Of a stretch of 64,000 nt of DNA, positions 1 to 64,000 are shown piece after piece; position 1 is the stretch's first letter, and each line of letters starts with the position of its first letter. The notes beneath the pieces were generated by a model. That model searched no databases. It was given only the letters and a program-made list of their open reading frames with translations, and was not told the DNA's origin. This DNA comes from Chryseolinea sp. H1M3-3 (GTDB lineage Bacteria; Bacteroidota; Bacteroidia; Cytophagales; Cyclobacteriaceae), in assembly GCF_029360725.1 (NCBI RefSeq), contig NZ_JARKMY010000018.1, forward strand, positions 62,001-126,000. The letters are read 5' to 3'. The position numbers and the translations under genes are program-made.

Positions 1-2438
1 GTGTTGTAGTAATCCACATCCAATGTTTGTCCCCAACGTGACATAAAATCCCGGCGGCTGCGTTTTAATAAATTCGCGAATGAAAACGAAAAGTGGTTAT
101 AGATCAGGTCGCCATTATTCAGTTGATCCTTATAAATGTAACGGAGCGTGTCGTAGGCCGGGACATCGCGGCCTGGACCATTATAAATAATTGCTCCATT
201 TTGCCTGATAACATTTCTGAAATCAGATGTCCTGGTTAACCCAACGGTATTTCCCACAGACATTTGCCGCCAGTATTTCGAATTTGTTAACTGTAGGGGT
301 ATACGGAGTCCTCCTTCAGCGGTGAACTCCTGCCACTTGAATTCCACATCATGACTACCATACTCCTCCTTGTTGACCCTATTTCCGCCTATTACATTAA
401 GATCAATAATGGGGTATAAGCCCTGATAACTTAATCCGGCATTCCATGATGATGTACCCTCATTCAGGTCATACATGTAACCTGCTGCAATCGAAGTGGT
501 GCTTAGAATATCGCGCGATGCAATACCCACATTGATCTGTGCCAGATCGTTGGTGACAAATGCGCCCCAGCTGTAAGGATTGAAAATTCCTTTAAACTTT
601 GAATATTTTGTAATCGGAAAATTTGTTGTTGGAATGCTGTCAAGTACCTGTGGCCTTCCCTCCTGTTTAACAAGTATCTCGACTAATGATGTATCAGAAA
701 CCATAGCCGTCGTGGCATACGTTTTCCAGCTCGCCGGATTAAAAGGAACATGCACGACATCCAAACCATCCCGCGTCTGTTCGTTATAATAGATGATTGT
801 ACCATCAATGCTAACGGCTGGGTTATATGCTGCATACTTGCTGGATGTTACCTGATACCGCTTTTTGGTTTTAAGATCATAAGCAAAAATGTTATCTATA
901 CCTGTGATGGGAGAATTGAACAAGACATAATTCTTAAATAACACAGGGTATCCGACATTTTCCTGGCCGACCTGCAGAATATCTTCACTTGCACCATTGG
1001 ATGCGTTTATCACCGAGATTCGTTTCCCATTCGCATCGGTTTTGATCACCACAATTGATTTTCCATCCTCTGACCATCGTGGCATGGAATAAAAAACACC
1101 CTCGGGGTTTGAAAAGGTTTTGAGTTTATTGCCTCTTGCGACATCAAATAACTGAAGGGAAGCTTTGTAATTGTTATCAGACTCTACCGCAATGATGGTT
1201 GTTCCGTCCGGGGATAATGCAGCCCCACTCAATCGCGCTTTCTTCCCTCCGATTACCTTTCGGCGTTTAGACAACATGTTGTACACTTTTATCTGGGAGT
1301 AATTGCGTATGCCCCAACGCGCGTCGTAACCATACTCACTCCACGCAATCTTTTCATTCGCAACGGATATCATACCCGCATCATTAACAAGACCAGGCGT
1401 AAAAATCTTATGTTCCTTTCTTTCTTTATCAAGTGTTACAAACCGTTCAATGTCACCAATGCCTCTTTTCATAACAAGAACACTACCATCTTCGAGGGGT
1501 TGTGGATATAAGTAATCCAGATAAACAGACGACTTTCGATGGTTAGCTTTCTCAAAAGGCGTAATTTTTAGCTGGTCAATTTCAGCTTGCCATTCCTTCT
1601 TCATATCTACTGCCATCTCGCGGAAAACATCCGTTACATATAATCCTGTTTCTTTGTGAATTGCGTTGGAAAATGTAAATGGTATGAAGGGAACGTTCCA
1701 TGCACGGGCAGTTATCTTTTCCCAGATGTCAGCATCCTTCGTTTTGCGCCGTAGACTGCTGACCATATAATAACCCAGGACATAGTGATTTGGAATGTTA
1801 TGCTTATAAGAACGAAGATACTGTTTGTGATAATTAAATGTCCGGCCTTCAAGCAAGTTGGTTTTAAAAATCAAACCAAAATTAGGTATCCGTCCGCGAC
1901 CGCTGGGTGTAAGCGCTGTTTCTATTGCAACGGCATCTCCCTCCCAAAACCATTGGGGTACTGCAGCCTGTGAAAACCCTGCCAGTGTTGTAGAACCAAA
2001 CAGATAATAAATAAATCTGTTGAATCCACGCGTAGCGTGCTGGTATTGTACGACATGACGGTATTCGTGTGTAGCCAGGAGGTTAAGCCAATCATTCGTT
2101 CCCAGAAAGTTGTAGTCCTGCGGAGGCATTGTGAAAAACTCTGATCGTCGTGGCAGTATAGACACAAACCCGTTGGATACCGACGATTGATTTTGAAGGA
2201 CGACAGCTATCCTTCGTGGAGGGACACCTAAAGTTCTTGATTCAGCCTCGCGAATCTTCTCAAGGGTATTCGCCATTCGCTGCCCCTGCACATCAAACCC
2301 AGTGGGAAAAATGATTCGAAAATGCTCCGTATTAATTTGCTTCCAGGAAAGGGATGTTGGATTATTTTCTAAGACGGTCTGGCTCCATCCCGACCGCCCA
2401 GACACCAACATAATAATCAAAAAAACAATCTTTTTCAT
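1..2438 (-). CDS. Exported HExxH peptidase-like / beta-propeller / barrel protein (partial)
   Basis: The reading frame is open from an ATG at 2438 down to base 1, so at least 812 residues are visible and the C-terminus lies outside the window. The first 20 residues look like a signal peptide ending in WSQ. A gluzincin-type zinc motif HEYRH lies at residues 124-128, with WEGDA at 165-169 supplying a likely third ligand, Glu166. The middle (about 200-600) contains short repeats of the TolB/WD40-like propeller kind. The last visible part has alternating aromatic and polar strands, as in an outer-membrane barrel. It follows the DUF4249 gene by 55 bp as the last visible gene of the TonB-receptor operon. 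Function is unknown; a surface peptidase or TolB-like envelope protein is an inference. A hairpin surrounds its start codon. Confidence 0.82.
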   Translation of the reverse strand, partial: MKKIVFLIIMLVSGRSGWSQTVLENNPTSLSWKQINTEHFRIIFPTGFDVQGQRMANTLEKIREAESRTLGVPPRRIAVVLQNQSSVSNGFVSILPRRSEFFTMPPQDYNFLGTNDWLNLLATHEYRHVVQYQHATRGFNRFIYYLFGSTTLAGFSQAAVPQWFWEGDAVAIETALTPSGRGRIPNFGLIFKTNLLEGRTFNYHKQYLRSYKHNIPNHYVLGYYMVSSLRRKTKDADIWEKITARAWNVPFIPFTFSNAIHKETGLYVTDVFREMAVDMKKEWQAEIDQLKITPFEKANHRKSSVYLDYLYPQPLEDGSVLVMKRGIGDIERFVTLDKERKEHKIFTPGLVNDAGMISVANEKIAWSEYGYDARWGIRNYSQIKVYNMLSKRRKVIGGKKARLSGAALSPDGTTIIAVESDNNYKASLQLFDVARGNKLKTFSNPEGVFYSMPRWSEDGKSIVVIKTDANGKRISVINASNGASEDILQVGQENVGYPVLFKNYVLFNSPITGIDNIFAYDLKTKKRYQVTSSKYAAYNPAVSIDGTIIYYNEQTRDGLDVVHVPFNPASWKTYATTAMVSDTSLVEILVKQEGRPQVLDSIPTTNFPITKYSKFKGIFNPYSWGAFVTNDLAQINVGIASRDILSTTSIAAGYMYDLNEGTSSWNAGLSYQGLYPIIDLNVIGGNRVNKEEYGSHDVEFKWQEFTAEGGLRIPLQLTNSKYWRQMSVGNTVGLTRTSDFRNVIRQNGAIIYNGPGRDVPAYDTLRYIYKDQLNNGDLIYNHFSFSFANLLKRSRRDFMSRWGQTLDVDYYN

Positions 2439-2461
2439 TTGGAAGTCTTTTCCAAATGAAA
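2433..2461 (-). promoter_or_regulatory. Perfect hairpin enclosing the start codon of the left-edge gene
   Basis: Bases 2433-2444 and 2450-2461 are perfect inverted complements (12 bp, loop of 5 nt). In the minus-strand transcript the second arm contains the ATG at 2438-2436. It lies in the 55-bp gap after the DUF4249 gene. There is no clean U-run directly after it, so it is not a standard terminator. It may limit translation of the downstream gene or be a processing site; this is inference. Confidence 0.5.
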
Positions 2462-2493
2462 GATGAAATTCCCTTTCGTGAAAAACAAATAAC

Positions 2494-3333
2494 TTACTCT
2501 TTTATCTCAATCTCTTTTGCGTGCACGCTACTGGCCTGGAAGAATCCTAGGGCACCATTAGTCAGATTGTTACGAGAGTTGCTGGGGGGCTGACTAAACA
2601 ATCCTCCATCGCTGTTCAATAAACTTTGCAGATCGCTATAAAAGACAAAGGCCTCGCGCGACAGGCTATAAATTTCACACCGGGCCATATCGCCAGGTGC
2701 AAAATAAATCGGCGTACTGATGCCATCGATATCTTCCCCAATAGTTTCATCATCCGAGAAATATATCTCCGTATCGTTGTAAACTTTTAAGGAGTCATTC
2801 CTGAAGAATTTAAACATATAATAATCTTTTGTGTCTTGCGGCTCCTTTGCATAGATCAGTACTTCATAAAATTTCTGGTAATCTTTCGGATCTTCTTTTT
2901 CATCATCATCTATTCGATATGCCAAGGAATCAATATTGGTTACCGCGTATAATTTATCCTTTGCTTCATATAACTGCTCATTAACGATGACCTGCAAAAA
3001 GTAGGTCCTTCCAACTTCTCCGGTAAATGGAGTTACCGGTAAATAATATCCAACGGAATCTGCTAGTTTGCCAGGGTTATGGACGAATGGATATTCGTTG
3101 CCGGCATCGTCTTTTATCACTACATCCGCGTCCGTGATTCGTGTTGGTTTTCCGGTGTCATAAAATCCTCCGGACTGGCTTACCTTTACATACTGATAGC
3201 CTGCCACATTCGTTACTTGCCCTTCTATGACAACACGTGTTTCTCCCTGACTGACATCGAGGTGAACAGGTTCCTCGCAGGAATAAAGTAAAATTGTCAC
3301 CAGTAGTATTAAGAATATATTTTTCATATTCAA
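2494..3333 (-). CDS. DUF4249 family lipoprotein
   Basis: 279 residues with a lipoprotein signal: a short charged start, a hydrophobic run and lipobox LLYSC, with Cys19 as the lipidated residue. The following EEPVHLDVSQGE segment and the beta-rich body match the DUF4249 family, outer-membrane lipoproteins of Bacteroidota encoded beside TonB-dependent receptors. It starts 5 bp after the stop of the TonB receptor, so the two are surely co-transcribed. By analogy with SusD-like partners it may sit on the cell surface and help capture the receptor's ligand, but the ligand is unknown. The family assignment is from memory of sequence character, not a search. Confidence 0.85.
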   Translation of the reverse strand: MNMKNIFLILLVTILLYSCEEPVHLDVSQGETRVVIEGQVTNVAGYQYVKVSQSGGFYDTGKPTRITDADVVIKDDAGNEYPFVHNPGKLADSVGYYLPVTPFTGEVGRTYFLQVIVNEQLYEAKDKLYAVTNIDSLAYRIDDDEKEDPKDYQKFYEVLIYAKEPQDTKDYYMFKFFRNDSLKVYNDTEIYFSDDETIGEDIDGISTPIYFAPGDMARCEIYSLSREAFVFYSDLQSLLNSDGGLFSQPPSNSRNNLTNGALGFFQASSVHAKEIEIKE

Positions 3334-3338
3334 TTCGT

Positions 3339-5690
3339 TCAGAATTTAAAATTGTATGTAACAGAGGGAAGAATAGGAAACAGATAGATCATGCGTGCTT
3401 CCTTGGTGTAGCCATCACCGATCGTATCGCCATCGTCATTCTTCGTGATTCTTGTATATATGGTAAATGGATTCTTGCGGTTGTATGCATTATAGACCGA
3501 AAACACCCACTGGCCTTTCCACCTGCGATTCGCATTTTTCTTTGGCGTATAAGTAGCGGACAAATCAAGACGGTGAAAGGCCGGTAGCCGGTAGCCATTG
3601 CGTTCGGAAATTACATCCGGCTGGTAATTTTGATACTCAAACTTCCCGGTGGGAAGTGTAATCGGACGGCCTGAACTAAAGGTAAACGTGGCACCAAATG
3701 TCCATCGGTCATTCATATCGTAAGCAGCTTGAATATTAGCGACGTGACGGCGATCATAGTTGGCAGCAAATGATTTGTCGAGATTAACACCCGGAATTTT
3801 TCGCATCGCCTTTGATAACGTATAGCCTACTGATCCTGTAAGTTTTCCTTGTGTTTTATTTACCATGAGTTCAATACCATAAGCCCATGCCTTACCTTGC
3901 CTGAATTCGGTGGATAAATCTTCATTGAAGAAAATGTCGGCGTTGTCAGCAAAGTCTGTTACGTTCTTGATGTCTTTATAATATGCTTCTGCTGAAAACT
4001 CATACTTATTGTTTTCAAAATTTCGGAAGTAACCCACTGCAACCTGGTCGGCTAGCTGAGGCTCCAAGTAGTATCCACTAGGGTTCCATGTATTGAAAGG
4101 AACAGGGACTGTTCCTGCTGCGATCAAATGCGTGTTCTGAACCATTCTGTTATACGATATTTTTGCGGATTGCCCTTCAGCGATCATATACCGGAGACCT
4201 GCCCTGGGTTCAAGGTTTATATAAGTTTTTATATTTCTCCAGGCTCCATAGTGAATTGTGTCTGTTCGAGTGATATTTATATTGTCTTTTGGATCCTCAT
4301 ACAAATACACATCGCTCTTTCCTACGTTCTGAAAAATTGACAAACGCAACCCTACGTCTAAGCTAAGTTTATCGCTGATGTTATATTGGTCGCTGATGTA
4401 AAAAGCATGATCTAAAGCATACATGTGTTGGAGTTCGACCTCCTTGAAAAAAGATCCCTCTGAATTTGGTGTAATCCGACCTGGTGAAAATCGTCTCCCC
4501 GTAATATGATAACCGAAAGTCAACTCATGATTGGTGTTGATGAAATAAGAAAGATCATTTTTTATACTCACCTCCTGCAAATTAGAAAGCCATTTAAACC
4601 CTTGTACGGGATCTTCCAGTTCTAACTTGTAGTCGAAATTGCTAACGATGAGCGACGTGTTTGAGAAAAGCCGTTCATTGAAAAGGTGATTCCACCGAAA
4701 CGTACCGGTCCGATTTCCCCATGCGAATCCAAACTCATCCGAAAAATTAAATACGTCACGGCCCGCATAAAATGCGGCGAAAAACCGGTTTTTGTTATTC
4801 GTCTTCCAATTTACTTTGGCATTGATGTCATAGAAGTGAACAAGATTGTCCTGATCTGCAGCTTTTAAAAACAGATCGATATAAGATCGCCGTGCAGAAA
4901 TAATGAATGAGCTCTTCTCCTTTATGATAGGACCTTCGACCATAACACGACTTGCCATCGACCCGATGCCTCCCGCAACATTCAGCTTTTTATTATTACC
5001 ATCTTTGGTGCGCACTTCCAAAATGGAAGAAAGTCTTCCGCCGAACCGGGCAGGAATACCGCCCTTGTAGAGCTCAGAATCTTTTATCACATCGGCATTA
5101 AAAACAGAGAATAATCCGAACAAATGAGAAGGGTCATAAATCGGCGCTTCGTCGTTTAATATCAAATTCTGATCGGCACTTCCTCCTCTAACGTAGAAGC
5201 TTGACGTTCCCTCGCCAGCAGTAATAACACCGGGTAACATTTGAATATTTTTAAGGATATCCACTTCACCGAACAACGCAGGAAGCTTCCGAACCTGATT
5301 CAAGTCAAGCGTGTTTTTACTCATCTGCAGGGACACAACGTTTTCATCTATTCGTTTGTCGGTCACTACAACTTCTTCTATCACCGTCGCTTCTGTTTTT
5401 AATTCCACATTATGCGCGATATTCTGAGACATTTCCATTTTTACTGATTGGAACTTATATCCCAGATAACTGTATTGAACTTCATAAGTGCCCTTTGGAA
5501 CGGTAATCGAATAAAAGCCATAGGCATTCGTCACTGCGCCGGCTTTCAATTCGGGAATGTAAACGGTGACACCGATTAATTCTTCGCCGTTGTCAACATC
5601 CTTCACGTAGCCATTTAGCGTTACTTTTTCTTGTGACCATAAAACGGTAGCGTACAAAATAAAAATTAAGACAAGGAAATTTTTTATCAT
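3339..5690 (-). CDS. TonB-dependent receptor with carboxypeptidase-like domain
   Basis: 783 residues. A signal peptide (about 1-19, ending LWSQ) is followed by a carboxypeptidase-regulatory-like beta domain (about 22-110, GYVKDVDNGEELIGVTVYIP), then the plug (about 115-230, with the typical FYVRGGSADQNLILNDEAPIYD region written here only in part: YVRGGSADQN, LNDEAPIYD) and a 22-strand-type barrel ending in an aromatic residue, YNFKF. It would import a substrate across the outer membrane using TonB energy. It heads the minus-strand operon with the DUF4249 lipoprotein and the HExxH protein. Short size and lack of a SusD neighbour separate it from classical SusC transporters. Confidence 0.93.
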   Translation of the reverse strand: MIKNFLVLIFILYATVLWSQEKVTLNGYVKDVDNGEELIGVTVYIPELKAGAVTNAYGFYSITVPKGTYEVQYSYLGYKFQSVKMEMSQNIAHNVELKTEATVIEEVVVTDKRIDENVVSLQMSKNTLDLNQVRKLPALFGEVDILKNIQMLPGVITAGEGTSSFYVRGGSADQNLILNDEAPIYDPSHLFGLFSVFNADVIKDSELYKGGIPARFGGRLSSILEVRTKDGNNKKLNVAGGIGSMASRVMVEGPIIKEKSSFIISARRSYIDLFLKAADQDNLVHFYDINAKVNWKTNNKNRFFAAFYAGRDVFNFSDEFGFAWGNRTGTFRWNHLFNERLFSNTSLIVSNFDYKLELEDPVQGFKWLSNLQEVSIKNDLSYFINTNHELTFGYHITGRRFSPGRITPNSEGSFFKEVELQHMYALDHAFYISDQYNISDKLSLDVGLRLSIFQNVGKSDVYLYEDPKDNINITRTDTIHYGAWRNIKTYINLEPRAGLRYMIAEGQSAKISYNRMVQNTHLIAAGTVPVPFNTWNPSGYYLEPQLADQVAVGYFRNFENNKYEFSAEAYYKDIKNVTDFADNADIFFNEDLSTEFRQGKAWAYGIELMVNKTQGKLTGSVGYTLSKAMRKIPGVNLDKSFAANYDRRHVANIQAAYDMNDRWTFGATFTFSSGRPITLPTGKFEYQNYQPDVISERNGYRLPAFHRLDLSATYTPKKNANRRWKGQWVFSVYNAYNRKNPFTIYTRITKNDDGDTIGDGYTKEARMIYLFPILPSVTYNFKF

Positions 5691-5811
5691 GATAGAGAGT
5701 TAAATTACGTTGATCAGACAATTAAATGTGAGTTTACCCCTATTCTTACCTGGCTAAAAATTAATCTTTAATTGAATGACTACACTACGGACGGATAAAT
5801 CGGCAAATGGT

Positions 5812-5819
5812 TACTTTTG
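5812..5819 (+). promoter_or_regulatory. Candidate Bacteroidota -7 element
   Basis: TACTTTTG fits the TAnnTTTG consensus exactly and lies 23 bp before the ATG of the 40-residue gene at 5842. No TTG is found at the usual -33 distance, so support rests on the -7 alone. Confidence 0.4.
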
Positions 5820-5841
5820 ACGCGTATAAATCGGATTATTA

Positions 5842-5964
5842 ATGTTTAGGAAGATAAAAAGGCTTTACGAAGAATATAAGCCTTATGTACGAGTAGACCT
5901 GATTATGTATGGTGTGTTAATCCTTTCAATTATACTTTATTTCATTTTCAGTACAATATTTTAA
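5842..5964 (+). CDS. 40-residue single-pass membrane peptide
   Basis: A complete ATG-to-TAA frame of 40 residues. The first 19 residues are basic and aromatic (MFRKIKRLYEEYKPYVRVD), the rest is one hydrophobic helix (about 20-39, YGVLILSIILYFIF) running to the C-terminus. This is a convincing small membrane protein layout, positive-inside, with no cleavable signal. A -7 like element lies just upstream and the gene is divergent from the TonB receptor operon. Function unknown; I do not recognise a named family. It is below usual annotation cut-offs. Confidence 0.55.
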   Translation: MFRKIKRLYEEYKPYVRVDLIMYGVLILSIILYFIFSTIF

Positions 5965-5984
5965 GATCTTAATGAAAAAAAAAA

Positions 5985-6010
5985 GCCATTATCCAGGCGG
6001 AGATAATGGC
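5985..6010 (-). terminator. Rho-independent terminator of the short-protein unit
   Basis: Perfect 9-bp stem GCCATTATC / GATAATGGC with an 8-nt loop. On the minus strand it is followed at once by a run of ten T. It ends transcription coming from the two short minus-strand genes at 6330-6067. Confidence 0.8.
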
Positions 6011-6066
6011 CAAAATGGAAATTGATAATGCAGTTCTGCACCCTCATTTCCAAATGATCGTTGTAT

Positions 6067-6141
6067 TTACAATTGTGCGGCTAAATTCAATAAACCGTAT
6101 GTTAACATCATTGAAATGACAATTCTTAACAGGGTTTTCAT
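6067..6141 (-). CDS. 24-residue hydrophobic peptide
   Basis: ATG at 6141 to TAA, 24 residues: a basic start (MKTLLR) followed by one hydrophobic stretch of about 17 residues. It lies 12 bp after the stop of the 58-residue gene and before a strong terminator, so it would be translated from the same short transcript. It could be a tiny membrane peptide, or a chance frame in a 3' untranslated region. Length alone gives little support; position and hydrophobic layout are the reasons for listing it. Confidence 0.35.
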   Translation of the reverse strand: MKTLLRIVISMMLTYGLLNLAAQL

Positions 6142-6153
6142 ATCGATGAGTTG

Positions 6154-6330
6154 TTAAAAGGTTTTTAAAATTTTCATTAAATCCAGGATTTCTTGTCGAC
6201 TCTTGCCTATTCGTCGAAGCAATAGTTCATCCATGGCTCCCTCTTTTCTGCTGTTATCTAAAGCAAATGCACGTGCTGATTGATAAGTAGTTGCGTTTTG
6301 GCGTTGGTTTTTTTTAAATAAATTTTTCAT
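6154..6330 (-). CDS. 58-residue basic soluble protein
   Basis: ATG at 6330 to TAA, 58 residues. The N-terminal third is basic and Asn/Gln-rich (MKNLFKKNQRQNATTY); the rest is helical with alternating charge (DNSRKEGAMDELLLRR, GKSRQEILDLMKILK). No membrane segment or signal peptide. It has a candidate promoter about 104 bp upstream and, with the 24-residue frame behind it, ends at a strong terminator, so it forms its own small transcription unit. Function unknown; no family recognised. Confidence 0.55.
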   Translation of the reverse strand: MKNLFKKNQRQNATTYQSARAFALDNSRKEGAMDELLLRRIGKSRQEILDLMKILKTF

Positions 6331-6433
6331 ACAGGCCTCGGTTTAAGGTTAAATGCTGTTGGTTTTAAAGGCCTTCGAAATAATAATGCCTGTTTATCAA
6401 GATGGCGTTCTCTTTTCGTAATTCATTGAATTA

Positions 6434-6466
6434 CAAATTTATAGTCCTCAAAAAAAATTAATGCAA
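6434..6466 (-). promoter_or_regulatory. Candidate Bacteroidota promoter for the 58-residue gene
   Basis: Reading the minus strand, TTG at 6466-6464 is followed after 22 bp by TAAATTTG at 6441-6434, an exact TAnnTTTG -7 element. The spacing is at the long end of the usual range. It would give a leader of roughly 100 nt before the ATG at 6330. Confidence 0.45.
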
Positions 6467-6527
6467 CTTGGAAGTTGGTAGAAAATTCTCCACACTGTGG
6501 TGAGGATCACATTTATAGACATAAAAA

Positions 6528-6549
6528 AAGCCCGACATTGTCAAGGCTT
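6528..6549 (-). terminator. Terminator after the 54-residue membrane peptide
   Basis: AAGCC / GGCTT stem with an inner GAC / GTC pairing, followed on the minus strand by a run of seven T. It lies 21 bp after the stop of the gene at 6735-6571. Confidence 0.6.
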
Positions 6550-6570
6550 CAGGTTAGGCAAAGAATGAAT

Positions 6571-6735
6571 TCAAACAGTAACTCTTTTCGATTGTGGCTC
6601 GGGTAATGGGGAATGCTTCAATTCTACATCGTCGTCATCAATCTTGGGGAAGAATATTTTGGCAAGCTTAACCGCGATGATGACGAATATGCCATAAGCA
6701 AGCAAGAAAGACAGTATGATAATGAATAAGTCCAT
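6571..6735 (-). CDS. 54-residue membrane peptide
   Basis: ATG at 6735 to TGA, 54 residues. One hydrophobic helix (about 2-25, FIIILSFLLAYGIFVIIAV) starts almost at the N-terminus, followed by a polar tail with an acidic patch (KIDDDDVE) and a proline-rich, basic end. The layout is that of a small bitopic inner-membrane protein. A terminator lies directly downstream; no convincing promoter was found upstream. Function unknown. Confidence 0.6.
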   Translation of the reverse strand: MDLFIIILSFLLAYGIFVIIAVKLAKIFFPKIDDDDVELKHSPLPEPQSKRVTV

Positions 6736-6988
6736 AGTGGTGAATGTAATTTTGCTAAGGAAAAGAAAATATGGTGCCAGTCCGCCGAAAGACCCTCGGA
6801 ATGGAGCTAGAAGCTTATTTTGGATAATTTTTTCTTAAAGCCGAGGTATTTTTCACCCATGTAAGTATCGAATCAAGAAAAACAAAAAGATTTTCGAGCC
6901 AAATTGAGAAGACATAAGGCGTGGTGATGACCAACGGGTGATTTGAAAGCAGGAAGAAATCCTCGATATTTCGCTATTTCGCTTGTAG

Positions 6989-7996
6989 ATGCTGAAGATC
7001 GATAGTCATACGCATATTCTCCCTAAGAAACTTCCCAATTGGAGCGATAAATTTGGCTACGGCGATTTCATTTATCTTCAACACCATAAGAAAGGCTACG
7101 CGAAAATGATGCGTGGAAATCAGTTCTTTAGAGAAATAAAGGAGAATGCATGGAACCCCGAGGTAAGAATTAAAGAATACGATAAATTCCATACGCAGGT
7201 CCAGGTGGTTTGCACCATTCCTGTGATGTTTTCTTATTGGGCAAAATCTTTTGATTGTCTTGAAATTTCGAAGTTTCTCAATGATCACATTGCAGAATTA
7301 ATTTTCAAGTATCCCAAAAACTATTTAGGCTTAGCCACCATCCCTATGCAGGACACCGAGTTAGCCATCGAAGAACTGCAGCGGATTAAATCATTAGGAT
7401 TGCAAGGTGTACAAATCGGTTCTAACATTAATGATTTGAATCTTAACGAGGAACGTTTCTTTCCCATCTTTGAGGCATGTGAAAAGCTTGATATGGCAAT
7501 ATTGGTTCACCCATGGAATATGATGGGACAAAATCACATGCAACGATATTGGCTTCCATGGTTGGTGGGGATGCCTGCGGAGACGGCCCGCGCAATCTGC
7601 TCAATGATCTTTGGTGGAATCTTTGAAAGGCTACCGCGATTGCGGGTAAATTTTGCACATGCAGGTGGCTCTTTTCTTGCTACGATAGGACGTATCAAAC
7701 AGGGATTTGATTGCCGGCCCGATCTGGTGGCAATCGACAATCCAATTGATCCAAAAAAATACTTAGGTAAATTTTGGGTGGATAGCATTACGCACGATGC
7801 ATTGATGTTGGAGTATGTATTGAAACTTCAAGGTTCGAAAAGAATTACCTTGGGATCAGATTATCCATTTCCGTTAGGAGATTTGGAGATAGGAAAATTT
7901 ATAGAAGAAATGAATCTGGATCAAAGCATTAAGGAAGACATTTTTTATCGAGCATCGCTTGAGTGGCTTAATATTTCTAAAGAACGATTTAACTAG
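6989..7996 (+). CDS. 2-amino-3-carboxymuconate-6-semialdehyde decarboxylase (ACMSD)
   Basis: 335 residues, the usual length of ACMSD, a zinc amidohydrolase-fold enzyme that decarboxylates ACMS in tryptophan/kynurenine (and 2-nitrobenzoate) breakdown (EC 4.1.1.45). The ligand set is intact: His7 and His9 (DSHTH), His174 (LVHPW), His224 (FAHAGG) and Asp291 (GSDYPFPLG). Stretches such as VPVMFSYWAK-like IPVMFSYWAK and YWLPWLVGMPAETA are very close to animal ACMSD as I remember it. The next gene begins at the base after its stop. No other kynurenine-pathway gene is in the window, so the decarboxylase is an orphan here. Assignment to family is strong; substrate is inferred. Confidence 0.92.
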   Translation: MLKIDSHTHILPKKLPNWSDKFGYGDFIYLQHHKKGYAKMMRGNQFFREIKENAWNPEVRIKEYDKFHTQVQVVCTIPVMFSYWAKSFDCLEISKFLNDHIAELIFKYPKNYLGLATIPMQDTELAIEELQRIKSLGLQGVQIGSNINDLNLNEERFFPIFEACEKLDMAILVHPWNMMGQNHMQRYWLPWLVGMPAETARAICSMIFGGIFERLPRLRVNFAHAGGSFLATIGRIKQGFDCRPDLVAIDNPIDPKKYLGKFWVDSITHDALMLEYVLKLQGSKRITLGSDYPFPLGDLEIGKFIEEMNLDQSIKEDIFYRASLEWLNISKERFN

Positions 7997-8611
7997 ATGC
8001 GTCATACGATATTTATTTTTCTATTGATCCTCGTGGCGATACAAACTTATGCGCAACGACCAACTGTTGAGGAATATAAAATGCAGCAGGAACAATTAAA
8101 GAAATCAGCTTTGCTTCGCGAACTTGATTCAGGAGTCTACTACATGGATCTTGAAGCATACGCAACAGCAGATACTAAATTTCGGCACGTCCTTGAAAAC
8201 ATTAAAAGTGTTCCTTCTGATTTAACTTTTTATTTTGGCAAAAATTCTTTTTATCTTAAAAAGTATAAGCAAAGTATCGATTGGCTTACAAAATACATTC
8301 AACTAAAGGGAACGAATGGACAGTACTCAGAAGAATCTGCGTCATTACTCAAATTAGCAGAAACGGAGTACTTAAAAGAAAAATCGAATGAGCGGCAAAA
8401 AGCAGGGGAAGTTCTTTCATCCAATTACGATATCGACTGTGGGCCTTCGGGCAAAGTAACTTGCCCGGTATGTAAAGGTGACCATGTTGTGATTAAAAAA
8501 ACAGCTTTTGGATCTGAATACACAACATGTTCTTATTGCAATGAACATGGACTGCTTACTTGCGAACAATATAATCTTCTTCTGAGAGGAGAGCTTAAAA
8601 AAGCAAACTAA
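7997..8611 (+). CDS. Exported protein with helical-repeat body and C-terminal zinc-ribbon-like Cys cluster
   Basis: 204 residues. A clear signal peptide (about 1-19, ending TYA-Q). The middle (about 30-125) is helical with Tyr/Lys-rich pairs resembling TPR repeats. The C-terminal third has six cysteines in DnaJ-like spacing: CGPSGKVTCPVCKGD, then CSYCNEHGLLTC. These suggest a metal-binding ribbon in the periplasm or outside, or disulfides. The ATG abuts the stop of the ACMSD gene, so they share a transcript, though no functional link is evident. Not recognised as a named family. Confidence 0.8.
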   Translation: MRHTIFIFLLILVAIQTYAQRPTVEEYKMQQEQLKKSALLRELDSGVYYMDLEAYATADTKFRHVLENIKSVPSDLTFYFGKNSFYLKKYKQSIDWLTKYIQLKGTNGQYSEESASLLKLAETEYLKEKSNERQKAGEVLSSNYDIDCGPSGKVTCPVCKGDHVVIKKTAFGSEYTTCSYCNEHGLLTCEQYNLLLRGELKKAN

Positions 8612-8613
8612 TC

Positions 8614-8630
8614 AAGTTCGATCTGAACTT
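8614..8630 (+). terminator. Weak hairpin after the ACMSD pair
   Basis: AAGTTC / GAACTT stem with a 5-nt loop, followed by a T-rich stretch (TCTTTG, then TTTATTTTTTTC). The stem is AT-rich, so termination may be partial. Confidence 0.35.
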
Positions 8631-8701
8631 TCTTTGATTATTTATTTTTTTCTAGTACAATTAAAGTTGCAAAAAAGATTAACCTGCAATTAATCAGGCA
8701 T

Positions 8702-9754
8702 ATGGCACTGTATAACAGAGTAAACGGAAAAATTCTCAAAGAAAAAATGGCGATGGTATCCACCAATCGAACCACGATTTCTTTTTATAAATATCACCAC
8801 ATCCTTGACCCTAAAGAATTTCGCGACGAGTTATATAAAGGCCTTGAGTCACTGGAAGTACTAGGACGAATTTATATAGCAACGGAAGGAATAAATGCAC
8901 AGATCAGCGTACCAGAAGAACACTTCGATCGGTTTAAAAAATACTTATACAGCATCTCCTTTTTGAATCACGTTCGTCTAAACCTTGCAGTGCAAGACAA
9001 TGGAAAATCTTTTTTCAAATTAAAAATATTGGTCCGTAAAAAGATAGTAGCCGATGGGTTGGATGATTCTACGTTTGATGTAACAAACACCGGGATTCAT
9101 GTTAACGCGCGTGAATTTAATGCATTGGCCGATGATAAGGATACCATTATTGTTGACATGCGAAATCACTACGAAAGTGAAGTTGGCCATTTCAAAAATG
9201 CAATCTGTCCTAATGTCGATACGTTTCGGGAAGAGCTTCAAATAGTGGAAGACATCATGACCGATAGAAAGGATAAAAAATTGTTAATGTATTGTACCGG
9301 CGGAATCCGATGTGAAAAAGCCAGTGCGTGGATGAAACATCTTGGTTTTAAAAATGTTTTTCAATTGGATGGCGGCATCATTGAATACGCACGTCAAACC
9401 AAGGAGCAAGGCATTGAAAGTAAATTCATAGGAAAGAATTTTGTGTTTGACGAACGTCTCGGCGAACGAATAACCGAAGATATAATCGCTGTATGTCATC
9501 AGTGCGGCAAACCGTGCGATGATCATACGAATTGTAAAAACGATGGGTGCCATTTGTTGTTTATACAGTGTAAGGAATGTCGTGAGAAATTTGAAGGATG
9601 TTGTTCAGAAGCTTGCAGGGAAATTTTAACCATGCCGGTGGAAAAACAGAAGGAGATAAGAAAAGGTATTAATAAAGGAAGACAAGTTTTTAAAAAAGGC
9701 CGCTCAGAAAATATTCAATTCAAAGCTGATGCATCAAAAAAAACTTCTGCATGA
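8702..9754 (+). CDS. trhO: tRNA uridine(34) hydroxylase TrhO (rhodanese-like)
   Basis: 350 residues. N-terminal acylphosphatase-like domain (about 20-115, with LGRIYIATEGINAQISVP), a rhodanese domain (about 125-235) with the catalytic loop CTGGIRC, Cys198 being the active residue, and a C-terminal Cys-rich tail (CHQCGKPC, CKECREKFEGCC). This is the YceA/TrhO family, which makes 5-hydroxyuridine at the wobble position of tRNAs using O2. The start at 8702 is kept because the first residues resemble Bacteroidota homologues; a second in-frame ATG lies at 8747. The stop overlaps the next start (ATGA). Confidence 0.93.
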   Translation: MALYNRVNGKILKEKMAMVSTNRTTISFYKYHHILDPKEFRDELYKGLESLEVLGRIYIATEGINAQISVPEEHFDRFKKYLYSISFLNHVRLNLAVQDNGKSFFKLKILVRKKIVADGLDDSTFDVTNTGIHVNAREFNALADDKDTIIVDMRNHYESEVGHFKNAICPNVDTFREELQIVEDIMTDRKDKKLLMYCTGGIRCEKASAWMKHLGFKNVFQLDGGIIEYARQTKEQGIESKFIGKNFVFDERLGERITEDIIAVCHQCGKPCDDHTNCKNDGCHLLFIQCKECREKFEGCCSEACREILTMPVEKQKEIRKGINKGRQVFKKGRSENIQFKADASKKTSA

Positions 9755-10281
9755 CAATTCGTATTGGTATTATCAACGTGTCGGACCGAGCAAGCAAAGG
9801 CATCTATGAAGATATTCCGGGTAAGGCCATTGTTGAGGTTTTAACCGAATACATTAAAAGTCCCTGGGAAAAAGAGTATGCCGTGATCCCTGACGAACAG
9901 GCTCTCATTGAGCAGACGCTCATTGACATGGCTGATAACCGCAATTGTTGTTTGATTGTAACATCCGGAGGGACGGGTCCAGCAGTGCGAGACGTCACGC
10001 CAGAGGCCACGGAAGCCGTTTGCCAGAAGATTTTACCAGGCTTTGGAGAGCTCATGCGGGCAAAAAGTCTTACATACGTACCCACCGCAATCCTTTCACG
10101 CCAAACGGCAGGAATACGTAACCGATCTTTGATAGTGAATTTACCAGGAAAGCCAAAGTCTATACGGCAATGTTTAGAGGTTGTCTTTCCAGCGATCCCA
10201 TATTGCATTGACCTGCTAGAAGGACCGTTTATCGAGTGTAACGACGAGGCTGTAAAGGTTTTTCGGCCCCAATCAGTATAA
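9751..10281 (+). CDS. mogA: Molybdopterin adenylyltransferase (MogA/MoaB family)
   Basis: 176 residues. The MoCF-biosynthesis fold is shown by IGIINVSDRASKG at the start, the substrate-binding TSGGTGPAVRDVTPEAT loop (about 71-87) and the LPGKPKSIRQCLEVVFPAIP segment near the end. It activates molybdopterin by adenylation before metal insertion. It overlaps trhO by four bases and precedes an M23 peptidase by 10 bp. No other moa/moe genes are nearby. MogA and MoaB cannot be told apart with certainty from this sequence alone. Confidence 0.9.
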   Translation: MTIRIGIINVSDRASKGIYEDIPGKAIVEVLTEYIKSPWEKEYAVIPDEQALIEQTLIDMADNRNCCLIVTSGGTGPAVRDVTPEATEAVCQKILPGFGELMRAKSLTYVPTAILSRQTAGIRNRSLIVNLPGKPKSIRQCLEVVFPAIPYCIDLLEGPFIECNDEAVKVFRPQSV

Positions 10282-10291
10282 TTGCTAGGTT

Positions 10292-11278
10292 ATGGCACGT
10301 ATTAAATATTATTACGACACTGAGACCTGTAAATACGAGCGGGTAAAAGTAAAAACGAGCGATGTTATTCTTAACGCGCTGGGTATTCTTTCGCTTACAG
10401 TTGCCATGGCAGCAGGGCTGCTCACGGTATATTTGTACAGCAACTTATTCGAATCACCAAAAGAACTGATCTTAAAAAACGAAGTAAAAGAACTCGAATT
10501 TTATTATCAGAAGCTAACTAAAGATGTAAATCATCTCAGCAACATCCTGGATAACATTGAGCATCGCGATGATAACATCTATAGGGTCGTGCTGGGCGCT
10601 GAGCCAATTGAAAAGTCAGTACGTCATGCCGGTGTGGGCGGTACCGATCGTTACGCAGACATTAAGGAGAAAGATATTGCTCATGAAGATCTGGTCATTT
10701 CATTAAATGAAAAGGTTGATCACTTAAGAAGAAAATTATACATTGAATCTAAGTCTCAGGATGAAGTTGTTTCATTAGCAGAGAAAAAAGAAAAATTATA
10801 CGCGGCGATTCCTGCCATTCAACCAGTATCGAACAAACAATTGCATGCACTGGCTTCCGGATATGGATGGCGAACACATCCTATTTACAAGGTTAAGAAA
10901 ATGCACTCTGGTATAGACTTCGCTGCATCGATTGGTACACCCATTTACGCCACAGCAGATGGAACAGTCGCGCAGGTGAGTGTGAAATTTAGTGGTTATG
11001 GAAAAATGGTAGAAGTAGATCACGGCTTTGGATATCGCACGCGATATGCCCACATGCATGAATTTGCAGTTCGATCAGGACAAAATGTTAAACGTGGTGA
11101 CTTGATCGGTTACGTTGGGAACACGGGTATGTCAACTGCACCACACCTTCACTATGAAGTTCTGATCAATGGCAGCCAAGTGGACCCTGTTCATTATTTC
11201 TATAATGACCTTTCTCCATCTGAATATGAAAAAGTTTTAGAACTGGCGTCCATAGAGAATCAATCCCTGGGAATGTAA
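10292..11278 (+). CDS. M23 family metallopeptidase, membrane anchored
   Basis: 328 residues. A short cytoplasmic N-terminus, one membrane helix (about 27-50), a coiled-coil region (about 58-95 and 130-170), then the LytM/M23 domain (about 180-310). The zinc motif is complete: His205 and Asp209 (HSGID) and His285/His287 (HLHYE), with His254/His256 in between. It should cut peptide cross-links in peptidoglycan, or act as an activator in cell division or envelope growth. Last gene of the trhO-mogA run; a strong terminator follows 22 bp later. Confidence 0.92.
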   Translation: MARIKYYYDTETCKYERVKVKTSDVILNALGILSLTVAMAAGLLTVYLYSNLFESPKELILKNEVKELEFYYQKLTKDVNHLSNILDNIEHRDDNIYRVVLGAEPIEKSVRHAGVGGTDRYADIKEKDIAHEDLVISLNEKVDHLRRKLYIESKSQDEVVSLAEKKEKLYAAIPAIQPVSNKQLHALASGYGWRTHPIYKVKKMHSGIDFAASIGTPIYATADGTVAQVSVKFSGYGKMVEVDHGFGYRTRYAHMHEFAVRSGQNVKRGDLIGYVGNTGMSTAPHLHYEVLINGSQVDPVHYFYNDLSPSEYEKVLELASIENQSLGM

Positions 11279-11300
11279 CAGTATTTGTGATTTAAAATCC

Positions 11301-11326
11301 GAAACCCGAAGTCACCTTCGGGTTTC
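11301..11326 (+). terminator. Rho-independent terminator
   Basis: Perfect 11-bp stem GAAACCCGAAG / CTTCGGGTTTC with loop TCAC, followed by seven T. It closes the trhO-mogA-M23 unit. Confidence 0.9.
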
Positions 11327-11356
11327 TTTTTTTAAATTGCCTTTACCTTAGCGCTT

Positions 11357-12286
11357 ATGCTCTTCCGTTTAATTTGGTCCTGCTTAATGCTGTTCTCATC
11401 TTGCGTGGCCTTTTCTCAAGGTTGCAGCGATGCCGGATTCTGCACGATGGGCGCAATGAAACCAGACCAGCCCTTCAACAAAAAATTAGCGATTAAACTT
11501 CGTTCAATTGAAATGGGGTTTTACCGGGGTACAACGCCCCTGACGCCTATCATATACGTTGCGACATTAGATTTTAATTTTAGTCTGAATGCAAAAACAG
11601 CGTTCCAGGTGAAGCTACCCTACCAGGCAGTCCATGGGCAACTAGCAAACACCTCCGGCGTGGGCGATATTTCGTTGTGTATAACGCGCACGTTACTCAA
11701 TACCGAGAAGTTCGATATTAACTTTTCAATCGGAGGGAAAATTCCAACCAATTCGTCAGACAAGGATGCGGGAGGATATCCTTTGCCGATGTATTATCAA
11801 ACTAGTTTAGGTACTTATGATTTTATAACGGGTATATCCTTGATTAGCAGAAACTGGTTATTGGCCACTGGAATTCAGCACCCGTTTAACAGAAATGACA
11901 ATCAATTTCTTTGGGAAGCCTGGAAAGGAACAAGTGAGGAAGGCTACATCAATCTTTATAATCAAGCGAGAGCGCTCAAGAGAGGCACTGACATCATGCT
12001 ACGCGTTGAACGCAACTGGCGCTTTTCGCGTCTGAATTTTTCGTTAGGTTTACTTCCAATCTATCGGATCAATAACGACGAGATTACGGTAGCCAATGGA
12101 ACTCGATCAACACCTAAAGGTGCACGGGGATTAGCCTTGTCAGGAATATTTACTACCGGTTATAGTTTTAATGTAAAGACCGGTGTGAAGCTTTTAATCG
12201 GACATAAAATTATTCAACGCGATAATAATCCCGATGGCCTGACCCGGGAGCTTGTTACCACGGTTGGCTATTACTACCGTTTCTGA
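11357..12286 (+). CDS. Exported outer-membrane beta-barrel-like protein
   Basis: 309 residues. A signal peptide (about 1-21, ending AFSQ) is followed by a small Cys/Met-containing segment (GCSDAGFCTMGAMKP) and then amphipathic strands up to a C-terminal VGYYYRF, the aromatic end typical of outer-membrane barrels. The gene stops 1 bp before the CHAT-domain gene, so the two are co-transcribed. Function unknown; a channel or surface partner of the CHAT protein is possible but only inferred from position. The GCSDAGFC element looks conserved in Bacteroidota proteins, to my memory. Confidence 0.8.
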   Translation: MLFRLIWSCLMLFSSCVAFSQGCSDAGFCTMGAMKPDQPFNKKLAIKLRSIEMGFYRGTTPLTPIIYVATLDFNFSLNAKTAFQVKLPYQAVHGQLANTSGVGDISLCITRTLLNTEKFDINFSIGGKIPTNSSDKDAGGYPLPMYYQTSLGTYDFITGISLISRNWLLATGIQHPFNRNDNQFLWEAWKGTSEEGYINLYNQARALKRGTDIMLRVERNWRFSRLNFSLGLLPIYRINNDEITVANGTRSTPKGARGLALSGIFTTGYSFNVKTGVKLLIGHKIIQRDNNPDGLTRELVTTVGYYYRF

Positions 12287-12287
12287 T

Positions 12288-14969
12288 ATGAAGAAATATT
12301 TTCTGTCCTTCGTTCTCTTTGCCCTGAGTTTGTTGACGCTTGCTCAGGAGACTATCACAACCGTTGATTCCTTACTCTATGATTCGAAGTTTGACCTCGC
12401 ACTCACACAATTAGATCTTCTGTTGAAGAAGAAAATCAATCAAGAGCAACACGTAATTCTCGAAAATAAAAAGGCGGAAATCTTAATTCGTGCTGGAAAA
12501 TTCGATGATGCAGAAAGAGTGTTGGAAAGTATTATACTAAAACCTTCGACTTCCAATACTCAAGTGATTACGGAAACTAACCGGGGGTTTCTTTTTTTAA
12601 ACCAGGGACGAAATGATTTAGCATTAACAACCTTGCAGCAAGCGTTAATAAACATTGAGAACCAGAACAAGCAGAACTCCCTTGAGGGAGCTCAACTTCT
12701 TTCATATCTCGGAAATTTATATCTGGCTACCGGAAAATATTCTCAGGCAGAAGAACAGTTTAGCATGGCGCTGACTATTCGCCGGAATTTTGTAAAAGAG
12801 AATAGCGAGCTGATTGCGGCCTCGTACAATGACCTTGGCTTAGTGTATAGCACGACAGACGCAGATAAAGCGCTCGACTATTATGAGAAAGCCTTGATCA
12901 TCTATGAACGGATTCACGGAAAAAATAACCCTAAAATTGCCATCGCGAATACCAATATGGGTTTTGTATACCGGACATTGGAGTTTTATGGTGATGCCAT
13001 TAACAATTTTGAATCAGCACTGGTGATCTGGGAAAAGATTTATCCAGAACCACATCCGACAAAAGCATTCATTCTTTTTAACCTGGGTCAGACCTATTTA
13101 AAAATGAGGAATGAAAATTCTGCTGAAGGTTATTACAACAGGGCACTGAATATGTATCAGGATTCCTATGGAAAAAAGCATCCTGAGATAGCCACGGTGT
13201 TGAACGCCATTGGCAGCTTAAAATTGTCAGGAGGAAAATTCAATGAAGCCTTGGAACATTTTCAACAGGCACTCATCGCAAATGTGAGCGACTTCAGTAA
13301 CTCCAGTCTGAAGTCGAATCCGAAGCTGAAAACTTACTACAGCGGCAACATTCTGCTTTTTTCGCTTTTGCATAAAGCCGAGGCGCTGGAGGCACGACAC
13401 TTCAACAAATCACTTAAATTTAACGAGCTTTCTTTAGCGTTAAACACACTTCAACTTTGCGATAGCTTAATCGATAATCTCCGGCAGCAGATTAACAACG
13501 AAAGCGACAAAATTCTATTGGGTACGATTGCTACCGACGTGTATGGAGCAGGCGTTAGAATCGCGTATGAGGCCGGCCAGGTTGCAGCGAAAAAAAAGAC
13601 ATGGTTTGAACTCGCGTTCTTCTTTGCTGAAAAAAGTAAATCCGCCGTTTTACTGGAAGCAATTTCTGATTCAAATGCCAAATCATTTTCCGGTATTCCC
13701 AACGATTTATTAGAGCAAGAGAAAAAGTTAAAAGCGGAAATTGCTTTAACAGCACAAAAGCTTTCTTTGAAGCCCTCCGAATCAGAGGAGAAATATTTGC
13801 GCCAGGTTCACTTTAATTTAAACCGTAACTATCAAAATTTTATCAAGGAACTGGAGGAAAAATTTCCTGTTTATTATAACCTTCGATTTAACGTCGCTAC
13901 GCCGGCGATCAAAAGCCTGCAGGAAAAATTGGATACTCAGACGGCTATTGTAAGTTATTTTACAGATGACAAGAACAACAGGCTGTATGTTTTTCAGATC
14001 ACCACGTCAAAATTCCGCGTAGATTCACACCAACTGACAAAAGAATTCGACCGAAACCTCAGCGGGCTGCGAAATAGTTTGGTCTTTAATGACTTGTTAA
14101 CATATAAAACTGCGGCAATAGATCTTTCGGAATTGCTGATCCCCAAAAAAATACCGTTGAAGGTGAAGGAGCTTGTAGTCCTTCCAACGGGCAGGCTAAG
14201 CATTGTTCCATTTGAAACGCTTTTTCATAAAAAGATCAGAGCTGAAAGTCAATGGGAAGATTTCCCCTACCTCATTCAAAGATACAGCGTTAGATATGAA
14301 TTCTCCGCGGCACTCATACTTCAGAAATCCAAAACCGAAAGGCCCGGTACGACTTCCATTTTTCTTTGTGCACCTGTTACGTTCCAAAAAGATGGTTTAG
14401 CCGAATTACCAGGCACTGAAGCCGAAGTAAAAGAAATTTCGCAGCTTTTCACATCGAAGAATTTAGCCAGCGAGTTGGTCATTGGAAAGGACGCGGCTGA
14501 GACAAGAGTGAAACAAGGTGCATTAAAAGATTTTAGTTACGTGCATTTTGCTACACACGGCGTAGTGGATGAAACCAACCCTGAGCTCTCCAGAATTTAT
14601 CTTAACGCAACGGCTAACGCTGAAGATGGCAATTTGTACGCTAGTGAAATTTACAATATGGAACTTAAAGCCGATCTGGTAACATTATCTGCCTGTCAAA
14701 CTGGGTTGGGAAAAATTTCAAAAGGCGAAGGGGTCATCGGCTTATCACGTGCACTCGTATATGCGGGATCAAAAAATATTGTCGTCTCATTTTGGAGCGT
14801 AGCGGATCAGTCGACTGCAAGCCTGATGAAAATATTTTATCGACACCTGCTAAACAATACTCAAGGAAATTTCGGCAAAGCACTTCAAGAAGCTAAGTTA
14901 GCGTTGCTTCATGAGAAAAAGTATGCTGCCCCTTATTACTGGGGGCCATTCATCTTAATAGGGTTTTAG
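12288..14969 (+). CDS. Exported TPR-CHAT domain protein
   Basis: 893 residues from the ATG at 12288, which gives a clean signal peptide (MKKYFLSFVLFALSLLTLAQ); an upstream in-frame ATG at 12252 lies inside the previous gene and is rejected. Residues about 25-380 hold seven to eight TPR units (for example ASYNDLGLVYSTTDADKALD). The C-terminal third is a CHAT domain, a caspase-like protease fold, with both catalytic positions present: His757 (FATHG) and Cys803 (SACQTGLG). Such proteins can be true proteases or inactive scaffolds. Export to the periplasm or surface and pairing with a barrel protein set it apart from cytoplasmic CHAT proteins of defence systems. Confidence 0.92.
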   Translation: MKKYFLSFVLFALSLLTLAQETITTVDSLLYDSKFDLALTQLDLLLKKKINQEQHVILENKKAEILIRAGKFDDAERVLESIILKPSTSNTQVITETNRGFLFLNQGRNDLALTTLQQALINIENQNKQNSLEGAQLLSYLGNLYLATGKYSQAEEQFSMALTIRRNFVKENSELIAASYNDLGLVYSTTDADKALDYYEKALIIYERIHGKNNPKIAIANTNMGFVYRTLEFYGDAINNFESALVIWEKIYPEPHPTKAFILFNLGQTYLKMRNENSAEGYYNRALNMYQDSYGKKHPEIATVLNAIGSLKLSGGKFNEALEHFQQALIANVSDFSNSSLKSNPKLKTYYSGNILLFSLLHKAEALEARHFNKSLKFNELSLALNTLQLCDSLIDNLRQQINNESDKILLGTIATDVYGAGVRIAYEAGQVAAKKKTWFELAFFFAEKSKSAVLLEAISDSNAKSFSGIPNDLLEQEKKLKAEIALTAQKLSLKPSESEEKYLRQVHFNLNRNYQNFIKELEEKFPVYYNLRFNVATPAIKSLQEKLDTQTAIVSYFTDDKNNRLYVFQITTSKFRVDSHQLTKEFDRNLSGLRNSLVFNDLLTYKTAAIDLSELLIPKKIPLKVKELVVLPTGRLSIVPFETLFHKKIRAESQWEDFPYLIQRYSVRYEFSAALILQKSKTERPGTTSIFLCAPVTFQKDGLAELPGTEAEVKEISQLFTSKNLASELVIGKDAAETRVKQGALKDFSYVHFATHGVVDETNPELSRIYLNATANAEDGNLYASEIYNMELKADLVTLSACQTGLGKISKGEGVIGLSRALVYAGSKNIVVSFWSVADQSTASLMKIFYRHLLNNTQGNFGKALQEAKLALLHEKKYAAPYYWGPFILIGF

Positions 14970-14977
14970 TGCAAACT

Positions 14978-15226
14978 TCAAGCAACCAAGAATACTAACG
15001 CTTCGGAGTAAAGGTCACTTAAAATAAAAAACTCTGGAGTATTTTTGGATTTAAATGTCGGTGAGGTAGCGTGATCGCGCGACGTTGGATGGGAATATCT
15101 ATGAGCAGCTTCGTCAACAGAAGCCGGAGAGTTTATTCTGCCCATACAGTAGCGTGTGTTCTTAATCACACCTACTGTAAGGAGCAGATAAACACATGTG
15201 AACGCTATGGCAAAAAGCTTTTTCAC
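14978..15226 (-). CDS. Small exported protein, HYC-family-like N-terminus
   Basis: 82 residues, convergent with the CHAT gene (8 bp apart). A hydrophobic signal (about 1-20) is followed by NTRYCMGRINS, which resembles the H-Y-C motif opening of a small Bacteroidota exported family (HYC_CC_PP), with Arg in place of His. The later CC motif of that family is missing; the remainder is polar and His/Ser-rich. It may be a decayed member, an unrelated secreted peptide, or chance. The good signal peptide and isolated position favour a real gene. Confidence 0.5.
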   Translation of the reverse strand: MKKLFAIAFTCVYLLLTVGVIKNTRYCMGRINSPASVDEAAHRYSHPTSRDHATSPTFKSKNTPEFFILSDLYSEALVFLVA

Positions 15227-15449
15227 TTGTGGAGAACTTTAAAGTAATACCATAAGTTTCAATTTTCCTAAAGAATCTTTTAAACTTTGGAAAGCCTGAA
15301 AAATTGTCTTTTTTGCAGCGATTTTAAGATCGTCCAATGACATAATTGCATTATAAAATAATTTATCCATTCATATAAGGTATTGATTTTCAGTATATTA
15401 AGTGTTATCCACAAATGATCCACAATTTAAACTTCCCAAGAAGGCAAGC

Positions 15450-16100
15450 ATGATCGAAGACAATTATAAGTTGCGAGGATTGCGCAATAAATTGGTTAAG
15501 AAGTTAAGGGAAAAAGGCATTACTAATGAAGAAGTATTGACCGCTATTGGCAAGGTACCCCGTCATGTTTTCTTCGAAAACGCACTCATTGACCATGCCT
15601 ATCAGGACAAAGCCTTCCCCATCGGCGAAGGGCAAACGATTTCACAGCCTTATACAGTAGCCTTTCAATCTGAGAAGTTGGAGATTAAACCCGGCGACAA
15701 AGTCCTGGAAATAGGCACAGGCTCCGGTTATCAAGCTTGCATACTGCTCGAGCTCGGCGCAAAGGTTTATACCATTGAGTACAATCGGAAGCTCTATGAA
15801 ACCGTAAAAGACTTTTTACCGAGGTTAGGTTATCGACCTTATTTTTTTCACGGCGACGGTTCCAAGGGTTTACCATCCAAAGCACCATTCAACAAAATCA
15901 TTGTAACGGCTGGGGCACCCGTCGTTCCATCAGCATTGACAGACCAGCTATCAGAAGGGGGAATTCTCGTGATACCTGTGGGAGACCGAGAGAAGCAATC
16001 CATGCTTCAAATTCGAAAGCAGGGTGGAAAGCTCGTTAAAAAAGAGTTTGCCAATTTTGCTTTTGTCCCACTTCTCGGTGAACAAGGTTGGAAAGGTTAG
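15450..16100 (+). CDS. pcm: Protein-L-isoaspartate O-methyltransferase
   Basis: 216 residues from the ATG at 15450; a GTG start 48 bp upstream would add 16 unconserved residues. The enzyme repairs isoaspartyl residues in aged proteins using SAM. Visible marks are RHVFFENALIDHAYQDKAFPIGEGQTISQP near the N-terminus (given in part: PIGEGQTISQP), the SAM loop VLEIGTGSGYQA (about 84-95) and the VTAGAPVVP segment. Single gene, with thrC convergent 14 bp away. About 220 bp of AT-rich DNA lies upstream without a clear promoter match. Confidence 0.93.
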   Translation: MIEDNYKLRGLRNKLVKKLREKGITNEEVLTAIGKVPRHVFFENALIDHAYQDKAFPIGEGQTISQPYTVAFQSEKLEIKPGDKVLEIGTGSGYQACILLELGAKVYTIEYNRKLYETVKDFLPRLGYRPYFFHGDGSKGLPSKAPFNKIIVTAGAPVVPSALTDQLSEGGILVIPVGDREKQSMLQIRKQGGKLVKKEFANFAFVPLLGEQGWKG

Positions 16101-16114
16101 TACGCTTCACTAGG

Positions 16115-17419
16115 CTAAAAATTATTATTGAGATAATTCTTAAAGTCTTCGTATTTATTGGACAATGCATAACTCTTCTTTGGATGTTTTAAGAACTTAT
16201 CCAGCACCGAAGGAATTTGTACAGTCGTTTTCAAGGTCTCGTCAACAACCTCTTTGAACTTAGCAGGGTGAGCAGTTTCCGCAAAAATTCCGTAAGCCTC
16301 AAGCTTGTGTTCACCCAAATATTTTTTCAATCCTAAATACGCCACGGCCCCATGAGGGTCCATAACATACTTGTTACGAGAAAAAACTTCACGCATGGCT
16401 TTTTGCGTTTCTTCATCCGTGAATGAATATCCCACGATTTCGTTGGCCAAAAGATCGAAATCTCCCTGAAACAAATCTAACATCCTCACAAAGTTACTAG
16501 GGTTCCCAACATCCATTGCATTGCTGATGGTTTGCCGCGACGCCCGTGGATTAAATGTTTTAGATAAAAGATATTGGGGAACCACATCATTAATGTTTGT
16601 GGATGCAATAAACTTGTGAATGGGCAAACCCATCCGTTTTGCGAGTAATCCACCCGTTAGATTTCCAAAGTTGCCGCTTGGCACAGAAAAAATTACAGGA
16701 CGTTTATGATCAGGCAACTTAGCATAGGCATAGAAATAATAAAAGGACTGTGGAATGAGGCGAGCGATATTGATGGAGTTCGCGGAAGTGAGGAAATATT
16801 TTTTAGTCAGGTCCGTGTCTAAAAAAGCTTGCTTAACCATCCGTTGGCAATCATCAAACGTTCCTGTTATTTCCAGCGCTGTAACATTTTGCCCAAGCGT
16901 CGTGAATTGTTTTTCCTGAATCTCGCTGACCTTGCCGGAAGGATATAATACAACAACCTTCGTTCCTGGAACACCCAAAAATCCGTTGGCTACTGCACTG
17001 CCAGTATCGCCCGAAGTTGCCACCAGAATGATGATCTCCTTCTCTTGTTGCTGTGCAAAATATCCAAGAAGCTGAGACATAAATCTGGCACCAAAATCTT
17101 TAAACGCCAGTGTTGGACCATGAAATAATTCAAGTGCATAAGCATCCTTTTCGATCAAGACGAGCGGCGCGTCAAACTGAATGGTGTGCTCAACAATTCT
17201 TTTAAGTTCCGATTTTGGAATGTCGTCGCCAATAAGGCTGTTGGCAACTTCAAAAGCAATTTCCTGAAATGATTTCTGAGCAATTGTTTCAAAAAACGCT
17301 GTCGGCAAAACGGGAATCAATTCCGGCATGTACAAACCATTGTCGGGAGCCAGCCCTTGCGTTACCGCTTGTTTAAGATCAACTTTAAGCTCAGGATTGT
17401 TGGTACTGTAAAATTTCAT
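16115..17419 (-). CDS. thrC: Threonine synthase
   Basis: 434 residues from the ATG at 17419 (MKFYSTNN, the usual threonine synthase start); an in-frame ATG at 17449 would add ten atypical residues. It converts O-phosphohomoserine to threonine with PLP. The PLP lysine is in LAFKDFGARFMSQ, and VATSGDTGSAVANGF and VPSGNFGNLTGGLLAKRMG form the cofactor and phosphate pockets. Last gene of the thrA-thrB-thrC operon, 123 bp after thrB. The gap holds three copies of an AGTGYTGA octamer (17425-17460) and a 12-bp palindrome, CCTGCGCGCAGG (17469-17480). Confidence 0.95.
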   Translation of the reverse strand: MKFYSTNNPELKVDLKQAVTQGLAPDNGLYMPELIPVLPTAFFETIAQKSFQEIAFEVANSLIGDDIPKSELKRIVEHTIQFDAPLVLIEKDAYALELFHGPTLAFKDFGARFMSQLLGYFAQQQEKEIIILVATSGDTGSAVANGFLGVPGTKVVVLYPSGKVSEIQEKQFTTLGQNVTALEITGTFDDCQRMVKQAFLDTDLTKKYFLTSANSINIARLIPQSFYYFYAYAKLPDHKRPVIFSVPSGNFGNLTGGLLAKRMGLPIHKFIASTNINDVVPQYLLSKTFNPRASRQTISNAMDVGNPSNFVRMLDLFQGDFDLLANEIVGYSFTDEETQKAMREVFSRNKYVMDPHGAVAYLGLKKYLGEHKLEAYGIFAETAHPAKFKEVVDETLKTTVQIPSVLDKFLKHPKKSYALSNKYEDFKNYLNNNF

Positions 17420-17542
17420 CTGGGAAAGTGTTGAAGTGTTGAGGTTCAAAGTGCTGAAGTATCGCGAACCTGCGCGCAGGGGCGTTTATTGGTTTCGTTC
17501 ACTTTTAACTCTTATGAATTTCTATATTATCAAAGTTTAATG

Positions 17543-18472
17543 TTACTCTACAATTCGCGCACCCGTTTGATTGATTTTGGAAACGAAAACATCGCTCTTC
17601 AATTTCATATTAACAAACTGCCTTTGAATCTCCTCTCCTACTTTCTCGGCTGTCTCTAGGTCAGTGCTCAAACAAAAGATGGTGGGACCGGAACCGGATA
17701 TTCCACTACCCAGCGCGCCGTGTTGAATGGCAGTCGCTTTGATCGCGTCGAATCCGGGAATCAATACGGCTCTGATAGGTTCAGCAATAACGTCTTGCAA
17801 CGACCGGGTGATAAGTCCATAATCAGGCTTCATCAGGCCCACTACCATGCCAGCGATATTACCCCATTGCGTGATAGCATCCTTCATTGGAATGGTTGAT
17901 TTTAAAACGCGTCTTGAATCTTCAGTCTTTAACTCCATGTGAGGGTGAACAAGCGTGCAATAAAGTCCTGGTGGTGTTGGTATCTTAGTGACGTCCAACG
18001 GCGCGTAACTTCGAATAAGGACAAAACCACCAAGCAATGAAGGCGCAACGTTGTCGGCATGCGCAGACCCGCAGGCAATCCGTTCAGCTTCCATTGCGAA
18101 GGGTAATAAGTGCTCACGTGTATAAGGATTATCATACAGGTGGTTGATCGCAATAAGCGCTGCCACCGAGCTCGCTGCACTTGAACCCATGCCACTTCCC
18201 AGTGGAAGTTTCTTATGAAGAACGATCTCGGCTCCCAGCTTGCTTCCGATTGCTTTCAGGAAAGCCTCCACAGCAACTCCTGATGTATTCCGCGTGGCCT
18301 CCAGAGGCAATCTCCCATCATCCCCCGTGATTTCCTTTATAATTACCCCAGGTTTTTCCGTAAGTGTGACGATAACTTCATCAGCCGGCGATTCCACGGC
18401 AAATCCGAAAATATCGAATCCGCAAGACACATTGGCTACAGTTGCGGGCGCTAATGCTTTTATTGACTTCAT
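17543..18472 (-). CDS. thrB: Homoserine kinase
   Basis: 309 residues, normal length. A GHMP kinase: N-terminal APATVANVSCGFDIFGFAV, the ATP loop PLGSGMGSSAAS (about 90-101), and GSGISGSGPTIFCLS near the C-terminus. It phosphorylates homoserine for threonine synthase. Seventy-seven bases separate it from thrA; that gap includes a small ATGCC / GGCAT hairpin without a U-run. Same strand and pathway as its neighbours, so regulation is probably shared from the leader upstream of thrA. Confidence 0.95.
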   Translation of the reverse strand: MKSIKALAPATVANVSCGFDIFGFAVESPADEVIVTLTEKPGVIIKEITGDDGRLPLEATRNTSGVAVEAFLKAIGSKLGAEIVLHKKLPLGSGMGSSAASSVAALIAINHLYDNPYTREHLLPFAMEAERIACGSAHADNVAPSLLGGFVLIRSYAPLDVTKIPTPPGLYCTLVHPHMELKTEDSRRVLKSTIPMKDAITQWGNIAGMVVGLMKPDYGLITRSLQDVIAEPIRAVLIPGFDAIKATAIQHGALGSGISGSGPTIFCLSTDLETAEKVGEEIQRQFVNMKLKSDVFVSKINQTGARIVE

Positions 18473-18549
18473 GAGTTTACAAGTGTTGTGTGAGCCAATG
18501 CCTCATGGCATGGATAAGTTTTGTGACTACAATTGATTTCAGAGTGATT

Positions 18550-20997
18550 TTATTTTGCATAGTGACCAATACGAATGATGTCGGCAAACACTCCAGCAGC
18601 AGTAACGGCGGCACCAGCGCCAGGGCCACGTATTACCATAGGCCTGTCGTGATAGCGCTCGGTCGTCATTAAAATTATGTTATCACTTCCGGACAGGGAA
18701 TAGAAGGGATGTTTTTCATCAACCGATCCCAACTGAATTTTAACTTTACCTCCATCCAGTACTGCCATGTACCGAAGTTTTTGCCGCTGATCGGCTGCCT
18801 TTTTTCTCAGTGCCTCAAAATCCTGATTGTATTTTTCAAGGCATTTAAAGAATTCATCTATGCTCATTTCACCGCGGCAAGGTTCGGGAACCAGGTTTTC
18901 AACCTTAATGTCATCCAGTTCCATTTGCAACCCAGTTTCGCGGGAAAGAATTAATATTTTGCGTGCTACATCCATCCCATTCAAATCATCCCGGGGATCA
19001 GGCTCGGTATAACCTTTCGCTTTTGCTTCGTGAACAACGTCACTGAAATTCCTTCCTTCTTCAAATGAGCTGAAAATAAAATTCAGCGTGCCGCTCAATA
19101 CAGCCTCAATGCGCAATACTTTATCGCCGCTGAGGAGGAGATCGTTCAGCGTATTGATCACCGGTAGTCCAGCTCCAACGTTGGTTTCGTATAAAAACTT
19201 TACACCCCGCTTAAACGCCGTTTCTTTTAGTGTCTTGTAACTTTCCATCGAAGAAGAATTAGCCTTCTTGTTTGGCGTTACGATTGAAATATTTGCAGAA
19301 AGTATATCCTCATAGAAAGCAGTTACATCCGTACTGGAAGTGCAATCCACGAAAATGCTGTTTGGCAAATTCAGGGCAGTCATTCTTTCAAAAAACGATC
19401 TCATCTGCATGGGTTCCCCCGACGCCTTCATTTTTTCAAGGCAGGTTTTCAGATCAAGTCCGTCTTCATCAAACAACATCTTTTTACTATTCGCGATGGC
19501 CACAATGTTCACCTCCAGCAAGTTTTCTTTTGCCAGCTTGGTGAACTGATCCTCCACCATTTCAATTAGAGAGTTACCAATCAATCCCGTGCCAACCAAA
19601 AATACATTAAGCAGTTTACGGTCGGATAGAAAGAATGCCTCATGTAAAGCATTCAGCGCTTTAGAAACGTCTACTTGCGGAATCACTGCGGAAATATTTC
19701 TTTCTGATGAGCCCTGCGCGATTGCAACAACATTAACACCGTTCTTTCCAAGTCCACTAAACATACGACCACTGGTTCCCGGGCTGTGTTTCATACCATC
19801 GCCTACAACGGCCACGATAGACAAATCTTTTTCCACCGGAACTTCGTCAATTTCCTCACTTCTGATCTCGTATTGAAATTCTTTCTCGATGGCGGCCTTT
19901 GCTTTCGCCGCATCTTTATGATCTATAGCGAAACAAATCGAATGCTCAGAAGATGCCTGGCTAATTAAGATTACATTCACATTTTCGCGAGCAAGTGTGG
20001 CAAACAGCCGCATAGATGCACCCACTACACCCAGTAAGCCGCTGCCCTGAAGGCTCAGCAAGCTGACACCGTTCATAGAGGAAATTCCTTTAATCATTTT
20101 CCCATTCGATGAATGGGCATGAATCACCGTACCTCTAAAAGTCGGGTTAAAGGTGTTTTTAATCCAGATCGGTATCTGATTAACCATCGCGGGTTGCATG
20201 GTAGACGGGAAAATTACTTTTGCACCGAAGTGAGAAAGCTCCATCGCTTCTTCGTAACTCATTTCCGGAACTGTAAATGCCTTTTTCACTTTTCTTGGAT
20301 CGGCCGTCATCATGCCATCAACATCAGTCCAGATTTCTAAGTCAGAAGCGCGAAGTGCGCCGGCAAAGATTGCAGCTGTATAGTCTGAGCCGCTTCTGCC
20401 CAGCGTGGTAGTCTCCCCACTTTCTGAAGTCCCAATAAAGCCAGTAATGATTTGGACATCAGGATGATGTTTAAAGTAGTCGAGAATAAGTTTGTTAGTG
20501 ACTTCGAAGTCAACCTTCGCGTGTCCAAAGTTTGTATCCGTACGGATTACTTTGCGTGCATCGAGGAATTCCGCCGCATGACCTTGGTTTTTGAATGCTT
20601 CAGAAATGATATAGGCCGAAATGCGTTCACCGAAACTCATGATGTAATCAAGGGTTCGAACAGTACGTTCCTTCACCAGATATACGCCATGAAGAACATC
20701 TTCCAGTTCATTCATCATAAATTTCACCTGGGCAAGAATTCCGCTTTGTTTTTGAACATTTACAAGTTCGCGAACCGCCGTAAGATGACGCTTCTCCAAC
20801 TCAGCCAATTTCGTTTTATACTCAAGATTTCCCTCCAGGGCCGCCGAGCTAATTTGAATCAACGTATCGGTTACACCACCGAAAGCGGAAAAGACAACAG
20901 CTACTTCACCGCTTAAATAGGGTTTAACAATTTCTATTACTGATTGAATTCTCTCGGGGGTAGCTACTGAAGAGCCACCAAATTTCAGAACCTTCAT
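18550..20997 (-). CDS. thrA: Bifunctional aspartokinase / homoserine dehydrogenase
   Basis: 815 residues, the usual size of the fused enzyme. Aspartokinase part about 1-290 (MKVLKFGGSSVATPER; GRSGSDYTAAI), two ACT regulatory modules about 310-455 (GVSLLSLQGSGLLGV; NVVAIAQGSSERNISAVI), and homoserine dehydrogenase from about 462 on (VFLVGTGLIGNSLIEM; FLYETNVGAGLPVI; SGTLNFIFSSF). It runs the first and third steps from aspartate to threonine. First structural gene of the operon; a Thr/Ile-rich leader peptide and an exact tandem repeat lie directly upstream, suggesting attenuation by threonine and isoleucine supply. Confidence 0.96.
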   Translation of the reverse strand: MKVLKFGGSSVATPERIQSVIEIVKPYLSGEVAVVFSAFGGVTDTLIQISSAALEGNLEYKTKLAELEKRHLTAVRELVNVQKQSGILAQVKFMMNELEDVLHGVYLVKERTVRTLDYIMSFGERISAYIISEAFKNQGHAAEFLDARKVIRTDTNFGHAKVDFEVTNKLILDYFKHHPDVQIITGFIGTSESGETTTLGRSGSDYTAAIFAGALRASDLEIWTDVDGMMTADPRKVKKAFTVPEMSYEEAMELSHFGAKVIFPSTMQPAMVNQIPIWIKNTFNPTFRGTVIHAHSSNGKMIKGISSMNGVSLLSLQGSGLLGVVGASMRLFATLARENVNVILISQASSEHSICFAIDHKDAAKAKAAIEKEFQYEIRSEEIDEVPVEKDLSIVAVVGDGMKHSPGTSGRMFSGLGKNGVNVVAIAQGSSERNISAVIPQVDVSKALNALHEAFFLSDRKLLNVFLVGTGLIGNSLIEMVEDQFTKLAKENLLEVNIVAIANSKKMLFDEDGLDLKTCLEKMKASGEPMQMRSFFERMTALNLPNSIFVDCTSSTDVTAFYEDILSANISIVTPNKKANSSSMESYKTLKETAFKRGVKFLYETNVGAGLPVINTLNDLLLSGDKVLRIEAVLSGTLNFIFSSFEEGRNFSDVVHEAKAKGYTEPDPRDDLNGMDVARKILILSRETGLQMELDDIKVENLVPEPCRGEMSIDEFFKCLEKYNQDFEALRKKAADQRQKLRYMAVLDGGKVKIQLGSVDEKHPFYSLSGSDNIILMTTERYHDRPMVIRGPGAGAAVTAAGVFADIIRIGHYAK

Positions 20998-21006
20998 GGG
21001 GAAAAA

Positions 21007-21063
21007 ATGCAGTTAATTTTTATTCAATAATACTAATGCAGTTAATTTTTATTCAATAATACT
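21007..21063 (-). repeat. Tandem 28-bp direct repeat in the thr leader
   Basis: Two identical 28-bp copies, 21007-21034 and 21036-21063, separated by one base (period 29). The proximal copy ends 9 bp before the thrA ATG at 20997. The unit is AT-rich (contains GTTAATTTTTATTC on plus). No further copies were noticed in the window. It lies between the leader-peptide stop and thrA, where an attenuator's terminator would be expected. Confidence 0.9.
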
Positions 21064-21138
21064 TTGGTACGGGCCAGTATCCAACTCCTGGAGATGGACA
21101 TTAATAGGCATGGCGGGGGTATAAAAATAGCGCACGGG

Positions 21139-21240
21139 TCACCCCGTAATAATGATTGTAATAATAATAGATGTAGCACAAGCGATCGGAGCTTTCGTAA
21201 AGAAAGTTGAGGAAATGGATATAAAATGTTTCGCTTGCAT
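21139..21240 (-). CDS. thrL: thr operon leader peptide (attenuator)
   Basis: ATG at 21240 to TGA at 21141-21139, 33 residues on the same strand as thrA, 141 bp before its start. The C-terminal eleven residues are TSIIITIIITG followed by stop: four Thr or Ile codon blocks in tight succession, the hallmark of the E. coli thrL type (ITTTITITTGNG). In all, 5 Thr and 9 Ile codons occur. The stop lies inside an ACGGG / CCCGT hairpin (21150-21137). Ribosome stalling at Thr/Ile codons when charged tRNA is low would control thrA transcription. The peptide reading is direct; the regulatory role is inferred from position and codon content. Confidence 0.8.
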   Translation of the reverse strand: MQAKHFISISSTFFTKAPIACATSIIITIIITG

Positions 21241-21378
21241 TTGAGGACCCGAAATAATGAAATGATATACTTGATTGCAAAGTATTTTTTATGATTTTTG
21301 CACGAACTAACGATTAGTAGCTTAACGGTAACGTTTGTGGCGTCAAATCGTGAGTATTAATAACTTTTATCTTCTTCA

Positions 21379-21900
21379 ATGCCCCGGAAAAAAAAATTCC
21401 CACGCGAATCAGTTGTGAGTATGACCGAACTGGTTCTCCCAAATGATACCAATACACTAAGCAATTTAATGGGAGGTCGGCTCATGCACTGGATGGACGT
21501 GGTATCTGCTATCTCCGCGCAAAAGCACTCTAATCGTATTGTTGTCACGGCCTCCGTGGATAACATTTCGTTCAAACATCCTATTCGTTTAGGTAATGTT
21601 GTGACATTAACAGCCAAGGTAACCCGGGCTTTTAATTCATCAATGGAAGTTCGCATTGATGTTAAAGCAGAAGATATTCCATCCAATACGATAACAGAAA
21701 GCAACAGTGCATTTTTTACGTTTGTAGCTGTAGATCAGTTGGGCCGTCCGATCGATATCCCGGAGGTTGAACCGGAGACTGAGGAGGAGAAGGCGTTGTT
21801 TGATGGCGCCCTTCATCGCCGGCAACTCAGGCTTATATTAGCGGGAAGAATGAAGCCCTCCGAAGCAAAAGAACTGAAGTCTTATTTTGATATTCCCTAG
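21379..21900 (+). CDS. Acyl-CoA thioesterase, hotdog fold
   Basis: 173 residues. A single hotdog domain (about 14-140) of the YciA/BACH group: LPNDTNTLSNLMGGRLMHWMD contains the N-terminal helix (given in part: NLMGGRLMHWMD), with the catalytic region around Asn/Asp, and VVTASVDNISFKHPI and VVTLTAKVTRAFNSSMEV form the sheet. It hydrolyses acyl-CoA esters in the cytoplasm. It precedes a small unknown gene by 1 bp. Divergent from the thr leader; a 7-of-8 match to the -7 element (TAACTTTT, 21361) lies close upstream. Confidence 0.9.
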   Translation: MPRKKKFPRESVVSMTELVLPNDTNTLSNLMGGRLMHWMDVVSAISAQKHSNRIVVTASVDNISFKHPIRLGNVVTLTAKVTRAFNSSMEVRIDVKAEDIPSNTITESNSAFFTFVAVDQLGRPIDIPEVEPETEEEKALFDGALHRRQLRLILAGRMKPSEAKELKSYFDIP

Positions 21901-21901
21901 T

Positions 21902-22285
21902 ATGGCACAACCACACCCTTTAGAAAATCTCTACCAGGAGGAACTATATAAGATCCATCCGAAAGTAATGGTGGTTGTACCAAGACCATGGAAAGACCTG
22001 TCGCCAGATGAAATTTCTCTTTTAAGGAAGATTTTTAACGCCGTAAAACTTTCATTGGACGCAGTCCAGATCGTTAACGCAAAACAATTTAGCGTTGACG
22101 ACTTTAAAACTTTTCAACCGCTATGCATTATTGCTTTTGGATCCACATTAAAGGATTCGTCAAGGATGTACGAAAATGTTTTGGTCGGTGGTATTCCAGT
22201 TGTGATGGCGCACGAACTCAGAGCGTTGGATGATGCCACAAAAAAAAGTCTTTGGACTATCCTTCGGCAAGTCTTCCATTCTTAA
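21902..22285 (+). CDS. Small conserved protein, possibly DNA polymerase III psi-like
   Basis: 127 residues from the ATG at 21902, directly after the thioesterase stop; a frame extension to 21887 overlaps that gene and is dropped. No signal or membrane segment. Pattern: KVMVVVPRPWKDLSPDEISLLRKIFNAV (in part), then VQIVNAKQF, a FGSTL turn and GIPVVMAHELRALDDATKKSLWTIL. The order of strands and the closing 'D..TKKSLW..L' remind me of HolD, the psi subunit of DNA polymerase III, but this is a weak resemblance. Function otherwise unknown. Confidence 0.75.
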   Translation: MAQPHPLENLYQEELYKIHPKVMVVVPRPWKDLSPDEISLLRKIFNAVKLSLDAVQIVNAKQFSVDDFKTFQPLCIIAFGSTLKDSSRMYENVLVGGIPVVMAHELRALDDATKKSLWTILRQVFHS

Positions 22286-22307
22286 AACAACCTTTGCGGT
22301 AACCATT

Positions 22308-22337
22308 TTGCCGGTTATGGTTCTTCTTCTATATTTG
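22308..22337 (+). promoter_or_regulatory. Bacteroidota-type promoter of hppA
   Basis: TTG at 22308-22310, a 19-bp spacer, and TATATTTG at 22330-22337, an exact TAnnTTTG -7 box. This is the best promoter match in the window. Transcription would start near 22343, giving about 60 nt of leader before the hppA ATG. Confidence 0.7.
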
Positions 22338-22403
22338 CCACACTTTAAAAACCAAGGAAAGATGTACTGGTTTTTTGAAACGTAAATGCAAACCTAAATC
22401 TAT

Positions 22404-24710
22404 ATGGAAAACATTCTCTACTATTTACCATTATTTGGAGTTCTCGGTCTGTTATTCGTTGTGTGGAAAAGCGCATGGGTTAACCGGCAAGATGCGGGAA
22501 CTGACAAAATGAAAAAAATTGCCGGCCATATAGCGGAGGGTGCTATGGCGTTCCTTAAGGCTGAGTATAAGGTGTTGGGAATATTTGTTGTTTGCGTTGC
22601 CCTGCTACTTGCTTTTACAGCAGATAGCGAAAACTCGCATCCGCTCGTGGGGGTTTCATTTGTTTTGGGAGCATTTTGTTCTGCCCTTGCCGGCTTTATA
22701 GGAATGCGTGTAGCAACAAAAGCAAATGTTAGAACTACGAATGCCGCTCGTACAAGTTTGGGAAAAGCGCTGGAGGTAGCGTTTGCAGGCGGTTCTGTAA
22801 TGGGTATGGGTGTGGTTGGCTTGGGTGTTCTCGGGCTCAGTGTTCTCTTTATAGTGTATTCAAAAATGTTTGGTATTGGGGATCAAGTGAGTCTGAATCA
22901 AGTGATCACCGTTATTACAGGGTTCTCTTTCGGTGCTTCATCAATCGCACTTTTTGCTCGTGTAGGCGGCGGGATATACACAAAGGCTGCCGACGTGGGT
23001 GCTGACCTTGTAGGAAAAGTTGAAGCAGGTATCCCTGAAGATCACCCATTAAATCCAGCCACGATAGCAGATAACGTTGGTGACAATGTTGGAGATGTTG
23101 CAGGGATGGGGGCCGATTTATTTGAATCGTATGTTGGTTCCATTGTGGGTACTATGGTATTAGGAGCTGCCTTTATGGTTCCTGGTTTCAGTGATAATTT
23201 TAATGGACTGTCTGCTGTTCTTCTCCCCCTTGTACTCGCAGGTGTTGGTATTATCATGTCGTTCCTGGGAACATTTTTCGTAAAAGTAAAAGAAGGCGGA
23301 GATCCTCAGAAAGCTTTGAACATGGGAGAATTTGTATCGTCCCTTGTAATGATCATTGCTTCCTACTTTATTATTGTATGGATGCTGCCTGCAGAGTGGT
23401 GGTTCAAAGATCCACTGTATGCTTGGACAGATCCTGAAAAAGGAAATCATTACACTGCGCTGGGTGTATTTTGGGCTACAGTAATTGGTCTTGTGGGAGG
23501 AGTTTTGGTAGGTCTGGTCACAGAGCATTACACGGGGATGGGTAAAGGCCCGGTGAACTCTATTGTAAGGCAATCTTCAACTGGTGCTGCTACCAATATT
23601 ATCGCGGGTCTCGGGGTGGGTATGATGTCAACGGCCATTCCGACTATCATTATTGCACTATCAATAATCGGTGCGTTTTACTTTGGCGGTTTATACGGTA
23701 TAGCTATCGCCGCTGTAGGGATGTTATCCAACCTCGGTATTCAGTTGGCTGTGGATGCTTACGGTCCAATTTCGGACAACGCTGGCGGTATTGCTGAAAT
23801 GTCGGAGCTACCAAAAGAAGTTCGTTCAAGAACAGATAAATTGGATGCTGTAGGAAATACCACGGCGGCCATTGGAAAAGGTTTTGCAATTGCTTCAGCT
23901 GCTTTAACAGCATTAGCATTGTTTGGTGCCTTCATGACAACAGCGCATTTAAGTACAATAGATGTATCGAAGGCCAACGTAATGGCTGGGCTTTTCATTG
24001 GCGGTATGCTGCCATTTGTATTTTCTGCCCTCGCCATGGGTGCGGTGGGTCGTGCGGCCATGTCTATGATCGAAGAGGTTCGTAGGCAGTTTACTACCAT
24101 CCCTGCATTGAAGGCTGCACTTGATTTAATGCGAAAAAACGGTGATAAGCCTGTAGAAGAATGGCCCGCCGCGGAGCAAAAAGTTTTCCATGACGCCGAC
24201 GGCAAGGCTGAATACGGTAAATGTGTTGAGATCTCAACCAAAGCTGCTATCCGTGAAATGGTGCTGCCAGGTTTGATGGCTGTAATTGTACCTGTGGTTA
24301 TTGCCTTCCTACCAGGCTTTGGTGTTGAAGCGCTCGGAGGTATGCTGGCGGGTGTAACCGTGACGGGTGTTCTGATGGCTATTTTTCAATCTAACGCCGG
24401 TGGCGCCTGGGATAATGCAAAAAAGAGTTTTGAAGAAGGTGTTGAAATCAATGGACAGATGTATTATAAAAAATCAGATCCGCATAAAGCCGCAGTTGTG
24501 GGCGATACTGTGGGTGATCCATTCAAAGATACCTCTGGCCCTTCCCTGAATATCCTGCTAAAGTTGATGTCGGTGGTAGCTTTGGTTATCGCTCCATTAT
24601 TGGTGCCGGATGAAATAAAATCAACAGGTAAGGCCGAAGAATCGAAGACAAAAATAGAAACCGTAAGCGAAGCCTCTATCGAAATTGAAACAAAGGCTGC
24701 TGTAAAATAA
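22404..24710 (+). CDS. hppA: Membrane-bound ion-pumping pyrophosphatase
   Basis: 768 residues with about 15-16 membrane helices. It couples PPi hydrolysis to H+ or Na+ export. The substrate loop [12 protein letters not shown], the downstream [21 protein letters not shown] acidic cluster (given in part: DNVGDNVGD) and the C-terminal [14 protein letters not shown] motif are intact. [10 protein letters not shown] at 484-493 has Ala488 and Gly491 where K+-independent enzymes carry Lys and Thr, so a K+-stimulated enzyme is expected. Whether it pumps H+ or Na+ cannot be decided by eye. Stand-alone gene with its own promoter and terminator. Confidence 0.95.
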
Positions 24711-24728
24711 TTGGTTGTAGACATCAGA

Positions 24729-24751
24729 AAGCCCCGCCGAACACGGGGCTT
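24729..24751 (+). terminator. Rho-independent terminator of hppA
   Basis: AAGCCCCG / CGGGGCTT stem (8 bp) with a 7-nt loop, followed by six further T, 18 bp after the hppA stop. Confidence 0.9.
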
Positions 24752-24832
24752 TTTTTATTATTTCGCCTTCGGCAGTGTTTCAATGATGGCAGAGATGTTC
24801 GAGTTTAAAAAGGATAGTTTTATATTTCGGCA

Positions 24833-25246
24833 ATGAAACTCATATTCCCTCTCCTATTTTCGGCCTTTTTGAGTTATGCTCAGCCGTCTATTATTGGAAA
24901 GTGGAAGGCTATTGACGAGTCGGGAGAAGAGAAATCCATTATCGAGATATTCGAAAGAGATGGTGAAGTCTTCGGTAAAATTGTGAAGATATTTACAGCA
25001 GAAGACCCTGATCCGGTTTGTGATAAATGTCCTGAGGATGATCCGCGATATAAGAAGAAAATCATTGGAATGGAGATCATAAAAAACATGGTAAAGGGGG
25101 AAAACGAGTATTCTGAAGGGAGTATTTTGGATCCCGAGGACGGTAAAATTTATCGATGCAAACTGTGGACAGAAGGAGAAGGATTAAAGGTCAGAGGGTA
25201 TTGGGGACCATTCTACCGGACCCAAACATGGGAGAGAGTGCATTGA
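24833..25246 (+). CDS. DUF2147 domain exported protein
   Basis: 137 residues. Signal peptide about 1-16 (ending SYAQ). The mature part opens with IGKWKAIDESGEEKSIIEI and closes with KVRGYWGPFYRTQTWERV, the lipocalin-like DUF2147 pattern; KCPEDDPRYKKKIIGMEI in the middle is the family's conserved C..C..D region. Such proteins are periplasmic and their role is not established. Single gene; TATATTTC, one mismatch from the -7 consensus, lies just upstream. Confidence 0.85.
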   Translation: MKLIFPLLFSAFLSYAQPSIIGKWKAIDESGEEKSIIEIFERDGEVFGKIVKIFTAEDPDPVCDKCPEDDPRYKKKIIGMEIIKNMVKGENEYSEGSILDPEDGKIYRCKLWTEGEGLKVRGYWGPFYRTQTWERVH

Positions 25247-25340
25247 TCCAACTATATAGTCATTAGTCGTAAAATTAACAAAAAGGCAACGTAACAGGTT
25301 ACTAAGGCACTTCAAGATGGTATTCAGATCAAGCTCAGCC

Positions 25341-25880
25341 ATGAACGAAACAGAGATTTTCGAACGCATCTGCAAAGGTGACGAGAAGGCTCTTGAGTTA
25401 CTCTATAAGAAATACTATCGAATGATGACCAAGCTGGTCATTACCAATAGTGGTACGGAGGACGAGGCTCGCGACGTTTATCAGGATGCGCTGATTGTGT
25501 TTTGGCAAAAGGCTACTTCAGGCAATCTGGTCTTAACTTCCAAAATGAGCACGTACATCTACAGCATTTGCCAAAATCTGTGGAGAAAAGAACTGGATAG
25601 AAAAAAACGGCTGTCGAACGAGGAAAAAGACAGCGCTGTTACGTTAGATACAGAGACGCTGGAAAGAGAAAAGATCATAGCGAAATGTATTGATCAGTTA
25701 GACGGGACCTGCAAGAAAGTATTGATGTATTATTATTTTGAAGAAATGTCAATGCAGGATATTGCGGATAAACTTGGTTTTGCAAATACAGATACAGCAA
25801 AAACAAAAAAGTACAAATGCAAAAAAAAGTTAGACGATTTAGTGAAAGCTCAGTACTCTGAGAAGGACTTTTTAGATTAG
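25341..25880 (+). CDS. ECF-type RNA polymerase sigma factor
   Basis: 179 residues from the ATG at 25341 (MNETEIFERI); an in-frame ATG at 25317 would add eight residues. Sigma region 2 (about 20-90: ALELLYKKYYRMM, DEARDVYQDALIVFW) and region 4 (about 115-165: CKKVLMYYYFEEMSMQDIADKLGF, in part) with a helix-turn-helix are present. It should redirect RNA polymerase to an extracytoplasmic stress regulon. The gene 5 bp downstream codes for a single-pass membrane protein and is the likely partner. Not next to a FecR gene, so not the usual TonB-receptor signalling type. Confidence 0.9.
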   Translation: MNETEIFERICKGDEKALELLYKKYYRMMTKLVITNSGTEDEARDVYQDALIVFWQKATSGNLVLTSKMSTYIYSICQNLWRKELDRKKRLSNEEKDSAVTLDTETLEREKIIAKCIDQLDGTCKKVLMYYYFEEMSMQDIADKLGFANTDTAKTKKYKCKKKLDDLVKAQYSEKDFLD

Positions 25881-25885
25881 AAATT

Positions 25886-26782
25886 ATGGCTTCGGAAAAA
25901 GATTTAGAATTACTAGACCAATATGTAAGCAACCGGCTTACCGCTTCAGATAAGACTGCTTTTGAACAAAAGCTGGCATCGGATACATCCCTAAAGAATG
26001 AGTACAAGCTTCAGCAAAAATTGGTTGATAAAATCCGGGAAGCACGTGTCAAGGAACTAAAAACAATGTTTAATAATGTCCCTGCGTCGGCCCTGGAACC
26101 CAATGGAACATCCGTCGCTACCCAAATTACGCTTTTGATAGCGGTAGTGGGTGCGATAGGCGCTGGCGTATACTTTTATATGAGCCGGGAGGAAAATGTT
26201 GAAACCCAACCCATAACTCAACAGGAACAAGTCACCCAGGAAACACCTCAGGCAATTGAACCCAACCAAGACGAGACACCTAAACAAGAAGTACCTGCGG
26301 TTGTTGAAGAAAAAGAATCATCCGAGTCCGTAACACCTGCAATAGAAAAAGATCAGGAGGAAACTAAGGTTCCTCAAGCGCATAACGGTTTGAAGAATGA
26401 CGAAGAACCAAAGGGACCTGCACCGCTGGATATTTTTGACCCGACGCAAGAAGGCGAAACCGCTAACAAGGCTAATCCAGAGGCGAAGATCTCAGAGGCA
26501 CCCCTGAGCAAATCCTCGATTGTTGTTGAAGTCGACAACAGTAACAAAAAGTTTAACTTTCATTACCAGTTTAAGAATGGCAAATTGTATTTGTTTGGAA
26601 CTTTTGAGAAAAACCTGTACGAGATCATGGAATTTTTCAGCGGAAACAAAAGAACTGTGTTCCTCTTTTACAAGGATAATTATTACCTGCTGAGCGAAGA
26701 AAACGACACCATCAAACCTTTGGCTCCAATTAATGATCCTACCCTTCTTCAGAAGTTAAAAGATTATCGCGGAGCGAGATAG
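25886..26782 (+). CDS. Membrane protein, probable non-canonical anti-sigma factor
   Basis: 298 residues. Cytoplasmic N-terminus (about 1-75) of helices (LDQYVSNRLTASDKTAFEQ, KLASDTSLKNEYKLQQKLV) like the anti-sigma region of many Bacteroidota regulators; a membrane helix (about 80-99); a long Pro/Glu/Gln-rich linker (about 105-215); and a small C-terminal domain rich in Phe, Tyr and Lys. No zinc HxxxCxxC motif is present. The 5-bp gap to the ECF sigma gene and the topology support an anti-sigma role with a sensory domain outside the membrane. Function is inferred from layout; the outer domain is not recognised. Confidence 0.75.
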   Translation: MASEKDLELLDQYVSNRLTASDKTAFEQKLASDTSLKNEYKLQQKLVDKIREARVKELKTMFNNVPASALEPNGTSVATQITLLIAVVGAIGAGVYFYMSREENVETQPITQQEQVTQETPQAIEPNQDETPKQEVPAVVEEKESSESVTPAIEKDQEETKVPQAHNGLKNDEEPKGPAPLDIFDPTQEGETANKANPEAKISEAPLSKSSIVVEVDNSNKKFNFHYQFKNGKLYLFGTFEKNLYEIMEFFSGNKRTVFLFYKDNYYLLSEENDTIKPLAPINDPTLLQKLKDYRGAR

Positions 26783-26788
26783 CAAAAC

Positions 26789-26818
26789 AAAAAAGCCTTG
26801 GACCCCCAGGGCTTTTTT
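26789..26818 (+). terminator. Rho-independent terminator of the sigma/anti-sigma unit
   Basis: AAAAAAGCC / GGCTTTTTT outer stem with a short inner pairing TGG / CCA, seven bases after the stop. A- and T-runs on both sides would let it work from either strand. Confidence 0.8.
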
Positions 26819-26870
26819 ATTTTAAATACCCGTGCCACAGACCACTGCTTATTCGTTTAATATTTTCTCC

Positions 26871-26878
26871 TAACTTTG
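26871..26878 (+). promoter_or_regulatory. Candidate -7 element of ftsX
   Basis: TAACTTTG is an exact TAnnTTTG match 12 bp before the ftsX ATG, implying a very short leader of about 5 nt. No TTG at the usual -33 distance. Confidence 0.5.
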
Positions 26879-26889
26879 CGGTTTAAAGC

Positions 26890-27765
26890 ATGCAGTCAAC
26901 TCGTAAAAAGAAATTAGGCGGATACCCGGCGTTGGGGGTAGTGACCAGTATCACACTCGCTCTATTCGTGCTCGGCTTATTTGGAACATTGATTATTTAT
27001 TCAAATCAATTCGGCAAAATTGTGCGCGATAATTTGAACGTAAAAGTTTTTCTAAAAAGCACGTTGACTGAAACGCAACGCAACCAATTAGAAAGAACAA
27101 TCGGCTCTAAACAATTCGTAGCCAAGGGCGATAATGCCATCACTTTTGTATCCAAAGAGGAAGCCGAAAAAGATCTCATTAAGCAAATTGGTGATTACAA
27201 GGAAATCTTAGGTGAGAATCCTCTAAAGGATGCGTTTATCGTGAAGGTTGCAACGGAATTTCAGGACACCACCAGTTTAAGAAAAGTGAAAAGTGAGTTA
27301 GAGAACATGAATGGCGTGCTCGAGGCCACCTATGAAAAACATTTGTTTGACGAGGTGAATAAAAATTTCACCAAGATCTCCATAGCACTTTTGATTCTTG
27401 CTGTGCTATTGATGGTGGTCACGTTTTTACTTGTGAACAGTACCTTACGCATTGCATTGTTTTCTCAACGATTTCTCATCCGCAGCATGCAGCTGGTGGG
27501 TGCTAAAAAATGGTTTATTCAATGGCCATTTTTATTTCGGGCAATCAGTTATGGCTTTTTGTCCAGCATATTGGCATCCGCGCTCCTATGGGGATTTTCA
27601 ACGTATGCGCAACAAAAAATTACTGATCTTTCATTACTTCACAATCAAGAACACTTTTTAGCATTGCTGATGATACTATCGGTCATGGGAATTATCGTAG
27701 CCACCGTCAGTACCTTTTTCGCGATCCACAAATATTTAAAAATGTCATTAGACGAACTATACTAA
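26890..27765 (+). CDS. ftsX: Cell division protein FtsX
   Basis: 291 residues, four membrane helices (about 20-41, 165-190, 215-240, 258-282) with a large extracytoplasmic loop (about 45-160) containing NLNVKVFLKSTLTETQ and the VEEAL-like VSKEEAEKDLIKQIG segment, as in FtsX. With FtsE it transmits an ATP-driven signal to peptidoglycan hydrolases at the septum. FtsE is not in the window, as is common in Bacteroidota. First gene of ftsX-DUF3098-uppP-truB. Confidence 0.92.
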   Translation: MQSTRKKKLGGYPALGVVTSITLALFVLGLFGTLIIYSNQFGKIVRDNLNVKVFLKSTLTETQRNQLERTIGSKQFVAKGDNAITFVSKEEAEKDLIKQIGDYKEILGENPLKDAFIVKVATEFQDTTSLRKVKSELENMNGVLEATYEKHLFDEVNKNFTKISIALLILAVLLMVVTFLLVNSTLRIALFSQRFLIRSMQLVGAKKWFIQWPFLFRAISYGFLSSILASALLWGFSTYAQQKITDLSLLHNQEHFLALLMILSVMGIIVATVSTFFAIHKYLKMSLDELY

Positions 27766-27777
27766 CAAAAAAGCACA

Positions 27778-27981
27778 ATGGAGAGTAAACTTCCCTTCGG
27801 TAAAAAAAACTATCAGCTTATGATCATCGGTGTATTAACGCTGGTGGTGGGTTTTGTTATCATGTCGTCTGATCAGGAGCAGCATGGTTTTGGTTTTTTG
27901 GGCTTAACCTTAGGGCCAATCATTGTCATGGCCGGTTTTATAATTGAAATTTGGGCCATCTTGCGCAAGCCTTCCAAATGA
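27778..27981 (+). CDS. DUF3098 family membrane protein
   Basis: 67 residues with two membrane helices (about 14-31 and 38-60) and a basic C-terminal end (RKPSK). FGKKNYQLMIIG and the GLTLGPIIVMAGFI segment match DUF3098, a short family found between ftsX and uppP in many Bacteroidota. Twelve base pairs after ftsX and 53 before uppP. Role unknown; constant neighbours suggest envelope or division work. Confidence 0.88.
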   Translation: MESKLPFGKKNYQLMIIGVLTLVVGFVIMSSDQEQHGFGFLGLTLGPIIVMAGFIIEIWAILRKPSK

Positions 27982-28034
27982 TTAACCCACGGTTTAAATT
28001 TCGCCCTCATCGTCATTAACGATCCAAATTTCGC

Positions 28035-28850
28035 ATGTCTATTATTCAAGCAATAATTTTAGCCATTATCGAAGGCATTACTGAGTTTCTACCGATTTCC
28101 TCTACTGGACATATGATCATCGGCTCATCTTTGATGGGTATTGCGTCGGACCCTTTCACAAAGATGTTTACAGTAGCCATCCAGTTCGGCGCTATATTAT
28201 CCGTTATCGTTCTGTACTGGAGAAAATTTCTCCCGAAGAGTGGAAACATGCAGGAGACTTTTAATTTCTATTTGAAACTTATCGTGGCGTTTATTCCAGC
28301 AGCTGTAATCGGTTTTTTATTGAATGACACCATAGATCTCTTGCTTGAGCGGGTGGATGTGGTGGGCTATGCGTTAATTGCAGGTGGCATTTTCTTTCTG
28401 TATGTGGACAAAATATTTCACAAAAATGAAACATACAGCGATCAAAATATCTCATATCCTTCAGCTTTAAAGGTGGGGTTTTTCCAAACCATTGCTATGG
28501 TTCCAGGCGTCTCCAGATCCGCGGCAACCATCATCGGCGGACTCTCTCAAAAACTCAATAAAAAAACAGCTGCAGAGTTTTCCTTTTTTCTGGCGGTACC
28601 GACGATGTTTGCCGCCACGCTTTATAAGATGTATAAATTTTATGATGAAGGTGGTTCCTTTGGCCAGAATGAAGTCACGTTGTTGATCATCGGTAATATC
28701 GTTGCTTTTATCGTGGCAATTCTTGCTATTAAATCCTTCATAAGCTTTCTAACAAAAAACGGATTTAAGGTGTTCGGTTATTACCGTATCGTTGTGGGAA
28801 TCATCATTCTAGTATTGTATTATATGGGTGTAGGACTCTCCGTCGTATAA
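28035..28850 (+). CDS. uppP: Undecaprenyl-diphosphatase
   Basis: 271 residues, about eight membrane helices. The two BacA/UppP signatures are present: [16 protein letters not shown] (about 13-28) with the catalytic Glu/Ser/His region, and [13 protein letters not shown] (about 157-169). It recycles the undecaprenyl carrier lipid for cell-wall synthesis. Its TAA overlaps the truB ATG by one base, showing a shared transcript. Confidence 0.95.
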
Positions 28851-29506
28851 TGGAAACGCTTCAAGATCCTGGTAGAATCTTGCTTGTTAATAAACCTCTA
28901 CACTGGACTTCCTTTGATGTAGTGAACAAACTTCGCTACAAACTTAAAACGAAAAAAATAGGACATGCAGGAACGCTTGACCCATTAGCCACAGGGTTAT
29001 TAATTGTCTGTGTTGGTAAAATGACCAAGCGCATCGAGGAGTTTATGGGACAGGAAAAAGAATACACCGGGAAGTTTATTATTGGGCAGACCACCATTTC
29101 GCATGATCTTGAGACAGCCGTGAGCGAACCGAAAGACATTACGCATATTTCGCATGAGTTAATTTACAAAACGAGTGATCAATTCACTGGGAATCTACGG
29201 CAGCTTCCGCCACAACATTCTGCTATACGAATTAAAGGGAAACGAGCGTATGAATTTGCCCGGGAGGGAAAAGAAATTGCATTGGCTCCTCGTGAAGTCA
29301 CAGTCAGATTATTTTCAATAGAAGAAATCAAGCTGCCTGAAATATCCTTTCGAATTGTTTGTTCAAAAGGAACATACATACGCAGTTTGGTTCGTGATTT
29401 TGGAGAAGCCTTGCAGGTTGGCGCTTACCTGTCTGAGCTATGCCGAACCAGAATTGGCGAATTCAGGCTAGAGCAAGCTACAACAGTGGAAGAGATTCAT
29501 TTGTAA
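28850..29506 (+). CDS. truB: tRNA pseudouridine(55) synthase
   Basis: 218 residues. The TruB catalytic motif [14 protein letters not shown] (about 38-51) with the aspartate nucleophile and the [16 protein letters not shown] segment (about 170-185) are intact. It makes pseudouridine at position 55 in the T-loop of tRNAs. It is short compared with E. coli TruB, lacking the C-terminal PUA part, which is normal in this phylum. Overlaps uppP by one base. Confidence 0.95.
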
Positions 29507-29611
29507 AGTATATTGCTACAACGCTGTCTTAAGGTTTGCCGGTGAAGGATTAATTTTATACCAACGTTGAAATCAACATTGAACATTTAACGCCTAAACA
29601 TATTTATCTGC

Positions 29612-30547
29612 ATGAAAATATACCATGGGGTTGAAGATTTTGTGAGATTGTCAAATGCTGTTGTAACCAGTGGTACATTCGATGGTGTGCATGTCGGACA
29701 TACCAAAATATTAACACGTCTTCGTGAAATTGCGTCGAAGACCAATGGTGACACCGTTGTAATCACATTTTGGCCTCATCCCAGATTGGTGCTCCATCCC
29801 GAGGATACTTCATTGAAACTTCTGAACACCTTTGAGGAAAAGGCTGATTTGTTAAAGGCCCAAGGAATAAATCACCTGATCCGCATCCCTTTTACCAAAG
29901 AATTCTCTCAACTCACGTCAGAAGAATTTATCACCCAGATTCTGGTGGATACCATTGGTACAAAAAAGTTAGTAATTGGCCACGATCATCACTTCGGGAA
30001 GAACCGTGAAGGAAGCTTTGAACAGCTTAAGCTCAACGGTCCGAAGTATGGCTTCGATGTCGAAGAAATTCCGCGTCAGGACGTCGACCATGTGGGCGTT
30101 AGTTCTACAAAGATCAGGCATGCACTGGATGCCGGTGATATCGAGACAGCAACGCACTTCTTAGGCCACGCATATAGCTTGACAGGCAGGGTTGTAATGG
30201 GCGATAAGCTGGGGCGATTACTTGGTTTTCCTACCGCCAATATTGAAATTGATACTGCGTATAAACTGATTCCGGCAGACGGCATTTATGCAGTAACGTT
30301 GGAATTTGAGCATCAGCACTTTAAAGGAATGCTGTACATTGGTAAGCGTCCAACTGTAAATGGTGTCAAGCGAAACATTGAAGTAAACATTTTTGATTTT
30401 AACAAAGAGATATACGGTGATTCACTAACAATATTCTTTCATCATCTCATCCGGAGAGATATCAAGTTTAATGATTTGGAAGAATTGAAAAAGCAACTTT
30501 TTTTGGACAAAGCAGACGCATTGAAGATGTTGAATAGCGATTCATAA
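29612..30547 (+). CDS. ribF: Bifunctional riboflavin kinase / FAD synthetase
   Basis: 311 residues, full length. N-terminal nucleotidyltransferase (about 15-175: TSGTFDGVHVGHTKIL, GHDHHFGKNREG, the VSSTKIRHAL end) and C-terminal flavokinase (about 182-305: GDKLGRLLGFPTANI, ADGIYAV, and the NIEVNIFDFNKEIYG loop). It turns riboflavin into FMN and FAD. The 105-bp gap before it shows no FMN riboswitch; it has a small GTTGA / TCAAC inverted repeat only. Confidence 0.95.
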   Translation: MKIYHGVEDFVRLSNAVVTSGTFDGVHVGHTKILTRLREIASKTNGDTVVITFWPHPRLVLHPEDTSLKLLNTFEEKADLLKAQGINHLIRIPFTKEFSQLTSEEFITQILVDTIGTKKLVIGHDHHFGKNREGSFEQLKLNGPKYGFDVEEIPRQDVDHVGVSSTKIRHALDAGDIETATHFLGHAYSLTGRVVMGDKLGRLLGFPTANIEIDTAYKLIPADGIYAVTLEFEHQHFKGMLYIGKRPTVNGVKRNIEVNIFDFNKEIYGDSLTIFFHHLIRRDIKFNDLEELKKQLFLDKADALKMLNSDS

Positions 30548-30666
30548 GTATCACGATATTCATCGTTCGATTTGTTGTTAATATCCTGTAGTCAATTCAA
30601 ATTCTTATTTTTAGACATTAAATATTTCGAAGGACAATAAGGGGTTAACAGCTAACCGCAAATCCA

Positions 30667-32613
30667 ATGCTTTGGTCTCCATCACAGGATTTTATCGAAC
30701 AATCGAATCTTCATCATTATCAGCAATGGCTTGTTGATAATAAAAACCTTTCTTTCTCAAGCTATCAAGAACTGTGGAAATGGTCCGTGGACAATCTGGA
30801 AGATTTTTGGGAATCCATTTTTCAATATTTTGATGTCATCCACGAAGGACATTACAATTCAGTTTTGGGAGAACAAAAAGAATACAACGTCTCCTGGTTT
30901 GAAGGCGTTAGCCTTAATTACGCAGAACATATTTTCAGGAAATCTACTAATGAGAGACCTGCCATTATTTACCAAACTGAAACAAGCGAAGTAAAGGAGA
31001 TCAGTTGGCAAGAGCTGTCCGTAAAGGCAGCTTCACTTCAATACCATCTAAAAGACTGGGGAGTTACAAAAGGCGATCGGGTTGTCGCTTACATGCCATG
31101 CATACCAGAAACCACAATTGCGCTACTTGCAACGGTATCATTAGGCGCGATTTGGTCCAGTTGTTCGCCTGACTTCGGTACAACGGCTGTTATTGATCGT
31201 TTTGCGCAAATTTATCCCAAGGTGTTAATTGCTACTGATCATTATTGCTATGGCGGCAAACATTTTGATAAATCTCAAGTTGTTGAGGAAATAATCAAAA
31301 AACTACCTACTCTTGAGGTCGTCGTTATTGTTAGTAATAAGTCTATTCAATTAAAAACGCAAAAGCCCGTTCTCACCTGGAAAACTGTCACGACAGAAAC
31401 GACCCGTGAACTTGAGATTGTTCATGTGCCTTTCTCCCATCCGTTGTGGGTCTTATATTCTTCCGGTACAACAGGATTACCAAAAGCTTTTGTGCATTCT
31501 CACGGTGGTATTTTACTCGAACAATTGAAGTATGGTACCTTTCATAATGATTTCAAACCCGGTGAGCGATGCTTCTGGTATACCACTACCGGTTGGATGA
31601 TGTGGAATTATATTCATGGATGTCTTTTGGTGGGTGCAACGATGGTTTTATACGAAGGCAGCGTTGCATATCCTGACCTAAACGTGTTATGGGAATTTGC
31701 TGAGAAAGTTAAGATCCACCATTTTGGAACCAGTGCTGCCTATTTGCTAGCAAACATGAAGGAGACTATTCAGCCCGGAAAAAAATTTAACTTGAGATCT
31801 TTGCGCTCGATAAGTTCTACAGGTAGCACGCTACCACCTGAAGCGTTTCAATGGGTATACCGGGAAGTCAAAAAAGACCTTTGGTTGGTATCCATGAGTG
31901 GTGGCTCGGATGTGTGTAGTGCCTTTGTTGGCGGAAATCCAACGTTACCGGTATATGCAGGAGAAATTCAATGCCGTGCTTTAGGTTGTAATCTTCAGGC
32001 TTTTGACGATGAAGGTACTTCAATAGAAAATGAGGTTGGTGAAATGGTGATTCTAAACCCCATGCCCTCCATGCCGATATATTTTTGGAACGATCCGGAA
32101 TATAAACGGTACAGGGAAAGCTATTTTCAGCATTTTCCTTTTGTATGGCGTCATGGCGATTGGATTCAGATCACATCTCATAAAGGCGTGGTTATCTATG
32201 GCCGATCGGACGCTACATTAAACCGGGCCGGTGTTAGAATTGGCACCAGTGAAATTTATCGTGCACTCGATAAAATTGAAGAAGTTAAAGACAGTCTTAT
32301 TGTTTGTATTGAAGAAAAGAACGGCACTTTTTGGATGCCCTTGTTTGTGGTCATGAAAGAGGCATATAAACTCACCGAAGACATTAAACTAAACATTAAC
32401 CGAACGCTTCGTAGTGATTATAGTCCCCGGCACGTACCAGATGAAATAATCTCTGTTGCCGACATTCCATATACCATCAGCGGAAAAAAAACTGAAGCTC
32501 CGGTAAAAAAAATATTAATGGGTAAAGATCCTGATAAGGTAATAAGCACGGGTACATTGAGGAATCCATCCTCTATGACTGTGTTTGTGGAATTGGCAAA
32601 AAAACGCAGATAA
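30667..32613 (+). CDS. aacS: Acetoacetate--CoA ligase
   Basis: 648 residues, the usual length of acetoacetyl-CoA synthetase in the adenylate-forming family. Marks: the acetyl-CoA-synthetase N-terminal domain (WKWSVDNLEDFWESIFQYF), AMP-binding loop LYSSGTTGLPKAFVHSHGG (about 262-280), FWYTTTGWMMWN, the YGRSDATLNRAGVRIGTSEIYR segment (in part) and a C-terminal lysine in TISGKKTEAPVKKIL. It activates acetoacetate for lipid or PHB-type metabolism. Single gene followed by gldC; a GGTTA / TAACC hairpin sits just before its start. Confidence 0.93.
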   Translation: MLWSPSQDFIEQSNLHHYQQWLVDNKNLSFSSYQELWKWSVDNLEDFWESIFQYFDVIHEGHYNSVLGEQKEYNVSWFEGVSLNYAEHIFRKSTNERPAIIYQTETSEVKEISWQELSVKAASLQYHLKDWGVTKGDRVVAYMPCIPETTIALLATVSLGAIWSSCSPDFGTTAVIDRFAQIYPKVLIATDHYCYGGKHFDKSQVVEEIIKKLPTLEVVVIVSNKSIQLKTQKPVLTWKTVTTETTRELEIVHVPFSHPLWVLYSSGTTGLPKAFVHSHGGILLEQLKYGTFHNDFKPGERCFWYTTTGWMMWNYIHGCLLVGATMVLYEGSVAYPDLNVLWEFAEKVKIHHFGTSAAYLLANMKETIQPGKKFNLRSLRSISSTGSTLPPEAFQWVYREVKKDLWLVSMSGGSDVCSAFVGGNPTLPVYAGEIQCRALGCNLQAFDDEGTSIENEVGEMVILNPMPSMPIYFWNDPEYKRYRESYFQHFPFVWRHGDWIQITSHKGVVIYGRSDATLNRAGVRIGTSEIYRALDKIEEVKDSLIVCIEEKNGTFWMPLFVVMKEAYKLTEDIKLNINRTLRSDYSPRHVPDEIISVADIPYTISGKKTEAPVKKILMGKDPDKVISTGTLRNPSSMTVFVELAKKRR

Positions 32614-32738
32614 TGCTTTTGTAATCTTGGACTGGCAATTATGCAGGTCCACACGGCTCCCCGAGGCAACTATAACGTCGATCCAAAAAAAATCCTAAAA
32701 ACAAAAGAGATGGATTGAGTGCGTATTAACTTGCCGCC

Positions 32739-33071
32739 ATGAAAAAATCAACCATTAATTTTACTGTAGAGCTGGATGATAATAACATTCCCGAAAAAAT
32801 TTTTTGGGAAGCGACAGGTAAACCGGAACCAGGCTTAACAGAAACAAAATCTATCAGCGTTTCCTTGTGGGATCATACCCAAAAAAACACCCTTAGAATT
32901 GATCTTTGGTCAAAGGACATGCCGGTAGACGACATGAAGCGTTTTCACGTCGAATGCCTTGGGGGTATCGCGCAAAGCATCCTTACCTCCACCCAGGATG
33001 AGTTCATGTCTAACGAGATAAATGCCCTTTGTGAGCGCCTCGTAAATCATCTAAAAGGACAAAACCCCTGA
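32739..33071 (+). CDS. gldC: Gliding motility protein GldC
   Basis: 110 residues, soluble, no signal. The opening MKKSTINFTVELDDNNIPEKIFWEA (in part) and WSKDMPVDDMKRFHVECLGGIAQSI agree with GldC, a cytoplasmic protein associated with Bacteroidota gliding/type IX secretion genetics. Other gld genes are not in the window, which is normal since they are scattered. Its presence is the best single clue to the host's lineage. Confidence 0.92.
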   Translation: MKKSTINFTVELDDNNIPEKIFWEATGKPEPGLTETKSISVSLWDHTQKNTLRIDLWSKDMPVDDMKRFHVECLGGIAQSILTSTQDEFMSNEINALCERLVNHLKGQNP

Positions 33072-33194
33072 TCTCAGGGCCTATCAAACGTTTGTTTATT
33101 CAGTTTTTTTTGTACTTTTCTGATAAGAAGCTCGGTATGCATACTAAATTCATGCGAGCGGGGAGTCAATTTCTCAATCATTTGTCAGGACTGT

Positions 33195-35963
33195 ATGAAA
33201 AACTTTTATGGAAACTTCATAGGCACAGGATTGGTAATTTTGTGCAGTGTTGTCGGTGTCTTTGCCCAAACTACCATTTCCGGCAGGGTCAGTGACGGAG
33301 TAACCGGCGACCCACTAGCGGGTGTCAACATCATCGTGAAGGGCAGGGTGCTGGGTACGATAACCGATACCGGCGGCAAATTTAATCTTACTGTAAACGC
33401 CGCTCCTCCCCTGACACTGGTGTTATCGTTTGTAGGTTATCGAAGTCAGGAGATAGAAATCACAAATGCTAATACCTCCGACCTTGATATAAAATTAGAA
33501 GAACAGACCATCCTGGGCCAGGAAGTTGTAGTCTCCGCTTCCAGGGTAGAGGAAAGTATTTTAAAATCACCGGTCACTGTTGAGAAACTTGACCTTCTAA
33601 CCATTCGGCAAACTCCGGCTGCTGATTTTTATGATGCTCTTGCTAACGTGAAGGGCGTTCAGTTTACCTCGAGCAGTCTGAACTTTCCGCAAATTAACAC
33701 CCGTGGTTTTGCTACCATCGCCAATGTACGCTTCGTGCAGATGGTGGATGGCATAGACACACAAGCGCCACTCCTGAATTTCCCAACAGGGAATATTGTT
33801 GGTATCGGCGAATTAGACACCGAGAGTATGGAACTTCTTCCGGGTACAGCCTCTGCGTTGTATGGCCCAAATGCTTTCAACGGTGTTCTTTTAATGAATA
33901 GTAAAAGTCCGTTTGAATATCAAGGTTTGAGTGCACAATTCAAAGGTGGTTTAACGACCTCTGACGCCCAGGGAGAATCTTACCCGTTTTATAGCTTTAA
34001 TGCCCGATATGCAAAAGCGTTCAACAATAAGTTTGCTTTCAAACTCAACTTCGCTTACATGAGCGCAGAGGATTGGCGTGGCAATGATTATACTACCGAT
34101 GTAAATAATCCGGAATCAACGATCAGCCTAACTGGCAAGCCGAACTTTGATGGCGTTAACCTGTATGGTGATGAAACAAGAATACCGGTTCCTTTGCCAG
34201 TTCCCGGCTACAATGCTTTAGATCTAAGGAGAACGGGATGGCGTGAGGAAGACATTGTCGACAATTATGATGCTACCAGTATCAAAGGTGATGTCGCCTT
34301 ACATTATCGCCCAACTGATAAGTTAGAACTCTTGTACAATTTTCGGTTTGGAGGAGGAAGTTCAGTCTATCAGGGATCGCAGAAATACGCTTTACGAGAT
34401 TTCACTCAGCAGTTCCATAAACTTGAGTTAAAGGGAAACAATTTTTTTGTAAGAGGATATATCACTGCAACGGATGCGGGTGATTCTTACAATATGGCAG
34501 CCCTTGGCGGCGTATTAAATGAACGGATTAGTCCGACGGCAACTAAATGGGCACCCGAATATGCGCAGACTTATATATTAGCTCGACAAGGTTTTGTCCC
34601 CGGTGTTCCGGCGGGCAATGACGAGGCCGCACATGCAGCCGCGCGTGCATTTGCCGATCGGGACCGACCAGCGGTTGGCACTACGGCATTTAATAATTTG
34701 CTGGAAGACGTACGTAACTCATATTTCCAGCGCGATCCTTCTGGAGCAAAATTCATTGATCATTCCAGGCTCTACCACGCTGAATTCAATTATAATTTTG
34801 CAGACCAAATTCAGTTTGCTGAAATACAAGTCGGAGGAAATTTCAGGCAGTATAGTCTGTTCTCAGACGGAACTATCTTCAATGAAGATCCTGATGATGG
34901 AACCGACTTCGAACGAATTAACATCAACGAGTTTGGCGTCTACACTCAAATCTCAAAAACAATAGCTGAAGTTTTAAAATTGACCGGATCCATTCGCTAT
35001 GACAAAAACGAAAATTTTGAAGGAAGAATAACGCCACGTGTTTCAGCCGTTTATACCGTCGCTCAAAATCATAACATTCGTGCTTCGTTTCAGACCGGGT
35101 TCAGAAATCCGGATACACAGGCGCAATACATTTTCTTTCCTGTCGGAACAAATACATTGTTAGGGAGTTCAGAAGACAATGCAGCAAGGTATGGTGTTCA
35201 TAAAGGCGGAGCGTGGACGCGTTCTTCTTATGAGGCATATCGAGCTTCAGGTGGAACATTAGCGGCTGACGGCACCCCTACTGGAGGAAACACAAGTCTG
35301 CTGGTTACCGATGATGTTGATTATGTAAAGCCGGAGCAATTAGTCTCTTACGAAATCGGTTATAAAGGACTTATTTCCCAAAACTTCATAGTTGACCTGA
35401 ATGGGTACTATACATCCTATACCGATTTTATAGGAGGTGATGACGTTGCAGCTAAATATGAAACCGTCCATCAGGGTACTACATATGCGCCAGGAACCAT
35501 TTACTCTCCTTATCGAAATTCACCGGAAGATGTTACTTCAACAGGCATAGGCCTGGGGTTAACCTACAATTTCTTAAAGGGATATTTTGTGACCGGAAAT
35601 TACAACTATGCAACCTTCGACTCAAAGCAATCAGATGGTAGCACCTTCCGTGCAGGATTCAATACCCCGGAAAACAAATTTACGGTTGGCGTCGGCAACA
35701 GGAAGCTCACAAAAAATTTAGGCTTCAACCTGAACTTTCGATGGCAGGAAGAATTTTTATGGCAGTCTGATTTTGGTGATTGGATTGTTCCTGAATTCGG
35801 CGTCTTTGATGCACAGTTTAGCTATCGCATACCCTCTATCAAGACCATTGCAAAAATTGGCGGGACAAATCTTTTCGGTAAAGATTACCGGACAAATCTC
35901 GGGGGGCCATTTGTCGGACAGCAATACTATCTCTCGCTTACTTTTGACGAATTTTTCAAATAA
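33195..35963 (+). CDS. TonB-dependent receptor
   Basis: 922 residues. Signal peptide about 1-25 (ending GVFAQ), a carboxypeptidase-like domain (about 27-110, TISGRVSDGVTGDPLAGVNI), plug (about 115-235: VVVSASRVEESILKSPVTVE, QINTRGFATIANVRFVQMVDG) and a long barrel ending LTFDEFFK. The plug opening VVVSASR resembles receptors of the BtuB/FecA-like set more than SusC. It is translationally coupled to a lipoprotein with an SGNH-like fold (TAATG overlap at an alternative start). A TTG-N18-TACTTTTC promoter-like site is at 33092-33120. Ligand unknown. Confidence 0.92.
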   Translation: MKNFYGNFIGTGLVILCSVVGVFAQTTISGRVSDGVTGDPLAGVNIIVKGRVLGTITDTGGKFNLTVNAAPPLTLVLSFVGYRSQEIEITNANTSDLDIKLEEQTILGQEVVVSASRVEESILKSPVTVEKLDLLTIRQTPAADFYDALANVKGVQFTSSSLNFPQINTRGFATIANVRFVQMVDGIDTQAPLLNFPTGNIVGIGELDTESMELLPGTASALYGPNAFNGVLLMNSKSPFEYQGLSAQFKGGLTTSDAQGESYPFYSFNARYAKAFNNKFAFKLNFAYMSAEDWRGNDYTTDVNNPESTISLTGKPNFDGVNLYGDETRIPVPLPVPGYNALDLRRTGWREEDIVDNYDATSIKGDVALHYRPTDKLELLYNFRFGGGSSVYQGSQKYALRDFTQQFHKLELKGNNFFVRGYITATDAGDSYNMAALGGVLNERISPTATKWAPEYAQTYILARQGFVPGVPAGNDEAAHAAARAFADRDRPAVGTTAFNNLLEDVRNSYFQRDPSGAKFIDHSRLYHAEFNYNFADQIQFAEIQVGGNFRQYSLFSDGTIFNEDPDDGTDFERININEFGVYTQISKTIAEVLKLTGSIRYDKNENFEGRITPRVSAVYTVAQNHNIRASFQTGFRNPDTQAQYIFFPVGTNTLLGSSEDNAARYGVHKGGAWTRSSYEAYRASGGTLAADGTPTGGNTSLLVTDDVDYVKPEQLVSYEIGYKGLISQNFIVDLNGYYTSYTDFIGGDDVAAKYETVHQGTTYAPGTIYSPYRNSPEDVTSTGIGLGLTYNFLKGYFVTGNYNYATFDSKQSDGSTFRAGFNTPENKFTVGVGNRKLTKNLGFNLNFRWQEEFLWQSDFGDWIVPEFGVFDAQFSYRIPSIKTIAKIGGTNLFGKDYRTNLGGPFVGQQYYLSLTFDEFFK

Positions 35964-35980
35964 TGCTAACCGGAAGACGT

Positions 35981-37573
35981 ATGAAAAATCTACAATACAT
36001 ACTGGCAGCAAGTTTAATATTATTAGCCACTGCATGCGAACAAGAAATTATAGAAACGGTACCCGGGGAGCCGGATCTCACAAACATTTCACCTGATCCT
36101 TGTAGCGGAAGCGCGGGCTCGGCCGACTTCACGAAATTCATTTCAATAGGGAATTCGTTCGTGGCCGGCGTTCAGGCAGGTGCACTCTTCGATGAAGCCC
36201 AGGACAATTCTCTGCCGGCCATCATGAATAAGCAATTTGCTTGTGTCGGCGGATCGAGCACTTTTAATCAACCGTCAATCAATGCTTCGTTGGGATGGAA
36301 TCTGTTTATTACTCAGCCGATCTTGGGACCACCGCTGGATTTGACAAAACCCGTATACGGGAGGATGTTACTACAAGGTGCGTCGCCACGCCCAACGCCA
36401 CAGGCATACGCCGTTGGAAATTATGAAGCGGTTCCAAACCCAACACTAAATCCGGCTTTTATATACACCGGAAGTAAAACAGCTTTAAATAATTTTGGTG
36501 TACCAGCCATAACGTTAGGTCAAACACTCATCTCCGCGACGGGCAACTGGGCAGTGCCCAATCCAGCTGCTGGATTTAGTCCCTTCTATGCAAGGTTTGC
36601 ATCAAACCCAGGAACTTCCACAATCATCAGCGACGCCGTTGCAGCGGAAGGGACCTTCTTTTTGTTCTGGGCGGGATTGGATGATTTCTTTTTACACGCA
36701 GCTTTCGGAGCGGATCCCACCAAGGCACCCTTAAACACAGCGCCAGCATTTGAATTTCAATATGGTGCTGCTATCGGCTCCCTCCTCGCATCCAATCCTG
36801 ATTTAAAAGGAGTAGTTGGAAATTTCCCTAATATTTTTGCGATGCCTCACTTTACAGCCGTAACGTGGAATGCAGTGCCATTGGATGCTACCACTGCAGC
36901 AACCGTCACCACTAACCTGGCTAATAATTACAATGCATTTTTAGAAGCCATGGCCGCGAACAGCATCATTACGGAAGGCGAAATGAACCTGAGAAAATTA
37001 GAATATGTTGCAGGCCAAAATCCAATTCTGATCAATGATGAAACGTTAACCGATTTAGCTCCTTACATGGCTGGTCCGTATGCAGGTCTTCTCCCCTATG
37101 CAAAAGCCCGTCAGACGACAAACACTGATATCCTACCCCTGAGCGCGGGAACGATTCTGGGCACAACTATAGGCGGAGATCCAAATAAAGTAAACGGTGT
37201 AACGATTCCCCTAGCGGATCAATACATTTTGATCCCAACCGAGATTGCCGAGATTGAAGCTGCCCGAACAGCATTCAATACCTCGGTTAAAGCCGTTGCA
37301 GATGCGAATGCAACCAGGCTCGCGCTCGCGGATGTGAATAAAGCCTTATTGGATTTTATAACAGCCAGGGCATCAGTTTCGAATAATATTACCCTTACAC
37401 CAAACATCAATCCGCCAACAGGAATTTATTCCGAGGATGGTGTTCATCCCAATAGCAGAGGATATGCTTTTTTAGCTAACATTTTTATTGACGCGATCAA
37501 CACCAAGTTTGGAGCGTCCGTACCTGCTGTGAACGTCAGTAAGTACAAGGCGACGGCTTTGCCAATACCTTAG
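35981..37573 (+). CDS. SGNH/GDSL hydrolase-like lipoprotein
   Basis: 530 residues from the ATG at 35981, which places a proper lipobox (LLATAC, Cys19); an ATG at 35963 that overlaps the receptor stop adds MLTGRR and cannot be excluded. Block I of the SGNH fold reads SIGNSFVAG (GNS in place of GDS) near residue 60, and the His block is DGVHPNSRGYAF near 490. Catalytic Ser and His are thus present. Such lipoproteins occur with outer-membrane transporters in Bacteroidota and may release lipids or esters at the surface for uptake; ligand here unknown. Confidence 0.87.
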   Translation: MKNLQYILAASLILLATACEQEIIETVPGEPDLTNISPDPCSGSAGSADFTKFISIGNSFVAGVQAGALFDEAQDNSLPAIMNKQFACVGGSSTFNQPSINASLGWNLFITQPILGPPLDLTKPVYGRMLLQGASPRPTPQAYAVGNYEAVPNPTLNPAFIYTGSKTALNNFGVPAITLGQTLISATGNWAVPNPAAGFSPFYARFASNPGTSTIISDAVAAEGTFFLFWAGLDDFFLHAAFGADPTKAPLNTAPAFEFQYGAAIGSLLASNPDLKGVVGNFPNIFAMPHFTAVTWNAVPLDATTAATVTTNLANNYNAFLEAMAANSIITEGEMNLRKLEYVAGQNPILINDETLTDLAPYMAGPYAGLLPYAKARQTTNTDILPLSAGTILGTTIGGDPNKVNGVTIPLADQYILIPTEIAEIEAARTAFNTSVKAVADANATRLALADVNKALLDFITARASVSNNITLTPNINPPTGIYSEDGVHPNSRGYAFLANIFIDAINTKFGASVPAVNVSKYKATALPIP

Positions 37574-37599
37574 TTATAAATAATATCTAAACTTCATTG

Positions 37600-37627
37600 A
37601 AAGCTGCTGGCATTTGCTTGCAGCTTT
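37600..37627 (+). terminator. Rho-independent terminator
   Basis: AAAGCTGC / GCAGCTTT stem with a 12-nt loop, followed by further T (TTTTTG), 26 bp after the SGNH gene. The 170 bp between it and the next gene show nothing recognisable. Confidence 0.8.
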
Positions 37628-37804
37628 TTTTGTTATGGAACTTTGAGGCGGACTCAAGATTTTGTTAGAATAATTTTTTCTCAGAATTTTCCTGGCACTA
37701 TTGGGATCTGGTGAAACATCTTATGAACCGCTAAAAATTCTTGGTCACCAATAAGATTATCCAGCAAGGCGCAGATGAAGTTTCTGAGGTTGCGTAAGTT
37801 GCAG

Positions 37805-38233
37805 CTATGGTTTGACGACCTCCAACCCCGCTTCTGTCCAATTGTTTAACCCGTCTTTCAGGGTGTACACATTCTTGAACCCCTTTTCTTCCATAATTTT
37901 TACTGCATCGTTGCTGCGTTTTCCGGACAAGCAGTAGACATAATAAGGTTTTTCTTTATCGAGTGCATTGATTTTATCGGAAAAGCCCGGGTCTTTGAAA
38001 TCAATATTTATAGCGCCTTCAATTACGCCTTCTGACACTTCTTCAGGTGTACGAACATCGATAAGCACTGCATTTGGGGTTGCCGAAAGTTTAGATTTAA
38101 AATCTTGTGGTTCCAATACAACGGTATGACCATCTGCAGAGTCGCCATTTTCATTTTTTCCGCCAGTCGTACAGCTCGTCAGGCAAAATATGAGCCCGAC
38201 AAACACATAAATTAATTTTAATTTCTGTTCCAT
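37805..38233 (-). CDS. Rhodanese-like lipoprotein
   Basis: 142 residues. Lipobox LTSC puts the lipid on Cys21. A single rhodanese domain (about 42-140) with the active-site loop YCLSGKRS, Cys101 being the nucleophile. It would handle sulfane sulfur in the periplasm or outer membrane. Third and last gene of a minus-strand unit with a YdcF protein (24 bp upstream) and an ABC transporter. Substrate unknown. Confidence 0.88.
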   Translation of the reverse strand: MEQKLKLIYVFVGLIFCLTSCTTGGKNENGDSADGHTVVLEPQDFKSKLSATPNAVLIDVRTPEEVSEGVIEGAINIDFKDPGFSDKINALDKEKPYYVYCLSGKRSNDAVKIMEEKGFKNVYTLKDGLNNWTEAGLEVVKP

Positions 38234-38257
38234 GAGGCTGTGATTTTAAGATCAAAT

Positions 38258-39025
38258 TTAAATATATCCAGCAACTTTATATGCAATAAAACCGGTCCAT
38301 TCCTTCAATAGCTTCTCCCAGATTATAAAACCTTCAACGCTTGGCAACAGAAAAGAAGTAATGAATATCTTTTCCGGAACACCATAAAAATCCGCACTAA
38401 AGGGTTCGATGTCCAACCCTGCCTTGTGATAACAGGCGAGTGAACGTCGCATGTGAAAGGCCGACGTAATCAATAGACAGTCCCCTACTTTAAACTGCAG
38501 CGAGTCCATTACTTTTTTTACCGCCACCGCCGATTCATAAGTATTTCGTGTTTTGTTCTCCAGTAGAATATCGATTTCCGGTATTCCAGCCATCATCATT
38601 ACGCGTTTAAATTTATTTGCTTCCGGTTCGTCATCCTTTAACAACCTTCCGCTTCCACCACTGATGAGAATTTTTTTAATTAATCCCAGTTTGTATAGCT
38701 GAATCGTATGTGTAACCCTGTCTGCACCCCGTTTAAAATAAACGCGGTCATCAGGTTTCATAAAACTTTGTGTCGTTCCCGTTAGCACGATCCCCAACTG
38801 ATGAGGCGTCATTTCGCTAAAGGGTTTAGCGTCTATTTCCCAAGCGCGCATGATCGTATTAGAAATATAGTCGTTTGAAAAAAAGAGAAGCAATATGAAC
38901 CCAGTCCAATAGAATCTTTTCTTCCAGGGTTGTCGCTTTACAAATACTGACAGGAGAAAAAATGCCACTACCATGGTTAGTGGAAGCACTAAAAAATTTA
39001 GCGTTTTTGAAAGAACAAAAAACAT
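38258..39025 (-). CDS. YdcF/ElyC family (DUF218) membrane protein
   Basis: 255 residues, two N-terminal membrane helices (about 9-28 and 36-56) then a DUF218 Rossmann-like domain: LGIVLTGTT, ILISGGSGRLLKDDEPEA, ENKTRNTYESAV and ITSAFHMRRS. E. coli relatives ElyC and SanA affect envelope integrity and carrier-lipid use. Eleven bases after the ABC transporter gene and before the rhodanese lipoprotein, so in the same operon. Confidence 0.88.
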   Translation of the reverse strand: MFFVLSKTLNFLVLPLTMVVAFFLLSVFVKRQPWKKRFYWTGFILLLFFSNDYISNTIMRAWEIDAKPFSEMTPHQLGIVLTGTTQSFMKPDDRVYFKRGADRVTHTIQLYKLGLIKKILISGGSGRLLKDDEPEANKFKRVMMMAGIPEIDILLENKTRNTYESAVAVKKVMDSLQFKVGDCLLITSAFHMRRSLACYHKAGLDIEPFSADFYGVPEKIFITSFLLPSVEGFIIWEKLLKEWTGFIAYKVAGYI

Positions 39026-39036
39026 TGTTACCTGAA

Positions 39037-42000
39037 TTATTTTCTTCTATTCATGGGATTGGATAAGTTTCCAATACCATCAATAATACGACGTAATATA
39101 TCAAGGTACAATGTGATCGCCAACACAATTGTCATCGACCAAATAACACCCGTATTGAAGTAAAAGGTGTCAATATCAGATTTAAGGAAATGTTTGGCCG
39201 GCATGTAAAACTGTGCATCGAAGTCAATAGCATGTTCAGGGTCGGGATCTTTGTAAATAGGATATATTTTCTGGATTAGTTTACCATCACTCTCCAGAAT
39301 TCGGTCAGTCTCCGTAAGGTTTTTAACCAATTCAGTGATAGCGTCATTGTGATATCTTTCCCTGTAGTGATTGAAGAGAGCTGCTTTTTCCTGCGTGTCT
39401 GTTAAATTATAAATCTTCTCTTCTTTCTTTTTGTCAGCCGCGTTATATCGGTTGACATAAAATTTCTTCAGACTTTCCAAATAGCCCGAAATGGTGTTAT
39501 AGGTTGTCGAATCGAACTTACCAGGAATCAGATTATTGATAGCCGGTAAATCTTGTTGCGTCTCCTCTAACTCTTTTGAAAGTTCATTTTTGATGATCGA
39601 TAAATCCTGGGCTACCTTTTGTTTAATCGCTTCATCGGCTGAACGGAAATTATTAATGCAATACTGAAGTTTGGTCTCGATCTCAGGAATAAAATAAACC
39701 TTTTTATAATCGGCGTTTGCCATTGTCTTATCATACAAATAAAATTGGCGTTCATAATCATTGTCTTTAAACTGGCTGACCATCGCAGCCTCGAACGCCC
39801 ATCGCGACGCCATAAGGTCTCCAACAAAAGGGACGGTTGCTGAATTACCTATCCGTGGATTCAGCTTATCAAATTTCACAACGACTCCACTCAATATCAG
39901 TTGCGGAATGAGCAACAAAGGAATAAGGATGTAGATGGTGACAGCCGAATTGAAAGCAGATGATATATTTAGTCCGAGGAGGTTTGCAAAACATGCCGTT
40001 GTAAAAAGTATAAACCAGTGTTGAAAAAACATTCCCTCAATTTCAAGTATCAGGTTTCCTACCAGCACGAAGGTGAAGGTTTGGATGGCTGATAAAATAA
40101 AAAGTATAGAGATTTTAGAAAATATATAACTACTCCGGCTTAGATGCAGAAACGCTTCTCTTTTCAAAATTTTTCTATCGCGGATTATTTCCTCAGCACT
40201 TACGGTTAATCCCATAAAAAGAGCCACGATAATGCTCATAAATAAATACGCAGGGAGATTTAAGTTTTTTGAAAACACGTATTCGCCTACATACTTATCG
40301 TTCTCGTTATAATACCTAACAATAAAACCTAGGATGAAAGCCAGTACGGGCGCCTCCAGTAGGTTAATGATCATGTACTGCCGGTTGTGAATCTTAGCTT
40401 TAATGTCGCGCATAGCAAACAGGAGCGCCTGTTTTAAACGCGTTGGAATATTGAGTGTAGAGTGCGGAACTTCTTTGGATTGTTCGACTGAGAAGGGTTT
40501 GTAATTCTTTTTATAAACAGCGTTCCATTGTTCAGGTGAAATTTTTCTTTCGTGGGTAAAGTATCCATATTCATTGATGACCTTCGTCTCAATGATGTTA
40601 AAAATTTGTTCCGGATTTACATTGCCACAATCATGACATTCTCCCTCCTCACTGTTTACAAGATTGATACTTTTCTTGAAATACACGATGGCATCCACCG
40701 GGTTTCCATAATATATTTGATACCCGCCGGTATCCAAAATCAAAAGTTTGTCAAACATCTTGAAAATGTCTGATGATGGCTGATGGATAACAGCGAATAC
40801 TAACTTTCCTTTTAGCGAAAGTTCCTTCAGCAAGTCAATAATATTTTCTGAGTCTCTGGACGATAGCCCGCTCGTTGGCTCGTCGCAGAAGAGCACAGCA
40901 GGTTCCCGCAATAATTCTAACCCGATATTTAAACGTTTACGCTGACCGCCGCTAATCGTTTTTTGTAACGGTGAGCCGACCTTTAGCTCTTTGGTTTCCG
41001 TAAGTCCTAAATCCTCGAGTACTTTTAATACCAGAGCATCTATTTCTTTCTCCGGTAAATTGCTAAAGCAAAGTTTGGCTGCATAATATAGGTTCTGATA
41101 AACAGTCAGGTCTTCGATCAACAGGTCATCCTGAGGTACAAAGCCAATCACGCCTTCAATCTTATCCGGATTTTTGTGAATATCAATTCCATTAATTAAC
41201 ACCTGACCTTCTGAAGGTTTTTCGGAACCATTCAGTACATGCAATAATGTCGACTTTCCTGCACCGCTACCTCCCATTAAGGCAATGAGATTTCCGGACT
41301 CTTCGGAAAGATTGATCGAGCGCAATCCAAGTCTTCCATTCTTAAATTTGAAACTGAGATTTTTTCCTTCGAAAGACAGCCTTGGGAATTCACCAAATTT
41401 TTTAAAACGATTAAGTATGTCGCCATAGTACACAGGCTCATCTTTTTCCCAACGCAACATACTGCCTACTGCTAATACAGTTATTTTGCCCGATTTCACG
41501 GGCACACCATTTAAATAAACATCTGAGCCACCGAGGTATTTAATAAAATAGAATTCTGCCTGCTCCACATACAATACAGCAATAAACCCATTCAGATGGG
41601 TGCGTTGAATATGCTGTGATTTTGAAAACGATCCTGCCGCTGAAGCATCAATAAGAAGAATTTGTGGATGGTCCAACTTTATCGATTGCTTTCCTAAAAC
41701 GAAAGTTGTAATGGCTTCCAACTCGTTTGGAGCAATTTTAAAATTGGCACCAATTGTATTTACCAATTCTTTCTCGCGCGTGGAGATCGATCCATCGGCC
41801 TGAATGATATTGATGATTTCAAGAACAATAACAATTTTCTGTTTTTGGGTAAGGTCACTATTTACTTCTTTGCACAGATCGTTTACACGTGTGATTTCAT
41901 CTGTGATATCTCCCGTTTTAGGCGTAAGGTTGCGCGTAAAATCGTCAAACAAATTCAGGTAGTGATCAACAGCGGAATAACTCACATGTTCTTCCAAGAA

Positions 42001-42096
42001 GACCTTAATCTGATCCCGCTCCTGATGCGTTACATCGTCTTCCTTAGCTACTACAGCAAACAAACGAAGAATGGCCTTGAGTAACTGTTCGCTCAT
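39037..42096 (-). CDS. ABCG-type transporter with TerB-like and FHA-like N-terminal domains
   Basis: 1019 residues. Four parts: a helical TerB-like domain (about 1-150: LLKAILRLFAVVAKEDDVTHQERDQI, in part); a beta FHA-like region (about 155-250: GGSDVYLNGVPVKSGKITVL); an ABC ATPase (about 255-480) with Walker A GGSGAGKSTLLHV near 273, signature ISGGQRKRLNIG near 382 and Walker B VLFCDEPTSGLSS; and an ABC2 permease half (about 555-1010) with six to seven helices interrupted by a large charged loop of about 200 residues. The layout is that of eukaryote-like ABCG half transporters with phospho-sensing and tellurite-type add-ons. Substrate unknown. First gene of the unit. Confidence 0.9.
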   Translation of the reverse strand: MSEQLLKAILRLFAVVAKEDDVTHQERDQIKVFLEEHVSYSAVDHYLNLFDDFTRNLTPKTGDITDEITRVNDLCKEVNSDLTQKQKIVIVLEIINIIQADGSISTREKELVNTIGANFKIAPNELEAITTFVLGKQSIKLDHPQILLIDASAAGSFSKSQHIQRTHLNGFIAVLYVEQAEFYFIKYLGGSDVYLNGVPVKSGKITVLAVGSMLRWEKDEPVYYGDILNRFKKFGEFPRLSFEGKNLSFKFKNGRLGLRSINLSEESGNLIALMGGSGAGKSTLLHVLNGSEKPSEGQVLINGIDIHKNPDKIEGVIGFVPQDDLLIEDLTVYQNLYYAAKLCFSNLPEKEIDALVLKVLEDLGLTETKELKVGSPLQKTISGGQRKRLNIGLELLREPAVLFCDEPTSGLSSRDSENIIDLLKELSLKGKLVFAVIHQPSSDIFKMFDKLLILDTGGYQIYYGNPVDAIVYFKKSINLVNSEEGECHDCGNVNPEQIFNIIETKVINEYGYFTHERKISPEQWNAVYKKNYKPFSVEQSKEVPHSTLNIPTRLKQALLFAMRDIKAKIHNRQYMIINLLEAPVLAFILGFIVRYYNENDKYVGEYVFSKNLNLPAYLFMSIIVALFMGLTVSAEEIIRDRKILKREAFLHLSRSSYIFSKISILFILSAIQTFTFVLVGNLILEIEGMFFQHWFILFTTACFANLLGLNISSAFNSAVTIYILIPLLLIPQLILSGVVVKFDKLNPRIGNSATVPFVGDLMASRWAFEAAMVSQFKDNDYERQFYLYDKTMANADYKKVYFIPEIETKLQYCINNFRSADEAIKQKVAQDLSIIKNELSKELEETQQDLPAINNLIPGKFDSTTYNTISGYLESLKKFYVNRYNAADKKKEEKIYNLTDTQEKAALFNHYRERYHNDAITELVKNLTETDRILESDGKLIQKIYPIYKDPDPEHAIDFDAQFYMPAKHFLKSDIDTFYFNTGVIWSMTIVLAITLYLDILRRIIDGIGNLSNPMNRRK

Positions 42097-42155
42097 TGTA
42101 AAGGTTTAAGTCGAAATAGCTAAATATACTGGAAAGATGATATTTAGTCGAAAAA

Positions 42156-42188
42156 AAATAAGGGACTGGTGTTTCCAGTCCCTTATTT
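42156..42188 (-). terminator. Rho-independent terminator
   Basis: Perfect 14-bp stem AAATAAGGGACTGG / CCAGTCCCTTATTT with a 5-nt loop; on the minus strand five more T follow. It ends the conserved-lipoprotein gene at 42210. Confidence 0.9.
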
Positions 42189-42209
42189 ACATGTAAGATT
42201 AATACCGAG

Positions 42210-43100
42210 TTAATCAGTTATGCTCTTTCTCATTCTTTCAACAATATTTGTTATCTCAATAAGGTTTTTGTCAGTGAGTACCATGTTAGCCTTATTGTTC
42301 TTAATTTGTTCCTCAATGTTCAAAGATGCATAAGCAGCTTCGAGGGCTTTCAAGTCAGCCGTAATTGTAGTAACGGGTTCTGTTTGCTCTACGTTCGAAA
42401 GCATTTTTAAAAGATCGGATACCGATTTCTTTTGTTCCAGTACTACCCGGATAAGGGGGGTAAGTACTAGGTTTCTTTTGTCATCGGGTAACAGATCTTT
42501 AGGGTAAGATTTGATCAGACCGGTTGAAATGTAAAGCCCTTCAACAAAACTGCCTGTTACCACCAGTGCAGAAAGCTTGTTACGATTGTCATCCTTTAAA
42601 TAAGATTCTGTTTTTTTGATCGTCCTGTCTAACAGTTTTGTTAGGGAGTCTTTGTTGGAAATATTTGCCTCAAACTTTTGAAGCACTTCTACATCGAATG
42701 AACCAATAACGCCCAGGTTGTCGGCCAAAGTTTTAGTAGAATTTAAGTAATCGATCGCTTCCTGAGTCTTATCGTAAGAACTCAGATAACCGATGTCTGC
42801 CGCATATACACCCAGATTAAGCGCAGCCTTATCGGTACGGGCAGCATACTGGTCGACTTTTGTGCGCGGATTTAACAAGCTTTCATTAAATTCCGCCCCA
42901 GTAGCTTCGAGTAGGTATGGAATTTCAGAAGGAGAGGGAATATTATAAATTACTTCTTCAATTTGTTGTTTCAAACTCTCTTCTGCTTCCTTGAATTCAG
43001 ATGAGTTTTTATCTTTATCGCTACTGGACGACCCGCATGAGGCCAAACCCATGGCGATGAGGGCAGTGAACAAAAAGTAAATGGGGTGCTTAAATTTCAT
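42210..43100 (-). CDS. Conserved helical lipoprotein of unknown function
   Basis: 296 residues. Lipobox LASC at Cys22 followed by a Ser/Asp/Lys-rich tether (GSSSSDKDKNSS). The mature part is almost entirely helical, with no membrane segment: YNIPSPSEIPYLLEATGAEF, AALNLGVYAADIGYLSSYD and VVTGSFVEGLYISTGLI. I recognise the general pattern as a widespread Bacteroidota lipoprotein without a known role. Monocistronic between a terminator and a divergent receiver gene; a 16-bp palindrome lies in its upstream region. Confidence 0.85.
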   Translation of the reverse strand: MKFKHPIYFLFTALIAMGLASCGSSSSDKDKNSSEFKEAEESLKQQIEEVIYNIPSPSEIPYLLEATGAEFNESLLNPRTKVDQYAARTDKAALNLGVYAADIGYLSSYDKTQEAIDYLNSTKTLADNLGVIGSFDVEVLQKFEANISNKDSLTKLLDRTIKKTESYLKDDNRNKLSALVVTGSFVEGLYISTGLIKSYPKDLLPDDKRNLVLTPLIRVVLEQKKSVSDLLKMLSNVEQTEPVTTITADLKALEAAYASLNIEEQIKNNKANMVLTDKNLIEITNIVERMRKSITD

Positions 43101-43138
43101 GGTTATGCTTAGGTTTAGAGGTTCAATTTTAACATATT

Positions 43139-43154
43139 TTTCAAAGCTTTGAAA
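43139..43154. promoter_or_regulatory. 16-bp perfect palindrome in a divergent gap
   Basis: TTTCAAAGCTTTGAAA lies 39 bp before the lipoprotein start (minus) and 84 bp before the receiver start (plus). It could be an operator for a dimeric regulator; no other copies were noticed. Confidence 0.35.
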
Positions 43155-43237
43155 CCAACATTTATATTTTAAGTGATTTTTTATCCTTTTGATTACTTTT
43201 TTATTAAGTTTAATTACGCTCCTTTGAGGAAACAGTT

Positions 43238-43666
43238 ATGCCAAGACTAGTAGATAAGACGGTATTAATAGACGACAGTGATATCGATCTATTTATTCAG
43301 CGAAGATTTTTGGAAGTTTACGATTTCTCAAACGAGCTTTTGCTGTACAAATCTGCTGACGAAGCACTGAATTGGCTAAAAACAATAAATATTGATCAGG
43401 CACCAGACATAATCTTTCTGGATCTGAACATGCCTGAAGTCGATGGATTCTCTTTTCTAAAGAACTTTAAGGAACTTCCGGATTCCATCAGGTCCAAAAC
43501 TAAAATTGTTGTGCTAACAAGCTCAAACAGCGCAAAAGACCGTTCTCAGGCCTTTACTTATCCAAACGTTATACAGTTTATTACAAAACCACTGAAGCAA
43601 TCGGATATTGAGGATTTAAAAAAGCTTATTAACCATAACGAGTTTACTGGTCAAGCCAATCCTTGA
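43238..43666 (+). CDS. Stand-alone response regulator receiver
   Basis: 142 residues, receiver domain only (about 6-130). Acidic pocket IDDSD at 11-15, phospho-acceptor Asp62 in IFLDLNMPEVDG, Thr94 (VVLTSS) and Lys117 (ITKPLK): all key residues present. No output domain, so it probably passes a phosphate signal or binds a partner. Its 3' end overlaps the convergent LytTR regulator gene by 23 bp. Its kinase is not obvious; the neighbouring LytS-like kinase has its own regulator. Confidence 0.9.
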   Translation: MPRLVDKTVLIDDSDIDLFIQRRFLEVYDFSNELLLYKSADEALNWLKTINIDQAPDIIFLDLNMPEVDGFSFLKNFKELPDSIRSKTKIVVLTSSNSAKDRSQAFTYPNVIQFITKPLKQSDIEDLKKLINHNEFTGQANP

Positions 43667-44411
43667 ATTCCTGTACCCGTTCACGGGCTACGATAATATC
43701 CGCATCGTCTGATCCCTTAAGCACTAATTTGATACGACTGTTGGTGTGGCTTATCATATCCTGGATTGCACCAGGAGAAATAATATACTTTCTATTGATT
43801 CGAAAGAAATGAAGCGGGTCAAGCACATCCTCCAACTGGTCGAGGGTGATATCAAGAATGTGTTTGCGGCCATCTGCTACTTTCGCAAACGTGGTTTTTT
43901 CAAGGCTAAAGAAATACTGAATATCAGATACTTCTATTGATTTTAGATGCTCTCCAACCTTTATTACAAATCGTGTTTTGTGTTTACGGGTTAAAGTTTT
44001 TACGGCGTCACCAATACTGGCGAGAATTTGGTGAGAGAAGTTACTTTGACTGGTCAGGGAATTTAGCTTTCTAAACGCGGCTTCCAAATCGTCCTTGTCA
44101 ACTGGTTTCAAAATATAATCGATACTATTGACCTTAAAGGCTTTTAATGCATAAGCATCGTAGGCAGTTGTGAAAATAACCGGGCACTTCACATCGCATT
44201 GGTCGAAAATCTGAAAACTAATCCCATCGGCGAGTTGAATGTCCATAAAGATTAAGTCTGGCGTTGGGTTCTCTACGATCCACTGAACGGATTTTTTTAC
44301 CGAATCAATCTTCCCCAAAATCTTTACACCTGGAACAAGCTCTTCCATCAATTTTACCAACCGTTGGGCTGCATGAGGTTCATCTTCGATGATCAAAACG
44401 CCTTGTATCAT
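43644..44411 (-). CDS. LytTR-type response regulator
   Basis: 255 residues. Receiver (about 1-120: IIEDEPHAAQRLVKLM, Asp57 in LIFMDIQL, ILKPVDK) and LytTR DNA-binding domain (about 150-250: VIKVGEHLKSIEVSDIQYFFS, in part; HFFRINRKYIIS). It follows the histidine kinase gene with a 4-bp overlap (same strand), so they form a LytS/LytT-type pair. Likely targets are the nearby TonB receptor unit or its own operon; this is inference. Confidence 0.92.
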   Translation of the reverse strand: MIQGVLIIEDEPHAAQRLVKLMEELVPGVKILGKIDSVKKSVQWIVENPTPDLIFMDIQLADGISFQIFDQCDVKCPVIFTTAYDAYALKAFKVNSIDYILKPVDKDDLEAAFRKLNSLTSQSNFSHQILASIGDAVKTLTRKHKTRFVIKVGEHLKSIEVSDIQYFFSLEKTTFAKVADGRKHILDITLDQLEDVLDPLHFFRINRKYIISPGAIQDMISHTNSRIKLVLKGSDDADIIVARERVQEFKDWLDQ

Positions 44412-45421
44412 ATTGTTGTAGCAATGATCGGCAACTTTACCTTAAATTTTTCATTTTCAATGATCTCTACATTTTCGTCTGTAAGAAATTTATACCGTTT
44501 GCAAATGTTGTCCAACCCAACACCGGGCGAACTTTCAGTAATGATATTTTTTTTCCGGATATCATTTTCCACTACTATAAATTTCCCATCTGTATAAATG
44601 TTAATGCTCAGGGGATGCTCCTCGGAAATTTCGTTGTGTTTAATTGCATTTTCAACAAGCATCTGCAGTACCAGCGGAGGAATCATGCCCTCGCTCCCAT
44701 CCAACGTTAGCGTCAGTTTAAGTTTATCACCAAACCGTATCTGCTGAAGGAAAAGATATGAAGCTAAGAATCGTTTTTCTTCCGCTAACGTCACAATTTC
44801 TTTGTCACGCATATCTAATAAATAGCGATAAACATCTGACAACTGTTTAATAAACTTAGCAGCTTTGTCCTGGTCTTCGTAAACCAAGTTCGTTAGTACA
44901 TTGAACGAATTAAATAAAAAATGCGGATTCACTTGATTTCTCAAACTTTCAAATTTGGCAAGCGTGCTTTCTCGTTTAAATTTCTCGGCGTCGATTGCTG
45001 TTTGTCGCCAATTGAACAGAAACGAACGGCTGGTTAATAAAACGGTTATCACCAACGTGATGCCTATACCGATAAAGATCGTTTCTGTAACTGAGCCGAT
45101 ATTTATATCAAAAACCCATTGAGCGGTAGTTGTGAGCAGATAGATTGCAATGACTGTATACAGCAGAATCACAACGAACCCGACGATCACTCGCTGAACG
45201 GGGTGTGTAGTCCATTTAATGCGTTCATCCAGGTATTCGCATAAGTATTCAGTGCCAAACCACATTAACATCCAACTGCTGATGGTAAGCGCGGAAACTG
45301 ACGAAAAATAATGAAATGAGGTAAGACAAGTTCTGCATGTAATTAACGTCATGGCTAGGCCGCCAACCACCAGCCAAGGAATTATACGGACTCGCTTTCT
45401 TAAGTATTCACCTATCGACAT
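44408..45421 (-). CDS. LytS-like sensor histidine kinase
   Basis: 337 residues. Four membrane helices (about 15-33, 40-58, 75-95, 112-133), a short linker, then the His_kinase family core with the phospho-acceptor in NQVNPHFLFNSFNVL and a degenerate ATPase (LVENAIKHNEIS; SPGVGLDNICKRY). Such kinases respond to envelope or extracellular cues and act with LytTR regulators, whose gene overlaps by four bases. The promoter side, 245 bp before the next gene, includes a long hairpin. Confidence 0.92.
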   Translation of the reverse strand: MSIGEYLRKRVRIIPWLVVGGLAMTLITCRTCLTSFHYFSSVSALTISSWMLMWFGTEYLCEYLDERIKWTTHPVQRVIVGFVVILLYTVIAIYLLTTTAQWVFDINIGSVTETIFIGIGITLVITVLLTSRSFLFNWRQTAIDAEKFKRESTLAKFESLRNQVNPHFLFNSFNVLTNLVYEDQDKAAKFIKQLSDVYRYLLDMRDKEIVTLAEEKRFLASYLFLQQIRFGDKLKLTLTLDGSEGMIPPLVLQMLVENAIKHNEISEEHPLSINIYTDGKFIVVENDIRKKNIITESSPGVGLDNICKRYKFLTDENVEIIENEKFKVKLPIIATTI

Positions 45422-45614
45422 GATAAAATGATTTCGATTTCCTTGTTCTTTTGATCTTTGCCCAGGTCTGGCATATTTATCATTGTAAAAAAGATTGACG
45501 CCATTCTAAAAATACAAATACAGAAGCCATTATAGGTACGCCTCAGCTTAAACTTTCTTGAAGCGCCGGCGAACGAAGTGCAATGAAAAGTATCAGCGCG
45601 CGATGCAAAATATA

Positions 45615-45659
45615 GAGCTGCGTTTTACAGGTTAAAACCGAACCTATAACACGCAGCTC
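45615..45659 (-). terminator. Long two-tier hairpin after the TPR-like gene
   Basis: GAGCTGCGT / ACGCAGCTC outer stem and AGGTT / AACCT inner stem, with small symmetric internal loops. On the minus strand it is followed by a weak T-rich stretch. It lies 8 bp after the gene at 45667 and before the kinase gene, so it is a terminator or an mRNA stability element. Confidence 0.5.
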
Positions 45660-45666
45660 CTGTAAC

Positions 45667-46317
45667 TCAATCTTTACACTGCAATTTCATTTTTTCGGCC
45701 ATCGCCTTGCCCCATTGTGGCGCAAAGGGGTTATCTGATTTGAATGTAGTAAATTTTTGTAGCGCTGATTCATTTGTTGCGCAAGCTTCCTTTGTGGATG
45801 ATCCAAAAAACTGAGCGGTTCCATACTCCATTTGGGCCATCAATGCCAATGCGCGGGGATTTTCGCTATCTATTGAAAGTGCTTGACTGAAATTTTGCAT
45901 TGCAAGGCTTGAGTATTGCTGACCTCTAGACGCCGGATCCACTGATAACCGGATCATGTGTACAAATCCTTCCAAAGCGGTTATCTCGACATCTTTTGCT
46001 TTTATCTTCTTAGCTGCCTCGATAGCCTTCAAAGCCTGGTCAAGATAAAGATCTTTCTTTGAAGCCGATTGCTCGACATTCGCCAACATAATATATCCGA
46101 ACCCAGCATAGTAGTAAGGCTCCCATTTTATTTTTTCCGTAGCTCCAATTCTTTCAAACGAATTCACAGCCGACTGCAACTCCGATATGGATTGAGAGCT
46201 ATAAACCGTCTGAATATTTTTAGCCATAGCTTCGGCGTACTTATTGTCAACGATAAACGATGGGTTCATGAAACTAAACCACGCTTGCAGGAGGAAGAAG
46301 ATAGATAATGTTTTCAT
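45667..46317 (-). CDS. Exported helical-repeat (TPR-like) protein
   Basis: 216 residues. Signal peptide about 1-20 is less typical (SFMNPSF). The mature protein is helical with TPR-like pairs: YYYAGFGYIMLANVEQ, YLDQALKAIEAAKKIKAKD and NFSQALSIDSENPRALALMAQ. No catalytic motif. It lies 42 bp after the TonB receptor and before the LytS/LytT pair, an arrangement that suggests a periplasmic helper. Function unknown. Confidence 0.85.
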   Translation of the reverse strand: MKTLSIFFLLQAWFSFMNPSFIVDNKYAEAMAKNIQTVYSSQSISELQSAVNSFERIGATEKIKWEPYYYAGFGYIMLANVEQSASKKDLYLDQALKAIEAAKKIKAKDVEITALEGFVHMIRLSVDPASRGQQYSSLAMQNFSQALSIDSENPRALALMAQMEYGTAQFFGSSTKEACATNESALQKFTTFKSDNPFAPQWGKAMAEKMKLQCKD

Positions 46318-46359
46318 AGTTTTGTTTGTTTAATGTTTTAATTGTTTTGTTATTATTCG

Positions 46360-48510
46360 TTACAATTCAGGTAGTTGGTTTACTGACTTGTCCTTTGAGA
46401 GTGTTATAAAAATTCCGAGGAAAAGAAAGCGAGGTGCAGGTTGCCGGATGGCCCGGCCGTTGAAGTGACCATCTTCACTTGGAACAGTGCTATACTCGTA
46501 ACCAAAAATATTGTCTCTACCGAGAACATTGGTGCAAGAGAAATAAACAATGACTGTCGGAAAAGGCAAGTAACTCCAGTTAAAACTTAAATCTGCGTAA
46601 TTCGGGGTTCGTAACGAGTTAAATCCAGAGACATTTGGGTCATTGTATGGCCTCCCAGATGTAAAGGAATACGTAAATCCCAATTGGCTTTTAATCTTCT
46701 GTACAAAATATTTTGCAACAATAGATGCATTGTGTTTTGATGCAAACCCTGGAGTTGCGCGGGATGGAAAATCCAGGTAATAACGTTTTGTATCGAGGTA
46801 TGAGTAAGTTATCCAATAATCCAGGTTATTGACAGATCCATTGTCGCGCCAAAATAGTTCTATTCCTTTTGCGTCGCCACCTCCGAGATTGCTTAAGTTT
46901 GTCGGATCCCCATCCAAAAACTTGATTAACTGCGTATACTTTTTATAATAGGTTTCAATCCTGAACGTCTTGTTGTTTTTTATATGTTGATAATTAAGAA
47001 TATAATGAGTTGCTCGCTCGGGATTAAGCGTATGATCCTGCATTAAATGTTCGTTCCGGGGGCTTTGTCTGAATTTTCCATAGGCTATGGAGATTTGCCC
47101 ACCAGAAACGATCTTATATGCCATGGAAAGGCGAGGATCAACGCTCAATTTTTGTAGCAGGTTGTTGTGCTCCATTCTGGCACCTGTGCGAACAACAAAA
47201 CGATTACTTGCAAACACATCAGCCTCGGCAAAAATTGATGTAATGTACTCTTCAAAACCAGCGACGATGGCTTGGGGTGTTTTCGGATCGACGGATTGGT
47301 TAAAGGATCTTGCAATAATCTCTGCACCTGTTTTTAATTCAACATGATCAGAAAGTGAGCCTTCCAATACGGTCTTGAGATGAAGTCCCTTTTCTACCTC
47401 ATCAAAAGTTTCGGTTTCAGTTTGTCTCTTGTTTTGAAGATATGTGTATGAAAATCCTCCTCTAACAGACCATGCGGTGTTCAAAGCATTTTTGTAAAAG
47501 CCATTCAGGTATCGGTAATTATTCGTTAAATCAAAAAGCTCTTTTTCAGCGTTGTCATCGATATCATGATTATACAATGAGAAATTTGAGTGATTGAAAT
47601 TTCCATAAAATTTCAATACACCACTCTTCCCAACGGTATGTCTGAATGCAGAACTTCCTTCCAATGAAACCGGGGCATTTTTCCAATCAATTTCCTGACG
47701 AATCATTCCTACATACGGCCTAAGATTCGTGTATTGAATTTTTCCTGCGAGCGAGCCCCGATCCCAAGATTGAGTATGCCCTACGTCTCCACCCACAGAA
47801 AGAATCCCGAAATCTGTCCGAGTTCGTTCGGATTTATCTTTCGAATCCAAGACCAGAGCAGAAGACAATGCCTGGCCGTATTCTGATGAATAGCCGCCAG
47901 TGCTGAAACTCATGCCTTTAAACATAAACGGAAGAAATCTTCCTCTTGACGGGGTATTGGGTGCCGCAGGTCCGTAGGCGTCAAGCACCACCAAACCATC
48001 AATGAAGGTGCGCGTTTCGTTTCCGTCTCCACCCCGCACAAATAACCTTCCGCTCTCTCCAACTTTTTGGGTTCCCGGAAGTGTGTTAAGCGCGCCAGCT
48101 ATATCCGCAGTTGCCCCAGCCGTTGTAGCGATGTCAAGTGCGCGGAAAATTGTACGCCTGGATTCATCACTTGCAGTAAAACCGCCAGCAGTTATTGTCA
48201 CTGCTTGCAATTCATTAATTTCTTCTTCAAGAATAATTTCAAGTTGAAAATCCTGGTCAGCAATCGTGACGTTTTGTCGATAGGGTTTAAAACCCACAAA
48301 CGTCGCATGCAAGGTTCTCACGCCTTTTTCGGTGGTTAAAAATTCGAACCTCCCTTGATCATCTGTGCTTGTACCATCATAGGTATCAACCAGAAAAACA
48401 TTTACGCCGGGCAAAGCTTCCCTGTCAGCATTTAAAATTACCCCCGTTAATTTCACCTGGCCATATGCCTGAACACACAGCAGTACAAAAACGAACAATG
48501 ACGCTTTCAT
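46360..48510 (-). CDS. TonB-dependent receptor
   Basis: 716 residues from the ATG at 48510 (MKASLFVF, a proper signal peptide); an in-frame ATG at 48534 would add eight residues. Carboxypeptidase-like domain (about 20-105, VKLTGVILNADREALPGVNV), plug (about 110-220: LNTLPGTQKVGESGRLFVRGGDGNETRTFIDG, in part RLFVRGGDGNE) and barrel up to a non-aromatic tail. It lacks a SusD or DUF4249 partner but is followed by a TPR-like exported protein and a two-component pair. Ligand unknown. Confidence 0.92.
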   Translation of the reverse strand: MKASLFVFVLLCVQAYGQVKLTGVILNADREALPGVNVFLVDTYDGTSTDDQGRFEFLTTEKGVRTLHATFVGFKPYRQNVTIADQDFQLEIILEEEINELQAVTITAGGFTASDESRRTIFRALDIATTAGATADIAGALNTLPGTQKVGESGRLFVRGGDGNETRTFIDGLVVLDAYGPAAPNTPSRGRFLPFMFKGMSFSTGGYSSEYGQALSSALVLDSKDKSERTRTDFGILSVGGDVGHTQSWDRGSLAGKIQYTNLRPYVGMIRQEIDWKNAPVSLEGSSAFRHTVGKSGVLKFYGNFNHSNFSLYNHDIDDNAEKELFDLTNNYRYLNGFYKNALNTAWSVRGGFSYTYLQNKRQTETETFDEVEKGLHLKTVLEGSLSDHVELKTGAEIIARSFNQSVDPKTPQAIVAGFEEYITSIFAEADVFASNRFVVRTGARMEHNNLLQKLSVDPRLSMAYKIVSGGQISIAYGKFRQSPRNEHLMQDHTLNPERATHYILNYQHIKNNKTFRIETYYKKYTQLIKFLDGDPTNLSNLGGGDAKGIELFWRDNGSVNNLDYWITYSYLDTKRYYLDFPSRATPGFASKHNASIVAKYFVQKIKSQLGFTYSFTSGRPYNDPNVSGFNSLRTPNYADLSFNWSYLPFPTVIVYFSCTNVLGRDNIFGYEYSTVPSEDGHFNGRAIRQPAPRFLFLGIFITLSKDKSVNQLPEL

Positions 48511-48672
48511 CTTTAAATTCTTTGGTCTTATCACGATAAAGGTGGGCTACAAAGCTTTCGTTTCTAAAAATGAGTTACTGAAGTGTTCAGGCGACTGGAT
48601 GAGTTGTCGAAAACCCACACGCTAATTTTTGCAGAAGGCACTGAATCCTGAAAAAAAGATGCATTAGATTGT

Positions 48673-48680
48673 TATTTTTG
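48673..48680 (+). promoter_or_regulatory. Candidate -7 element of leuS
   Basis: TATTTTTG fits TAnnTTTG exactly, 38 bp before the leuS ATG. No TTG at the standard -33 distance was found. Confidence 0.45.
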
Positions 48681-48718
48681 CAGGCTTATTTGACGAAGCA
48701 TCAATTAAATAATCCAAT

Positions 48719-51526
48719 ATGGCCGAATACAGTAAAGAGGAGATCAAGCGTATTGAAGACAAGTGGAGAAATGAATGGCAGCGACGTGGCGTTTATCGGG
48801 TTGAAAATCAATCCAATAAACCGAAATTCTATGTCCTGGACATGTTCCCATATCCCTCTGGCGCAGGGCTCCACGTCGGCCATCCGCTCGGCTATATTGC
48901 ATCTGATATTGTTGCCCGCTTTAAAAGATTGAAGGGTTATAACGTGCTTCACCCGATGGGCTTTGATGCCTTTGGCCTGCCTGCCGAGCAATATGCTATT
49001 GACAAGGGAATTCATCCTGCAGTATCAACGGCACAAAATATTCACAATTTCAAAAATCAACTTTCTAAAATCGGATTCAGCTACGATTGGAGCAGAGAGG
49101 TTCAAACTTGTGATCCGAAATACTATAAATGGACCCAATGGATCTTTCTTCAAATTTTTGACAGCTGGTTCAATAGAAAAAAATCCAAAGCCGAACGCAT
49201 CAGCGAATTGATTAAGATCTTTGAAAGTGAAGGAAATGCAAACCATCCCTTTCCGAATCCAAAGTATCTGGTTGCGGATTCAAATAAAGAAACCTTCACT
49301 TCGAGTGAGTGGAAAGGGTTCGACGAAAAATCGAAGCAGGAAATTTTAATGCAATACCGGTTGGCCTATCTGGCGTACACCGATGTAAACTGGTGTGAGG
49401 CATTGGGTACTGTGTTAGCCAACGATGAAGTTATCAACGGCGTCAGTTATCGTGGCGGGTTCCCTGTGATAAGGAAACAAATGCGTCAATGGAGTCTTCG
49501 CATTACCGAATATGCAGAACGTTTATTGAGTGGCCTGGATGAAGTAGATTTCAGTGATTCGATGAAAGAAATTCAGCGCAACTGGATTGGCAAAAGCGTG
49601 GGCGCAAGGATCGCATTTGAGGTTAAATCCGAAAAAGGTGGAAGTAAAAATCTTATTGTGTTCACGACGCGTCCGGACACAATCTTTGGTGTTGATTTCA
49701 TGGTGCTTGCACCCGAGCATGAATTGGTCAAAGAAATCACCAGTCAGAGTCAAGCCGGCGAAATCGAAAAATATTTGAAGTATGTTGAAAGCCGGTCGGA
49801 GATCGACCGTATGGCAGAAGTCAAAAAAATAACGGGAGCGTTCACTGGCGCTTATGCTGTTAATCCTTTTAACGGTAGACAAATTCCTGTCTGGATCAGT
49901 GAATATGTGCTGGCTGGTTATGGAACTGGAGCAATCATGGCCGTTCCTTGTGGCGATGAGCGTGATCATAAGTTTGCCAAGCATTTCAATTTACCCATCA
50001 CCAACATTATTGGTCGTCACTACAATGGGGAAGAAGCAAATCCTACGAAAGACGCTGTCCTGGAAAATTCAGATTTCTTGAACGGAATTGTCATGCACAA
50101 AGCCATAGATGTTGTGGTAGCAAAACTGGAGGAGAGCGGAATTGGTAAACGCCAGGTGAACTACAAGATGCGCGATGCTGGCTGGAGTCGCCAGCGTTAT
50201 TGGGGTGAACCTTTCCCAATCGTATATCACGACGACATACCGTACCCAATGAAAGAAAGCGAACTGCCGTTAGAACTTCCAGAATCAAATAACTTCAAAT
50301 CTTCAGGGACAGGCGAAGGACCTTTAGCAAATCTGAAAGACTGGGTTTCCTTTGAGCCGGGAAAAAGGCGAGATACCAACACCATGCCTACACACGCTGG
50401 CGCTGCGTGGTATTTTCTACGTTATGCCGATCCACAAAACGATAAAGAATTTGCTGGTAAAAAAGCATTGGATTACTGGAACCAAGTGGATGTGTACATT
50501 GGCGGTTCAGAACATGCAGTCGCTCACTTATTATACTCCAGGTTATGGGTGAAAATTTTACATGACCTGGGTTATCTGAACTTTGATGAACCATTTAAGA
50601 AACTAATTAATCAGGGAAAGATCACTGGTGATTCACGATTTGTTTATCGCATTCGCGGAACCAATAAATTCGTATCGGCAGGTTTGAAAAATGAATATGA
50701 AACGGACCCGCTGCATGTCGATGTGACCATGGTTACCGGGTTGGAATTAGACACAGCGGTATTCAAGCATTGGAAACCTGATTTTAACAATGCTGAGTTT
50801 ATTTTAGAAAACGGAAAATACATCTGTGGCGCTGCGATTGAAAAGATGAGCAAATCATATTTCAACGTCGTAAATCCGGATGACATCGTGGAAAACTACG
50901 GTGCGGATACACTACGGATGTACGAAATGTTTCTGGGGCCTTTGGAAGTCTCCAAACCCTGGAATACCAATGGCATCGATGGTGTGTTTAAGTTTTTAAG
51001 AAGGATCTGGAATCTCTTTCACAATCAACAAGGAGATTTTGTTGTGTCTGAAGATAAACCCACACCAGCTGAACTGAAAGTCCTTCATAAAGCTTTAAAA
51101 AAAGTTGAATATGACATCGAGCATTTTTCATTCAACACTACCGTGAGTGAATTTATGATTTGCAGCAATGAACTTAGTTCGATGAAGTGCAACAAACGCG
51201 CGATATTAGAGCCACTGATCATTGCGCTTGCTCCGTATGCACCGCACATCACGGAAGAGCTTTGGGAAAAACTTGGCTATACCGACACAATCTTTAACGC
51301 TGCTTTCCCTCAGTACAAAGAAGAATATTTAACCGAGAGTTCTTTTGAATACCCGATTTCCATCAATGGTAAGGTGAGAGCGAAAATGAACTTTGCACTC
51401 GATATGCCAAAGGAAGATGTTGAAAAACTGGTAATAGCTTCTGAGGTAGTTCAAAAATGGACCGAGGGAAAGCCGCCAAAGAAGGTTATTGTTGTGCCCG
51501 GAAGAATTGTAAATGTCGTTGTATAA
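48719..51526 (+). CDS. leuS: Leucyl-tRNA synthetase
   Basis: 935 residues, class I. HIGH-type motif GLHVGHPLGY (about 43-52), editing (CP1) domain about 230-440, KMSKS as AAIEKMSKSYFNVV near residue 707, and the C-terminal anticodon-binding part. Stand-alone gene. Its length is at the upper end for bacteria, in keeping with Bacteroidota LeuRS insertions in the zinc/CP1 regions. Nothing abnormal is seen in the motifs. Confidence 0.97.
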   Translation: MAEYSKEEIKRIEDKWRNEWQRRGVYRVENQSNKPKFYVLDMFPYPSGAGLHVGHPLGYIASDIVARFKRLKGYNVLHPMGFDAFGLPAEQYAIDKGIHPAVSTAQNIHNFKNQLSKIGFSYDWSREVQTCDPKYYKWTQWIFLQIFDSWFNRKKSKAERISELIKIFESEGNANHPFPNPKYLVADSNKETFTSSEWKGFDEKSKQEILMQYRLAYLAYTDVNWCEALGTVLANDEVINGVSYRGGFPVIRKQMRQWSLRITEYAERLLSGLDEVDFSDSMKEIQRNWIGKSVGARIAFEVKSEKGGSKNLIVFTTRPDTIFGVDFMVLAPEHELVKEITSQSQAGEIEKYLKYVESRSEIDRMAEVKKITGAFTGAYAVNPFNGRQIPVWISEYVLAGYGTGAIMAVPCGDERDHKFAKHFNLPITNIIGRHYNGEEANPTKDAVLENSDFLNGIVMHKAIDVVVAKLEESGIGKRQVNYKMRDAGWSRQRYWGEPFPIVYHDDIPYPMKESELPLELPESNNFKSSGTGEGPLANLKDWVSFEPGKRRDTNTMPTHAGAAWYFLRYADPQNDKEFAGKKALDYWNQVDVYIGGSEHAVAHLLYSRLWVKILHDLGYLNFDEPFKKLINQGKITGDSRFVYRIRGTNKFVSAGLKNEYETDPLHVDVTMVTGLELDTAVFKHWKPDFNNAEFILENGKYICGAAIEKMSKSYFNVVNPDDIVENYGADTLRMYEMFLGPLEVSKPWNTNGIDGVFKFLRRIWNLFHNQQGDFVVSEDKPTPAELKVLHKALKKVEYDIEHFSFNTTVSEFMICSNELSSMKCNKRAILEPLIIALAPYAPHITEELWEKLGYTDTIFNAAFPQYKEEYLTESSFEYPISINGKVRAKMNFALDMPKEDVEKLVIASEVVQKWTEGKPPKKVIVVPGRIVNVVV

Positions 51527-51686
51527 GACTGACTGAAATAAGTCCAATATGGACCGAAAGTTGCGTGACGTAAGTCTGACAAGCTCGTTTTTGTAACCTT
51601 GAATATCTTTTTCCTGTTTTTTTAAAAATGGAAGAAATCCGCATACATAACATTCATTACCTTAGCAATCTTTTGAACTTTTTATC

Positions 51687-52688
51687 ATGCTGAATTCTAA
51701 AATTGTCGGGCTAGGACATCATGTCCCTGAAAAGGTAATCACCAATGAATACCTGTCTACAAAAATGGATACAAACAATGCATGGATCATTGAACGCACA
51801 GGTATTGAACAGCGCCGGTGGATGGATCCTGCGAAAGACACCGTTGCAAATATGGCTGCGAAAGCGACAAGAATGGCGTTGGAGCGCGCAAAGCTTACAG
51901 AGAAGGATATCGATTTTATTGTTTTTGCCACCATTACGCCTGACTACTTTTTTCCGGGCTCCGGTGTATTGCTGCAGCGGGAGTTAGGTCTCGACGGATC
52001 TATCGCAGCGCTTGACATTCGGAACGCCTGTTCAGGTTTCATCTATGCTTTGTCGGTGGCCGACCAGTTTATAAAAACAGGAAAGTATAAAACGGTGCTT
52101 GTGATCGGGGCTGAGATCCAATCCACCGCGTTGGATGTAACAACACGCGGAAGAAATACCGCAGTTATTTTTGGCGATGGCGCAGGCGCTGCACTGCTTC
52201 AGGCAACAGATAAACCTGGCATACTATCCACCCATCTGCATTCGGATGGCCGTTTTGCAGAAGAGCTTTATGTAAAAGATCCGGGCAGTAGCAGGCCCCA
52301 GGAAGAAAGACAACCTGAACAAATTCTGGACACTTCAACTTACAAAGTTGTGATGAATGGAAACCAAGTGTTTAAACATGCAGTGGTCCGGTTTATGGAA
52401 GTTATACAGGAAGCCCTCGATGCCAACGCACTTAAAACCGAGGACATTTCCCTGCTCGTCCCCCATCAAGCCAATCTCAGAATCAGTCAGTATATTCAGG
52501 AAAAGCTTGGCCTGTCCAACGCACAGGTTTATAATAACATTATGCGGTATGGAAATACGACTGCAGCCTCGATACCCATTGCATTAAGTGAAGCATGGGC
52601 TGAAGGTAAAATCAAAGAAAATGATTTAATTTGTTTAGCCGCCTTTGGCAGCGGGTTCACCTGGGCCTCTGCGTTAATCCGGTGGTGA
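51687..52688 (+). CDS. fabH: 3-oxoacyl-ACP synthase III
   Basis: 333 residues. The FabH triad is intact: Cys115 (RNACSGFIYAL), His260 (VPHQANLRI) and Asn290 (YGNTTAASIP). It starts fatty-acid chains from an acyl-CoA and malonyl-ACP. The insertion KDPGSSRPQEERQPEQ near 197-212 is a flexible loop. Not followed by plsX/rpmF neighbours, so this may be a second or lineage-specific KAS III copy; a specialised role cannot be excluded. Confidence 0.93.
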   Translation: MLNSKIVGLGHHVPEKVITNEYLSTKMDTNNAWIIERTGIEQRRWMDPAKDTVANMAAKATRMALERAKLTEKDIDFIVFATITPDYFFPGSGVLLQRELGLDGSIAALDIRNACSGFIYALSVADQFIKTGKYKTVLVIGAEIQSTALDVTTRGRNTAVIFGDGAGAALLQATDKPGILSTHLHSDGRFAEELYVKDPGSSRPQEERQPEQILDTSTYKVVMNGNQVFKHAVVRFMEVIQEALDANALKTEDISLLVPHQANLRISQYIQEKLGLSNAQVYNNIMRYGNTTAASIPIALSEAWAEGKIKENDLICLAAFGSGFTWASALIRW

Positions 52689-52765
52689 TTATATAGTTTA
52701 AAGTTCTATCGGGTAAAAATGCGTGCAACTCGAAACTTCAAACGCAAACCTGTAACCTTTAACCA

Positions 52766-52990
52766 ATGAAGACCCCATCTTACAACCCGAGCACATTAGA
52801 AGTCCATTTTGCAAATGCACTGTCCACGCTTCAGAAAGAATTAGAAAAACATATCGAGAATAATAAAATTATCCACGTTGAAAGCCATGTAAAGCGCGAT
52901 AATCCGATGGTAAGATTTAGCCTGCTTGATGATGATGGTGACCCTCATGAAATCGTTGTGCGCATCATTCAGGTGCCCGACAAATTTTAA
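52766..52990 (+). CDS. Small soluble protein of unknown function
   Basis: 74 residues, no signal or membrane segment. A helical first half (NALSTLQKELEKHIENNK) and a strand-rich second half ending in a DDDGDPHEIVVRIIQVPD element. The acidic loop could bind a cation. Coding character and the clear ATG support a real gene; 77 bp after fabH. No family recognised. Confidence 0.7.
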   Translation: MKTPSYNPSTLEVHFANALSTLQKELEKHIENNKIIHVESHVKRDNPMVRFSLLDDDGDPHEIVVRIIQVPDKF

Positions 52991-53076
52991 GCGGTAGATT
53001 TATTCAAATGGTATTCATCCAACTGGTATTTTTAATACTTTCGTTCAATACCTAATCCTAAACCAACCTACTATTC

Positions 53077-54390
53077 ATGTCTTTACTCCTGATATTTGTT
53101 TCCATTGCTGTTCTGGTTCTGCTCATTACGTATTTTAAGATCAACGCGTTCCTCGCATTTCTAATAGTCTCGATACTTGCCGGATTATTGTTAGGAATTC
53201 CTGCCCCGCAAATTATTGGCTCTGTACAAAAAGGCATGGGCGACATGCTCGGATCCCTGATTATTGTGGTAGTAGCTGGTGCTATGCTTGGCAAACTCGC
53301 CGCTGAGAGTGGTGCAGCGCAACGCATTGCGGCTGGCATGATGAAACTTTTTGGTGCAAGTCAGATTCATTGGGCATTGCTGATCACAGGATTTATAATA
53401 GGCATACCGTTATTTTATAACGTAGGCTTTGTTTTGGTTATCCCTTTAATATTTTCTGTTGCTCAAAGATATAACTTGCCTGTCGTTTACATTGGCGTTC
53501 CAATGATGGCAGCACTTTCCGTGACGCACGGATTCTTACCTCCCCACCCCTCGCCCACGGCATTGGTAGCACAATTTCACGCTGACATGGGCACAACTTT
53601 GTTCTATGGAATCCTCATCGGTTTTCCAACCTCGATTCTCGCCGGGCCCGTTTTTGCGAAAGCCGTCAGAAATATCAAGGCTCCCATGCTTTCAACATTT
53701 AAGTCGGTCGATCTGCCAGAGTCTCAACTGCCGGGTTTGGGTGTTAGTATATTTTCCTCCTTATTACCTGTATTGCTACTCGCGATCACGACACTGGTAA
53801 CCATGGCCACCATCGAAAATGATGTATTGAAAACCGTGATTGCGTTTTTCAGTGATCCTGCAATCGTTATGCTTATTTCCCTTGCCGTTGCAACGTATAT
53901 GCTAGGGCTTAGGATGGGAATGAAAATGAAACGCATCATGGACATTTATGTGGAGGCTGTTAAAGATATTACCATACTGCTCCTCATCATGGGTGGTGCC
54001 GGATCACTGAAACAAATTCTGATGGACAGTGGTGTGAGTGCAGAAATCGCTACGCTATTAAATGGACTGGATGTACATCCATTGATTTTGGGGTGGACCA
54101 TCGCGTGTGTGATTCGTGTATGCGTCGGCTCAGCTACAGTAGCGGGTTTAACAGCGGCTGGAATTGTTCTTCCTTTATTAGATCAGCCAGGTGTAAATCC
54201 AAATTTGATGGTACTCGCGGTAGGCGCAGGAAGCTTGATGTTTTCCCACGTAAATGACTCCGGTTTTTGGCTGTTCAAAGAATATTTTAATCTTAGTATT
54301 AAAGATACGATACGATCGTGGTCGTTGATGGAAACGATCGTGGCTATTGCCGGCATTATTGGTGTAATGATCCTCGATGCTTTTGTTTAG
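53077..54390 (+). CDS. GntP family permease
   Basis: 437 residues with about 12 membrane helices and no cleaved signal. The GntP/DsdX family is shown by AGAMLGKLAAESGAAQRIA, the helix-loop HGFLPPHPSPTALVAQFHADMG (in part) and SAGT-like SATVAGLTAAG and HVNDSGFWLF near the end. Members carry gluconate or D-serine in symport with H+. It is followed after 23 bp by a RidA gene and then by a D-serine-dehydratase-like gene; with these neighbours D-amino acids are the better guess than gluconate. Confidence 0.92.
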   Translation: MSLLLIFVSIAVLVLLITYFKINAFLAFLIVSILAGLLLGIPAPQIIGSVQKGMGDMLGSLIIVVVAGAMLGKLAAESGAAQRIAAGMMKLFGASQIHWALLITGFIIGIPLFYNVGFVLVIPLIFSVAQRYNLPVVYIGVPMMAALSVTHGFLPPHPSPTALVAQFHADMGTTLFYGILIGFPTSILAGPVFAKAVRNIKAPMLSTFKSVDLPESQLPGLGVSIFSSLLPVLLLAITTLVTMATIENDVLKTVIAFFSDPAIVMLISLAVATYMLGLRMGMKMKRIMDIYVEAVKDITILLLIMGGAGSLKQILMDSGVSAEIATLLNGLDVHPLILGWTIACVIRVCVGSATVAGLTAAGIVLPLLDQPGVNPNLMVLAVGAGSLMFSHVNDSGFWLFKEYFNLSIKDTIRSWSLMETIVAIAGIIGVMILDAFV

Positions 54391-54413
54391 TCGTATCACT
54401 AAAAATTTAATTT

Positions 54414-54890
54414 ATGCAGATTACACCTGACCAACAATTTGAAAAATTAGGACTAAAGCTTCCACCTGCTCCAACGCCAAAGGGTGTCTACAAACCATTT
54501 TTGATTGTAGGTAACTTCGCGTACGTATCTGGCCATGGTACAACCAAGGAAGATGGCTCATTAATTATCGGACGTATCGGAAAAGATCTTACCATTGAGG
54601 AAGGGAAACTTGCTGCGCGTCAGGTGGGCCTGGCAATTCTGGCAACCTTAAAGCAAAACCTTGGAAGTCTCAATAAAATCAAACGAGTGATTAAAGTATT
54701 GGGAATGGTGAACTGCGTATCAGAATTTGAAAGGCATCCATTTGTGATCAATGGTTGCAGTGAATTGTTCGCATCGGTATGGGGTGAAGAAAACGGAATC
54801 GGTGTGAGAAGCGCTGTAGGGATGGGATCGCTTCCTGATAATATTCCAGTAGAAATAGAAGCCATGTTTGAACTACGGAACCCCTCATGA
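54414..54890 (+). CDS. RidA family enamine/imine deaminase
   Basis: 158 residues. A YjgF/RidA trimer subunit: LKLPPAPTPKGVYKPFLIVG, FAYVSGHGT, GSLNKIKRVIKVLGMVNCV and the closing GMGSLPDNIPVEIEAMFEL, where the Arg of VRSAVG would bind the imine carboxylate. It removes reactive enamines such as 2-aminoacrylate made by PLP enzymes. The next gene encodes just such an enzyme, 123 bp downstream, so the pairing makes sense. Confidence 0.92.
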   Translation: MQITPDQQFEKLGLKLPPAPTPKGVYKPFLIVGNFAYVSGHGTTKEDGSLIIGRIGKDLTIEEGKLAARQVGLAILATLKQNLGSLNKIKRVIKVLGMVNCVSEFERHPFVINGCSELFASVWGEENGIGVRSAVGMGSLPDNIPVEIEAMFELRNPS

Positions 54891-55013
54891 CACTCTAAGC
54901 ACTTTAAGCATAGACGGGACGCACAAACACATCCTGTAAAAAAAGTAAACCATTGTGCCTCCATTGCGGATCGTCTTTTCGTACTTTGCATGAACCTTTT
55001 AAGCAGAAGTTTT

Positions 55014-56126
55014 ATGACAAAGGAAAGGTGGTATGAAATTCATAATTGTGATATACTGGATACCCCAGCTGTAGTAGTTTATCTAGATCGGGTCAAAAAA
55101 AACATCCACACACTTATTGAGAGCATTGATGATGTGAACAGGCTTCGACCACATGTCAAGACACACAAGTCGCCCGAAGTAAGCACGTTGATGATGGAAG
55201 CAGGAATAAAAAAATTCAAATGCGCGACCATCGCAGAAGCTGAAATGTTAGCACTCATTGAAGCACCGGATGTACTCTTGGCCTACCAACCGGTGGGACC
55301 AAAAGGAAAACGTCTTGTCAGCCTGATTGAAAAATATCCGAACACGAAGTTCTCGTGCCTCATCGACAATGAAAATTCAGCATCAGAACTTTCGGAAACT
55401 TTTTTACAAAAAGGACGGACAGCAGACGTATATATCGATCTTAACGTAGGCATGAACAGGACTGGAATTGTTCCTGAGCACGCCTTCTCACTTTATGTTC
55501 ACTGCAAAAAACTAAAAGGAATACGTATCATTGGCCTTCATGCTTACGACGGCCACATTCGTGACAAAGATTTTAACATTCGATCTAAACGTTGTGATGA
55601 AGCTTTCTCCAAAGTAGTAGAAGTACAACAAAAAATATTCTCCGCAGACCAACTTAAGTTAACGATTATTGCAGGTGGCTCACCCACCTTTTCAATTCAT
55701 TCTAAAAGAAAAGAAATTGAGTGCTCACCAGGGACATTTGTGTATTGGGATAAAGGTTATGAACAGCTGCTCGCTGAACAACACTTCCTGCCTGCAGCAT
55801 TGGTCGTAACACGCGTGGTATCAAAACCGTCTCCTAGTGTGATCTGCATAGATCTGGGACATAAAGCAATTGCGTCTGAAAACGTATTGCCGGAACGTGT
55901 TTCATTTTTAAACGCGCCGCATCTCAAACCCATCGGTCACAGCGAAGAACACATGGTGCTTAGCGTTGAGGAAGGAAACGACCTTCAGGTAGGAGATATT
56001 TTATACGGATTGCCATACCACGTTTGCCCTACTGTTGCCCTACACGATCAGTCGGGCGTTGTTGAAAACCACTTGGTGGTGAAATATTGGGAGACCTTAT
56101 CAAGGAACAGAAGCATCACCATTTAA
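55014..56126 (+). CDS. DSD1-type PLP enzyme (D-threonine aldolase / D-serine dehydratase-like)
   Basis: 370 residues from the ATG at 55014; an ATG at 54990 would add eight residues, but TACTTTGC, a near -7 element, lies 9 bp before that ATG, making it less likely. An alanine-racemase-like barrel with the PLP lysine in HVKTHKSPEV (near residue 48), DVLLAYQPVGP, and GRTADVYIDLNVGMNRTG. The C-terminal barrel has HVCPTVALHD, the His/Cys metal site of D-serine dehydratase and D-threonine aldolase. Substrate between the two is not decided by eye. Confidence 0.88.
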   Translation: MTKERWYEIHNCDILDTPAVVVYLDRVKKNIHTLIESIDDVNRLRPHVKTHKSPEVSTLMMEAGIKKFKCATIAEAEMLALIEAPDVLLAYQPVGPKGKRLVSLIEKYPNTKFSCLIDNENSASELSETFLQKGRTADVYIDLNVGMNRTGIVPEHAFSLYVHCKKLKGIRIIGLHAYDGHIRDKDFNIRSKRCDEAFSKVVEVQQKIFSADQLKLTIIAGGSPTFSIHSKRKEIECSPGTFVYWDKGYEQLLAEQHFLPAALVVTRVVSKPSPSVICIDLGHKAIASENVLPERVSFLNAPHLKPIGHSEEHMVLSVEEGNDLQVGDILYGLPYHVCPTVALHDQSGVVENHLVVKYWETLSRNRSITI

Positions 56127-56189
56127 GTAGACGCTGATCTATCTCGTAATGTTCACACCATTCATAACTCACGTGACTTCACTTCTTTG

Positions 56190-56215
56190 AAACTCCACTA
56201 TGCACTGTGGAGTTT
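56190..56215 (+). terminator. Rho-independent terminator
   Basis: AAACTCCAC / GTGGAGTTT stem with an 8-nt loop, followed by further T, 63 bp after the DSD1 gene. Confidence 0.85.
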
Positions 56216-56335
56216 TTTAATAAATTACATAACAATTGCCACCAATAGACTTTAGTGGTAAGAACAAACGAATGATTTGCAAACTCAAGTGCCGACTGCT
56301 GTAAGCCAGCCGCCGATTAACAATATTTACCGCCC

Positions 56336-57331
56336 ATGGACCCTAGATTATCCAGCCTTCAGGCCACAGAACAACACGCTCAGGAAATTATATCAAGGTT
56401 AAGTTCACTGAAAGAGGAAATTAAAAAAGTAATCATTGGTCAGGATGAAGCCGTTGATCAATTATTAATCACGTTTCTTGCGGGAGGGCATGCTTTGCTG
56501 GAAGGTGTACCAGGATTGGCAAAAACGTTAATGATCAGAACACTGGCGGAAGCAATTGAGTTAAAGTTTCGAAGAATTCAGTTTACGCCGGACCTTATGC
56601 CTTCTGATATCATTGGCACTGAAATTTTGGAAGAAGATCACTCAACAGGCAAACGCTTTTTTAAATTTAACAAGGGTCCTGTTTTTTCTAACATCATTCT
56701 TGCGGATGAAATCAATCGCACTTCCCCCAAAACACAGGCTGCCTTGCTGGAAGCCATGCAAGAATTTTCTGTTACCTATGCAGGCATAACCTATCCGTTG
56801 GATAAGCCCTTTTTCATTCTTGCCACGCAGAATCCCATCGAACAAGCCGGTACTTTTCCATTACCAGAGGCACAACTCGACCGATTCTTACTGTATATTA
56901 AAATAGACTATCCTTCCGTCGAAGAAGAACGGATGATACTGGAAACTACCACAGGTAAGAAAACCATTGTCATTGAAAAAGTAATTGATGGTGCCCAGAT
57001 TCAAGAGGCGCAACGCCTCGTCAGGGAAGTTCACATCAGTCATGATCTGATTGATTTCGTTAATACTATTGTCCGGAAAACAAGGCCGGGTCATGATTCC
57101 GCATTTGTTAACGAATGGGTTCGCTGGGGAGCAGGTCCGCGCGCTGGCCAGGCAATGATATTAACGGCAAAAGCAAGAGCCCTGCTACATGGCAATTTTG
57201 CAGTAACACGCGATGACATTCGCAAGGTCGCGTTTCCAGTTTTAAGGCATCGGGTATTGATGAATTTTAAAGCGGAAGCTGAAGGTGTAACAGCCGATCA
57301 AGTGACTGAAAGGCTTTTAGAAGCTAAATAA
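56336..57331 (+). CDS. MoxR family AAA+ ATPase
   Basis: 331 residues. Walker A as GVPGLAKT (about 60-67), Walker B ILADEINRTSPKTQAALLEAMQE (in part), sensor 1 ILATQNPIEQAGTFPLPEAQ and the arginine finger in DRFLL. MoxR ATPases act as chaperones for assembling VWA/MIDAS proteins. It leads an operon with a DUF58 protein and three large membrane proteins, the standard context of this class. Confidence 0.95.
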   Translation: MDPRLSSLQATEQHAQEIISRLSSLKEEIKKVIIGQDEAVDQLLITFLAGGHALLEGVPGLAKTLMIRTLAEAIELKFRRIQFTPDLMPSDIIGTEILEEDHSTGKRFFKFNKGPVFSNIILADEINRTSPKTQAALLEAMQEFSVTYAGITYPLDKPFFILATQNPIEQAGTFPLPEAQLDRFLLYIKIDYPSVEEERMILETTTGKKTIVIEKVIDGAQIQEAQRLVREVHISHDLIDFVNTIVRKTRPGHDSAFVNEWVRWGAGPRAGQAMILTAKARALLHGNFAVTRDDIRKVAFPVLRHRVLMNFKAEAEGVTADQVTERLLEAK

Positions 57332-57373
57332 TGTTTGTTGATGTCCTCAACTGTATAGCTAGGCGATGATCAA

Positions 57374-58273
57374 ATGAACACGCAAATCAAAGACTTGCTA
57401 AAACCGGAAATCCTGAACTCAGTAAGCGGGATGGAACTGATTGCACGCATCATTGTTGAGGGATTTATGAGTGGTAGCAATAAAAGCCAAGCTATTGGTA
57501 CAGGACAGGAATTTAGTCAGTACAGGAGTTACGAACCGGGCGATGATTTGCGTCAACTGGATTGGAAAATGTATGCACGTTCCGAACGATATTATATCAA
57601 GCAGGCAGAGATCGAAACCAACATCACCGTGAAGTTTATGATCGATGCGAGCCACTCCATGTCGTATTCGGAAGATGATCTTAGCAAATTACAATATGCA
57701 AAAGTGCTAACAGCGGCGCTTGCCTATTTAGCCAGGAAACAAAGCGACACTTTTGGACTTTTTACAGTCAACGAAATGAAAATACATGTCGTTGAACCAA
57801 GATTCGAACAACAACAGTTTATCCGTTTTCTCAATGAGTTAATCCAGGTGAGTGCCGAAGGAAACTGGAATACAAAAGGTAATGAGCTTGAGCGATTATT
57901 TAATCATCATGGGAAGGAGATGATCATTTTTATTACTGATTTATATGATGATGATAACGACCTCCTGCAATTCATTTCCCGGCTGAAAACCCGGCGCAAT
58001 GAGGTCATCGTATTTCACATTATGGGCGAGCATGAAATGAAATTAGACTTTGCGGGATCGTTTACCTTTCAAGACCTCGAAACTAAAACTATAAGGAAAG
58101 TTGACACCGGCCAGCAACGAGAGCGTTATGTGAAGCGTGTTGATAACTGGATAAAACGGTCGCGGGTGTGGATGTTGGAGAAACAGATTAGTTATCGGTT
58201 GATATTATTAAGCGATCCCTTCGAAAAATCATTGCGAGACTTTTTAAGTGTTCGTAAATTAATGATCCGTTAA
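57374..58273 (+). CDS. DUF58 domain protein
   Basis: 299 residues, soluble. The DUF58 signature YRSYEPGDDLRQLDWKMYARSE (in part) near residue 58 is followed by a VWA-like metal-site motif FMIDASHSMSYSED with DxSxS. MoxR partners of this kind interact with the AAA+ protein and often link it to membrane subunits. One-base overlap with the following BatA-like gene. Confidence 0.92.
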   Translation: MNTQIKDLLKPEILNSVSGMELIARIIVEGFMSGSNKSQAIGTGQEFSQYRSYEPGDDLRQLDWKMYARSERYYIKQAEIETNITVKFMIDASHSMSYSEDDLSKLQYAKVLTAALAYLARKQSDTFGLFTVNEMKIHVVEPRFEQQQFIRFLNELIQVSAEGNWNTKGNELERLFNHHGKEMIIFITDLYDDDNDLLQFISRLKTRRNEVIVFHIMGEHEMKLDFAGSFTFQDLETKTIRKVDTGQQRERYVKRVDNWIKRSRVWMLEKQISYRLILLSDPFEKSLRDFLSVRKLMIR

Positions 58274-59535
58274 TGCAATTTCTAAATCCGATATGGCTGT
58301 GGGGGCTCACTGGATTGGTAGTTCCGATTGGCATTCACTTGCTCAGTCGAAAGGAAGGAAAAACAATTAAGGTTGGAAGCATTAGGTATCTTGAAGATAC
58401 AGCAACCAGTCAATTTAAAAGCATGCGCCTGAATGAATATCTTTTACTGGCGTTGCGTTGCCTACTGGTTGGCATAATAGTTTTTGTTCTAAGCGAATTT
58501 AATCTTAAAGGAATTGATGAAAAAAGAAATTGGCTCGTCCTGGAACCCGGTTTGGAAGAGGCTCAAGAATTTTCCGCTGTGATCGATAGCTTAAAACAAA
58601 ACGGTTTTCAAATCAAGTTTCTATCACCCGGCTTTCCCAATATCGGAGATAGTGTTTCGCCTCAAAAAAAAATTAATTACTGGAACTTGGTGCAGCAATT
58701 AGAGCAAAAGTCTCTGAAACAAGTTGTAATCATTGCACATAACTACATCGAGGGTTTTAAAGGCAAACGGCCCTCGCTACCGGGAAATATGCAATGGATT
58801 TCAAAACAGCCTGCACCTAACGAATTCAACATACTAGCAATTCAAACACCTCGCGATTCGGTTTTTCTCCGGACGGGTAATAGCAATAGTGTTCAGACTT
58901 CTTTTCACACGACGCATATTAATGCAGCAACTTTTGAGCAACAAACGGACACTATATCCATTGAATCAGCCATAACGATTTCAATTACAATTTTTACCGA
59001 TTCAACCTTTGCTTATGATACTAACATAATGCTTGCCGCGCTAAAAGCCATCGATAACAACAGCCCTTATAATATTTCGGTCAAAACTGTTTCATCAAAT
59101 AATTACACAGCTGATTTAAAAAGTGACTGGGTAATTTTTTTGACAGAAAATGTTCCGTCTGACATCCTGCATAACAGTATTCTCGCTCGAAGCGCATCAC
59201 ATCTTGAGAACCGCGAACTGCTCAACCGAACCAGAGGCAACAAAGGCTACTTGAGATGGATTCTCACGCAGCGACTTAATGAGGAAGTTGCCTTGCAGGA
59301 AAATCTAACGGTACAACTAGCTTCAATTTTATTACCCGACGAGAAATACGCTCCCAAAGCCGCAGAAAATGACAAACGGATGTTGCCTGAAGAACTCATG
59401 TGGTCCGCGCAAGCAAAAGCAAGTCCGGATATCACCTTAAGTCATGAAACTGCAGCAAGTCAAAAATATCTCACTTTATTATTTTTGCTTTTGCTTTTGG
59501 TCGAACGATGGGTGTCTTTTAAACGAAATCAATGA
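58273..59535 (+). CDS. BatA-like N-terminal membrane protein
   Basis: 420 residues. The first 80 residues carry two helices (about 5-24 and 54-76) with the aerotolerance-regulator N-terminal pattern MQFLNPIWLWGLTGLVVPIGIHLLSRKEG (in part) and KVGSIRYLEDTATSQ. A long periplasmic-type middle (about 85-395) lacks a recognisable DxSxS, so no functional VWA is apparent. A final helix (about 396-412) returns to the membrane. Overlaps the next gene by four bases. Role in the MoxR complex inferred from context. Confidence 0.85.
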   Translation: MQFLNPIWLWGLTGLVVPIGIHLLSRKEGKTIKVGSIRYLEDTATSQFKSMRLNEYLLLALRCLLVGIIVFVLSEFNLKGIDEKRNWLVLEPGLEEAQEFSAVIDSLKQNGFQIKFLSPGFPNIGDSVSPQKKINYWNLVQQLEQKSLKQVVIIAHNYIEGFKGKRPSLPGNMQWISKQPAPNEFNILAIQTPRDSVFLRTGNSNSVQTSFHTTHINAATFEQQTDTISIESAITISITIFTDSTFAYDTNIMLAALKAIDNNSPYNISVKTVSSNNYTADLKSDWVIFLTENVPSDILHNSILARSASHLENRELLNRTRGNKGYLRWILTQRLNEEVALQENLTVQLASILLPDEKYAPKAAENDKRMLPEELMWSAQAKASPDITLSHETAASQKYLTLLFLLLLLVERWVSFKRNQ

Positions 59536-61790
59536 GCACGCCAACACCTCCATATCATTTCCATCGAATGAAGCGCAGGTACCAATGGTTGAGAGGTATG
59601 GAAGTACTGCTATGGTCGTTAGCAGGTGGTTTGTTGACTTATGTTGTACTGAAATTATTTCCTATACCCATTTGGTTACCCCGCGTGAGTGGAGTACTCG
59701 TGATCTGCACGATCGCCATTGACTTTAGTCGGCGAATACATCTATACCGTATTCGCGACAACGATCTTGCCGTATACCTTAACCGCCATTATCCCTTATT
59801 ACAAGAAAGTGCAGATCTGTTGTTAATAGACGATGAAGAATTGTCGTCCCTTCAACAATTGCAGAAAATAAAAACGATTCAACGATTTGAAAATCTTTAT
59901 CCCGAGATTAAACTTCCACACTATATTGGCCGAGCCGCCGGTGTATTTGCCTTATGTATTCTCCTAGGTGTAGCCCTTACCGCTCTCACACGAAAGAATC
60001 AAATAACGGAACCAACCTCCGGAGTATCAGCTCAACAAGCTAACATCGATAAAAAGAAGTTGCCTGTTTCTATTCGAAGCGCTACGATCTTGATTGCGCC
60101 ACCATCGTACACCGGAATTGCCAAAACGACCAGTTCGGATTTTAACTTACAGATTCCAGAAGGCTCCTTAGTCGAATGGAAAATATCTTTTTCAACAAAC
60201 GTTATTGAACCTCAAATCATTTTATCAGCAAAAGACACTTTGGAAATCCCCCAGAATCTTGGCGATTACAAAATCATGCGCTCATTCAATACGTCTGGGT
60301 TTTATCAATTAACCTGGATGAATCCGGATTCCTCCATTCAATCGACGGATTATTTCAAAATAGAAATCATTAAAGATCAAGCGCCATCCATTGTTGTTCA
60401 AAATTTAGGTCAATTCCTCGAGTTGGATGTGAACGATAATCCGAACATTCATTTGAATGCCACCTTAACAGATGATTATGGACTGCAACAGACAAGCATT
60501 GTCGCGACCGTAAGTAAAGGTTCAGGTGAAGCAATTAAATTCAGAGAAGAAAAGTTGACTTTCGATAAACCAAAAAACATTGCAGGAAAAGAAATTCAGG
60601 CTACACGATTAATCGACCTGACAAAAATGGGCATTCAACCAGGCGATGAGTTATATTTTTACATTGAAGTCCAAGATACAAAAACCCCTTCGCCCAATCG
60701 TTCGCGGACTGACACCTACTTCATTGCACTTAAGGATACCTCAACCGTTGAGACTTCTTTTGACGCAGGACTTGGCGTGGATCTTATGCCTGAGTATTTT
60801 AGAAGTCAGCGACAGATCATTATTGACAGCGAGAAATTATTAAAAGAAAAGAAAACTTTAGCAAAGAAAATTTTTAACGAACGCAGCAATTCACTCGCAC
60901 ACGATCAGAAAATTTTGCGACTGCGATATGGAGAATTTTTAGGAGAGGAATTTGAATCCAGCATTGGCCCACAATCAGTAATCGAAGATCATGAAAGTGA
61001 TGATCAAGATATTGAGAAAAAATTTGGTCATGCCCATGATACGGAAAACGAGCACAATCTTATAGAAGAAAAAAAACATGCTCATGATCAGAAAGAATCC
61101 GATCAAGCTAGAAAACAAGATCCTTCTAAAGAGTATGTACATGCTCACGACAGCGACGAAGAAGCGACCTTTCTTACGCAATCCATCCGGGCAAAATTAA
61201 AAGCAGCGATCACAATCATGTGGGATGCCGAGTTATACCTGCGCTTGTATCAGCCGGAAAAATCATTGCCATTTCAGTATAAGGCACTTAAACTTTTAAA
61301 GGAGATCAGCCAGGATTCGCGCATTTATGTCCACCGCACTGGCTTCGATCCACCACCATTAAAAGAAGAAAAGCGACTGACGGCAAATCTGTCAGAAATT
61401 CAAACTTCGACCATTACCGTCCACTCAAAAAAGTCCGAAGAATATTCGGCTATCCGCGCTGCTGTACTGGAAATTGAAAAAATATTAAAGGAAGATTCAA
61501 TAATGATATCAGCGGATGCATCATCAACTTTCAAAAAAGCCGGGCATGAATTGGCCGCCATTGAACTAATCCAACCTGGTGGCTATTTGGAAACGTTGTC
61601 CTTGTTAAAAAAGTTATCAACTGGTGAGATTAAAAATGTTAAGACACGAGACGCGTTGTTACAAATCAGAAAATCGTTATGGCAAGTGCTGCCTCAGAAG
61701 ACAATGTCTCCCCAAGCTCCCACCGGCGTAACTCACGCATTGGATCTTGAATTTTTAAAAAACCTGGAAGCGTCGAAACAAAACCATTAG
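59532..61790 (+). CDS. Large membrane protein with His-Ala-His-Asp repeats (DUF4175-like)
   Basis: 752 residues. Two N-terminal helices (about 23-45, 52-70) and a third (about 133-155), then a long extracytoplasmic part with an immunoglobulin-like stretch (about 175-330) and an acidic, helical C-terminal half. The linker at about 500-540 has three exact HAHD units (His500, His516, His537) embedded in Glu/Asp/Lys-rich sequence. Then IMWDAELYLRLYQPEKSLPF and VHRTGFDPPPLKEEKRLT follow, which I associate with the DUF4175-like partner in MoxR clusters. The repeats look like a metal-binding insertion. Confidence 0.82.
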   Translation: MSTPTPPYHFHRMKRRYQWLRGMEVLLWSLAGGLLTYVVLKLFPIPIWLPRVSGVLVICTIAIDFSRRIHLYRIRDNDLAVYLNRHYPLLQESADLLLIDDEELSSLQQLQKIKTIQRFENLYPEIKLPHYIGRAAGVFALCILLGVALTALTRKNQITEPTSGVSAQQANIDKKKLPVSIRSATILIAPPSYTGIAKTTSSDFNLQIPEGSLVEWKISFSTNVIEPQIILSAKDTLEIPQNLGDYKIMRSFNTSGFYQLTWMNPDSSIQSTDYFKIEIIKDQAPSIVVQNLGQFLELDVNDNPNIHLNATLTDDYGLQQTSIVATVSKGSGEAIKFREEKLTFDKPKNIAGKEIQATRLIDLTKMGIQPGDELYFYIEVQDTKTPSPNRSRTDTYFIALKDTSTVETSFDAGLGVDLMPEYFRSQRQIIIDSEKLLKEKKTLAKKIFNERSNSLAHDQKILRLRYGEFLGEEFESSIGPQSVIEDHESDDQDIEKKFGHAHDTENEHNLIEEKKHAHDQKESDQARKQDPSKEYVHAHDSDEEATFLTQSIRAKLKAAITIMWDAELYLRLYQPEKSLPFQYKALKLLKEISQDSRIYVHRTGFDPPPLKEEKRLTANLSEIQTSTITVHSKKSEEYSAIRAAVLEIEKILKEDSIMISADASSTFKKAGHELAAIELIQPGGYLETLSLLKKLSTGEIKNVKTRDALLQIRKSLWQVLPQKTMSPQAPTGVTHALDLEFLKNLEASKQNH

Positions 61791-61791
61791 C

Positions 61792-63531
61792 ATGAGCTTC
61801 GATCCTGTACTTCCTTTATGGCTGATTATACTTATTGGAATATCCCTTACCCTTCTATTTCTGTGGCAGGAAAATAAGAAGACACATCGATTCAAGGGCC
61901 TTCGAATGGTTTCGGTTTTGATCATGATAGCAGCATTTACTTTAATCCTGTTAAAGCCACTACATCAAAAAGAAAAGTCCTCCAACATCATATTGCTTAC
62001 TAAGGGTTATTCTAAAAAACAAGTCGATAGTGTTCTTCTTAACAAAGTCGATTTCTCTTTAATGCACTTAAAAAATGTTCCACCTTATAATAATTCTACA
62101 CCCCTTCTCTCTAACGATTTAAATCAACGCAGTAATGAAATTCAAACAGTAATTGGAGAGGGTATTCCCATCTGTGATTTGGATAAAATGGACAACAAAC
62201 ACTTTGAGTTTGTCTCCAACACGCTACCGGAAGGCATTGTTGAGTTATCAATTCCCAAACTGACCATTGCCAATAGAAAAAATACTATCAACGGAAAATT
62301 TAACAATAGTCAAGAAACCATCCGGCTTTATCTTTCCGGACCTGGAGGCAAAGAGGACTCATTGACTTTAAAAGGTAAGGGCCAACATAATTTTAAATTA
62401 ACTTTTCTTCCTAAACAAAGCGGTGAATTTATTTACACGCTTGGGGTACAAGACAGTGTTGATCGCTACCAGGAAGATTTACCCATACATGTGTCGGAAG
62501 AACAAAAGTTAAAGATCCTATTCCTTCAACATTATCCTTCTTTCGAAACACAAACGCTCAAAAGTTTTTTAGCACGGAAGCATCACAGCATGGTACTGCG
62601 ACACCAGGTTTCAAAAAATGATTTCCGATATGAATACATCAATCATGAACCGCTTTCATTGACTAAAATAACGGTTGAGGTACTGGATGATATGGACCTT
62701 GTTATTTCTGATTCAGAATCGCTATCTGTTTTATCCCCGTTAGAAAAACAAAACCTGGAGAACGCGATTCAATCTGGATTGGGACTGCTTAATTTATCTT
62801 ACCAGGCGGGCAAAAGTTTAACTAATTTCTTTCCTTTTCAAACAATCTCCACTAAAAATGATACGGCAGCGATCCGTCTACACTCCAAGTCATTTAATTT
62901 TCCAATATCAAAATCGAGGGTAATTGAAAATTCATTGCTTATTCCTATTCAAAAAAATAAAAGTGGCGTTTTGTCGGGATATACCTTTGCAGGTGCCGGC
63001 AAAATAGGATTTCAATCGCTTCAGGAAACGTACACGATTTCCCTTGCGGGCGATTCAATTTCCTATAGTGAATTGTGGACACCTTTGATAGAGCGCATTT
63101 CACGATCCGTCGCCCAATCATCAAAGATCAAAATTGTACCTTCCTTCCCTTATTACGAAGACGAACCTATCGATCTCGAAGTCATATCTTTGTCCGAAAG
63201 CATTTCTATCAAGGCCGACGATGTTTCAATTCCATTAAAAGAAGATATGCTTATTGATAACGTGTGGCGTGGACGCACGTGGGCCGGGAAAAAGGGATGG
63301 CATAAATTCGAAACAAGTGATGGAAGTACTTTGCACTATTACGTTTCTGACACAAGTAATTGGAAATCGCTGGCGCTAGCGAATCAGCTTATGGAAAATG
63401 CGTTGGCTAACAGTTACGGGAAAACCGCCAAATCTGAAATTATTAAGGTGTGGGAACCTGTTCCGCCCTTGGCATTCTATTTATTATTTCTGTTTGCAGC
63501 GGCGTTTCTTTGGCTGGCTCCGAAATTATAG
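61792..63531 (+). CDS. Large membrane protein of the MoxR operon
   Basis: 579 residues. Helices at about 8-26 and 38-56, a large extracytoplasmic region, and a closing helix (about 559-576, FYLLFLFAAAFLWLAP). A beta-rich stretch (about 150-240) is followed by one like a class-I amidotransferase fold (KILFLQHYPSFETQTLKSFL; MDLVISDSESLSVLSPLEKQ), without a catalytic Cys in that place. The gene begins two bases after the preceding stop. No named family recognised; position suggests a structural subunit. Confidence 0.82.
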   Translation: MSFDPVLPLWLIILIGISLTLLFLWQENKKTHRFKGLRMVSVLIMIAAFTLILLKPLHQKEKSSNIILLTKGYSKKQVDSVLLNKVDFSLMHLKNVPPYNNSTPLLSNDLNQRSNEIQTVIGEGIPICDLDKMDNKHFEFVSNTLPEGIVELSIPKLTIANRKNTINGKFNNSQETIRLYLSGPGGKEDSLTLKGKGQHNFKLTFLPKQSGEFIYTLGVQDSVDRYQEDLPIHVSEEQKLKILFLQHYPSFETQTLKSFLARKHHSMVLRHQVSKNDFRYEYINHEPLSLTKITVEVLDDMDLVISDSESLSVLSPLEKQNLENAIQSGLGLLNLSYQAGKSLTNFFPFQTISTKNDTAAIRLHSKSFNFPISKSRVIENSLLIPIQKNKSGVLSGYTFAGAGKIGFQSLQETYTISLAGDSISYSELWTPLIERISRSVAQSSKIKIVPSFPYYEDEPIDLEVISLSESISIKADDVSIPLKEDMLIDNVWRGRTWAGKKGWHKFETSDGSTLHYYVSDTSNWKSLALANQLMENALANSYGKTAKSEIIKVWEPVPPLAFYLLFLFAAAFLWLAPKL

Positions 63532-63574
63532 CGGAAGCTTTTTTACAAGCATCATCGTCACTAGACGTTCCCAA

Positions 63575-64000
63575 TTACTTTTTTTCCTTTTTCGGGGTTG
63601 TCTCAATAACATGAACCAATTCATCATACCAAGCCTGCCCGTACTTTCTGATCAAAGGATCTTTTAAAAACTTGTATACAGGAACCTGCAATTCTTTACC
63701 CAAAGCACAAGCCGGTGAACAGATGTGCCACTTATGATAATTGACAGCTTCGAAGTTTTTCTTTTGTGTAATCCGGATCGGATACAAATGACATGAAATA
63801 GGTTTTTTCCAATCGATAACGCCGTCATTGTACGCAGCCTCGATACCACACTTTAGTATACCTTGTTTGTCGTATACAGCATACACACACTCTCTACCTC
63901 CAATCACCGGTGTACACAGATCGCCTTCGTCATCGACGGTGTGGGTGCCCTGCTTTTCGATTTCTTCGATGCCCCTTGCTGTGAGATACTTCTTTATTTT
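63575..64000 (-). CDS. DUF3109 family protein (partial)
   Basis: Open from the window's right edge with no in-frame start needed; 141 residues are visible and the N-terminus is outside. The frame contains [43 protein letters not shown] (in part) and [14 protein letters not shown], the Cys-rich arrangement of DUF3109 (YkgJ-like zinc or iron-sulfur binding) proteins. The GTG inside the frame that looks like a start is not the real one, since the coding sequence continues upstream. Convergent with the MoxR operon. Confidence 0.88.

Follow-up and report, generated by a model that had tools for sequence, protein, structure and literature searches.

What do two short, closely spaced reading frames on the minus strand of a Chryseolinea genome encode, and how are they expressed? 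The window, that is, the whole stretch of 64,000 nt that was analysed (Chryseolinea sp. H1M3-3, GCF_029360725.1, NZ_JARKMY010000018.1 positions 62,001-126,000), contains frames of 58 and 24 residues separated by 12 bp, as described in an earlier note, which had proposed a self-contained transcription unit for small regulatory or stress peptides, or an RNA with coding capacity. Along the minus strand, the order is TTG (6466-6464), TAAATTTG (6441-6434), the 58-aa frame, the 24-aa frame, a hairpin and ten T (Table 1). Small-protein genes of such size are easily missed by gene finders. The preferred reading, with a probability of roughly 0.6, is that this bicistronic unit is a reduced, genus-specific paralogue of a YtxH-CsbD-type stress operon, either derived from it or parallel to it.

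Table 1. Elements of the unit and its two flanking genes, in window coordinates
Feature	Position	Strand	Remarks
Flanking upstream gene, 54-aa membrane-like protein	6571..6735	-	synteny marker, outside the unit
TGTGGAGAATTTTCTACC, imperfect palindrome, candidate activator (enhancer-binding protein) site	6477..6494	-	TGT[G/A]GA motif in 5/5 genomes
TTG-N22-TAAATTTG, promoter proposed first	6434..6466	-	present; probably not the one used
GGCATTATTATTTC, sigma54-like -24/-12 element	6377..6390	-	GGCAT[T/C]ATTATTT[C/G] in 5/5 genomes with the unit
58-aa protein, ATG start	6154..6330	-	invariant C-terminal pattern RxGKSxxEIxDLMKILxTF
24-aa hydrophobic peptide (MKTLLRI...), ATG start, signal-peptide/membrane-like	6067..6141	-	orthologues in the same four genomes (G001-G004)
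Intrinsic terminator, hairpin with CCGCCT loop, then ten T	5974..6011	-	hairpin 6011-5984, T run 5983-5974
Flanking convergent gene, 40-aa membrane-like protein	5842..5964	+	synteny marker, outside the unit

The window's genome (G000) was compared with five other Chryseolinea genomes (G001-G005), including C. lacunae Jin1 (G002), C. serpens DSM 24574 (G003) and the Chryseolinea MAG CF_bin.38 (G004). Both frames are adjacent and syntenic in four of the five (G001-G004). When the 58-aa protein was searched in 59 genomes (the window's own, the five of the genus and 53 others), these four matched with E-values from 9.8e-19 to 8.5e-4, and matches outside the genus occurred in only 2 of the 53 genomes, with E of at least 0.1. 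A profile built from the five 58-aa proteins was run against 293 genomes, 287 of them outside the genus and six within it. It recovered the five genus proteins strongly and five further, weak matches outside the genus (E 0.007-0.02); no convincing relative of the unit was found among the 287. A scan of genome contigs with the single 58-aa protein found no relative, and with the alignment it returned three Chryseolinea records, namely G004, G003 and G002. For the 24-aa peptide, 10 of 98 genomes searched matched at E ≤ 10: five genus genomes with E ≤ 0.022 and the remaining ones with E of at least 0.87. The homologues over Cytophagales by which the earlier note proposed to check the unit were found within the genus; among the genomes searched, none that convinces was found beyond it.

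The differences between orthologues lie mostly at synonymous sites in both frames, and the synonymous/nonsynonymous ratio near one that the earlier note had named as a sign against genes is not observed. When the window is compared with G004, the 58-aa frame differs at 28 of 34.5 synonymous and 31 of 139.5 nonsynonymous sites (pN 0.22, pS 0.81), and the 24-aa frame at 11 of 16.2 and 3 of 55.8 (pN 0.05, pS 0.68). Between G001 and G003, the corresponding figures are 14.7/37.7 and 9.3/130.3 for the longer frame, and 5/17.7 and 2/45.3 for the shorter one. Only these two pairs are quoted, since synonymous sites have reached saturation in most of the others. In the window as in G004, the other two frames of the same strand are interrupted by stops. 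Both start codons and a gap of 12-15 bp are kept in each of the five genomes that have the unit. Judging from these substitution patterns, both frames are almost certainly genuine genes kept by selection. The same pattern refutes an RNA whose coding capacity is only incidental, which the earlier note had allowed for.

The unit sits between the 54-aa gene and the opposite-strand 40-aa gene, and a TonB-dependent receptor gene is next in the window. The 54-aa gene has a match in all six genus genomes; for the 40-aa gene, tblastn gave full-length matches of 80-88% identity in the equivalent region of each of G001-G005 (5/5). The two flanking proteins have no match in Pfam or NCBIfam, and they add two more small membrane-like protein genes kept in the six genus genomes. 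In G005, the two flanking genes and the receptor keep their order, and the unit is missing: neither frame, neither promoter element and no hairpin loop was found in the stretch between its 54-aa and 40-aa genes. Shortly after the 54-aa gene of G005, GGTGGAAAACTTTTGG stands roughly where the upstream site would be (L170). It is perhaps a remnant of that site, and would then speak for a loss of the unit from this genome.

The relation of the unit to ytxH is visible in G001, C. lacunae and C. serpens, where ytxH (97 aa; Pfam YtxH PF12732, E 9.5e-16) lies directly upstream of the two frames and the conserved promoter precedes ytxH. The 58-aa gene is thus placed directly after ytxH in 3/5 genomes; the locus has no ytxH in the window's genome and in CF_bin.38. 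The description of a compact two-protein unit stands, whereas its being self-contained does not always hold, since in three species the unit comes second, behind ytxH. Elsewhere in each of the five genomes with the unit, there is a separate operon of ytxH followed by csbD, confirmed by Pfam in the window's genome (YtxH, PF12732, E 2.9e-17; CsbD, PF05532, E 2.3e-19). This operon is preceded by TGGCATAATGTTTTC in 5/5 of these genomes, and a TGT[G/A]GAG site is found 60-72 bp before its promoter in G001-G004 (4/5); no such site can be recognised upstream of the ytxH-csbD operon in the window's own genome. In another genus (G028), ytxH-csbD is preceded by TGGCATCTTATTTTC together with a reversed copy of the upstream site. 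The pair of promoter and upstream site is absent from the third ytxH copies of G001-G003, as it is from the two ytxH loci in G005. Neither of these elements marks a regulon in general. The neighbourhood of ytxH-csbD in the window's genome (G000:C2:74000-92000) encodes, according to Pfam, OmpA/glycine-zipper, DUF892 and pyridoxamine-oxidase-like proteins, a low-affinity iron permease and topoisomerase IB. By eye, similar ORFs follow in the same order in C. serpens (G003:C9:628000-645000). Among the functions that had been suggested, stress peptides are the best-supported class, the evidence being the ytxH context and the shared promoter elements; from this context, the unit would have a stress role.

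Where ytxH precedes it, the 58-aa protein takes the position of CsbD. Membership of the CsbD family fails, as none of the five 58-aa-type proteins has a CsbD match in Pfam at E ≤ 1. All five have a GK[S/T][K/R]xE motif near the C-terminal end, and hhalign aligned 14 columns of the family with the CsbD C-terminus (probability 33%). Two of the five weak out-of-genus profile matches were read (L131 and L132, the other three being L130, L133 and L134): L132 is a CsbD protein (Pfam E 1.2e-14) aligned through its C-terminal part, and L131 is broken by stops. The L132 protein was removed from a local CsbD profile because its inclusion inflated the score (0-1 of 4000 shuffles). With the profile so reduced, the five proteins outscore all but 1-12 of 4000 shuffles each, at 6-8 bits. 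Common ancestry with CsbD is unproven, as YtxH proteins and other helical ORFs reach similar scores. The likeness of the C-terminus to that of CsbD is suggestive, and the chances that the protein originated from CsbD appear evenly balanced. NCBIfam gave only sub-threshold matches, the best being ParB-type with an E of 0.018, far below its cut-off. The predicted structure is one long helix (mean pLDDT 67.6, pTM 0.32), which was left out of a fold search as too uncertain.

The promoter proposed first, TTG-N22-TAAATTTG, is present with an acceptable spacing. Constitutive transcription of the same two genes by the primary Bacteroidota sigma factor could start there, with GGCAT serving as an operator or leader element. 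However, this site is conserved in none of the four orthologous upstream regions (G001-G004), where GGCAT[T/C]ATTATTT has a single variable position, and its class is at chance frequency: the window has seven TTG-N17-23-TANNTTTG sites, and 100 first-order Markov simulations gave 10.5 on average. Such constitutive expression is unlikely, and the proposed promoter was abandoned in favour of the sigma54-like site that is kept nearer the gene.

The window's genome has one sigma54 gene (PF04552 match, 192.4 bits). The GG expected at -24 of sigma54 promoters is found, GGCAT being present in 5/5 genomes at the locus and in 5/5 at the ytxH-csbD paralogue. The GC expected at -12, 10 bases after GG, is not found; T followed by C or G stands there in all eleven sites. 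The sigma54 consensus is given in PMC12316311 as TGGCAC-N5-7-TTGCT, and validated promoters departing from the consensus are also listed there. As the GG half fits but the -12 half is TTTC/TTTG where the consensus has TTGC, the element is called sigma54-like rather than filed as a member of the class. Sigma54-like control of the unit is likely. The candidate activator site starts 104 bp from the promoter GG in the window, 102 bp in G004 and 96 bp in G001, G003 and G002.

The reach of these elements was examined in larger sets of genomes. In six genus genomes, TTGGCATNATTATTTG occurs once in each of three, only at the unit's locus. Over 59 genomes, TGTGGAANNTTTTCC has 27 matches against 28 for the reversed control, and is no regulon mark; within the genus it has 10 against 3. 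Only three of the 27 loci, at the unit's locus, have GGCAT[T/C]ATTATTT about 95 bp downstream. For TGGCATNNTNTTTTC, 121 matches were found over 59 genomes, against 48 for the control; this excess is mostly coding sequence, since 24 of the 30 loci that were read overlap a long open frame, and 4/30 precede ytxH. A TGGCATNNTNTTTTC match in G005 is inside a long open frame. The two-element pattern has six matches in 390 genomes of the family, three of which are Chryseolinea ytxH operons. At L068 (G029:C23), around position 1500, GTGTGGAAATTTTTCCAC is followed about 60 bp downstream by TTGGCATAG, outside long open frames; this may be one more such site, in a different genus.

At the 3' end, a GC-containing hairpin is followed by a T run, as in intrinsic terminators. 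The terminator of the earlier note was recovered with its ten T, and with a stem of 11 pairs counting G-U instead of nine. A matching hairpin is present in 5/5 genomes with the unit and its CCGCCT loop is invariant. The 97-nt 3' fold is strong (z = -3.69), none of 200 shuffles folding as well. The loop pattern has 32 matches in six genomes, against 8 for the control; 30 of the 32 loci were read, and by eye only the five at the unit's locus are hairpins with a T run. These features would suit a unit that is mainly a regulatory RNA, with the CCGCCT loop as its seed and the peptides as secondary products. Against it stand the excess of synonymous differences in both frames, the fact that conserved terminator stems are ordinary, and a search of the whole window with Rfam, which returned no match. 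Covariation in the hairpin is weak, as there are only four distinct rows: two of nine pairs are changed on both sides, the covariation score is equalled or exceeded in 37 of 500 shuffles, and the number of doubly changed pairs in 189 of them. A unit acting mainly as RNA is very improbable; beside the coding function of the unit, the conserved 3' hairpin may have an additional role as RNA.

The second product is a peptide with a basic start and a hydrophobic core, with a mean hydropathy of 1.9-2.1 over 15 residues (1.9 for the 24-aa peptide of the window) and no match in NCBIfam. In G001-G004, the next frame after the 58-aa orthologue encodes an MKTLLRI... peptide of 21-24 aa, after a gap of 12-15 bp. 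The C. lacunae orthologue reads on to 57 aa (L005, minus strand 1482-1309): the core is followed by LTSC and then by 34 more residues. This LTSC fits a lipobox, and the 57-aa version is a putative lipoprotein. In the other four genomes, the peptide frame stops within two residues of the position of that cysteine.

By its length and hydrophobicity, the peptide resembles small membrane toxins of the Ibs/TisB type, and its distance of 12 bp from the upstream small protein might suggest a toxin-antitoxin or type I-like module. Each genome has a single strong match, however, in fixed synteny; the promoter elements are in common with the stress operon, and the C. lacunae peptide continues as the putative lipoprotein. 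A toxin is highly improbable. It could also be argued that the unit is in decay, being what is left of a csbD and a lipoprotein gene that were truncated and are being lost: two genomes have no ytxH at the locus, G005 lacks the whole unit, and the lipoprotein part is missing in 4/5. Decay is difficult to reconcile with a pN far lower than pS, seen in both frames and in both pairs of genomes, and with start codons and spacing intact in all five; it is most unlikely.

If the unit is a reduced YtxH-CsbD-type operon, it might function as follows. A stress signal would switch on an activator at TGTGGAGAATTTTCTACC, and the sigma54 RNA polymerase would start near 6365 from the GGCATTATTATTTC site, giving a predicted transcript of about 390 nt ending at the hairpin near 5975. 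The 58-aa product would occupy the operon position of CsbD and retain a possibly CsbD-like C-terminus, and the 24-aa peptide would probably stay in the inner membrane, as a signal peptide that is not cleaved does. In C. serpens, C. lacunae and G001, ytxH is still the first gene of the operon, whereas the locus lacks it in the window's species and in the CF_bin.38 MAG. A bolder proposal, which we regard as rather doubtful, is that the peptide is a lipoprotein signal peptide that has lost its cargo and is now a free-standing membrane peptide of 21-24 aa, expressed together with a half-protein derived from CsbD, both under a sigma54-like stress promoter. If true, the free-standing peptide would be functional alone, for example in sensing or buffering inner-membrane stress.

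The locus adds two selected small-protein genes tied to a YtxH-CsbD-type operon. For a genus of Bacteroidota, it also provides a specific sigma54-like promoter together with an upstream site; sigma54 regulation outside Pseudomonadota is described as less explored in PMC12316311. A literature search joining YtxH and sigma54 found nothing. Finally, the orthologues form a natural series, from a putative lipoprotein in one species to a bare signal-peptide-like peptide in four, in which one can ask whether a signal peptide may have a function by itself.

The unit is ordinary in kind and new in detail. The 24-aa peptide has the basic start and hydrophobic core of Bacteroidota lipoprotein signal peptides, with LTSC next in C. 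lacunae; unlike them, it stops near the position of the cysteine in 4/5 genomes and is conserved by itself. The 58-aa protein shares with the CsbD family, exemplified by YjbJ, its small size, its charge, the C-terminal GK[S/T][K/R]xE motif and the stress context, but is devoid of the conserved N-terminal half (GxWNExKGKLKQKxxxLTDxDL in local CsbD copies). YjbJ of Salmonella is tabulated as CsbD-like among sigmaS-controlled small proteins in PMC5437024. With the YtxH-CsbD operon of the genus, the unit has in common a similar sigma54-like promoter (GGCAT...TTT), a related TGT[G/A]GAG site in 4/5, and, in three species, ytxH as first gene with a small protein second. It differs from that operon by a 56-58-aa protein, without the CsbD N-terminal half, in place of CsbD, by an extra membrane-like peptide, by the absence of ytxH in two species, and by the spacing of the upstream site, which is 96-104 bp in the unit and 60-72 bp in the YtxH-CsbD operon.
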